A stretch of DNA of 36,829 nucleotides from Chloroflexota bacterium. Lineage in GTDB: Bacteria; Chloroflexota; Dormibacteria; Dormibacterales; Dormibacteraceae. Positions within the stretch are counted from its first letter, which is position 1, and each line of letters begins with the position of its first letter. The stretch spans positions 1 through 36,829 of the forward strand of contig VBEF01000007.1 in assembly GCA_005881275.1 (NCBI GenBank), written 5' to 3'. Under the pieces are notes generated by a model that saw only the letters and a program-made list of their open reading frames with translations, had not been told where the DNA came from and did no database searches. The translations under genes and the position numbers were made by a program. Shown here piece by piece: positions 1-36,829 of the stretch.

Positions 1-564
1 AAGCTGGAGATCGACGACAACGCAGCATGGCGGCACAAAGCGCTCGAGCAGCGATATGGCTCGGTGCTCGACGGCGACCCTTACGAGGCGGAGGCCAAAA
101 AGCGCGGCCTGACCTACGTCTCTCTTGACGGGGACATCGGAATCGTCGGCAACGGCGCGGGTCTATGCATGAGCACCCTCGACCTCGTGCAGCGCGCGGG
201 CGGACGGGCGGCCAACTTCTGCGATATCGGCGGCGGCGCCAAGGCAGAGGTTGTCGAGAATGCACTCGCGGTGATCCTCATGAACCCCAAGGTCAAGGGT
301 GTCCTGATCAACGTGTTCGGTGGCATAACGCGTGGCGACGAGGTCGCCAAAGGTATCGTGACGGCGCGCGACAACCTGAAAATGAAGCTTCCCCTCGTCG
401 TGCGGATGAGCGGGACGAGGGAGGAGGAGGGTCGCGAGATCCTGAGGCAAAACGGTATCGAGCCAGGCGCCAGCGCCTGGGACGCGGCCAAGAAGATCGT
501 CGAGCTCATCTCCTCCCCGCTTGTGGGGAGGTCCGGCCCGCAGGGCCGGGGAGGGGCTGGATGA
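1..564 (+). CDS. sucC: Succinyl-CoA synthetase beta subunit, C-terminal part (cut by window edge)
   Basis: The frame is open from base 1 ([12 protein letters not shown]...), so the start lies upstream. The piece is the ligase-CoA domain of the ADP/GDP-forming beta subunit, which works with SucD to turn succinyl-CoA into succinate plus NTP in the TCA cycle. Visible family motifs are [34 protein letters not shown] and [16 protein letters not shown]. The stop TGA (562-564) overlaps the sucD ATG (561), so the two subunits are translationally coupled. The last ~17 residues ([17 protein letters not shown]) are odd: a GC-rich two-hairpin repeat encodes them, where family members usually end soon after the KIVELI-like helix. 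Identification is secure; the extra tail looks like an inserted repeat read in frame. Confidence 0.96.
512..556 (+). repeat. REP-like two-hairpin element at the sucC/sucD junction
   Basis: Two perfect 7-bp inverted repeats lie side by side: CCTCCCC (512-518) with GGGGAGG (525-531), and CCGGCCC (533-539) with GGGCCGG (543-549). A second GGGGAGG at 548-554 could also pair with 512-518, giving an alternative outer stem enclosing the inner one. The element encodes the C-terminal tail of SucC, and its last G-rich arm (GGGGAGGGG, 548-556) sits 4 bp before the sucD ATG, where a Shine-Dalgarno site is expected. This architecture resembles REP/palindromic repeats seen between genes in GC-rich genomes. 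No other copy was seen in this window. Confidence 0.7.
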
Positions 565-1421
565 GCATTCTTCTCGACTCCTCCACAAAGGTCATCGTCC
601 AGGGCATCACCGGTCGCGAAGGCGGCTTCCACACCGAGCAGATGCAGGCGTTGGGCACGAAGGTCGTGGGGGGCACCAGCCCGGGCAAGGGCGGAACCTC
701 GCACCTTGGCGTGCCTGTCTTCAACACGATGGCAGACGCGGTCGAAGCGACAGGTGCGAACGCGTCGGGGATTTTCGTGCCCGCGCCCTTCGCCGCCGAC
801 GCGATCATGGAGGCGGCCGCGGCCGGCATCACGCTGATCGTCTGCATCACCGAAGGCATCCCGATCCAGGACATGATCCGGGTCAAGGACTTCCTGCGCG
901 GCTACCCAGGCGCGCGCCTGATCGGAGCCAACTGCCCGGGCTTGATCACGCCGGGCCAGGCCAAGATCGGGATCATCCCGCAGCGCATCACGGCACCCGG
1001 CTTTGTCGGCATGGTCTCGCGCAGCGGCACGCTGACCTACGAGGTGGGGTCAGCGCTGTCAGCGGCGGGGATGGGCCAGTCCACCATCGTGGGCATCGGC
1101 GGCGATCCTGTGCTCGGGATGACGTTCAGCGATGTGGTCGAGCTCTTCGAGAAGGACCCGGCGACCACGCACCTGGTGTTGATTGGCGAGATCGGCGGCA
1201 GCGACGAGGAACGCGCGGCCGAGCTGCTGGCTCGCGGCTCGCGACTGAAGGCCGTGGCTTTCATCTCCGGCCGGACAGCTCCTGAAGGCAAACGGATGGG
1301 GCACGCCGGCGCGATCATCTCCGGCAACCGCGGGACCGCCAAGAGCAAGGAAGAAGCTTTCCGCAAGGCTGGCGTCGCGGTGGCCGAGACGACGGACGAG
1401 ATCGTGGGCCTGCTTCGGTGA
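561..1421 (+). CDS. sucD: Succinyl-CoA synthetase alpha subunit
   Basis: The protein is 286 aa, the usual family length. It starts at ATG 561 inside the sucC stop (ATGA overlap). It has the N-terminal CoA-binding Rossmann domain ([26 protein letters not shown]) and the C-terminal ligase domain. The phosphohistidine loop is intact: [12 protein letters not shown], with the active-site His at about residue 248. It forms the catalytic pair with SucC and carries the phosphohistidine intermediate. A longer frame runs upstream to 165, but that part is a shadow of sucC; start and length match the family from 561. Downstream fatty-acid and methylmalonyl-CoA genes feed succinyl-CoA to this enzyme. Confidence 0.97.
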
Positions 1422-1746
1422 TAAAGGGATTCAGCTCGATGCCCATCGCGATGACCAGGGCAATTCCTTCCGATCGGATGCGCGACATTGCGATGGCCGG
1501 CTCCCTGATTCTGTGGTTGGCGTACACCCGGATTTACTGGATGCTTCAGGCGGCTCACCTCACCGCCCCGCCCTGCCCCTTCTACCCGGAACGATCGTGG
1601 GCATCGGTGGGCTGGTCGCGGGTGCCGTCGCCGGACGGACCTGGACTCCGCGGCTCGCCCGTACCCAGCGGCGTGCCCTCGCCGCCGGTGTGGTCGCCGC
1701 GATCTTGTTCAGCTGGGCGCTGAAGGTGTTCGTCCTCGGCAATTAG
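1418..1746 (+). pseudogene. Doubtful small membrane ORF, possibly frameshifted
   Basis: No confident gene covers 1422-1741. One frame opens with GTG 1418, overlapping the sucD stop, and reads a hydrophobic stretch (AMAGSLILWLAYTRIYWML) before turning into arginine/serine-rich sequence with no domain character. From about 1590 a second frame becomes membrane-like (GTIVGIGGLVAGAVAGRTW, then GVVAAILFSWALKVFVLGN) and stops at 1744-1746. Joining the halves near 1580-1595 would give a roughly 105-aa protein with three hydrophobic segments. A 49-residue ORF from GTG 1597 is the alternative. I recognise no family. The call is an inference from hydrophobicity only. Confidence 0.25.
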
Positions 1747-1789
1747 CGTTAGACGACTGGCTCCGGAGGAGTGGCAGCTCTACCGCCGG

Positions 1790-2209
1790 GTGCGCCTGGC
1801 CGCGCTGAAGGAAGCCGCGTACGCCTTCGGCTCGACGTACGCTGGCGAGCGCGACGCGCCTGAAGCCAGGTGGCGCCAGACGCTGACGGACAGAGCGCGC
1901 TTCGTCGCCGAGAAAGAGGGAATTGTGGCCGGAACAGTGAGCGGTGGTGACGCGGACTCGATCGGCGCCGCGGCGATGACGGCGATGTGGGTCGACCCTC
2001 GGTTTCGGCGTGGTGGCGTCGGCGACCTGCTCGTCAAGACGGTTCTGGACTGGGCGAGGTCGAACCACTACGTCGAGATGCTCCTGTGGGTGACGGATGG
2101 GAATTCGAACGCGGAGCGCCTCTACGCCCGCAACGGATTCGTGCGAACCGGCGCCGCGCAGGATGTGCGTCCGGGCCACCTCGAGTTCGAGATGGGGCGC
2201 AGGCTCTAG
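1790..2209 (+). CDS. GNAT family N-acetyltransferase
   Basis: This is a RimI-like acetyltransferase that would transfer acetyl from acetyl-CoA to an amine or protein N-terminus; the substrate is unknown. The acetyl-CoA loop is visible as MWVDPRFRRGGVGDLLV, followed by a C-terminal LLWVTDGNSNAERLYARNGF motif typical of the fold. The first standard start is GTG 1790 (139 aa), but recognisable family sequence (VRRLAPEEWQLYRRVRLAAL) continues upstream in frame without any ATG, GTG or TTG. Reading stays open back to a stop at 1721-1723, with ATT 1742 the likeliest near-cognate start. That ATT overlaps the stop of the preceding small ORF. The family is secure; the start is uncertain. Confidence 0.85.
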   Translation: MRLAALKEAAYAFGSTYAGERDAPEARWRQTLTDRARFVAEKEGIVAGTVSGGDADSIGAAAMTAMWVDPRFRRGGVGDLLVKTVLDWARSNHYVEMLLWVTDGNSNAERLYARNGFVRTGAAQDVRPGHLEFEMGRRL

Positions 2210-2210
2210 C

Positions 2211-2235
2211 AACCCATCTGGGTTTCCCCTCATGC
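2211..2235 (+). repeat. Copy A of a 25-bp repeat behind the GNAT gene
   Basis: This copy matches 22 of 25 bases of the repeat at 2393-2417. It contains a small inverted repeat AACCC-ATCT-GGGTT right after the GNAT stop codon. There is no T-run in frame with termination, so I do not call it a terminator. The stretch between the copies (2236-2384) has no convincing gene; a short open frame reading GYLDNPNRIPEWEQRL begins with GTG 2312 but has no recognisable relatives. Confidence 0.5.
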
Positions 2236-2384
2236 CTCTCATGCGTTTGCCAGAGCGGCCGAGTTCATCTCGGCCGCAACACGCGTGTCCTAAGGCCTCC
2301 GGACCTCGCTCGTGGAAGGCTACCTGGACAATCCGAACCGTATACCGGAATGGGAGCAGCGCCTGCGGCGCAGCCGCACGCGCG

Positions 2385-2417
2385 ATGAGGGAAAACCATC
2401 TGGGTTTTCCCTCATGC
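2385..2417 (+). repeat. Copy B of the repeat, a perfect 13-bp hairpin
   Basis: ATGAGGGAAAACC (2385-2397) pairs perfectly with GGTTTTCCCTCAT (2403-2415) around a 5-base loop. The right half repeats the 25-bp sequence found at 2211-2235. It ends 28 bp before the acyl-CoA dehydrogenase ATG at 2446. It may act as a transcript-end or transcript-start structure, or be a dispersed palindromic repeat; no poly-T tract follows. Confidence 0.55.
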
Positions 2418-2445
2418 GTTCACGTCACGTGCAACGATTGGTGCG

Positions 2446-3609
2446 ATGGACTTTGAACTGACGACCGAGCAACAAGCGATCCGCGACACGTGCCGTGACT
2501 TCGCGCGGGAGGTGGTCGCGCCGGCCGCCGAGGACCTCGACCGGCATCACAAATTCGGCTACGACGTCGTGCGTCAGATGGGCGAGCTGGGGCTGTTCGG
2601 GCTGCCATTCCCGGAGGACGTGGGCGGAGCGGGCGGCGACTTCCTCTCGTTGTGCATCGCGATCGAAGAGATCTCGCGCGCTGACGCCGGTATAGGGATC
2701 ACCCTGGAGGCCGCGGTGTGCCTGGGCTCCTCGCCGATCTTCGAGTTCGGCACGCCCGAGCAGAAAGATCAATGGCTCCCCGATCTTGTCGCTGGACGAA
2801 AGCTGTGGGCGTTCGGTTTGACTGAGCCGGAGGCAGGGTCGGACGCGAGAGCGACCAAAACACGGGCGGAGTCGCGCAACGGAAAGTGGGTCATCAACGG
2901 CGCCAAGCAGTTCATCACGAACTGCGGCACCGACATCTCCGCGGGCGTGACGATCACTGCCGTGACTGGGCGCAATGGTCAGAACGATCCCGAGATCAGC
3001 GCCATCATCGTGCCGGCCGGGACGCCCGGCTTTCACGTGCTCGAGTCATATCGCAAGCTCGGGTGGCATTCCTCCGACACGCACCCGCTGAGCTTCGAGG
3101 ACTGCGAGGTCCCGGCGTCGAACTTGCTGGGGATGCGCGGTGGAGGTTACCGGCAGTTCCTGCACACGCTGACCGGCGGACGGATCGCGATCGCGGCGCT
3201 GTCGGTCGGTGTCGCACAGGCGTGTCTCGATGCGTCGCTGGGATATGCAAAGGAGCGCAAGACGTTCGGCGTGCCCATCTCCAAGCACCAGGCAATCCAG
3301 TTCAAGCTCGCCGACATGGCTATGGAGGCGGAGGTCGCGAGGACGATCGTTTATCGGGCCGCGGCAGCGTACAGCCACGGGGGAAAGGACACGACGGACG
3401 AGGTGAGGATGCTCGCCGCGATGTCGAAGCTTTACGCGTCGGAGGCGTCGAAGCGGGCGGCGGACAACGCGGTGCAGATCCATGGGGGGTACGGGTTCAT
3501 GGAGGACTATCCCGTGGCGAGGTACTGGCGGGACGTCAAGGTGAATGAGATAGGGGAGGGGACGTCTGAGGTCCAGCGGATACTCATCGCTCGACTTCTC
3601 GGGGCCTAA
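2446..3609 (+). CDS. Acyl-CoA dehydrogenase (copy 1)
   Basis: This is a flavoprotein of 387 aa, the standard length, that oxidises an acyl-CoA to the trans-2-enoyl-CoA and passes electrons to ETF. The helical N-domain begins at MDFELTTEQQAIRDTCRDFA. The FAD/substrate signature AFGLTEPEAGSD is at about 122-133. The C-terminal domain has ERKTFGVPISKHQAIQFKLADMA and ends with IHGGYGFMEDYPVARYWRD. The catalytic base is probably E371 in GEGTSEVQR, the position used by short-, medium- and isobutyryl/short-branched-chain enzymes. Substrate cannot be told from sequence. Two more family members lie at 6281 and 7417. The ATG is chosen because the conserved N-terminus begins there. Confidence 0.95.
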   Translation: MDFELTTEQQAIRDTCRDFAREVVAPAAEDLDRHHKFGYDVVRQMGELGLFGLPFPEDVGGAGGDFLSLCIAIEEISRADAGIGITLEAAVCLGSSPIFEFGTPEQKDQWLPDLVAGRKLWAFGLTEPEAGSDARATKTRAESRNGKWVINGAKQFITNCGTDISAGVTITAVTGRNGQNDPEISAIIVPAGTPGFHVLESYRKLGWHSSDTHPLSFEDCEVPASNLLGMRGGGYRQFLHTLTGGRIAIAALSVGVAQACLDASLGYAKERKTFGVPISKHQAIQFKLADMAMEAEVARTIVYRAAAAYSHGGKDTTDEVRMLAAMSKLYASEASKRAADNAVQIHGGYGFMEDYPVARYWRDVKVNEIGEGTSEVQRILIARLLGA

Positions 3610-3622
3610 CCCAGCCCGCATT

Positions 3623-3690
3623 CAGCCACTCGCGCGCAAATGGCGGTATCCCAGGGCGTTGGGTACAGCCAATTGAGCGCATTTGGCGGT
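3623..3690 (+). repeat. Imperfect direct repeat upstream of the AbiEi-like gene
   Basis: Two 25-bp units at 3623-3647 and 3666-3690 share 20 of 25 bases (CAGCCA...GCGCA..TGGCGGT) and are spaced 43 bp start to start, close to four helical turns. They lie in the 131-bp gap before the GTG at 3741, so they could be regulator binding sites. That role is inference; nothing else is visible in the gap. Confidence 0.35.
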
Positions 3691-3740
3691 CGTTAACGAT
3701 CGGGGTTGTTCGATTTGGCCGACGTAGCCATCCTGGCACG

Positions 3741-4616
3741 GTGCCACTCAAGCACTCGGTGCCGCCAGGGCTGAGGAACGCGCCGTTCACCTCTGCCGAA
3801 GCCAGCGACCTAGGTGTCACCCGCAGTCAATTGCGGGGAGCAAGCTACCGCCGGTTGGGCTCAGGCCTCTACCGCTGGGTGGGTTTGGAAGAAAGCCCGC
3901 AGTTGGTGCTCACCGCGGTGGCCAAGCGGTTGCCCGCCGGCGCTGCGTTCTCGGGCCGCACCGCAGCTTGGCTTCACGGATTGGACTTGGCGCCTTGCGA
4001 TCCGATCGAAGTGACGATCCCGGCACCCATGAGAATCGACCGTCGGGCGGGGGCACACGTTCGCCGCGCCGCCCTCGACGGCGACGAGATCATGCCGCGG
4101 CGTGGTCTACCCACCACATCCCCACTCCGTACGCTCATCGACCTCGGAGGCCGAGATCCGTTGATCGAAGGGGTCGTTGTCGCGGACCTGATTCTTCATG
4201 CCCGGCTAGTCACCATGAATGAGCTGCGAAATTACGTCGCTAGGCATCCCAGAACAAAGGGCGTCGCTCGGCTTCGGCGTGTTGCTGAGCTGGCTGATCC
4301 GAAAGCTGAGTCGGCAATGGAGACCCGATTGCGGGTACTCCTGGTTCTCGCCGGACTTCCACGACCGGAGGTCCAAGTTTCCATTCAAGACGATGAGGGC
4401 CGGTTCCTAGGTCGTCCAGACTTGCTTTACCGCCGTCAGCACCTGGCGATCGAATACGACGGTGGCAACCATCGTGAACGGCTGGTTGACGACAACCGCC
4501 GCCAAAATGGCCTTGTCGGCGCCGGTTATCGCTTGCTGCGGTTCACTGCAGCGGACGTATACGGGACTCCTCAAATGGTTGCGATGCAGGTCCGTAACGG
4601 TCTCGGCGGGCGCTAG
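3741..4616 (+). CDS. AbiEi-like winged-helix protein with C-terminal DUF559-type nuclease fold
   Basis: The protein is 291 aa. Residues ~15-60 look like the AbiEi winged-helix antitoxin N-domain (FTSAEASDLGVTRSQLRG, then GLYRWVG), followed by the AbiEi-type middle region (SGRTAAWLHGLDL, LPTTSPLRTLIDLGG). The last ~90 residues resemble a DUF559/Vsr-like PD-(D/E)xK fold: SAMETRLRVLL, then GRPDLLYRRQHLAIEYDGG with candidate catalytic Asp and Glu, and GYRLLRFTAADVY. In the AbiE system AbiEi is the transcriptional antitoxin for the AbiEii nucleotidyltransferase; no AbiEii partner is present. Orphan proteins of this build are widespread in actinobacteria and relatives, with unknown function. The GTG start has only a weak ribosome site. 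It ends 4 bp into the convergent propeller gene. Confidence 0.8.
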   Translation: MPLKHSVPPGLRNAPFTSAEASDLGVTRSQLRGASYRRLGSGLYRWVGLEESPQLVLTAVAKRLPAGAAFSGRTAAWLHGLDLAPCDPIEVTIPAPMRIDRRAGAHVRRAALDGDEIMPRRGLPTTSPLRTLIDLGGRDPLIEGVVVADLILHARLVTMNELRNYVARHPRTKGVARLRRVAELADPKAESAMETRLRVLLVLAGLPRPEVQVSIQDDEGRFLGRPDLLYRRQHLAIEYDGGNHRERLVDDNRRQNGLVGAGYRLLRFTAADVYGTPQMVAMQVRNGLGGR

Positions 4617-5848
4617 CGATAGACCCCGTTGTGCCCAAGGCTGTGCTGTCCGACGTTTGGAAAGTACGTCAGCCCGTGGTCTTCCGCCCCGACAGGAATT
4701 CGCGCCAGCAGATTGCCGGTCTTCGTGTCGAAGACGTACACCGTCGCGTGATATCGGCCGGACGCCCAGAGCTGCGTTCCATCCGGGCTCAGCTGCAGCA
4801 TGTCGGGGCTGCCGCCGCCGGCGATGACCCACTTCGCCACCACTGATCGGCGGGCGAAGTCGATGACGGAGACTGATCCCTCGAGGCGATTCGAAACGTA
4901 GAGCGACTTCGTATCGCGAGATACCTGCAGCCCGTGCGCCCCTCGGCCGGTAGGTATGAACTGGACCTCCCGCATCGACACGGGGTCGATAACCGACACG
5001 CCCATCCGGCCCTGATTGGTGACATAGAACAGCGAGCCGTCGGGCGAGACCTTCACGTCGATGGGCAGGCCTCCGACGTGGACGTATCCGGCGAGCTTCA
5101 TGTTCACGGTGTCGACCTTCGCCACCATGCCGGAGTATTCGGTCGAGATCATGAAGTAGCTGCCGTCAGCGCTGAAGTCCAGGTGGTCGGCGCCGGGCCA
5201 CGGGATCGACACCGCCCCCATGAGCTTCCAACCATTGCGCCAGTCGCGAAACTCAACGCGCTGCAGCCGCTCCACGACGTCGACGGCCTTGGTGCCGTCG
5301 GGCGTGAAGTAGATGTTGTAAGGAAAAGGAATCGAGACCTGGCCCGTCGGGTGGCCGGTGTGGATGTCCAGCACCGTCAGGCTGCTGGAGCCTTCGTTGT
5401 CGACGTAGAGCGCGCTCATGTCCCAAGCGGGCGCGATGTGATGTGGGATGAAACCGACGCGGTAGTGGTCGACGACGCGGAAGGTGGCCGGATCGATGAT
5501 GTCAACCGTGCCGGCACGGCTGTTGGGCACGTAAACGCGCGGAGGCAGCTCGCAGAGCGGGCACGGGACGGTTCCGGAAAGCGTGTTGGCGTAGACGTTG
5601 AAAGCTGGATCGGGAAGGCTCGTCGGCTGCACGTCGGGAGCGGGCAGGAGCCGTTCGGGCAGTATGTCCTGTGTGGCGGCCACGCTCGTGCTGATCGGCG
5701 GCGCCGTCCAAACCACAGCGAACACAACGGCCGCGGGACTGAGGATGCCGAACGCGAAGACCGCAGCGAAGAAGGTCCGGAAAACCCGACCTTGAACGCC
5801 TCGGGCGAGTGCTCTGGTCCGGCTGTTACTCGTCCGGAAGATCTTCAA
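4613..5848 (-). CDS. Membrane-anchored YVTN/YncE-type beta-propeller protein
   Basis: The protein is 411 aa. A basic N-terminus is followed by one hydrophobic segment (about 24-47, TFFAAVFAFGILSPAAVVFA), so it is a signal anchor or uncleaved signal and the propeller lies outside the membrane. From ~residue 104 repeated blades of the YVTN type are visible: VYVPNSRAGTVDIIDPATF, LYVDNEGSSSLTVLDIHT, FYVTNQGRMGVSVIDP, LYVSNRLEGSVSVIDF and LWASGRYHATVYVFDT. It ends in SLGHNGVYR, a common tail of YncE-like propellers. Such proteins bind partners or ligands; no enzyme residues can be assigned. The TTG start at 5848 overlaps the end of the upstream gene by 23 bp and is the only start before the membrane segment. 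Confidence 0.88.
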   Translation of the reverse strand: MKIFRTSNSRTRALARGVQGRVFRTFFAAVFAFGILSPAAVVFAVVWTAPPISTSVAATQDILPERLLPAPDVQPTSLPDPAFNVYANTLSGTVPCPLCELPPRVYVPNSRAGTVDIIDPATFRVVDHYRVGFIPHHIAPAWDMSALYVDNEGSSSLTVLDIHTGHPTGQVSIPFPYNIYFTPDGTKAVDVVERLQRVEFRDWRNGWKLMGAVSIPWPGADHLDFSADGSYFMISTEYSGMVAKVDTVNMKLAGYVHVGGLPIDVKVSPDGSLFYVTNQGRMGVSVIDPVSMREVQFIPTGRGAHGLQVSRDTKSLYVSNRLEGSVSVIDFARRSVVAKWVIAGGGSPDMLQLSPDGTQLWASGRYHATVYVFDTKTGNLLARIPVGAEDHGLTYFPNVGQHSLGHNGVYR

Positions 5849-6260
5849 GCTTCGGGGTCAGCTCGCAAACCCATCGACCGTCGTCGAGCCGGCGGATGAA
5901 GCGCGCGTATCCCTGGTTGCGCGCCACGTTGAGGAACTGCTCCTGCGTGATGAGGGTGCGCAGCCTGGCCAGATCGGCATATGTGGTGTCACGCATGATC
6001 CCACCTACGACGCCGGCGAGCTCGCGCCACTGGCCTTCGGAAAGCGGCTCCCCGTAGCCCGCGATGGTAACCAGGAGCGCCGCGGTGGCGCCTGTGATCG
6101 TGTCGGGGAGGATCTTTTCAGACTTCGCGCGGGCGATGATCTCGCGGCCCGTGCTGATGATGTCGGCGATGCGGTCCCGCCGCACCCCAATGATGTCGCG
6201 GCCGCTCCCTACGGTGGTCCCTTCCAGGTATCTCGGCCCTGCGTCCATTGTCAAGCCCAC
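5826..6260 (-). CDS. Unknown soluble protein, 144 aa
   Basis: I do not recognise the family. The protein has no membrane segment and alternates charged helices (RRDRIADIISTGREIIARAKSE) with a hydrophobic TITGATAALLVTIAGYG segment, then an aromatic-rich end (GYARFIRRLDDGRWVCEL). It precedes the propeller gene on the same strand and overlaps it by 23 bp, so the two are probably co-transcribed. GTG 6260 gives 144 aa; ATG 6248 is an equally possible start. A TAGAAT hexamer on the minus strand (6267-6262) lies 13 bp before that ATG and could be its promoter. The divergent acyl-CoA dehydrogenase starts only 20 bp away. Confidence 0.75.
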   Translation of the reverse strand: MGLTMDAGPRYLEGTTVGSGRDIIGVRRDRIADIISTGREIIARAKSEKILPDTITGATAALLVTIAGYGEPLSEGQWRELAGVVGGIMRDTTYADLARLRTLITQEQFLNVARNQGYARFIRRLDDGRWVCELTPKLEDLPDE

Positions 6261-6280
6261 TATTCTAGTTAACGCCTGAG

Positions 6281-7405
6281 TTGGACCTCGAACTTGCGCC
6301 CGAGCACGCCAGCTTTCGCGCCGCGGTCCGTGAATTCGCGCAAGGCGTCGTTCGCCCCCACGCCGCGGAGGTCGACCGCCAACATCGTTTCCCCCACGAA
6401 GCGGTGGCAGCGGCGGCCGAATCGGGGCTGCTCGGGGTCCTCGTGCCTCGCGAGTACGGCGGGTCTGGACTCGACGCTCTCTGCTTCGCGATCTCCATCG
6501 AAGAGCTGGCCCAGGCGTGCGCCTCGACCGCGGTGATCGTCGACGTGCACACCAGCGTCGGCACCGAACCGATCCTGCTGTTCGGCGACGAGGATCAGAA
6601 GCGCAGGTGGCTGCCTCGCCTTGCGACGGGCGAGGTGCTCGGCGCGTTTGCGCTCACCGAGCCGTCTTCAGGATCTGACGCGGCATCGTTGAAGACGACG
6701 GCGCGACCCATCGGCAACGGGTACGTTCTCAACGGCACGAAGGTCTTCATCACGAACGTCGGCCGTGCCGGCCTCTACATCGTCTTTGCGCGGACGGGTC
6801 CGGACGAGAAGGCGGCAGGCGTCACCGCCTTTCTGGTCCCCGCCGACGCTCGAGGAGTTCGTGTGGGCCAGGTCTTCCAGAAGATGGGACTGCACGGCTC
6901 GCCGACCGGCGAGCTCATCCTCGAGGACGTCAGCGTGCCCGCGGGCAACCGGCTCGGAGGCGAAGGCCAGGGCTTCACCGTCGCCATGCGGGCGCTGGAC
7001 TCTGGGCGCATCGGAATCTCCGGGCAGGCGCTCGGCATCGCCCAGGCGGCGGTCGACGAGGCACGCGCTCTCATGCGGGAGAGAGGCCACGGGCAGGGCG
7101 ACGACTTTGTACTCGCCGACATGGCAACTCGTCTCGAATCGGCTCGTCTGCTCGCCTATCACGCCGCTTGGCGCTGCAGCCATGGCCGGACCTTCACGCG
7201 ACAGGCCTCGATGTCCAAACTTCACTGCACCGACACCGCGATGCAGGTCGCGCTGGACGCTCTGCAGATCGCGGGCGAGGCCGGTGCGTTCTCGGGCAGC
7301 CCTTTCGAGCGCCACGTGCGCGATGCCAAAGCGCTGCAGATCTACGAGGGCTCGAACCAGGTCCAGCGGATCGTCATCGCCCGGGATTTAGTCAAGGCCG
7401 GATAA
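6281..7405 (+). CDS. Acyl-CoA dehydrogenase (copy 2)
   Basis: This is a 374-aa FAD-dependent acyl-CoA dehydrogenase starting with TTG ([20 protein letters not shown]). The signature [20 protein letters not shown] is intact, as is the C-terminal [17 protein letters not shown] with probable catalytic E356. One segment is unusual. Where relatives carry an ERxxFGxxI loop, important for binding FAD at the dimer contact, this protein reads [18 protein letters not shown], several residues shorter and without the FG pair. The tail also reads [21 protein letters not shown] in place of the usual HGGxGY. It may have a changed substrate or weaker FAD binding. It lies 11 bp before copy 3 on the same strand, so they probably form one operon. 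Confidence 0.93.
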
Positions 7406-7416
7406 TCAGGCTCGAG

Positions 7417-8556
7417 ATGGACTTCGAGTTCACCGCCGAGCAGGTGGCGATCCGGGACACGATCCGCGAGCTCGTCCAGGACCGGGTCGCGCCGCGGGCG
7501 GCGGAGATCGACCAGAAGGCCGAGTACCCGAAAGACATCGAGAAGCTGTTCGCCGACAACGGCATCCTCGGGATTCCTTTTCCTGAGGAGTACGGCGGAA
7601 TTTCGGGATCGAGCGTCACCATCTGCATGGGCATCGAAGAGATCGCCAAGGCATGCGCGAGCTCATCGCTCATCCTCGCGGTGCAGGCGCTCGGTTCCTA
7701 TCCGATCCTCGTCGCCGGATCGGAAGAGCAGAAAAAGCGGCTGTGCCCGCCGCTCGCCTCGGGCGACAAGGTCGCCGCCTACGCGCTGTCTGAGCCGGGC
7801 AGCGGTTCCGACGCCGGGGCACTGAAGACGCGCGCCACGAAATACGGAAACGAGTACGTGCTCAGCGGGACAAAGCAGTTCATCACGCACGGCAGCATCG
7901 CGGGCACGCTCGTGGTCTTCGCGCAGACCGATCCAGGCGCCGATCACCGGGGCATATCGGCCTTTGTCCTCGAGCGTGAGAACAGTCCCTGGAAGGTCGA
8001 GAAGCTCGAGCACAAGCTCGGCATCCGGGGCTCGCCGACCGCGCAAATCGTGCTCGAAGAGGTCAAGGTGCCCGCCGTCAACCGGCTGGGCGAAGAAGGA
8101 GCCGGATTCAAGCTGGCGCTTGCGGTGCTCGATCGTTCACGGCCGGGCATCGGTGCCCAGGCGCTCGGCATCGCAGAGGGCGCGTTCGACTACGCGCTGC
8201 GCTACACGACGGAACGGGAGCAGTTTGGGCAGTCGATCGCGAGCTTCCAGGGCATCCAGTTCATGCTGGCCGATATGGCGACTCAGATCGAGGCGGCGCG
8301 TCACCTGGTGTTTCGAGCCGCGACCAAGGTGGACGCCAAGGCCTCCGACCTCACGAAGGTGGCGGCCATGGCCAAACTTTTCGCTTCCGATATGGCGATG
8401 CGCGTGACCACCGATTGCGTCCAGCTGCTAGGCGGCTACGGGTACATCTCCGACTACCCTGTCGAGAGAATGATGCGAGATGCCAAGATCACTCAGATCT
8501 ACGAGGGCACCAACCAGATCCAGCGGGTGGTGATCGCCAGGGCGCTGCTGCGTTGA
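7417..8556 (+). CDS. Acyl-CoA dehydrogenase (copy 3)
   Basis: The protein is 379 aa from ATG 7417 (MDFEFTAEQVAIRDTIREL); the frame is open upstream to 7168, but that part is a shadow of copy 2. It has all family landmarks: AYALSEPGSGSDAGALKTRA, GIRGSPTAQIVLEEVKVP, TEREQFGQSIASFQGIQFML, LLGGYGYISDYPVERMMRD and IYEGTNQIQRVVIARALL with catalytic E363. The pattern is close to short-chain/butyryl-CoA dehydrogenases, which act in beta-oxidation with ETF, although chain length cannot be fixed from sequence. The stop TGA overlaps the TTG of the next small membrane protein (TTGA), so that gene is translationally coupled. Confidence 0.95.
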   Translation: MDFEFTAEQVAIRDTIRELVQDRVAPRAAEIDQKAEYPKDIEKLFADNGILGIPFPEEYGGISGSSVTICMGIEEIAKACASSSLILAVQALGSYPILVAGSEEQKKRLCPPLASGDKVAAYALSEPGSGSDAGALKTRATKYGNEYVLSGTKQFITHGSIAGTLVVFAQTDPGADHRGISAFVLERENSPWKVEKLEHKLGIRGSPTAQIVLEEVKVPAVNRLGEEGAGFKLALAVLDRSRPGIGAQALGIAEGAFDYALRYTTEREQFGQSIASFQGIQFMLADMATQIEAARHLVFRAATKVDAKASDLTKVAAMAKLFASDMAMRVTTDCVQLLGGYGYISDYPVERMMRDAKITQIYEGTNQIQRVVIARALLR

Positions 8557-9011
8557 GCGCAGAGCCGCAAAAGCCGGCGCCCCCGCCACCACCGCCGCCT
8601 CCTGTACCGCCCCACCAGATCGCGCCCTACTACCGGTACCCCGGCCCGCAGGCGCCGCAGCCCGGCCCGGCCGACGGGCGCGCGCTCGCCGCTCTGCTGA
8701 CCGGGAGCATCGGCCTCATCCTGGCGTTGACTGCCATCCTGTTCGGGGCGACCGCTTACCTGTTTGGCATCGATTACCTGTTGCTGGGGCTGCTCCTCGG
8801 CGTGCCGGCGATGGTGCTCGGCTCGCTCGGATACTTCCTCGGCCGGTCCTCGCGCGAGCGAAGCAAAGAATCACAGGCAACGATGGTCGGACGCGGCACG
8901 GCGAGCACAGGCCTGGCGATCGGCGTCGCGGCGACGGCGATCGGCGCAACCGTCACCGTTGTCGCGATCGTGCTTTACCTCGTGGCGGTTTTCGGAGAGC
9001 CGCCCGTCTAA
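8553..9011 (+). CDS. Pro-rich DUF4190-like membrane protein
   Basis: The protein is 152 aa, starting at TTG 8553 overlapping the previous stop. It begins with a proline tail (KPAPPPPPPPPVPPHQIAPY, then YPGPQAPQPGP to ~residue 40). After this come three hydrophobic segments: ALLTGSIGLILALTAILFG, YLLLGLLLGVPAMVLGSLGYF and IGVAATAIGATVTVVAIVLY. A short basic loop RSSRERSKES lies between segments 2 and 3. The arrangement matches DUF4190-type small membrane proteins, whose function is unknown. It is the first of three adjacent membrane genes (8553-10220). Confidence 0.75.
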   Translation: MSAEPQKPAPPPPPPPPVPPHQIAPYYRYPGPQAPQPGPADGRALAALLTGSIGLILALTAILFGATAYLFGIDYLLLGLLLGVPAMVLGSLGYFLGRSSRERSKESQATMVGRGTASTGLAIGVAATAIGATVTVVAIVLYLVAVFGEPPV

Positions 9012-9019
9012 CGCCCGCC

Positions 9020-9673
9020 ATGGATCGCGTGACAGATGCTTTCATCTGGCCCTTTCGCGATCCCGAGTGGCCGGCCAAGATCGCGGTCATCGGGCTGATC
9101 CTGTTGATCCCGATAGTCGGAGCCGTCAACGGGCTCGGGTGGATGCTCGCGGCGCTTGACCGGCTTCGAGCGGGCGAGGAGCGGTTGCCGCCGGCCAACT
9201 TCAGCTACCTCGGCCGAGGACTCTCCCTGTTTGCAGCCAACCTCTTCTACTACCTGGCGGTCCTCTTCGTCGCGGCGCTCGCCTACCTCCCCGCCGTCGT
9301 CCTCCTCACGAACCAAAGTCAGGGCGCGACGCAGGCCGCGCTCGTGACGTTGGGTCTCGCGCTGCTGTTCCTCAGCTTCAGCATCCTCTCCGTCGGCTAC
9401 CTCGCCTTGACCTTCGCGACACCATCGATCGTGCTCGCGGTGTCGCGAGGCGGAATCGCCGGAGGCCTTCGGGTCGATGGAGTCATGCGCTCGGTGCGTC
9501 GTTCCCTGGTCAACACATTGATTGCTGGCCTTATGCTGATCGCCGCCCACTTCGTGGCGTCGCTCGGGTTGTTCGTGTGCGGCATAGGCGTTGTGTTTAC
9601 GAACGCATACGCGCTGGCGATGCAGGCGTGGATCGTTCGCAGTTTCGAGATCGGCCCGCCGGAAGCCGGATAG
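9020..9673 (+). CDS. DUF4013-like integral membrane protein
   Basis: The protein is 217 aa with five to six hydrophobic helices. The first follows FRDPEWPAKIAVIGLILLIP, and the family-like GWMLAALDRLRAGEERLPP loop precedes SYLGRGLSLFAANLFYYLAV. Later helices are ALVTLGLALLFLSFSILSV, TLIAGLMLIAAHFVASLGLF and GIGVVFTNAYALAMQAWIV. The pattern (PxxPxWxxK start, YLxxG motif, final FxxxYxxAMxxxV) fits DUF4013, a family of unknown function common in Chloroflexota and archaea. It lies 8 bp after the DUF4190-like gene and its stop overlaps the ribosome site of the next one. Confidence 0.75.
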   Translation: MDRVTDAFIWPFRDPEWPAKIAVIGLILLIPIVGAVNGLGWMLAALDRLRAGEERLPPANFSYLGRGLSLFAANLFYYLAVLFVAALAYLPAVVLLTNQSQGATQAALVTLGLALLFLSFSILSVGYLALTFATPSIVLAVSRGGIAGGLRVDGVMRSVRRSLVNTLIAGLMLIAAHFVASLGLFVCGIGVVFTNAYALAMQAWIVRSFEIGPPEAG

Positions 9674-9683
9674 GAGGAGTTTG

Positions 9684-10220
9684 ATGTCGGACATTCCACC
9701 GCCGCCGCCCCCGCCTCCTCCCGGCGGAAGCGCCAACCCTCCTCCTCCGCCTCCGCCCCCGCCGGGGGGTGGCTACAACCCGACGCCGCCGCCGCCACCA
9801 CCCTCGGGAGGCGGTTTCAGCCCGCCGCCGCCGCCTCCCGGTGGAGGCTATGCACCGCCGCCGCCCCCCCCACCTGGCGGGGGATTCGTGCCGCCGCCAC
9901 CTGGCGGGTACATACCGCCGGGCGCCGGGTATGCGGCGCAGAGAACCGACGGGCTCGCGATCGCGGCCCTGGTCATCGGGATCGTCTCGATAGTGTGCTC
10001 GATCGTCTGCTTCGGCATCATCCTCGGGCCGACGGCGGCGATCATGGGCTTCATCTCCCGTCAGCGGATCGCGACAAGCGGGGGGATGATGGGCGGCGGG
10101 ATGCTTGCGCTGGTCGGCCTGATTCTCGGCGTGGTCGGGTTCGTGGCGAGCGTCGGCTGGTTCTTTTTCGTGATCGTCTCGGGAGCGCTCAACAACCCGG
10201 GCGCGACACCCTCGCCGTAA
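9684..10220 (+). CDS. DUF4190 membrane protein with a long poly-Pro/Gly N-tail
   Basis: The protein is 178 aa. ATG 9684 is preceded by a strong GGAGGAG (9673-9679) 4 bp upstream, which decides the start. Residues ~4-80 are six or seven repeats of a proline run (4-9 Pro) followed by GGG/GGY. After AAQRTDGLAIAALVIGIVSI come two or three membrane helices with a short loop FISRQRIATSGGMMGGG between them, the DUF4190 arrangement. The tail would face the cytoplasm or, less likely, the outside; such tails usually bind SH3/WW-like or cytoskeletal partners, but no partner can be named. Translation of the Pro runs should depend on EF-P. Confidence 0.8.
   Translation: MSDIPPPPPPPPPGGSANPPPPPPPPPGGGYNPTPPPPPPSGGGFSPPPPPPGGGYAPPPPPPPGGGFVPPPPGGYIPPGAGYAAQRTDGLAIAALVIGIVSIVCSIVCFGIILGPTAAIMGFISRQRIATSGGMMGGGMLALVGLILGVVGFVASVGWFFFVIVSGALNNPGATPSP
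9693..9930 (+). repeat. Low-complexity Pro-Gly coding repeat
   Basis: Tandem blocks of CCG/CCC/CCT codons ending in GGC/GGA codons encode [11 protein letters not shown]-type units, repeated about six times with varying run length. Such tracts change length by slippage, so copy number may differ between strains. They are also a likely place for assembly error. Confidence 0.75.
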
Positions 10221-10244
10221 CGCTCAGCCCTGAGGCGCCGTTGT

Positions 10245-10250
10245 TAGAAT
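10245..10250 (+). promoter_or_regulatory. Candidate -10 box before the LCP gene
   Basis: TAGAAT (TANNNT type) lies 4 bp before GTG 10255 and 10 bp before ATG 10261. No -35 box is recognisable. If used, the transcript would have almost no leader. Confidence 0.4.
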
Positions 10251-10254
10251 CCCG

Positions 10255-11721
10255 GTGCTCATGTTCCGGGCCAGGCCAAAACGGGCCAGGCGGTCCCGCT
10301 ATCAAGTCTCCTACCGCCTGACCAGGTCGGTCCCAGCGGCGTTGGCCGCCGTCCTGCTCATCGCGGTGATCGTTGGCGTCACCCTGACGTACAAGCGGTT
10401 CGATGACTTTGTCTCGGCCACGACCGGCCACCACCTCAACCCGATCGGCGAAGTCGTCCAGGTGGTCGAGCCGGCACAGGGCACCCTTGCCTACAAGCTC
10501 AAGCACGGCCAGCCGGTCAACATCCTGCTGCTCGGTATGGGCGGCGAGCAGAACGATGCACCGTACCTGACCGATTCGATCATGGCCGTCAGCATCGACC
10601 CGAACAGCAACCGCGTGCTGATGGTGTCGATCCCGCGCGACCTCGTCGTCCATATGGATCTCCAGACCACCCCCGGCCGCGTCTGGACCAATAAGATCAA
10701 CGCCGCCTACGAGGTTCCGTACACGAACATCATCTGTTGCGTCGCACCGCAGTATTCGGGACGCGACGGCGGAGGCCGTGCGGCCGAGCATGAGGTCGGC
10801 AAGGTCACCGGGCTGACGTTCGACAGGTACATCGCCGTGGACTTCGTGGCCTTTCGGGACATGGTCAACGCCCTCGGCGGAGTCGACGTGTGCCTGAGCA
10901 CCAACCTCGACGACTACGAGTACCCCAACTACAACAACGGCTACATCCGTGGAGGGATTCACTACAGGGCGGGCTGCCAGCACCTCAACGGCGAGCAGGC
11001 TCTCCAGGTGGCCCGGTCGCGGCATGCGGTGCAGCCGCAGCAGTCGTCCGACTTCGGTCGTGCCCACCGCCAGCAGGACATCATGCAGGCGATCAAACAG
11101 AAGGCGACGACGGTCAATGGTTTCGCCAAGGCCCCCCAGCTTCTCGACGCGCTGCAGAAGAACATCCACACCGACATGTCGCTGTCCGATATGAAGGCGA
11201 TCTACGACTGGGGCAAGAACCTTCCTGACTCATCGATCATCCGCACCGCGCTAACGGGGCCGTCGGGGGCGGCCGATGGAAACCTGCTCGACTCCTATAA
11301 CTGCGGCATGGGACCGAACGTCTCTCAGCTCTGTGCGGACGACCAGAGCTACAACATGATCCACAACTACCTTGCCTCGATCTTCATCGACCCGAAGACG
11401 TTGGGTGAGAAAGCGCCAGTTCAGATCGCCAACGGAACGACCAGCTTTGCCGGCCTCGACAGGCGTGTGACCTCGATGCTGGACCCGACCGGCTTGCAGC
11501 TGGCCGACCCGGTCGGCGCCCATCGCGTGTCGACGTCGACACTCGTCCTGGATTACTCGGGCGGCCAGTTCCCGCTCACGACGAAGTGGCTTCAGACCTA
11601 CTTTGGCGCCACCGTTGTCGCCGCCACTCCGGCCAACTCCCCTCCGGCAGCCGGCCAGCAGACCTACGGCCTCGTGGTGGTGCTCGGACATGACTACGCC
11701 CTACGCTTTTTGGGCGAGTAG
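10255..11721 (+). CDS. LytR-CpsA-Psr (LCP) family protein
   Basis: The protein is 488 aa. A basic N-terminus (RARPKRARRSRYQ) precedes one membrane segment (about 24-44), with the rest outside the cell. The LCP catalytic domain (about 80-330) shows VNILLLGMGGEQ, YLTDSIMAVSID, VLMVSIPRDLVV, NKINAAYE and the Arg-rich SDFGRAHRQQDIMQAI motif. From ~390 a LytR_C-type domain follows (VQIANGTTSFAGL, GLVVVLGHDYALRF). LCP enzymes transfer lipid-linked glycopolymers such as teichoic acid, arabinogalactan or capsule onto peptidoglycan. This supports a cell wall that carries attached polymers. GTG 10255 and ATG 10261 are both in frame; a TAGAAT box lies just upstream. Confidence 0.92.
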   Translation: MLMFRARPKRARRSRYQVSYRLTRSVPAALAAVLLIAVIVGVTLTYKRFDDFVSATTGHHLNPIGEVVQVVEPAQGTLAYKLKHGQPVNILLLGMGGEQNDAPYLTDSIMAVSIDPNSNRVLMVSIPRDLVVHMDLQTTPGRVWTNKINAAYEVPYTNIICCVAPQYSGRDGGGRAAEHEVGKVTGLTFDRYIAVDFVAFRDMVNALGGVDVCLSTNLDDYEYPNYNNGYIRGGIHYRAGCQHLNGEQALQVARSRHAVQPQQSSDFGRAHRQQDIMQAIKQKATTVNGFAKAPQLLDALQKNIHTDMSLSDMKAIYDWGKNLPDSSIIRTALTGPSGAADGNLLDSYNCGMGPNVSQLCADDQSYNMIHNYLASIFIDPKTLGEKAPVQIANGTTSFAGLDRRVTSMLDPTGLQLADPVGAHRVSTSTLVLDYSGGQFPLTTKWLQTYFGATVVAATPANSPPAAGQQTYGLVVVLGHDYALRFLGE

Positions 11722-11766
11722 CCCCTGAGCGAAGAAGACCTACTCAAGAAATTCCGATCCGGCGAC

Positions 11767-12654
11767 GTGCGCGCCCTCGCCAGGGCGATCACGCTGGTCG
11801 AACGCCGAGACCCATCCATCCGACGGCTGGAGGAAATGCTTCGCCAGGACGCTCGCGTGCCCGGCGTCGTGGGCTTCACCGGTGCCCCGGGCACGGGCAA
11901 GTCGACGCTGGTCGACTCGGTGGTGGCGCTGTTACGCAAGAACGGCCAGTCGGTCGCGGTGCTGGCCACCGACCCCAACTCGCCCTTTACGGGTGGCGCC
12001 ATCCTGGGGGATCGGATCCGCATGCAGCGACACGCGCTCGACACGAAGGTCTTCATCCGCAGCATGGGGGCTCGCGGGCATCTCGGGGGGTTGTCGCTGG
12101 CCACGCGCGAAGCCATCCGCCTGTTGGGCGCTTTCGGGTTCGACGAGGTGATCCTGGAGACGGTCGGGGTTGGTCAGTCGGAGCTCGAGGTTGCGGCGAT
12201 GGCCGACACCACGATCGTCGTTTTGACCCCGAACCTGGGCGACAGCGTGCAGATGATCAAGGCAGGCATCCTCGAGATCGCTGATGTGTTCGACGTCAAC
12301 AAGGCAGACCTCGACGGCCACACGCGGGTCATGACCGAGTTGAGGGCCATGCTCAGCCTGTCGCCCAAAGCCGGCTGGAAGCCTCCAATCCTGGCCACCG
12401 TCGCGAGCCGCCAGGAAGGAATAGAGCAGTTGTGGGACGCTGTCCTGGCACACCGTCGCCATCTCGAGAAAAGCGGGCAAGCTCAGGCCCTTACGGAGCA
12501 GCGGCTGCGCGACGAGACTGCTGAGGTGGCGGCTGAGCTGGCCCGGCGCCGAGCCCGGGAAGCGCTCGACAAAGATCCCGAGTTGGCTAAACGGCTCTTC
12601 GACGACCGGACGCCGTACCGAACTGCAGAGGAGATTCTCGACCGAAAGCGATAA
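11767..12654 (+). CDS. meaB: Methylmalonyl-CoA mutase-associated GTPase MeaB (ArgK/MMAA)
   Basis: This is a G3E-family GTPase that loads and protects the B12 cofactor of methylmalonyl-CoA mutase. From GTG 11767 it is 295 aa, with Walker [10 protein letters not shown] at ~39-47, [18 protein letters not shown], the [15 protein letters not shown] switch and the guanine-specificity motif NKAD. Family-like sequence continues upstream in frame ([20 protein letters not shown]) to CTG 11725, 3 bp after the LCP stop. No ATG, GTG or TTG occurs in that stretch, so the real start is probably CTG 11725 (309 aa). It directly precedes the mutase genes, the expected neighbourhood. Confidence 0.94.
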
Positions 12655-12661
12655 TCAATCG

Positions 12662-14305
12662 ATGAAAGTCAGGGCTAGAGGCGCCAAGGAGGCCTGGCGG
12701 GAGGATTTCGAGGCCGCCCCGACGCGAGACGACGGCATCGAGACGTCGACCATCTCCGGCATCCCGCTGCAGCCGCTCTACACCTCGGAAGATCTTCCGC
12801 AGCGCGCCGAGGAGCATCCGGGCCAGTTCCCCTACACGCGCGGCATCCACCCGAGCGGCTACCGCGGCCGCCTGTGGACGATGCGCCAGTTCTCGGGTTT
12901 CGCCACCGCCGAGGAGACGAACCGGCGCTACAAGTACCTGCTCGCCAACGGCCAGACGGGCCTTTCGGTGGCGTTCGATATGCCGACGCTGATGGGTCAG
13001 GACTCGGACGCTCCAACGAGTCGCGGCGAGGTGGGGCACTGCGGCGTCGCCATCGATTCGCTGGCCGATATGGAGACGCTGTTCGAAGGCATCCCACTGG
13101 GCGAGATCACAACGTCGATGACGATCAACTCCCCCGCCGCGATCCTGCTCTGCATGTACATCGCGGTCGCCGAGAAGCAGGGTGTGCCCGCCTCGAGCCT
13201 TGGCGGCACGCTACAGAACGACATCCTCAAAGAGTTCATCGCCCAGAAGGAGTTCATCTTTCCTCCCGCTCCATCGATGCGGCTGGTGGTCGACTCGATC
13301 GAGTACTGCGCCGCCGAGGTGCCGAAATGGAACACGATCTCAATCTCCGGATATCACATCCGCGAGGCGGGATCCACCGCGGCCCAGGAGCTGGCGTTCA
13401 CCCTGGCCGACGGCATGGCCTACGTCGACGCGTGCCTGGAGCGGGGGATGCACATCGACGATTTCGCATCGCGCCTTTCGTTCTTCTTCGATGCCCACAT
13501 CGATTTCTTCGAGGAGATCGCCAAGTTCCGCGCCGCACGCCGGATCTGGGCGCGGTGGATGCGGGAACGCTACGGCGCGCAGCAGGAGCGGTCGTGGAAG
13601 CTGCGCTTCCATACGCAAACCGCCGGCGTCTCTCTCACGGCGCAGCAGCCCGAGCTCAACATCGCACGCACCGCGATCGAGGCACTGGCCGCGGTGCTGG
13701 GTGGGACGCAGTCTCTGCATACGAACGCGATGGACGAGGTATTGGCGCTGCCGACCGACAAAGCCGCGCGGCTCGCGCTTCGCACCCAGCAGCTGCTGGC
13801 CTATGAGACGGGTGTCGCCAATACGATCGATCCCCTCGGCGGCAGCTACTTCATCGAGGCGCTGACCGACGAGATGGAGAGCCAGGCCGAGGCGTACTTC
13901 AAGCGCATCGACCAGATCGGAGGCGTCATCCCGGCGATCGAGGTCGGCTTCTTCCAGAAAGAGATCGCCGACGCCGCATTTCGATACCAGCAGGAGCTCG
14001 AGCAGAAGCGCAGGCTCGTGGTCGGTGTCAATGAGTTCACCGTCGACGATGAGCCGCCGATCGACATCCTCCGCATCGATCCGCGACTGGAGAGCGAGCA
14101 GGCCGCGCGCGTCCGAGAGGTGCGCCGCAAGCGCGACCAGGCCAGATGCACGAGCGCGTTGAACAGGCTGCGCAAGGCGGCCGCGGGGACCGACAACCTG
14201 ATGCCGTACATCCTCGACTCGGTGCGCGCCTACGCCACCGAAGGCGAGATCATGCAATCGCTGATCGATGTTTTCGGTACGTACACCGAGACGGCGGTCG
14301 TCTGA
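12662..14305 (+). CDS. Methylmalonyl-CoA mutase, catalytic (large) subunit
   Basis: The protein is 547 aa. It contains the (beta/alpha)8 acyl-CoA mutase domain but not the B12-binding domain, as in bacteria and archaea with a split enzyme. Landmarks are [107 protein letters not shown] and [16 protein letters not shown]. With its partner it converts methylmalonyl-CoA to succinyl-CoA. The stop overlaps the ATG of the small subunit (TGATG). The protein itself looks intact, so the catalytic half should fold even though its B12 partner is broken in this sequence. Confidence 0.95.
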
Positions 14306-14612
14306 TGCCGACCGCGGTGCGTCCGGTTCGGATCATCGTCGCCAAGGTGGGACTCGATGGCCACGACCGCGGGGTCAAGGTCGTCGCTCGCGCGCTGCGG
14401 GACGCCGGCTACGAGGTCATCTACACAGGTCTGCGCCAGACGCCGGCGATGGTTGTCGACGCCGCCTTGCAGGAGGAATCATCCCGGACGACGACATCGC
14501 CGCGCTCAAGAAACGCGGCGTGGCGGAGATCTTCACGCCAGGCACTCCGTTGCAGGAGATCGTCGACTGGCTGCGCAAGCGCTTTCCGGACGAGAAGACG
14601 GCGAAGCGCTAG
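14305..14612 (+). pseudogene. Methylmalonyl-CoA mutase B12-binding subunit with internal frameshifting deletion
   Basis: The N-terminal part from ATG 14305 is perfect family sequence ([20 protein letters not shown]..., [17 protein letters not shown]) and keeps the cobalamin-ligand motif DxHxxG at GLDGHDRG. At about 14472 the frame changes: the C-terminal part ([20 protein letters not shown], then [19 protein letters not shown]) is read one base earlier, to TAG 14610-14612. Relatives are about 135-140 aa; here 58 plus 46 residues remain. About 35 residues between ALQE and GGIIP are missing, including the GLSxLSGxH segment of the B12 nucleotide loop. The junction lies on GGAGGA, which would occur at both ends of the lost segment, so slippage deletion or an assembly error is likely. 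The unshifted frame runs on to 14703 as nonsense. Confidence 0.88.
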
Positions 14613-15112
14613 CTCGTCGTTACGATCGTCCCCGCGACTTTGTCGTGGATCGCCTGCTTTTGTGGGTCCCACAGCTGCCAGAGCCAGCCGATGGCCCCGA
14701 TGATGCAGATGGTGAACCCAACCTCGACGATCCAGATGAATCCGCGGAGCGCGGCCTTGCCCATGTCGGGGTACTGGCCTGTGGCCTGGTCACGGACCTT
14801 GAAGCCGAAGACCATCATCCCGATCGACTGGCCTCTGGAGCTCCAGAAGTAGGCGAAGTAGGCGATGTCCGCCACGAAGTTGATGATGCCGGCCACCCCG
14901 GTGGCCTTCTGGAATATCGCGGCGATGATGCCGTTGATGACCACCAGGATGATCACGTCGATCAAGCCCCCGACGATCCTCAGCCCCGGGCTCGCAAGGT
15001 TACCCGGCATCACCATCGCGCCTCCGCCAGGAGGCATCATCGGCGGGGGAGCACCTGGGGGTACCATCGGCGGCGGCCCGCCTGGAGGTGGGGGCGGCGG
15101 TGGGTTCTGCAT
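14609..15112 (-). CDS. RDD family membrane protein with Pro-rich N-tail
   Basis: Starting at ATG 15112 (MQNPPPP) it is 167 aa; ATG 15127 is also in frame but overlaps the likely -10 box TATGAT (15128-15123). The N-tail is proline/glycine/methionine rich ([17 protein letters not shown]). The RDD domain follows: [20 protein letters not shown] with the conserved Arg and Asp, then [19 protein letters not shown], then FKVRDQ, and a last helix [21 protein letters not shown] proteins have unknown or transport-related roles. It converges with the mutase remnant, overlapping by 4 bp, and diverges from rplY. The tail resembles those of the DUF4190 proteins at 8553 and 9684. Confidence 0.87.
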
Positions 15113-15121
15113 AGCTTGACG

Positions 15122-15128
15122 TATCATA
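15122..15128. promoter_or_regulatory. Shared divergent -10 region between RDD gene and rplY
   Basis: TATCAT reads on the plus strand (15122-15127) and TATGAT on the minus strand (15128-15123), so one AT-rich spot can serve both directions. The minus-strand box is 10 bp before ATG 15112. The plus-strand box is 29 bp before ATG 15157, leaving room for an AGAGGC ribosome site. No clear -35 boxes are seen. Confidence 0.4.
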
Positions 15129-15156
15129 TGCGGGCTCTCCCATCAGAGGCACAGCC

Positions 15157-15819
15157 ATGCAGCTCAAAGCATCACCCCGCCAACCCCTGGGCAAGCGCTC
15201 GCGACGAATGCTCCGCGAGGGCAAGCTGCCAGCGATCGTCTACGGGCATAACACCGAGGCGACCCCGCTCACGCTCGATCGGCTCGAGTTCCAGAGGGTC
15301 TTCGTCAAGTCCGGCCGGACCCAACTTATCGACCTCGTTCTGGATGGCGCCCGGACGGAAAAAGTTCTCGTCCGCGAGATTCAGACACACCCGCGCAGGT
15401 TGGGGCCGATCCACGTCGACTTCTACCAGGTCAACCTGCAAGAGAAGATCGAGGTCGAGGTCCCCGTCCATGTCGTGGGCGAGTCCGCGCCGGTCAAGCA
15501 GGGTGACGCCGATGTCCTTCAGCCGATCCACACGATCCGCGTCGAATGCCTGCCCTCAGATATCCCGGAAGCATTTGAGGTCGACATCTCCCCGTTGGAG
15601 GAGATCGAAGCCGAGCTGCGGGTCTCTGACCTGAAGATTCCGAGCGGCGTGACCGTGCTCGACGATCCCGAAGAGCTCGTTGTGAAGATCGTGCACAAGC
15701 GCGAGATGAAGGTCGAAGAGGAGCTGCCGGCCGCCGAAGCCGGGGTGCCGGCTGAGGGTGAGGTCGCTGCCGAGGGCGAGGCGCCCGCCGGGCAGGAAGC
15801 AGCCGAGACCGAAGAATGA
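15157..15819 (+). CDS. rplY: 50S ribosomal protein L25 (CTC long form)
   Basis: This 220-aa 5S rRNA-binding protein has the N-terminal L25 domain (KASPRQPLGKRSRRMLREGK, LPAIVYGHNTEATPL, EIQTHPRRLGPIHVDFYQVN) and the C-terminal TL5/CTC beta domain (VHVVGESAPVKQGDADVLQ, LPSDIPEAFEVDISPL). An acidic Ala/Glu tail of ~35 residues (EEELPAAEAGVPAEGEVAAE...) follows, common in long forms. The pth gene usually found next to it is absent; an MscS gene overlaps its stop instead (ATGA). Confidence 0.95.
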   Translation: MQLKASPRQPLGKRSRRMLREGKLPAIVYGHNTEATPLTLDRLEFQRVFVKSGRTQLIDLVLDGARTEKVLVREIQTHPRRLGPIHVDFYQVNLQEKIEVEVPVHVVGESAPVKQGDADVLQPIHTIRVECLPSDIPEAFEVDISPLEEIEAELRVSDLKIPSGVTVLDDPEELVVKIVHKREMKVEEELPAAEAGVPAEGEVAAEGEAPAGQEAAETEE

Positions 15820-16373
15820 CATTCGCCGCCCTGACAGGCGGCACCGGAATCGTCATCGACCCGGGCGCCACGAATCTGTTGTTCGTCGCGCTGGGACTTG
15901 TAGTTCTGTTCGGTTTCCTGATCGCCGCACGCTTCGCGGCGCGCATCGCCAGCGAGCAGCTGCTCAAGCGAAATGTTCGCACCGAGCTCGTCGTGATCAG
16001 CCGGCGCGTCGTGACTTTTGTCGTCATCCTCCTCGGGCTGTTCGCCGCCCTCAGCTTTGCCGTGGAGAGCGCCAATATCGCGCTTTTCGGCCTCGTGCTC
16101 GCCACCGTGGTGGCGGCGCTTGGCGTCCAGGACCTCCTGAGGGACTATGTGTCCGGCTACTACGTCCTTCTAGAACGTCACATCCGCGTCGGCGACCGCA
16201 TCACCTTTGACACGCACACCGGCATCATCTCTGAGGTCCGTTTGCGCGTAACCCTCTTGAGGAGCGACGCGGGCGACGTGATCATCGTGCCGAACTCAGA
16301 GCTGTTCACCAAGCCGGTGACGATCCATGGCGTCACCCCTGAGCAGGAGGCTAGGAAAGCGCCCCCAACGTAA
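15816..16373 (+). CDS. Small MscS-type mechanosensitive channel
   Basis: The protein is 185 aa, near the minimal MscS core. An N-terminal helix (LLFVALGLVVLFGFLIAARF) is followed by RRVVTFVVILLGLFAALSF and the pore helix region GLVLATVVAALGVQDLLRDY. The beta domain follows with HIRVGDRITFD, GIISEVRLRVTLLRSDAGDV and IIVPNSELFTKPVT, the classic MscS signature. It acts as a pressure-release valve in the inner membrane. Much of the usual C-terminal alpha/beta cage is missing, so this is a short variant. The ATG overlaps the rplY stop. The 3' end overlaps the convergent NDP-kinase-like gene by 23 bp. Confidence 0.9.
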   Translation: MTFAALTGGTGIVIDPGATNLLFVALGLVVLFGFLIAARFAARIASEQLLKRNVRTELVVISRRVVTFVVILLGLFAALSFAVESANIALFGLVLATVVAALGVQDLLRDYVSGYYVLLERHIRVGDRITFDTHTGIISEVRLRVTLLRSDAGDVIIVPNSELFTKPVTIHGVTPEQEARKAPPT

Positions 16374-16971
16374 TCCGTCGCAGCGCTTCGAGCTGGTCCC
16401 CTATGAGCTCGGATTCCTCCGCCAACAGCTCGCCGATGACTTTCGATGCGAGCTCGACATGGATTCCATTCGCCACCTGCGTTGCGAGTGAGCGCAGGTG
16501 GTAGGTGTGGTCCAGCTTGTCCGATTCGACCTCGAGCTGGACCTTGACCTGGTCGAGCTGGACGAACTCTGACCACCGCTTCACCTCCGCCGCCCCGGTT
16601 TCGGGCGCGTCCGACAGGTGGAGGCAGTTGAGGCCGCCGAAGATGCCGTATCGCTCGCGAAGCGAGCCCGGGCGCGACTTGGCGATCTGCGTTTCGCCCA
16701 GCTCGTAGCGCATCTGCTTCAGCGATTGCGCCGAAGCCGTGACGCGCCCGACCACCACGGGCAGCGCTGTCATGAAGTCGACGAGCCAGGGAAAGAACGG
16801 CCGCCCCTGGAGAAAGTCGTAGTGGTTCTCGATCAACGACGCGGGCGGTTGAAACCACTCGAGCGATTGGAGCTTCCACTCGCGCTCCGTTGCCAGCCAG
16901 CGCCAGATGCCGGCGCGCGCGGCCAGGCGGTAGGCAGCGTCAGGCTTGAAGATGAGAAGGGCGTCAGCCAA
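16351..16971 (-). CDS. Nucleoside diphosphate kinase-like protein with C-terminal extension
   Basis: Residues 1-135 align by eye with NDP kinase: ALLIFKPDAAYR, HYDFLQGRPFFPWLVDFMTA, LPVVVGRV, MRYELGET, PGSLRERYGI and NCLHLSDAPE. All active-site positions can be placed: K9, Y51, F59/F60, R88, T94, R105, N115 and the phosphohistidine H118, although the usual HGSDS is HLSDA. NDP kinases move phosphate between NTPs and NDPs. Residues ~136-206 form a helical extension (VKVQLEVESDKLDHTYHLRS...) not found in ordinary ~140-aa enzymes. The TTG start at 16971 follows an AGGTGACC ribosome-like site. It lies downstream of rarA on the same strand. It may be the cell's NDK or a specialised paralog. Confidence 0.8.
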   Translation of the reverse strand: MADALLIFKPDAAYRLAARAGIWRWLATEREWKLQSLEWFQPPASLIENHYDFLQGRPFFPWLVDFMTALPVVVGRVTASAQSLKQMRYELGETQIAKSRPGSLRERYGIFGGLNCLHLSDAPETGAAEVKRWSEFVQLDQVKVQLEVESDKLDHTYHLRSLATQVANGIHVELASKVIGELLAEESELIGDQLEALRRITLGALS

Positions 16972-16993
16972 CGGTCACCTGGCGCGACCATTT

Positions 16994-17050
16994 CGGATAG
17001 TCCGGACTATCCGACTTCGCGTGACCCAGAAAGGCCGGACAGTCCGGACT
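16994..17050. repeat. Two palindromes between rarA and the NDK-like gene
   Basis: A perfect 20-bp palindrome occupies 16994-17013 (CGGATAGTCC and its complement). Its core AGTCCGGACT recurs exactly at 17041-17050, 42 bp away, where CCGGAC-A-GTCCGG (17035-17047) also forms a hairpin. Together they fill most of the 106-bp gap upstream of the NDK-like TTG. A dimeric regulator site or a dispersed hairpin repeat are both possible. Confidence 0.55.
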
Positions 17051-17077
17051 AACCCTGAATGAGGCGACATGCTCGGG

Positions 17078-18325
17078 CTATTTTCCCGGCTTGCGGTCGC
17101 GCGGGTTTGGCGTGTAGACCTTGCGGCCCTTCAACTTCTCCGGCATGTGCACCTGGTCGGCGACGCCCGACTCTGCATCGTGCGCGTACTTGTAGCCGCG
17201 GCCGTAGCCCATGGATTTCATAAGTCCTGTGGGCGCGTTGCGTAAATGCAGCGGCACGGACTCGTTGCCCGTTTCCTGGATCAGCTCTCGCGCGGCCCCG
17301 TAAGACGTGAGTGCAGAGTTCGACTTCGGCGCCAGGGCAAGATAGAGCGCGGCTTCGGTGAGCGGCAACACCGCCTCCGGCATACCGACGAAGTGCGCCG
17401 CCTGCTGCGCCGCGACTGCGACCGGCAAGGCTTGCGGATCGGCCAGGCCGATGTCTTCGGCGGCGAGGATGACCAGGCGGCGCGCGACAAACATCACGTC
17501 CTCGCCAGCTTCCAGCATGCGGGCCATCCAGTAGACCGCTGCGTCGGGATCGCTCCCCCGGACGCTCTTGATCAGCGCGGAGACGATGTCGTAGTGCTGG
17601 TCCCCCGCGCGGTCATACAGAAGGTGGCGCTGCTGCAGCGCGCGCTCGACGTGATCGAGGCTGATCGCCCCTTCGCCAGCCAGCGCGGCTGCGGCTTCAA
17701 GTCCGTTCAACGCGACCCTCGCGTCGCCGCGCGCCACTTCGAGCAAGGTCTCCATCGCGTCGTCCTCGATGGTGGCCTGCAGCTCCTGCAGGCCGCGCTC
17801 GACGACCTGCTTCAGCTCATCTCGGTCGAGCTGCTCGAGGCGAAAGACGCGACTGCGTGAGAGCAAAGGCGAGATGACCTCGAACGAAGGGTTCTCTGTG
17901 GTGGCTCCGATCAACGTGACGGTGCCGTCTTCGACGTGGGGCAGGATGGCATCCTGCTGCGCCTTGTTGAAGCGGTGGATCTCGTCGATGAACAGCACCG
18001 TCCGTAGGCCAGCGCGGCGGTGCACCCTGGCCTCGGCCACGACCTTGCGCAGGTCGGCCACGCCGGCGGTGACGGCCGACATCGAGACCATCCGGGCGTT
18101 CGTTTCGCCCGCAAGCAGGCCGGCGAGCGTGGTTTTGCCGCTCCCGGGCGGGCCCCACAGGACGATGCTCGGCAGGTGGCCGGAGCTGGTGAGCCGGCGC
18201 AGGACGTCGACCACCTGGCGCTGACCCACGAGCTGGTCGAACTTCCTGGGCCGCATCCGGGTGGCAAGAGGAGCCGCCGGCTCGGCGCCGGCCGGAATCG
18301 GGAAAAGCTCCTCCTGGTCGCCCAT
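17078..18325 (-). CDS. rarA: Replication-associated recombination protein A (RarA/MgsA AAA+ ATPase)
   Basis: The protein is 415 aa, normal for the family. The N-terminal part has PLATRMRPRKFDQLVGQRQV, Walker A GPPGSGKTT, Walker B LFIDEIHRFNKAQQDAILP, sensor 1 GATTENPSFEV and the arginine-rich SRSRVFRLEQL. The C-terminal tetramer domain has RGSDPDAAVYWMARMLEAGE, MFVARRLVILAAEDIGLADP and the end GRGYKYAHDAESGV. RarA is a DNA-dependent ATPase at stalled replication forks. The ATG at 18325 is 7 bp downstream of a minus-strand CAGAAT, a weak -10-like box. It diverges from the zinc-ribbon GGDEF gene with 56 bp between starts. Confidence 0.96.
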   Translation of the reverse strand: MGDQEELFPIPAGAEPAAPLATRMRPRKFDQLVGQRQVVDVLRRLTSSGHLPSIVLWGPPGSGKTTLAGLLAGETNARMVSMSAVTAGVADLRKVVAEARVHRRAGLRTVLFIDEIHRFNKAQQDAILPHVEDGTVTLIGATTENPSFEVISPLLSRSRVFRLEQLDRDELKQVVERGLQELQATIEDDAMETLLEVARGDARVALNGLEAAAALAGEGAISLDHVERALQQRHLLYDRAGDQHYDIVSALIKSVRGSDPDAAVYWMARMLEAGEDVMFVARRLVILAAEDIGLADPQALPVAVAAQQAAHFVGMPEAVLPLTEAALYLALAPKSNSALTSYGAARELIQETGNESVPLHLRNAPTGLMKSMGYGRGYKYAHDAESGVADQVHMPEKLKGRKVYTPNPRDRKPGK

Positions 18326-18367
18326 GTCGCAAATTCTGAACTGGGACCGGGTTTGGGGCCGCGGGCC

Positions 18368-18373
18368 TAGAAT
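18368..18373 (+). promoter_or_regulatory. Candidate leaderless -10 box
   Basis: TAGAAT ends 8 bp before ATG 18382, the spacing that would put transcription start at or beside the start codon. No Shine-Dalgarno sequence lies between. No -35 box is recognisable. Confidence 0.5.
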
Positions 18374-18381
18374 TGCCGCCC

Positions 18382-19029
18382 ATGACTACCTGCTGGTACT
18401 GCAGCACGGAGGTGCCGGAGACCTCCCAGTACTGCCCGACTTGCGGCCACAGCCAGACCGACCGCACATCGAGCCCCCTTTTCGGGGTGGTCGACCCGAC
18501 CACCGGGATCTGGAATTCCAAGTTCGTCAACGCGCTGGTCGGCCAGGAGGCCAACCGCGCCGTCCGGTATCACCGGCCGCTGTCGGTTTTGACCGTGGAG
18601 CTCGACCACGCCGAGCACATCCACAAGGAGCTCGAGCAGATTCAGATCGAAGGCCTTCTGCGGGAGCTGGCGGAGCGCCTCGGCCAGGCCGTCCGGGATA
18701 CCGACACGGTCGGATTCCTGGACGCGGACGGACCTCCGCATTTTGCGATCGTCCTGCCGGAAACCGACGAGCAGGGCGCCGCGCTGGCCGCGGACAAGAT
18801 CCGCCGCTCCGTCGCCTCCCACGATTTCGGCACCAGCGGCGCATGGAAGCGGATCACCGTCAGCTGCGGCGCGGCGACGATCGAGCCCGGCTACCGACCG
18901 AAGGACGAGGCCGGCCTCGTGAACCGCCGCGAGTACACGGGGAACCTCATGCGCGAGGCGTACGAGGCTCTCGACCAGGGCCGCTCGGCGGGGACGAACC
19001 GCACGACGGTCGGCGCCTACCGGCCGTAA
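18382..19029 (+). CDS. Zinc-ribbon protein with degenerate GGDEF domain
   Basis: The protein is 215 aa. A four-Cys zinc ribbon (C4, C7, C18, C21; CWYC...CPTC) is followed by a GGDEF fold that opens with the typical DPTTGIWNSKFVNALVGQE and RYHRPLSVLTVELDHAEHI. The active-site loop that should read GGDEF is replaced by DGPPHF (FLDADGPPHFAIVLPETDEQ), so catalysis of cyclic-di-GMP synthesis is not expected. It may instead bind a nucleotide or a partner. The end of the fold, ITVSCGAATIEPGY, is present. TTG 18373 is in frame, but ATG 18382 is preferred because TAGAAT overlaps the former. It is followed by the histidine phosphatase, whose frame opens within 20 bp. Confidence 0.85.
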   Translation: MTTCWYCSTEVPETSQYCPTCGHSQTDRTSSPLFGVVDPTTGIWNSKFVNALVGQEANRAVRYHRPLSVLTVELDHAEHIHKELEQIQIEGLLRELAERLGQAVRDTDTVGFLDADGPPHFAIVLPETDEQGAALAADKIRRSVASHDFGTSGAWKRITVSCGAATIEPGYRPKDEAGLVNRREYTGNLMREAYEALDQGRSAGTNRTTVGAYRP

Positions 19030-19042
19030 GCTCCGGAACGTC

Positions 19043-19681
19043 ATACCTCACACGCGCTTCTACCTGATCCGGCACGCCGAGGTCGAAAACCCGAACCGGG
19101 TGCTTTACGGACACCTTGATGGCTTTCCCTTGAGCGCGCTCGGCCGCGCCCAGGCCGCGGCGGTGGGAGAGGGGTTGCGTCACGCCGCGGTGACGCGCAT
19201 CGTGCACAGCCTGCTCGAACGCGCGGCTGAAACGGCGCGGATCATCGCCGAGAAGCTGACTCCGCGCCCTGTGCTCGAGGCGGACTCCGAGCTGCGTGAG
19301 GCTGAGTTCTCGCGCTACTTGCAGGGTGTGCCTTTCTGGCAGATCCCGGTCCGGCGTCCGCTCTGGTTGGTGCACAAGGCCAGCCGCGGCCTGCTGCCCG
19401 GGGACGAGTCGATCGAGGTCATGGGCGAGCGCGTGCTTCGGGTCGTGCGCCGGCTCGCCCGCGACCACCCTGGCGAGACGATGGCGCTGGTCAGCCACGC
19501 GGATACGCTCAACGCCGCCTGGATCCTGCTCGACGGGCGCCCGCAGAACGAGCGGGAGATGCACCGCAGCGGCGTCGGCAAAGCGGGCATGCTGGAGCTC
19601 GAGATGGAAGGCGAGACCCCGAAGGCCTGGCACTACATCCCGCCGCCTCAGGTCGACAAGCCGGCCAGCGCCGCCGCGTAA
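19043..19681 (+). CDS. Histidine phosphatase superfamily protein (phosphoglycerate mutase-like)
   Basis: The catalytic motif reads HTRFYLIRHAEVENPN (the RHG box as RHA), followed by LYGHLDGFPLSALGRAQA, SLLERAAETARIIAE, a ELREAEFSRYLQG segment and the second catalytic His in LVSHADT. Substrate is unknown; small phosphatases of this type act on phosphoglycerates, alpha-ribazole phosphate or phosphoproteins. The first standard start is GTG 19100, but that would delete the catalytic RHA. The frame is open upstream with no ATG, GTG or TTG; ATA 19043 (MPHTRFYLIRH...) sits exactly where family members start, 13 bp after the previous stop. I give the ATA-based extent (212 aa) as the likely gene. Confidence 0.85.
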   Translation: MPHTRFYLIRHAEVENPNRVLYGHLDGFPLSALGRAQAAAVGEGLRHAAVTRIVHSLLERAAETARIIAEKLTPRPVLEADSELREAEFSRYLQGVPFWQIPVRRPLWLVHKASRGLLPGDESIEVMGERVLRVVRRLARDHPGETMALVSHADTLNAAWILLDGRPQNEREMHRSGVGKAGMLELEMEGETPKAWHYIPPPQVDKPASAAA

Positions 19682-19688
19682 GCGTCCC

Positions 19689-20915
19689 GTGCCGCGTTCA
19701 TTTCCGAAAGGATTCCTTTGGGGAACCTCGAGCGCGGCCTACCAGGTCGAAGGCGACAACCGCAACGCCGACTGGTGGGAGTGGGAGCAAAAGCCGGGAC
19801 GGATCGCAAACGGCGATACCTCGGGTGTCGCAACCGACCACTACCACCGCTATCGCGAAGACTTCGCGCTGCTGCGCGAGCTGAACCAGAACGCGCATCG
19901 GCTTTCCATCGAGTGGTCACGCATCGAGCGGTCGGAGGGAGAGTTCGATTCGAGGCAGATGCGCCATTACCGCGACGTGCTGGGCGAGCTACGCGCGCAG
20001 GGCATCATGCCCATGGTCACGCTTCACCACTTCACGAACCCGCTCTGGTTCGTGAGCAAAGGCGGATGGACGGCCGGCGGCGCGCCTCAGGCGTTTCTCC
20101 CATTCGTGAACCGGGTCGTCGAAGAGCTTGGGGACCTGGTCGGGATCTGGTGCACCATCAACGAACCAAGCATCTATGGCGCGAACGGGTGGATCACGGG
20201 CGAGTTTCCGCCAGGCCGTCATGGGGACCTGCCCGGCCAGTACAGGGTGACGAGCAACATGCGCCGGGCTCATGAGCTCGCCTACCACTCGATCAAGCGG
20301 CGCTGGCCCGATGCACCGGTGGGCCTGTCTCATCACAAGTTCCTTTTCATGCCGGCGTCGCGGAAGCGCGCCGATCGGCTGGCGGCCGCTGCGACGCAGC
20401 TGGTGACGGATCGGTGGCCTGTCGGGGCGGCCCGGCTGGGGCGGATCGTGGAAGCAACCAGTGACTACATCGGCATCGCTCACTACTGGGGGCAGCTGTG
20501 CGCCTTTGACCCGCGCCGTCCCCGTGACCAGTTCGTCCGCCGCTTCAACCCGCCGGGTGGGGAGGCCACCGAGATGGGCTGGGTTTCCGAGCCGCGCTGG
20601 ATGCGTCAGGTGCTGAGTGAAGTCCGCCGGTACGGGAAGCCGATCTATATCACCGAGAACGGAATCGCCACCGCCGATGACGCCCAGCGCGAGAAGTATT
20701 TGAAAGACACCCTGGGCGAGGTGCACGCCGCGATCCAGGACGGCGCCGACGTCCGCGGTTACTTCCACTGGACCAACACGGACAACTTCGAATGGGCTCG
20801 CGGTTACGCGGCGCATTTCGGGCTGATCGGGGTCGACCGCAAGACTCTCGAGCGCACGGTCAAACCGAGCGGACGGCTGTACGCGCGAATCGCTGCGGCA
20901 AACGGGCTCGATTAG
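19689..20915 (+). CDS. Glycoside hydrolase family 1 (beta-glucosidase type)
   Basis: The 408-aa protein starts at GTG 19689 (PRSFPKGFLWGTSSAAYQVEG, the usual GH1 beginning). The acid/base Glu is E159 in TINEP, and the nucleophile is E323 in YITENGIA. Other landmarks are RLSIEWSRIE, TLHHFTNPLWF and the aglycone-side GYFHWTNTDNFEWARGY. GH1 retaining enzymes split beta-glucosides, galactosides or 6-phospho-forms; the sugar preference cannot be told. It is shorter than the typical ~440-480 aa, consistent with trimmed loops. No signal peptide is seen, so it is cytoplasmic. It starts 7 bp after the phosphatase stop. Confidence 0.94.
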   Translation: MPRSFPKGFLWGTSSAAYQVEGDNRNADWWEWEQKPGRIANGDTSGVATDHYHRYREDFALLRELNQNAHRLSIEWSRIERSEGEFDSRQMRHYRDVLGELRAQGIMPMVTLHHFTNPLWFVSKGGWTAGGAPQAFLPFVNRVVEELGDLVGIWCTINEPSIYGANGWITGEFPPGRHGDLPGQYRVTSNMRRAHELAYHSIKRRWPDAPVGLSHHKFLFMPASRKRADRLAAAATQLVTDRWPVGAARLGRIVEATSDYIGIAHYWGQLCAFDPRRPRDQFVRRFNPPGGEATEMGWVSEPRWMRQVLSEVRRYGKPIYITENGIATADDAQREKYLKDTLGEVHAAIQDGADVRGYFHWTNTDNFEWARGYAAHFGLIGVDRKTLERTVKPSGRLYARIAAANGLD

Positions 20916-20918
20916 ACT
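20913..20918 (+). promoter_or_regulatory. Candidate leaderless -10 box for the ccm operon
   Basis: TAGACT overlaps the end of the glycosidase gene and ends 8 bp before GTG 20927, the first gene of the cytochrome c maturation cluster. No ribosome-binding site separates them and no -35 box is clear. Confidence 0.5.
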
Positions 20919-20926
20919 CCATTCAC

Positions 20927-21442
20927 GTGAACCGCAAATCAGCGGTGATCGGGGCGACTGCGATCATCCTCAGCTCGGTACTGCTGCTGTCGCTCGCATG
21001 GGGGCTGCAGCACGCCGCGCTGGCCAACCCGCCTGTGCTCGGCAAGGTGGCGCCAAAGCTCGCGATCCAAACCGCCGCCGGTGACCAGGTCCGGGTCTGG
21101 GAGATGCATGGCAAGCCGGTCGTTCTGAACTTCTGGGCTTCATGGTGTGTGACGTGCATCGAAGAGGGCCAGGTGCTGGCCGACGCCGCATCCGCGAATC
21201 CGAATGTGGCGTACGTCGGGGCTGACAACCAGGACACGGCATCGGGCTTCGCTGCGTTTGAAGCGCGACATCCCCACGTCTACCCGGCGGGCCCGATCGT
21301 CGCCGGCTCGTATCAGTCATACGGCGTGGCGGGATTGCCGGCGACATTCTTCATCGACCGGAACGGCGTGGTGGTCGCGTCCTTCACTGGGCCGCTCGAC
21401 TCGCGCACTCTCGATCACTACCTGGCGCTGATCGCGCAATGA
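20927..21442 (+). CDS. Thioredoxin-like thiol-disulfide protein (ResA/CcmG type)
   Basis: This 171-aa protein starts at GTG 20927; the frame is open upstream but that part is glycosidase shadow. One N-terminal signal anchor (AVIGATAIILSSVLLLSLAW) is followed by an extracytoplasmic thioredoxin fold: VLGKVAPKLAIQTAAGDQV, VVLNFWASWCVTCIEEGQVL with the redox pair C74/C77, and the cis-Pro loop GLPATFFIDRNGVV. It would reduce apocytochrome c CXXCH cysteines before haem attachment, or act as a general reductant. It opens the ccm operon and overlaps ccmE by 4 bp (ATGA), which supports the cytochrome role. Confidence 0.9.
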   Translation: MNRKSAVIGATAIILSSVLLLSLAWGLQHAALANPPVLGKVAPKLAIQTAAGDQVRVWEMHGKPVVLNFWASWCVTCIEEGQVLADAASANPNVAYVGADNQDTASGFAAFEARHPHVYPAGPIVAGSYQSYGVAGLPATFFIDRNGVVVASFTGPLDSRTLDHYLALIAQ

Positions 21443-21822
21443 CGCTGGTGCTGAGGTGGGGCCTGCCGGCGGCGGTCGTTGTGGCCTGCGTGGGTTACCT
21501 CATCTATTCGGCGTCGGGAGGTGCGACTGAGTACTACCTGACGGTTTCCGAGCTGCGCGCCAGTTCACCGCCAGGCGTTGTTCGCGTGGCGGGCGTGGTG
21601 CAGGACGACGTGCGAAAGAGCGACGCGCTGCATGTGTCGTTCACGGAGAAGGACGGCAGCGCATCGATGCCCGTGGAGTACGCCGGCACTCTGCCGGACA
21701 TCTTCAAGCCAGGGATCACTGTCGTCGTCGAGGGCAACCTTGGCGCCGACGGCGTCTTCCATGCGCGGACGCTTCTCGCCAAATGCCCGTCGCGCTTCTC
21801 CACCCAGCCGTACACGCAATGA
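21439..21822 (+). CDS. ccmE: Cytochrome c maturation haem chaperone CcmE, Cys-type variant
   Basis: The protein is 127 aa. One N-terminal helix (VLRWGLPAAVVVACVGYLIY) anchors an OB-fold with FTEKDGSASMPVEYAGTLPD, FKPGITVVVEGNLGADGVFH and ARTLLAKCPSRF. Classical CcmE binds haem covalently through His in an HxxxY motif. Here the position is Cys116 (CPSRF), as in the known CxxxY variants of archaea and some bacteria, but the +4 residue is Phe120 in place of Tyr. It passes haem from CcmC to CcmF. Its stop overlaps ATG 21819 of ccmF. The remaining tail (STQPYTQ) is short. Confidence 0.9.
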   Translation: MTLVLRWGLPAAVVVACVGYLIYSASGGATEYYLTVSELRASSPPGVVRVAGVVQDDVRKSDALHVSFTEKDGSASMPVEYAGTLPDIFKPGITVVVEGNLGADGVFHARTLLAKCPSRFSTQPYTQ

Positions 21823-23750
21823 TGCTCGGCTACCTGGGCGCAGGCGCGCTTCTCGCGGCCCTGGTGATGGGCGGGTTCTCGGCGCTGCTCTCCTTCTGGG
21901 CGGGTGCGCGTGAGAACGCGACTTTCGTCCAGGTCGGGCGCCGCGGGTTCTACGCCGGGTCGGCGTTTGCGTTTCTGAGCGCGGTGATTCTGGAGATCGC
22001 ATTGCTCACGCACGACTTCTCGCTTGCGTACGTCGCCGAGCACACCGATCTATCCACGCCGATCGCGCTCGTCGCGGCCGCGTTCTATGGAGGCCAGGAA
22101 GGATCGCTGCTCTACTGGACCGTGATCCTCGGCCTGCTGGGCAGCGCCTCGCTTATCGCCAGCGCCAGATTGGGAGGCCGGGTCGCGGCCTACGCCGCGG
22201 GCATCCTGGCCTCGATCCTCACCTTCTTCCTTTTCGTCCTTGCGGTCGTGGCCAGCCCGTTCGATCTGCTGTCCGTGACGCCGCCCGACGGCCTCGGCCT
22301 GAATCCGATCCTGCGCGACGGCGGGATGCTGATCCATCCGCCCGTCGTCCTCGCGGGGTTTGCATCCTTCGCGATCCCGTTCAGCTTTGCGGGCGCCGCG
22401 CTTCTCGCCGGGCGCGTCGATGCGGCGTGGATCACGCACACACGGCGGTTCGCCCTCTTGGCGTGGAGCCTGCAGACGGCGGGTCTGCTGCTTGGCATGT
22501 GGTGGGCCTACCACGTGCTCGGTTGGGGCGGCTACTGGGGCTGGGACCCGGTCGAGAACGTCGCGCTGATGCCGTGGCTGGCGACCACCGCTTACCTCCA
22601 TTCGTCGCAGGTCCAGGAAAGGAGAGGCCGCCTGCGCTTGTGGAACTTCGGGCTCGTGATCGTGGCGTTCTTGCTCGTCGTCTTTGGCACCTTCATCGTC
22701 CGCAGCGGCGTCGTGCCGTCAGTGCACACCTTCGCGATCAGCGCGATCGGGCCATGGTTCCTCGGGTTCCTATTCGTGTGCGTCGTCTTCTCGGCGCTTC
22801 TGCTGACCTTCCGGTCCAACCTTGGCGCGGGTCGTGCCCCTGCGCCCGCGGTTTCACGCGAGGGCGCGTTCGTTCTGCAGAACTTGCTCCTGCTCGGCGT
22901 GGTGGCTGTGGTCATGTGGGGCACGGTCCTGCCGCTCGTCTCGGGAATGCTCGGCGCCCAACGGGTCGCCGGCGCGCCGTTCTACGAGCGCGCCGCGGGA
23001 CCGCTGCTGGCCGTGATCCTGGCGCTCCTCGCCGCCGGCCCGCTGCTACCGTGGCGCCCCGCTGGACGTCCGACACTGCTGGCGTTGCGCTGGCCCGCCG
23101 CCGCGGCAGTGCTCTCCCTGCTCCTACTGTTGATCGGCGGCGTGCGATCACTGCCTGCGCTCGTCGCATTTCCACTGGCCGCCGCCGCGGGCGCGACGGT
23201 CGTGACCGAGTACGCCCGAGCCGCCCTGAGAAAGCCTCGCTCGATACTGCGCAGGCGCCGTCACTATGGCGCCTACCTCGCGCACCTCGGGCTCGTCGTG
23301 ACCGTGGTGGGGGTCGCGGCATCCCATTTCGGCCAGCAAGAAAAGGACGTCACGCTAACCCCCGGCGAATCGGTGACCGTTGCCGGCTACACGCTGACGT
23401 TCACAGGTTCTGAGCAGCGTCAGCTGCTCGATCACACTGAGCTCGTCGCCGGTATGCGCTTCGGCGACCGCACGCTGGAGCCGTCGCGGGCCACTTATGC
23501 CGGCCTGGGCGGCCAGGCGCTGACCCACGTTGCCATCTCGACCACGTTGTCAGCCGACGTTTATGTGGTGCTCGCCGGGACGAACCCCGACGGGTCAGCG
23601 ACCTTCAGGGTCTTTGTGAACCCGCTCGTGACATGGATCTGGGCGGGCGGGGCGGTCATCATCCTGGGCGTCGTGCTGGGGAACGTGGGAGAGAGGAGCC
23701 CAGTCACGGAGTTGGCAAGGCGCCGCGTCCCGGTTACTCTCCCTGCGTAG
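21819..23750 (+). CDS. ccmF: Cytochrome c haem lyase subunit CcmF
   Basis: This multi-spanning membrane protein is 643 aa from ATG 21819, which overlaps the ccmE stop; ATG 21783 is in frame but lies within ccmE. The haem-binding WWD domain is clear (MWWAYHVLGWGGYWGWDPVE, NVALMPWLATTAYLHS), as is the conserved GGMLIHPPVVLAGFASFAIP with a haem-ligand His and FIVRSGVVPSVHTFA. A periplasmic C-terminal domain (HFGQQEKDVTLTPGESVTVA...) precedes a last helix. CcmF joins haem to apocytochrome CXXCH motifs. It follows ccmE, as expected. No CcmH gene is present nearby. Confidence 0.95.
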   Translation: MMLGYLGAGALLAALVMGGFSALLSFWAGARENATFVQVGRRGFYAGSAFAFLSAVILEIALLTHDFSLAYVAEHTDLSTPIALVAAAFYGGQEGSLLYWTVILGLLGSASLIASARLGGRVAAYAAGILASILTFFLFVLAVVASPFDLLSVTPPDGLGLNPILRDGGMLIHPPVVLAGFASFAIPFSFAGAALLAGRVDAAWITHTRRFALLAWSLQTAGLLLGMWWAYHVLGWGGYWGWDPVENVALMPWLATTAYLHSSQVQERRGRLRLWNFGLVIVAFLLVVFGTFIVRSGVVPSVHTFAISAIGPWFLGFLFVCVVFSALLLTFRSNLGAGRAPAPAVSREGAFVLQNLLLLGVVAVVMWGTVLPLVSGMLGAQRVAGAPFYERAAGPLLAVILALLAAGPLLPWRPAGRPTLLALRWPAAAAVLSLLLLLIGGVRSLPALVAFPLAAAAGATVVTEYARAALRKPRSILRRRRHYGAYLAHLGLVVTVVGVAASHFGQQEKDVTLTPGESVTVAGYTLTFTGSEQRQLLDHTELVAGMRFGDRTLEPSRATYAGLGGQALTHVAISTTLSADVYVVLAGTNPDGSATFRVFVNPLVTWIWAGGAVIILGVVLGNVGERSPVTELARRRVPVTLPA

Positions 23751-23752
23751 CG

Positions 23753-23868
23753 ATGGCCATCATCGTCGCGACCCTGCTCCTGTTCCTGTCCGGGCCCTTC
23801 GTGCTCTGGCCGCTCCTCAAAACTCCTCCGGACCCGCCCCTCCCCCCGTCTTCGCCGAGGAGCCCTGA

Positions 23869-23872
<4 letters not shown>
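23753..23872 (+). CDS. 39-aa single-helix protein between ccmF and ccmA
   Basis: ATG 23753 starts 2 bp after the ccmF stop, and the stop overlaps ATG 23869 of ccmA (ATGA), so the ORF fits the operon tightly. It has one membrane helix (AIIVATLLLFLSGPFVLWPLL) and a Pro/Ser tail (KTPPDPPLPPSSPRSPE). The helix ending in a WPLL-like motif resembles the start of CcmI-like or zinc-ribbon assembly proteins found at this place in other ccm clusters. The soluble part is missing, so it may be a remnant or a genuine small subunit. Confidence 0.6.
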
Positions 23873-24509
<637 letters not shown>

Positions 24510-24513
<4 letters not shown>

Positions 24514-25172
24514 ACCCGTTCCGCGTCGCGCTCGCGGTCGCGCGTAAGGACCTGAGGTCGGAGTGGCGCACACGCGAGCTCGTGCCGGCGCTTGCGCAGT
24601 TCATCATTCTTGCGCTCCTCATCGGCAATTTCGGCTTTCAGATCGACTCGCGCAGTGCACCGTCTATCGCGCCAGGCATCCTCTGGCTCGCGCTGGTGTT
24701 CGCCGGACTCGTCGCTTTCGGCCGCACCTTCGCGGCGGAGCGCGAACAGGCTTCGCTCGAGGCGATGCTGATGACGCCCGCCTCTCCAGTGGCGATCTTT
24801 GCGGGCAAGGCCCTGGCTGCGTCGGCGCTTCTCGTGATCTGCGAGGCGGTCATGTTGCCCGCGCTTTCGATCTTTTTCGGCACGCCGTTCTCGGCCGATG
24901 TCATCGCGGCGGTGCTGCTCGCGACCGTCGGCATGGCTGCCCTGGGATGCCTCTTCGCGGCGATCGTGGCGCGCATTCGTGCGCGTGAGCTGCTCCTGCC
25001 GCTGCTCACCCTTCCGCTGTGGATCCCGTTCGTTATCGCTGGCGGCGTGGCGGTGCAGTCCGCGATGGGACTGCCTGGCAACTACCAGCAGGCGATCGGC
25101 CTGCTCATCGACTTCGACATACTTTTCGTCGTGCTGACCTCGCTCGCGGCGCGATTCGTGCTCGATGAATAG
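24510..25172 (+). CDS. ccmB: Haem-handling ABC transporter permease CcmB
   Basis: This 220-aa protein has six hydrophobic helices. The start FRVALAVARKDLRSEWRTRE and the FGRTFAAEREQASLEAMLMT loop are typical of CcmB. Later segments are ALAASALLVICEAVMLPALS, LLPLLTLPLWIPFVIAGGVA and IDFDILFVVLTSLAARFVL. It is the membrane partner of CcmA. ATG 24510 overlaps the ccmA stop, and its end overlaps ccmC by 8 bp. Confidence 0.93.
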
Positions 25173-25860
25173 GTACGAGAAGGCGGCGGCGGTCGGCGTC
25201 GCGCTCATGCTGCTCGCCGCCGGCGCGATCTTCCTTTACGCGCCGGACGATGCGCTGCAGGGTCCCGTGCAGCGGATCTTCTACCTGCACGTCAGCTCGG
25301 CCATCGCGGCGTACGGATGCTTCGCCGTGGTGCTGGTGGGCGGGATCGTCTACCTGCGCAATGAAAGTGTCATCGCGGATCGTTTCGCGCGATCGGGCGC
25401 GCTCATCGGACTCCTGTTCACGACCGTCACCCTCGTGATGGGGATGCTGTGGGCGAAGCCCATCTGGAACACGTTCTGGACATGGGACGCTCGCCTCACC
25501 TCGACTCTGGTCCTGTGGATCATCTACGCCGGGTACCTCCTTGTGCGGCGGCTGGCGGAGCCAGGGCGTCAGGGCGCGAGACTGGCGGCGGTGGTCGGCA
25601 TCTTTGGATTCATCGACGTGCCCGTGGTGCACTTCAGCGTCACGTGGTGGCGGACCCAGCACCCAGGCCCGATCGTGGTGAACAACGCGCTTCCGCCCGA
25701 GATGCTGGCGACTTTTCTGTTCACGCTTGTGTGCACGCTCGTATTCGCCGCGGTGCTGATCGCCATCAGGTACCGGATCGAGGCGCTTCTCGATGCAAAG
25801 CTGAGGATCGCCGAACCGATACAGGTCGTCCCCGCGCAGAGACCTGAGGCGGTGCGGTGA
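25165..25860 (+). CDS. ccmC: Haem transfer protein CcmC
   Basis: This 231-aa protein has six helices. It carries the tryptophan-rich haem domain in the form WNTFWTWDARLTSTLVLWII, and conserved His residues in IFYLHVSSAIAAYGCFAVV and in DVPVVHFSVTWWRTQHPGP. It presents haem to CcmE. The start (MNRYEKAAAVGVALML) overlaps ccmB by 8 bp; the stop overlaps GTG 25857 of ccmD. Confidence 0.95.
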   Translation: MNRYEKAAAVGVALMLLAAGAIFLYAPDDALQGPVQRIFYLHVSSAIAAYGCFAVVLVGGIVYLRNESVIADRFARSGALIGLLFTTVTLVMGMLWAKPIWNTFWTWDARLTSTLVLWIIYAGYLLVRRLAEPGRQGARLAAVVGIFGFIDVPVVHFSVTWWRTQHPGPIVVNNALPPEMLATFLFTLVCTLVFAAVLIAIRYRIEALLDAKLRIAEPIQVVPAQRPEAVR

Positions 25861-25958
25861 CCTATCTCGTCGTGGGCTATGGATTCGCTGTCGGGCTGCT
25901 GGGTGGGTACCTGTTCTGGTCGCTGCGCGCGCTGCGCGAGCTAGAACGAAAGCAGTAA
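25857..25958 (+). CDS. ccmD: CcmD-like single-helix protein, 33 aa
   Basis: GTG 25857 overlaps the ccmC stop (GTGA). The sequence is TYLVVGYGFAVGLLGGYLFW followed by SLRALRELERKQ: one membrane helix with a basic cytoplasmic tail. Position after ccmC, length and the LxELE-like tail match CcmD, which helps release haem-loaded CcmE from CcmABC. The next gene's conserved frame begins inside its last codons. Confidence 0.8.
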   Translation: MTYLVVGYGFAVGLLGGYLFWSLRALRELERKQ

Positions 25959-27085
25959 TCATCGGCGCCGGCCCGGCCGGCGACGCGGTCGCGGCCGGGC
26001 TTCGCGACGCGGGCTTTGACGGCGAGATCGCGTTGGTCGGGGCGGAGCGAGAGCTTCCTTACGAGCGGCCACACCTGAGCAAGGGTTATTTGTCGGGCAC
26101 CGTTCCCCGCAACCGGCTGCCGCTGCGGCCGGCGGAGCAGTATCGGGAGCTCCAGGTCGAGCTGATGCTCGGCGAGCGTGTCGTGGAGCTGGGCATCGAG
26201 CGTCGATCCCTCCTCCTCGAGAGCGGCAAGGCAGTGGATTGGGACCGCCTTTGCATCGCGACCGGATCGGACGCGCGAATGCTTCCCGGGTTCGATGATG
26301 CGACGTATCTGCGCGAGCTTCCGGACGCGGACAGGCTGAGCAGGCTGTTGGGTCGAGGCGGGGCGATCGACATCATCGGCGCGGGCTTCATCGGATGCGA
26401 GGTCGCCGCGGTCGCTCGCCAGAGGGGCTGCGACGTGCGCGTTCATGAGGCGCTCGCCCAGCCGCTGCTGCGCGTGCTCGGCCCGGCCGCCGGGGCCTAC
26501 ATCGCGCAAGTCCACCGCAACCACGGCGTCGGTCTCCGGCTCGAGGTCGATTCGCCCGAAACCGCGGATCTCGTCGCGATCGGCTCTGTTCCCAGGACGG
26601 CGCTCGCTGAACGGGCTGGGCTGCACGTCGATCGCGGAATCGTCGTCGACGACGTCGGCCGCACGTCGGCGCCGGACGTTTTCGGCGCCGGCGACGTGAC
26701 GCGGTTTTTCAGCCCCCTCTACGAGACCCAAATTCGTGTCGAGCACTTTCAGACGGCGCAGCGCCAGGGCTTCGCGGTCGGCCGCGCGATGGCCGGCGCG
26801 GCCGATCCGTACAGCGAGGTGCCCTGGTTCTGGTCGGACCAGTACGACATCAACCTGCAGTACGCCGGCGCCGGCCTGCGGTGGGACGAAACAATCACGC
26901 GAGGCACATTCGGCGAGCCCCCGTTCACGGTCTTCTACATGCGGTCAGGCCAGATCGTTGCGGCGGCTGGTTTCAATGACCATCACACGGTGGCGCGGGC
27001 GCGCCGTCTGATGGAAGCGCGCAAAGACGTCACCGCTCCGCAGCTGGCTGATCCGAGCTTCGATCTGCGGCGAGCGCTTGCCTGA
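25946..27085 (+). CDS. FAD/NAD-dependent oxidoreductase, ferredoxin reductase type
   Basis: The protein has an FAD-binding Rossmann motif KAVIIGAGPAGDAVAAGLRD, then ELPYERPHLSKGYLSG, NAD-binding IDIIGAGFIGCEVAAVARQR and the second FAD motif TSAPDVFGAGDVTRF. The C-terminal reductase domain has EHFQTAQRQGFAVGR and WFWSDQYDINLQYAGAG, typical of BenAD/rhodocoxin-type reductases that pass electrons to a ferredoxin of an oxygenase. The first standard start, TTG 26033, would cut off the GAGPAG motif. The frame is open upstream, and ACG 25946 sits where relatives have MKAVIIG. I give the ACG-based extent (379 aa). The gene overlaps ccmD by 13 bp, and its end overlaps the convergent NUDIX gene by 56 bp. 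Confidence 0.9.
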   Translation, partial: TKAVIIGAGPAGDAVAAGLRDAGFDGEIALVGAERELPYERPHLSKGYLSGTVPRNRLPLRPAEQYRELQVELMLGERVVELGIERRSLLLESGKAVDWDRLCIATGSDARMLPGFDDATYLRELPDADRLSRLLGRGGAIDIIGAGFIGCEVAAVARQRGCDVRVHEALAQPLLRVLGPAAGAYIAQVHRNHGVGLRLEVDSPETADLVAIGSVPRTALAERAGLHVDRGIVVDDVGRTSAPDVFGAGDVTRFFSPLYETQIRVEHFQTAQRQGFAVGRAMAGAADPYSEVPWFWSDQYDINLQYAGAGLRWDETITRGTFGEPPFTVFYMRSGQIVAAAGFNDHHTVARARRLMEARKDVTAPQLADPSFDLRRALA

Positions 27086-27626
27086 GCTTCGGCGCGAGAC
27101 CGTAGACGATGCGCTCGGTCAGACCCCACACCACGCTCTCCTCGTGGGCGAGGTAGCGAAAGCGCCACGGAGAATCCGATTCGAGCCAGGCGCTGTCGTC
27201 GAGGAGGCGATCCAGCGGGATGGCCAGCACGCCTTCGAGCTCACGCTCGTCATGGACGAACGATTCCACCGGGCCGGGCAGGTAGGCCACGAACGGCACG
27301 ACTGAGAAGTTCGTCACCGCGGCGTAAATCGGGTCGCCCGCGCCGAGCGGCACCATGCGGCCGACCGGAACCCCGATTTCCTCCGCGACCTCGCGCTGCG
27401 CCGCCTCCCAGGCGGACTCGCCGGGCTTGACGCCCCCGCCGGGCAGGGCGACCTGCCCCGGGTGGTCTCTCATGTCGGCCCGGCGCCGTACGAACGGCAC
27501 CATCCATCGATCTGCCTGGCGGTAGAGAATGAAAGTCACGGCGGCGGGCCTGGCGCCTTTGCGGAACTCGCCCCAGCCGTCGACAGGCTTGAACAGCTGT
27601 TCGAGGCTCTCGAGCAGCTCCCTCAA
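27030..27626 (-). CDS. NUDIX hydrolase, CoA-pyrophosphatase-like
   Basis: The 198-aa protein has the complete Nudix box GGGVKPGESAWEAAQREVAE plus EIGV (GX5EX7REVxEEIGV). The preceding MRDHPGQVALPGGG matches the UPF0035/NudL pattern of CoA pyrophosphatases. These cleave CoA and acyl-CoA to 4-phosphopantetheine and 3',5'-ADP. The substrate is inferred from that pattern, and it suits a region rich in acyl-CoA enzymes. TTG 27626 follows GGTAGGAG with good spacing. The 3' end runs 56 bp into the flavoprotein gene. Confidence 0.87.
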   Translation of the reverse strand: MRELLESLEQLFKPVDGWGEFRKGARPAAVTFILYRQADRWMVPFVRRRADMRDHPGQVALPGGGVKPGESAWEAAQREVAEEIGVPVGRMVPLGAGDPIYAAVTNFSVVPFVAYLPGPVESFVHDERELEGVLAIPLDRLLDDSAWLESDSPWRFRYLAHEESVVWGLTERIVYGLAPKLRQALAADRSSDQPAAER

Positions 27627-27667
27627 GCGGCTCCTACCAGCCGGTAAGCTTGAAAAGGTAGCTGACC

Positions 27668-28018
27668 ATGATCGACACCACGAGCAACAGCATCGAACAC
27701 CAGATTTCGTCGCTTCGGCGGGCCAACCGGCGCCGCTACGCCTTCCAGCGCATGCTCGAGGCCACCGACAAGGCTCTGTGGCGGCTCGAGGAGATGAACC
27801 GGGATGGCGTCAAGACGGTGCCCAAGCGCGTTCGGACCCAGCTCCGCCAGGTCGTGGCGACGATGCCGAATCACGTCCGCGAGCCCCTGCGCGACAGCGG
27901 CCAGGTCCAGGACACTCTAGACAGCCTATTCGAGGTCCAGGAGCGCCTTTTCATGTGGCGTTACCCGGACTGGCAGGACTGGGATCCGGAAGAGGGTGAC
28001 GAGTTCGTAGCGAGCTAG
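27668..28018 (+). CDS. Unknown basic-helical protein, 116 aa
   Basis: I do not recognise the family. The protein is soluble, with a very basic helical first half (SSLRRANRRRYAFQRMLEAT, DKALWRLEEMN) and an acidic aromatic end (MWRYPDWQDWDPEEGDEF). ATG 27668 follows GAAAAGG with good spacing. It diverges from the NUDIX gene, 41 bp apart; a TAAGCT box at 27645-27650 is a possible promoter. Its stop overlaps the convergent ZIP gene by 4 bp. Confidence 0.75.
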   Translation: MIDTTSNSIEHQISSLRRANRRRYAFQRMLEATDKALWRLEEMNRDGVKTVPKRVRTQLRQVVATMPNHVREPLRDSGQVQDTLDSLFEVQERLFMWRYPDWQDWDPEEGDEFVAS

Positions 28019-28797
28019 GCTCCGGTCGCGACGGTGAGGAAGAGATCGGTCGCGTAGGCCGTAAGAAACCCCGTCAGAAGGCCCCACGCGAAAGACGTGG
28101 GGGTGCTGATCTTGCGGCCGAGGCTGAAGAGCTCGTTGAGCACATACAGCAGCGCCCCAGCCGCGACCGCCAGGAACGCGACGGAGAAGTAGGTAGAGCT
28201 GGCCAGGTAACCGATCCACGTGCCGATGAAAGTCGGTCCGCCCCCGATCAGCCCGGTAAGCCCCAGGAACCCCCACGACGCCTTCTTGGTGTCGGTCGTC
28301 ATCGGCGCGGCGATCCCGAAGCCTTCGGTGATGTTGTGCAGGGCGAAACCGACCGCCAGCACACCTGTGAATGCAAGGGCGCCGACGTGCGCGGCCTGGC
28401 CGATGGCAAGGCCCTCGGAGAGGTTGTGCAGGCCCAGCCCGGTGGCGATGGCCAGCGCCAGGGAGCGGGGAGGGGGTGGTGCCGCCCCGTGCCGGAGGTG
28501 GCCGAACAGGCTGCGGTTGAAATAGAGCAGACCGAGGAGCCCAGCCGCGATGCCGACGGCGAAGATGAGCGCCATCGCCGCGAAGGGTCCGCGGTTTGCC
28601 TGCGCGATCGAGGCCTCGACTGGACCGCTGGCATGGGCCAGGATGTCCCAGAGGAGGAAGACCAGGATTCCGGTCGCAAACGCGTTGAGAAAGCCCTGGA
28701 CGGCCTTCGGCAACCCGTGCATCCGAGCGACCGGGAGGCCCAGAAAAATTGTCGCCCCGGCGATGGCGCCGAGTCCAACGGCGGCGGCTTGGTTCAT
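28015..28797 (-). CDS. ZIP family divalent metal transporter
   Basis: The 260-aa protein has about eight helices. The two metal-site helices are clear: GLGLHNLSEGLAIG (HNxxEG) and FALHNITEGFGIA. The loop between helices 3 and 4 is proline/histidine bearing (GHLRHGAAPPPPRS), the usual place of a metal-binding loop. ZIP proteins import zinc, iron or manganese. It is divergent from a DtxR/MntR-type regulator with only 31 bp between starts, so it is very likely that regulator's target. Confidence 0.93.
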   Translation of the reverse strand: MNQAAAVGLGAIAGATIFLGLPVARMHGLPKAVQGFLNAFATGILVFLLWDILAHASGPVEASIAQANRGPFAAMALIFAVGIAAGLLGLLYFNRSLFGHLRHGAAPPPPRSLALAIATGLGLHNLSEGLAIGQAAHVGALAFTGVLAVGFALHNITEGFGIAAPMTTDTKKASWGFLGLTGLIGGGPTFIGTWIGYLASSTYFSVAFLAVAAGALLYVLNELFSLGRKISTPTSFAWGLLTGFLTAYATDLFLTVATGA

Positions 28798-28828
28798 AGT
28801 TGTCTTAAGTGATTAGTACACATAACAA

Positions 28829-29530
28829 ATGCAGTTAGACCAGTCTAACAATGGGGTGCGGGAGCCTTCCGAGGTCGTCTCGCGCTACCTCGAAGCGATC
28901 TACTACATGTGGGCGGAGAAGGAGCCGCTGCGCAGCGCGCGGCTCGCGGACTGGCTCGGAGTGAGCCGGCCCACGGTGGCGGTTGGGTTGCGCCGGATGA
29001 CCCGGGACGGACTTGTTCGCATGAACGGGCGGAAGGAGGTCGAGCTGACCGCGGAGGGGATGCGGGCGGCCGAGTCGATCGTCCGCCGCCATCGCATCAT
29101 GGAGCGCTGGCTCACCGACGGCCTCGGCCTCGATTGGGTGACAGCCGACGCCGAAGCGGCTCGCCTCGAGCACGCGGTCTCGGACGTGGTCGAGCAACGC
29201 CTGTACGAGGTGCTCGGCCGGCCGGCGACCTGCCCCCATGGCAACCCGATCCCGGGCTACTCTGAGGCATCGCCCCGTGAGGCGAGGGTCTCGTCGCTCG
29301 CCGCGGGCGACCGCGCGACGATCACGCGCGTATCTGAGGTGGCGGAGCGCGAGGCGCCGCTCCTGCTCGCCTACCTCAGCCAGCGCGACCTCACGCCAGG
29401 CCGTGAGATCACCGTGAGCGAGTCCGACGATGTCGGCAAGACGCTTCGCGTCGAGGTGGCTGAGCGGGAGGTCACGTTGAGCCATGAAACGGCCTCAAAA
29501 ATCTGGGCGGTGCCGGGGCATAAGTCGTAA
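28829..29530 (+). CDS. DtxR/MntR family metal-dependent transcriptional regulator
   Basis: The 233-aa protein has all three domains. The winged helix holds VVSRYLEAIYYMWAEKEPLR and LADWLGVSRPTVAVGLRRMT. The dimer and metal domain reads RRHRIMERWLTDGLGLDW and AEAARLEHAVSDVVEQRLYE, with the Glu-His metal-ligand pair, followed by CPHGNPIPG. The C-terminal FeoA/SH3-like domain starts around SLAAGDRATITRVSEVAE. It would repress metal uptake when Mn or Fe is bound. ATG 28829 gives 233 aa; GTG 28856 is also in frame and would leave the palindrome 28834-28849 outside the coding region. A terminator follows the gene. Confidence 0.94.
   Translation: MQLDQSNNGVREPSEVVSRYLEAIYYMWAEKEPLRSARLADWLGVSRPTVAVGLRRMTRDGLVRMNGRKEVELTAEGMRAAESIVRRHRIMERWLTDGLGLDWVTADAEAARLEHAVSDVVEQRLYEVLGRPATCPHGNPIPGYSEASPREARVSSLAAGDRATITRVSEVAEREAPLLLAYLSQRDLTPGREITVSESDDVGKTLRVEVAEREVTLSHETASKIWAVPGHKS
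28834..28849. promoter_or_regulatory. Candidate DtxR/MntR operator
   Basis: GTTAGAC-CA-GTCTAAC is a perfect 7+2+7 palindrome. Its TTAG/CTAA half-sites resemble those of DtxR and IdeR boxes. It lies within the first codons of the regulator if ATG 28829 is used, and 37 bp upstream of the divergent ZIP transporter start. This placement would allow control of both genes. Confidence 0.6.
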
Positions 29531-29536
29531 CGTCGG

Positions 29537-29581
29537 GATCCAGAAAACGATCCCCCGTTCTGATCGCGTCTGGGTCTTTTT
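29537..29581 (+). terminator. Rho-independent terminator after the DtxR-type gene
   Basis: GATCCAGA (29537-29544) pairs with TCTGGGTC (29569-29576), one G-U pair, and an inner CGATC/GATCG pairing extends the stem. TTTTT (29577-29581) follows directly. It lies 7 bp after the regulator's stop. Confidence 0.7.
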
Positions 29582-29598
29582 CGTGCGAGGTGGGAGCG

Positions 29599-30000
29599 CT
29601 AGGCCACCTGCGGAGACGTACAAAACGCGCAGCGCCGCGCGTCCTTGGGGATATCGCTCAGGCACTCGGTGCATTTCTTCGTGGTTGGATCGGGTGGCGG
29701 CTCAGTGCGCGATCGCTGAATCAGGGCCGTGTAAGGCACGACCACGAGGAAGTAGAGAACCGCGGCGACGATCACGAACGCAAGCACGACGTTGATGAAA
29801 TCGCCGTACAGGAACTTGCTGCGATTGATGGTGAAGTGCAGAGACGAGAAGTCAGGCTCGCCGCCCAGGGCCGCGATCAACGGCGTAACGAGGTCTTTGA
29901 CGAAGCCGGTCACAACCGCGGTGAACGCCACGCCGACGACGACGGCGATCGCCAGGTCGACGACGTTGCCGCGCAGCAGAAACGCTTTGAATCCACGCAT
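29599..30000 (-). CDS. mscL: Large-conductance mechanosensitive channel MscL with C-terminal zinc ribbon
   Basis: The protein is 133 aa from ATG 30000, preceded by GGGAGGTGG. The N-terminal MRGFKAFLLRGNVVDLAIAV and the pore helix continue into FTAVVTGFVKDLVTPLIAAL. A periplasmic loop is followed by the second helix DFINVVLAFVIVAAVLYFLV. The C-terminus then reads KKCTECLSDIPKDARRCAFC, a four-Cys zinc ribbon (CxxC...CxxC) where standard MscL has a helical bundle. It opens under membrane tension to release solutes. It starts 14 bp after the MDR reductase stop, probably in one operon. Confidence 0.93.
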   Translation of the reverse strand: MRGFKAFLLRGNVVDLAIAVVVGVAFTAVVTGFVKDLVTPLIAALGGEPDFSSLHFTINRSKFLYGDFINVVLAFVIVAAVLYFLVVVPYTALIQRSRTEPPPDPTTKKCTECLSDIPKDARRCAFCTSPQVA

Positions 30001-30014
30001 CGCTCCACCTCCCA

Positions 30015-31067
30015 TCACGCCGATACCGACAGAACGACTTTTCCGAACTGCTCGGCCGCTTCCAGCCGGCTGAGCGCCGCCTGGACATCCGCCAGCGGAT
30101 AGACGCGATCGACGACGGGGCGCAGTCCCCGATCGATCGCTTCCAACACAGCCTCGAACTCGCTGGCGTTGCCCATCGTCGAGCCAAGCAGGTCGAGCTG
30201 GCCCCAGAAAAGTCGGGGCATGGTGATCTCCGCTTTCACGCCTGTGGTCGAACCACACGTCACGATGCGACCGCCCATAACAACCGAGCGCATCGATTCC
30301 GACAGCGTCGCGGGTCCGACGTGCTCGACGACGACATCAGCCCCGCCGTCCGTTGCATCACGGACCGCTTTGCTGAAGTCGGTCGACTCGAAGGCTGCCT
30401 CGGCGCCGAGCTCGAGCGCTCGTCTTCGCTTGGCCTCGGAACGGCTGGTCACGAACACTTTCGCGCCCAGGTGCTTCGCGATGGCGGCCGCAGCAACCGC
30501 CACCCCTCCGCCGGCGCCGACGATCAAGACCTTTTCGCCCGCTTGCAACCGGGCGCGCGTCGTGAGCATTCGCCACGCGGTGAGGAAGGTGAGCGGAAAC
30601 GCGCCGGCTTCTTCCCAGGACAGAGCCTTCGGTTTGCGAAACACGTTGCGGGCATCGATCTGGAACACCTCGCAGGCGGTACCGTCCGTGTGCTCGCCCA
30701 CCACGCCGAAGTGGGGGCACCTCACGTTCTGACCCGACCTGCACCATTCGCACACCCAGTCGCAGACGACCGGATAGATCACGACCTCGTCGCCCGGCTT
30801 CCAGGCCGGATCGCCTGACGCGCTAATGACCCCGGCCCCGTCGGCGGCGATGACGCGGGGCGGCGAAACCCGCTGCAGGCCCTGCGCCAGGAACAGGTCC
30901 AGGTGGTTGATCGAAGCGGCTCGAATCGCGACCGAGACCGACCCCCTGGGCGGCTCGGTCCGCGGCAGCTCGCGAACGCGAATCCCAGCTGGACCGGTTG
31001 GCTCTTCGTATACCGCGGCCCGCCCCTGGCTCAAAACAGGGATTTGTGTTGCCCCAGAACCGGCCAT
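30015..31067 (-). CDS. Zinc-containing MDR alcohol dehydrogenase/quinone reductase-like
   Basis: The protein is 350 aa. The GroES-like domain shows IRAASINHLDLFLAQG and a structural zinc site with four Cys (CDWVCEWCRSGQNVRC). The nucleotide domain has the Rossmann motif KVLIVGAGGGVAVAAAAIAK and later GRIVTCGSTTGVKAEI. The catalytic zinc Cys of classical ADHs is replaced by Asn/His (SINHLD), so it is closer to quinone or enoyl reductases with only structural zinc. Substrate is unknown. ATG 31067 is 6 bp downstream of TAAGTT on the minus strand, a possible leaderless promoter. It diverges from the M23 peptidase, 50 bp apart. Confidence 0.9.
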   Translation of the reverse strand: MAGSGATQIPVLSQGRAAVYEEPTGPAGIRVRELPRTEPPRGSVSVAIRAASINHLDLFLAQGLQRVSPPRVIAADGAGVISASGDPAWKPGDEVVIYPVVCDWVCEWCRSGQNVRCPHFGVVGEHTDGTACEVFQIDARNVFRKPKALSWEEAGAFPLTFLTAWRMLTTRARLQAGEKVLIVGAGGGVAVAAAAIAKHLGAKVFVTSRSEAKRRRALELGAEAAFESTDFSKAVRDATDGGADVVVEHVGPATLSESMRSVVMGGRIVTCGSTTGVKAEITMPRLFWGQLDLLGSTMGNASEFEAVLEAIDRGLRPVVDRVYPLADVQAALSRLEAAEQFGKVVLSVSA

Positions 31068-31073
31068 TTGCGA

Positions 31074-31079
31074 AACTTA
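31074..31079 (-). promoter_or_regulatory. Candidate leaderless -10 box for the MDR gene
   Basis: On the minus strand TAAGTT (31079 to 31074) ends 6 bp before ATG 31067. No ribosome-binding site lies between. Confidence 0.45.
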
Positions 31080-31117
31080 ACCAAATCTCAGGCAGCCCGT
31101 AGGCGAGCAACCCTACC

Positions 31118-32215
31118 GTGAACTATCTCGTTTCAAAGGCAATGCGGGTTTTCGTTCTGATCCTCACCCTGGGCTGCTTCCTCTTGTCCGCGCTCCCGGC
31201 GCAGGCACACTCCGCCTTGCCTCCAGGCAACCAGCCGATCAAGTACTCCCGCTGGTCGTATCCCAGCCAGATGAGCTACGGCCCGATCGAGGACGGCTTG
31301 GGCAGTATCGGTCAGCCTGCTTCGCCCGGCGCGTTCATGACCCTGCCCTTCATGGGCCCGCACTACATCACCTCGATCTTCGACCACTGCGGCCCGAACT
31401 ACAACGTCAGCGGCCACATCTGCCGCTACGACGGCACCGTCGCCTCTTCCAACGTCGGCGGGCCGGACCCAGGCTTCGACGCCGGCTACGCGCAGACGCC
31501 CGGCGGCCACGACTACCTCTACTACTCGGGTCACGACGGCTACGACTACGGCCTGTTTTATGAACCGATCGCGGCGGCCGCGCCCGGTCGGGTCATCCTG
31601 GCCAACTGGCTGGTTCCCGGCTGCCACACGTGCCTCAGCGGGCAGACCATCGAGATCGATCACGGCAACGGCCTGCTCACCTTTTACGGCCACCTCTCGC
31701 GGATTGACGTGGCGAAGGGTCAGTACGTCGCGCGCGGCCAGGTCATCGGCACCTCTGGGATGACCGGCACCGCTACAGGACCGCACCTCCACTTCGGCGT
31801 CTACCGCATGAACGCTGGTGGCCCGGTCGACCCGTACGGCTGGTCCGGACCTGGGTCGGATCCGTATGCGCGTGACGCCGGTGACCTGTGGTTGTCCGGG
31901 TCTCCGCGCTTTGCTCCGGTGCAGCTGCCGAACGTGACCATGACCGCGCTCCCCAAGGTGGAAAACCCCACGTTGATCGACGTGTCGTGGAGCAGCCCCG
32001 GCACGATGAGCTTCACCGTCTATGTGGTCACTCAAGACGGAAGGCGAACAGCCTGGACGAGCTCGCGCGGCAGCGGCTCGGCGACCTTCCAGGGTCTGCA
32101 CGGCCAGACCTACTGGTTTTGGGCCAGCGCGCGGTCAGACCTTGGCTGGACTGGCGCTTCGGGATCGGACGTCGTGGCAGTACCCCGACGAAGTGTTGGA
32201 GTGCTCACTCTCTAG
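31118..32215 (+). CDS. Secreted M23 family metallopeptidase
   Basis: The 365-aa protein has a signal peptide (MRVFVLILTLGCFLLSALPA, cleavage likely after AQA). The LytM/M23 zinc site is complete: GHDGYDYG (H and D ligands) and GPHLHFGV (HxH), with the typical GNGLLTFYGHLSRIDVAKGQ and ARGQVIGTSGMTG between them. Such enzymes cut peptidoglycan cross-links or act as LytM activators outside the cell. An Ig/FN3-like domain (about 275-355, LIDVSWSSPGTMSFTVYVV) follows. Several Cys pairs in the N-part suggest disulfides. GTG 31118 is the only start before the signal peptide apart from the internal ATG 31142. Confidence 0.92.
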   Translation: MNYLVSKAMRVFVLILTLGCFLLSALPAQAHSALPPGNQPIKYSRWSYPSQMSYGPIEDGLGSIGQPASPGAFMTLPFMGPHYITSIFDHCGPNYNVSGHICRYDGTVASSNVGGPDPGFDAGYAQTPGGHDYLYYSGHDGYDYGLFYEPIAAAAPGRVILANWLVPGCHTCLSGQTIEIDHGNGLLTFYGHLSRIDVAKGQYVARGQVIGTSGMTGTATGPHLHFGVYRMNAGGPVDPYGWSGPGSDPYARDAGDLWLSGSPRFAPVQLPNVTMTALPKVENPTLIDVSWSSPGTMSFTVYVVTQDGRRTAWTSSRGSGSATFQGLHGQTYWFWASARSDLGWTGASGSDVVAVPRRSVGVLTL

Positions 32216-32396
32216 AGGCCCGGCCGAAAAGCGTCGACGGATCTTCGGCGCCCATGCGGCCCATCTCCGGGTTCAGCTCCTGCGCTGCTCGCTTACGCAT
32301 GCGCGACGCGCGCGCTGCGCTGCTCGTCGCTTCACCCGGATCTGGGCCACCTGGATCCCCGAATCTCTCGTCGAGGGCTTTTCGGCCGCGCCTCTA
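32213..32396. repeat. 184-bp element with 20-bp terminal inverted repeats (MITE-like)
   Basis: TAGAGGCCCGGCCGAAAAGC (32213-32232) matches the reverse complement of 32377-32396 at 19 of 20 bases; with one small gap the match extends through TCGACG. Both outer ends are the dinucleotide TA, the target of IS630/Tc1-type elements. The left end carries the TAG stop of the M23 peptidase gene, and the right end touches the TAAACT box of the next gene. The 144-bp interior holds no convincing gene, only short frames and a GCGCTGCTCG repeat. A long hairpin at the transcript end is the alternative reading. Confidence 0.6.
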
Positions 32397-32400
32397 AACT
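32395..32400 (+). promoter_or_regulatory. Candidate leaderless -10 box for the SDR-HAD fusion gene
   Basis: TAAACT ends exactly 6 bp before GTG 32407. There is no ribosome-binding site between them and no clear -35 box. It overlaps the right end of the inverted-repeat element. Confidence 0.5.
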
Positions 32401-32406
32401 GACTCG

Positions 32407-34767
32407 GTGATCGCCGAGGCCCTGAAGGGCAAGACCCTCCTGGTCACCGGCAGCACAGGCTTCCTCGGCAAGTCGATTGTCGAGAAGTGCCTTCGCTCGA
32501 TTCCCGATGTCGGGCGCATCAACCTAGCGATTCGTTCCAGCGCTCGCCGCCCCGCGTTCGAGCGCCTCGAGCGCGAGGTGCTGTCGAGCCCCGCTTTCAA
32601 ACGTCTGAAGGAAGAGCTCGGTGAGGAGCGTTTCGCCAAGCTCGCGGCCGCAAAGCTTGGCGTGGTCGAGATCGATCTTGGTCGCGACGGGCTTGGTCTC
32701 AACGATGAAGGCCGCGAGCAGCTGCGAGCATGCGACGTCGTCATCCATTCGGCGGCGGCCGTGGAATTCGACAACCCGGCCGATCTGTCCGCGCAGACCA
32801 ACCTGCGCGGCGCGGCGCGGCTGGTCGAGGCATTGCGGGCAAGCGGTGCGCGGCCGCACCTCGTCCACATCTCCACCGCTTTCGTCGGGGGCATGCTGCG
32901 CGGCGTCGTGCGAGAAGAGGCGCCGCTCGACCCGGGCCTCAACTGGCGCCACGAGGCTGAAGTCCTGACGAATCTGCGAGGGCCCGTGGAAGAAGAGTCC
33001 AGGCGGCCCGAAATCCTGAAGCGCTTGCGCCGCGAGGCGCGCTCCAAGATGGGCCCCGCGGGCACGCCCGCGACGGCGCGCACGACCGAGCGCCTGCGGG
33101 ATCGGTGGGTCAAGGACCGTCTCGTCGAGCGCGGTCGTGTGCACGCCAACGCGATGGGCTTCTCGGACATCTACTCCTTCACCAAGGCGATGGCTGAGCA
33201 CGCGGTGGTTGAGCTGCACGGCGACATCCCTCTCTCCATCGTCCGGCCGTCCATCATCGAGAGCGCGCTGGATGAGCCGTTCGGTGGTTGGCTCGAGGGC
33301 TTTCGCATGGCGGAGCCGCTGATCCTTGCGTTCGGCCGCGGCATCCTGCGCGACTTCTCCGGGTTGCCGGACTCTCTGCTCGACATCATCCCGGCGGACT
33401 TTGTCGTGAACACGGTTCTGGCAGTTGCCGCCAATCCTCCGCCTGACGACAAACCTCGTGTCTATCACGCCGCGTCCGGCACTCGCAATCCGCTGCGCTT
33501 CAGGCGCATCGTCGGCGAGGCGGACCGATATTTCACCGAGCACCCGCTGCGCGACCGCTACGGCCAGGCCATCGGCACGCCGTCGTGGACGTACCCGACG
33601 CGGCAGGAGCTCGAGGCGCGCGCCCGCACCGCGCTGCGTGTGGTCGACGCCGCCCAATGGGTCGTCGAGCGGCTGCCCCTCGGCGCAAACGTGACCAAGG
33701 TCTCGGACGACCTGACGGCGGAACGCGATCGCCTGGATCGAGGCATAAATCTCATTCAGCTCTACGGCGTGTACACCGAGGTCGACTCCATCTTCGACAC
33801 GCGCCACGTGACCGAGCTCTGGGAGAAGGTCCCAGCCGCCGAACGCAAGACGTTTCCATTCGATCCGGCCCTCTACGACTGGTCGCATTACTTCCAGGAC
33901 GTGCACTTCCCGACCGTCGTGCGCATGTCTCGGGCCGAGACGATGGTGCGTAAGGGCAGACAGCCGAGCGGGAGCACCGCGCCGAAACCCGAATCGAGCT
34001 CGGTGCGGGCAGCCATCGATCGGCGCACCGGGCGCTCGGACGTTCTGGCGGTATTCGACGTCGACGGGACGCTTGTCGAGACCAATGTCGTGGAGTACTT
34101 CCTGTGGATGCGCCTGCGGGCACAGCCGCTCGAGGACTGGCCGGCGTTCATGGCGGACATGCTTCGGAAAGGCCCGCGCTGGCTGTTTCTGGAGCGCCGC
34201 TCGCGCGCGGAATTCCAGCGCAGCTTCTATCGCGAGTACGACGGGCTCGACCCGGAGGTGATGCAGCGGCTCGGTCGAGAGGCGCTCGACGCCGTTACGT
34301 TGCGCCGCATCTATCCAGAGGGCATGCGGCGAATCCGGGAGCACAAGCGCGCCGGGCACCGCGTTTTGCTCCTGACGGGGGCGCTGGACGTCGTGGTCGA
34401 GCCGCTGGCGGAGCTGCTCGACGTCGAGGTCGATTGTGCGCACCTTTTGGTGGAGGACGGTCGCCTGACGGGCGACCTGCAGTCGCCGCCGCCCGCGGGC
34501 GAAGCGCGCGGTGCGCTTCTCCAGGAGTACGCCGAGCGCAACGGTGTCGCTCTCGCGGAGAGCTTTGCCTACGCGGACTCGCTGTCCGACCTGCCGATGC
34601 TGGAGATGGTCGGCACGCCGGTCGCGGTCAATCCGGACGCGCGGCTCTCGCAGATGGCCGGGCAGCGTGGGTGGCGGGTCGAGCGTTGGCGAATGGCGCC
34701 GGGCAACTGGCGCCTCCCGATGCCGGACCCTCGCTCGCCGGAGTACCGGGAGGCGGTCCGACGCTAG
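32407..34767 (+). CDS. Fusion of fatty acyl-CoA reductase-like SDR and HAD-IB hydrolase
   Basis: The protein is 786 aa. Residues 1 to ~500 form an extended SDR of the male-sterility/acyl-CoA reductase type: LLVTGSTGFLGKSIVEK binds NAD(P), and the catalytic pair is Y256/K260 in DIYSFTKAMAEH, with IVRPSIIESALDEPFGGWLE after it. From ~545 a HAD-IB (SerB-like) domain has motif I FDVDGTLVETN (D551, D553), motif II LLTGA and motif III YADSLSDLPML. The SDR would reduce an acyl-CoA or modify a lipid, and the HAD part would remove phosphate from a lipid or small molecule. The pairing suggests a two-step lipid reaction, an inference. It has a GTG start beside TAAACT. Confidence 0.9.
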   Translation: MIAEALKGKTLLVTGSTGFLGKSIVEKCLRSIPDVGRINLAIRSSARRPAFERLEREVLSSPAFKRLKEELGEERFAKLAAAKLGVVEIDLGRDGLGLNDEGREQLRACDVVIHSAAAVEFDNPADLSAQTNLRGAARLVEALRASGARPHLVHISTAFVGGMLRGVVREEAPLDPGLNWRHEAEVLTNLRGPVEEESRRPEILKRLRREARSKMGPAGTPATARTTERLRDRWVKDRLVERGRVHANAMGFSDIYSFTKAMAEHAVVELHGDIPLSIVRPSIIESALDEPFGGWLEGFRMAEPLILAFGRGILRDFSGLPDSLLDIIPADFVVNTVLAVAANPPPDDKPRVYHAASGTRNPLRFRRIVGEADRYFTEHPLRDRYGQAIGTPSWTYPTRQELEARARTALRVVDAAQWVVERLPLGANVTKVSDDLTAERDRLDRGINLIQLYGVYTEVDSIFDTRHVTELWEKVPAAERKTFPFDPALYDWSHYFQDVHFPTVVRMSRAETMVRKGRQPSGSTAPKPESSSVRAAIDRRTGRSDVLAVFDVDGTLVETNVVEYFLWMRLRAQPLEDWPAFMADMLRKGPRWLFLERRSRAEFQRSFYREYDGLDPEVMQRLGREALDAVTLRRIYPEGMRRIREHKRAGHRVLLLTGALDVVVEPLAELLDVEVDCAHLLVEDGRLTGDLQSPPPAGEARGALLQEYAERNGVALAESFAYADSLSDLPMLEMVGTPVAVNPDARLSQMAGQRGWRVERWRMAPGNWRLPMPDPRSPEYREAVRR

Positions 34768-34778
34768 CGATCCAATAC

Positions 34779-35942
34779 GTGAGGTCGATTCCAGCCTTTG
34801 CCGTGGTCAAAGCGGCGGGCGGACGGCCCGATGTCGCCACGAGCGCTCTGTCCATGCTCAAGCTCGGCGACGTGCCGGAGCCCGAGCTCCCGGCGGCGGA
34901 CTGGGTCCGCGTGATGCCGAACGTGAGCGGCATCTGCGGCTCTGACCTCGCGGCGATCGGCGGGCATGTTTCGCTTTACCTCGATCCGCTGACCAGCTAT
35001 CCATTTGTGCCGGGCCACGAGGTCGTAGGGGCTCTCGATGACGGGACGCGCGTCGTGATCGAGCCGGCGTTGGGCTGCATCGTGCGCGGCGTCGACCCGC
35101 CGTGCCCCCGCTGCGCCGAGGGCCGGCCAGGGCTCTGCTACAACGTGACCGAGGGCCCGATCGAGGTCGGTCTGCAGACTGGTTACTGCGCCGACACGGG
35201 CGGCGGGTGGGGAGAGGTCCTGGTCGCCCACCCGAGCCAGGTCCATCCGGTGCCGGAGACTCTCTCTGACGAGGCGGCCGTCCTCATCGAGCCCTTGGCG
35301 TGCTGCGTTCACGCCGCCTTGCGAGGAGGCGCGACGAGAGATGACATCGTTGTCGTGTCGGGTTCGGGCACGATCGGCCTGCTCACAGTCGCAGCCGTCA
35401 AGCTCTTCACCCCGCCGAAGCGACTGATCGCGATCGCCAAGCATCCGACGCAGGCCGATCTCGCGCGCAAGCTGGGCGCGGATCAGGTGGTCAAGCCGGC
35501 AGACGTGTTTCAGCGGATCCGGTTTGCGACCGCGGCGCGCCGCCTTGAAGGGATGAATCGCCCGCTGCTCCTCGGCGGCGCGGACGTCACGTTCGAGTGC
35601 GTCGGGCGCGCCGACAGCTTGAACGACGCGGTGCGGTTCACGCGCGAGGGCGGAACTGTCGTTGCGGTTGGGATGCCGGGCGAGGAGAAGGTCGATTGGG
35701 CCCCGATCTGGCAGCGGGAGCTCACGGTGACGGGTGCGTACGCCTACGGGGCAGAGCCCAAGCGAAAGGGCAGAAAGACGTTCGACCTCGCGCTCGAGGC
35801 CGCGCCGGAGATGCACCTGGAGGACCTCACGGGCCCACTGTTCGGGCTCGGTGAGTACCGAGACGCGATCGCCTACGCGATGAGCGCGGGAAGGTTAGGC
35901 GCCGTGAAGGTCGCGTTTGATCTGCGACGATTGAGGGCCTGA
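34779..35942 (+). CDS. Zinc-dependent medium-chain alcohol dehydrogenase
   Basis: The 387-aa protein starts at GTG 34779 (RSIPAFAVVKAAGG); the frame is open far upstream, but that is a shadow of the fusion gene. The catalytic zinc site is GICGSDLAAIGG and PFVPGHEVVG. A Cys-rich lobe follows (GCIVRGVDPPCPRCAEGRPG, then LC), with IEPLACCVHAALRGG later. The nucleotide domain has VVVSGSGTIGLLTVAAVKLF and ADVTFECVGRADSLNDAVRF. It resembles sorbitol/threonine dehydrogenase-like enzymes, but the substrate cannot be fixed. Its stop overlaps the LarA-like ATG (TGATG), so the two are coupled and may share a pathway around a hydroxy acid or polyol. Confidence 0.9.
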   Translation: MRSIPAFAVVKAAGGRPDVATSALSMLKLGDVPEPELPAADWVRVMPNVSGICGSDLAAIGGHVSLYLDPLTSYPFVPGHEVVGALDDGTRVVIEPALGCIVRGVDPPCPRCAEGRPGLCYNVTEGPIEVGLQTGYCADTGGGWGEVLVAHPSQVHPVPETLSDEAAVLIEPLACCVHAALRGGATRDDIVVVSGSGTIGLLTVAAVKLFTPPKRLIAIAKHPTQADLARKLGADQVVKPADVFQRIRFATAARRLEGMNRPLLLGGADVTFECVGRADSLNDAVRFTREGGTVVAVGMPGEEKVDWAPIWQRELTVTGAYAYGAEPKRKGRKTFDLALEAAPEMHLEDLTGPLFGLGEYRDAIAYAMSAGRLGAVKVAFDLRRLRA

Positions 35943-36829
35943 TGCCCCGACCTGGTGCCGTGATCGAGGTCGATCGAAACACGCCGCCGGTGCTCTTCCA
36001 CTTCGGTGAAGGCGTCCGGCTGGAGAAGATGCCGCTCGGCGCGCGCATCATCTATCCGCCCGACCCGCTCGAACCGATCGCGCATCCCGAGCGCGCCATC
36101 AAGCGCGCGATCGCCAAGCCGCTGGAGGACGATCCGCTCAAGTCTCTGCTCCGGCGTGGCATGAAGCTCACGATCGCCTTTGACGACCTCTCTCTGCCAC
36201 TGCCGCCGATGGCCGCGCCGGACGTGCGCCAGCTCGTGATGGAAGAGGTCATCGACATGGCCGCAGAAGCCGGGATCGACGATCTCCACATCATCGCGGC
36301 GCTGGGTCTGCACCGCCGGATGACAGAAGACGAGCTCCGGCATATCGTCGGCGAGCGGATCTTTGCCACGTTTCATCCCGACCGTTTGTATCAACACGAC
36401 GGCGAAGATCCGGACAACAACGTCTATGTCGGCAAGACCGCGCAGGGGGAAGAGGTCACGCTCAACCGGCGCGCGGCGGAATCGGATCTTGTGATCTACG
36501 TAAACCTGACTCTGGTTCCGATGGACGGCGGCCACAAGTCGATGTCGACCGGTCTCGCGTCTTTCCGCAGCATCCGCGCCCACCACAACGCGAAGACGCT
36601 GCTCGCTTCGCGTTCGTACATGAACCCGCCGGACTCGGCGCTGCATCACTCGTGCATCCGGCAGGGACAGCTAATCGAAGACACCGTGCGCGTGTTCCAC
36701 ATCGAGACCACGGTCAACAACCACGCCTTCCCCGCGGTCGCCAACTTCATGCAGAAGCGCGAAACGGACTGGACGGCGCAGGACCAGGCGATGTTCCTGG
36801 CCACCAAGCAGATGACCGACATCATGCCG
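35942..36829 (+). CDS. LarA-like (lactate racemase domain) protein, N-terminal part
   Basis: The frame is open to the window end, so the C-terminus is missing (296 codons present). It starts at ATG 35942 in the dehydrogenase stop. Family landmarks are LTIAFDDLSLPLPPM in place of the usual SDHTRPxP, ALGLHRRMTEDELRHIVGE for the AxGTHRxxTxEE motif with a nickel-pincer-binding His, NRRAAESDLVIYVNLTLVP, and GGHKSMSTGL carrying the catalytic-type Lys. LarA uses a nickel pincer cofactor to racemise lactate and related 2-hydroxy acids. The altered DHTRP segment suggests a divergent member with another substrate. It is coupled to a zinc dehydrogenase. Confidence 0.85.
   Translation, partial: MPRPGAVIEVDRNTPPVLFHFGEGVRLEKMPLGARIIYPPDPLEPIAHPERAIKRAIAKPLEDDPLKSLLRRGMKLTIAFDDLSLPLPPMAAPDVRQLVMEEVIDMAAEAGIDDLHIIAALGLHRRMTEDELRHIVGERIFATFHPDRLYQHDGEDPDNNVYVGKTAQGEEVTLNRRAAESDLVIYVNLTLVPMDGGHKSMSTGLASFRSIRAHHNAKTLLASRSYMNPPDSALHHSCIRQGQLIEDTVRVFHIETTVNNHAFPAVANFMQKRETDWTAQDQAMFLATKQMTDIMP

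Follow-up and report, generated by a model that had tools for sequence, protein, structure and literature searches.

The gene for the small, B12-binding subunit of an acyl-CoA mutase is interrupted in the stretch of DNA analysed here (the window: 36,829 nucleotides, contig C44 of G000, a 2.94 Mb draft genome of 127 contigs which is 86% complete), and this break is most probably a local assembly error, a reading to which we assign a probability of about 0.92. Most probably, the chromosome itself encodes an ordinary small subunit (about 140 residues), like that of the relatives, and the assembler would have left a stretch unplaced, joined the flanks on either side of it and dropped 115 nt. We infer that raw reads across positions 14440-14520 would not support the junction.

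The mutase locus lies on the forward strand. An intact MeaB-type chaperone GTPase (11767-12654; PF03308, 300.5 bits; TIGR00750, 318.5 bits with a cut-off of 240.75) is followed by an intact large (catalytic) subunit of 547 amino acids (12662-14305; PF01642, 764.7 bits; TIGR00641, 762.9 bits with a cut-off of 303.8), to which 16 copies from the genomes of 15 relatives are 90-95% identical over 545-547 residues. Both proteins lie directly upstream of the small subunit, and both are complete and match their families above the cut-offs, just as an earlier note on this DNA, made from its letters alone, had supposed. The N-terminal 57 codons of the small subunit (14305-14475) match TIGR00640 at positions 2-52 and PF02310 with 48.6 bits; they include DGHDRG, which we take to be the cobalamin-binding motif, DxHxxG. 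The C-terminal part, from GGIIPDDD to the stop codon (14475-14612, also on the forward strand), is read in another frame, matches TIGR00640 at positions 89-129 and is 73-98% identical to loci L006-L025 of the same family. Positions 53-88 of the model are matched by neither piece. Scored separately with TIGR00640, the N-terminal piece (14305-14478) reaches 73.6 bits, above the cut-off of 57.45, and the C-terminal piece (14469-14609) reaches 44.6 bits, which alone is below it; the intact small subunit of a relative scores 175.2 bits. No continuous reading frame runs across the domain: the frame changes at about 14472-14477, and the shifted frame reads on to a stop ending at 14703. The family matches, together with the alignments of relatives described below, bear out the earlier description of a B12-binding mutase subunit whose halves lie in different frames and whose middle segment is absent. 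An RDD-family membrane protein on the reverse strand (14609-15127; PF06271, 84.4 bits), which is outside the mutase, converges on the small-subunit gene.

Both mutase subunits are recognized by NCBIfam at the level of the methylmalonyl-CoA mutase family domain, below the cut-offs of the specific equivalogs. Judged by sequence, "methylmalonyl-CoA" is to be taken as a family name only, and we assign no substrate to this mutase. The nearest solved structures are both subunits of 2-hydroxyisobutyryl-CoA mutase: 4r3u_A for the window's large subunit (E 1.3e-166) and 4r3u_C for the intact small subunit of the nearest relative, G001 (residues 6-130, E 3.1e-42).

In comparison to G001, the small subunit lacks exactly 115 nt (88% identity over 308 aligned nt), and alignments to G004 and G009 likewise give a loss of 115 nt. 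That the loss should be of length 3n+1 was correctly foreseen (115 = 3 x 38 + 1), and of the estimate of about 35 lost codons the loss itself stood, its actual size being 38 codons plus one base. The junction (14470-14485, forward strand) is private to the G000 assembly, as judged from the alignment of 14 relatives, and a pattern search found its sequence in one of the 42 family genomes, namely the window's own. Both halves of the small subunit were found in 27 relative loci, from which the 14 aligned ones were drawn. All 27 keep the block, with exactly 108 nt between the anchors, so the halves stand there in one frame. In loci L031 and L034 neither piece was matched, as the small subunit lies outside the stretch fetched from those genomes. 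A small-subunit query gave matches in 40 of 41 genomes; in the exception, G016, the only large subunit found was a 57%-identical paralogue. The earlier note held that about 110 extra bases in relatives would make the break an assembly error, and such bases are indeed present throughout. The longer form in all 27 loci would, however, by itself fit a real private deletion just as well.

It had also been proposed that the segment was lost by slippage between copies of GGAGGA at its two ends. This idea had to be abandoned, since the right-hand site lacks GGAGGA in all 14 aligned relatives, which read GGCGGC, GGCGGA or GGCGGG before ATC; therefore only about 3 nt are demonstrably shared, and the lost copy itself is invisible. 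By eye, the other losses described below show no consistent junction repeat either.

What remains of the gene does not look like a gene in decay. The two pieces differ from G001 by 35 synonymous and 2 nonsynonymous changes and from G009 by 29 synonymous and 4 nonsynonymous ones; of random changes, 75% would be expected to be nonsynonymous. Compared with the more distant G013 (17 synonymous, 15 nonsynonymous) and G010 (15 and 18, respectively), the C-terminal tail shows more differences, in the region where the proteins of those relatives end differently. Synonymous and nonsynonymous counts thus gave no sign of relaxed selection on the remains, though a very recent loss would look alike. If the gene was lost at all, strong constraint on it would have ended only very recently. 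One residue may tell a different story: codon 48 (14446-14448), about 25 nt from the junction, encodes Ala in the window and Glu in all 14 aligned relatives, and this E48A change could be early decay, which counts against an assembly error.

A second gene on the same contig is broken by a loss of the same length. Compared with G004, a DUF2752-type gene outside the mutase (1436-1740, forward strand) lacks 115 nt at 1586 and falls into two pieces in different frames, the right-hand flank of the loss matching G004 less well (57% over 40 nt). The intact G004 protein matches DUF2752 with 54.9 bits; no Pfam match was obtained with the window's open frame. A DUF2752 query found matches in 15 of 17 same-genus genomes. 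Twelve of them hold at least 139 of the 141 residues in one frame, and the others are G001 (a piece at a contig end), G012 (residues 1-46 only) and G000 itself (the two pieces in different frames). That two unrelated genes, 13 kb from each other, have both lost their frame through losses of identical length points to a technical cause. The second loss raised our confidence in an assembly error slightly, from about 0.88 to about 0.92, and made a real deletion, which we already considered unlikely, more doubtful still. It was missed by both of the broader comparisons to G004 that follow; in the one made at gene level, its match lies under the 65% identity limit.

The gene-level comparison, run both ways with that limit, took in about 1.03 Mb of G000, including the window, and 1.13 Mb of the same-genus G004. 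With G004 genes as the reference, 234 of 297 matched genes were stop-free (230,358 nt) and 63 were dropped for stop codons; in the reverse direction, 263 of 303 matches of G000 genes were stop-free (258,453 nt) and 40 were dropped. Besides that in the mutase, frame-breaking losses in G000 affect the large subunit of a molybdenum hydroxylase (101 nt; L176, at about 19,477) and a XerC-type recombinase (103 nt; contig C20, at about 15,610, in L056), and in-frame losses were of 114 nt (an MFS transporter; L045, at about 2,677), 111, 57 and 54 nt. The other differences in G000 were one split with net 57 nt missing, one split with net zero, one frame-changing split with 23 nt extra and one in-frame gain of 81 nt. 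No loss of at least 45 nt was found in G004 among the 263 genes of the reverse comparison, which gave one frame-changing split with 29 nt extra and in-frame extras of 48, 48 and 96 nt, and which also showed the other side of the XerC-type, 114-nt and 111-nt events. The net-57, net-zero and extra results fit no single pattern. A looser gene pass revealed an in-frame 57-nt gap in G004, in a match that holds stop codons.

The XerC-type gene is present in G000 in one copy, as two pieces broken within one contig. It was matched in 15 of 17 same-genus genomes, 10 of which hold at least 302 of its 303 residues in one frame. Shorter matches occur in G012 (279 residues) and in G009 (276, from a contig end); in G005 there are 271 residues with the last ones in another contig, and in G006 the gene is split over two contigs.

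A survey at DNA level, covering 339,490 nt of G000, gave 10 losses of 95-115 nt, 7 of 50-94 nt, none of 116-173 nt and 6 of 174-200 nt. G004 shows losses in such a survey too, eight of 77-215 nt, and the three of these that measure 95-115 nt, against 10 in G000, count against an assembly error. Most of the DNA-level losses checked do not interrupt an identified gene, and we therefore relied on the gene-level count. When the window was tiled against three relatives, other differences of at least 60 nt appeared, most of them beside flanks that match poorly. If both flanks are required to reach 75%, only the 115-nt loss in the mutase is left, together with a difference of 173 nt from G001 at 19029, beside a gene end. 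In G000 itself, rpoB and rpoC are both intact, and none of the genes shown to be broken there is known to be indispensable, which also weighs against an assembly error.

Indispensable genes are, however, broken in the assemblies of relatives. RNA polymerase is indispensable to the cell. In the class, RpoB was matched in 97 of 110 genomes, and in 15 of the 97 its frame changes inside one contig, by losses of 7 to 214 nt and by two gains; in the family, RpoC was matched in 33 of 42 genomes, with a frame change inside one contig in four of them, one by a 275-nt gain. In G023 both genes are affected: a clean block of 110 nt is missing from rpoB around codon 414, and about 104-107 nt are missing from rpoC. 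Because RNA polymerase is indispensable, these breaks must be technical, and their frequency in RpoB suggests that draft errors are widespread in the group. They are a simple warning against calling a frame-broken gene in such drafts a pseudogene until reads support the break. Mutase genes of relatives are affected as well: large subunits or their paralogues in six of them have interruptions within a single contig, of 114 and 99 nt (both in frame), 106, 31, 86 and 67 nt, those of 86 nt (G023) and 67 nt (G010) being less sure, as they lie in more distant copies.

We considered a uniform loss size as a possible fingerprint of the error, and rejected it: the frame-breaking coding losses found in G000 are of 101, 103, 115 and 115 nt, but those in the RpoB of relatives range from 7 to 214 nt and are accompanied by gains, and one family has in-frame losses of about 150 nt that seem to be lineage-specific. 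The size class of 100-115 nt is hence suggestive only, and its lack of universality counts against an assembly error. Overlaps between contig ends were too few for anything to be inferred about the assembler, as only two (55 and 36 nt) were found among 83 ends. The last 55 nt of the window (36775-36829) recur unchanged at the start of contig C61 (L137) of the same genome, and the two contigs probably adjoin.

The explanation that survives best beside an assembly error, and which we nevertheless regard as very unlikely, is a real, very recent and private deletion. It would have left a null small-subunit allele and abolished the cobalamin-dependent acyl-CoA mutase activity, with the catalytic subunit and MeaB still looking intact. 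A clean junction with a loss of 3n+1, the E48A change and the failure to find a replacement subunit in G000 would all agree with such an event. Against it stand the DUF2752-type gene, which lies on the same contig and is broken by an equally long loss, the similar losses in other G000 genes and in the RpoB and RpoC of relatives' assemblies, and the lack of any other sign of decay. A real deletion would also strand two large subunits without a B12 partner along with MeaB, as G000 has a second one on another contig (C94, 53325-54926, in L147), about 55-60% identical to that of the window. Both large subunits lie on one contig, 14-20 kb apart, in nine family genomes (G004, G007, G008, G010, G013, G014, G015, G020 and G022). 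Among the 17 same-genus genomes, G000 included, the small subunit was matched once in 15, twice in G007 and not in G016, and it may be that the two catalytic subunits share one B12 subunit. Nothing but the break itself was found to suggest that the pathway has been lost in this organism. A recent loss, which the earlier note had offered as one option, is disfavoured by the constrained appearance of both small-subunit pieces and of the two neighbouring genes; we hold it improbable that a soil population with two catalytic subunits and MeaB, minus the B12-binding subunit, is caught at the start of losing a cobalamin-dependent acyl-CoA rearrangement. Of the options raised at the outset, an assembly error is the one favoured by the evidence: the junction is private, similar breaks affect unrelated genes of G000, and indispensable genes are broken in relatives.

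Far less probable is compensation through a second mutase B12 subunit encoded elsewhere. Room for one exists, as the genome is only 86% complete and about 14% of it is perhaps missing. Nevertheless, searches with PF02310 and with the small-subunit query found no other mutase B12 subunit in the 2.94 Mb available, the query hitting only the window locus, and the second subunit which had been suggested was thus not recovered. PF02310 finds four places in G000, the window locus and three open frames, one on C74 (240 residues), which by eye looks like a methyltransferase corrinoid protein, and those on C23 (1169 amino acids) and C69 (585 amino acids). Equally remote is the idea that the halves, both of which are conserved in sequence, function as separate peptides or are joined in expression through programmed frameshifting, as 38 codons of the domain are absent rather than merely out of frame, not one of the 27 relative loci that hold both halves shows this arrangement, and the junction is private.

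A local assembly error, which we thus prefer, has parallels in the literature. In a study of soil samples, PMC6784897, assembly was done with IDBA-UD and scaffolding errors were corrected afterwards. Local assembly errors in metagenome assemblies, as described in the portion of PMC7111523 at hand, are alike in that faulty joins yield incomplete or incorrect protein-coding sequences; they differ in that they are identified there by missing perfect read support, with no size given in that portion, whereas the break reported here is known from assembled sequence alone. Many apparent pseudogenes are assembly errors according to the available part of PMC11017572, and the present break would resemble its spurious pseudogenes in being caused by assembly; the same part states that metagenome-assembled genomes were not assessed there. 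The present case guards against inferring pathway loss from one draft genome. Among the mutases themselves, the closest counterpart is the small subunit of 2-hydroxyisobutyryl-CoA mutase (4r3u chain C; 2yxb; TIGR00640), which the intact G001 copy resembles also in adjoining a separate large subunit, and it is from these stand-alone B12-binding small subunits that the window copy departs, in being without 38 codons of the domain and without a common frame.
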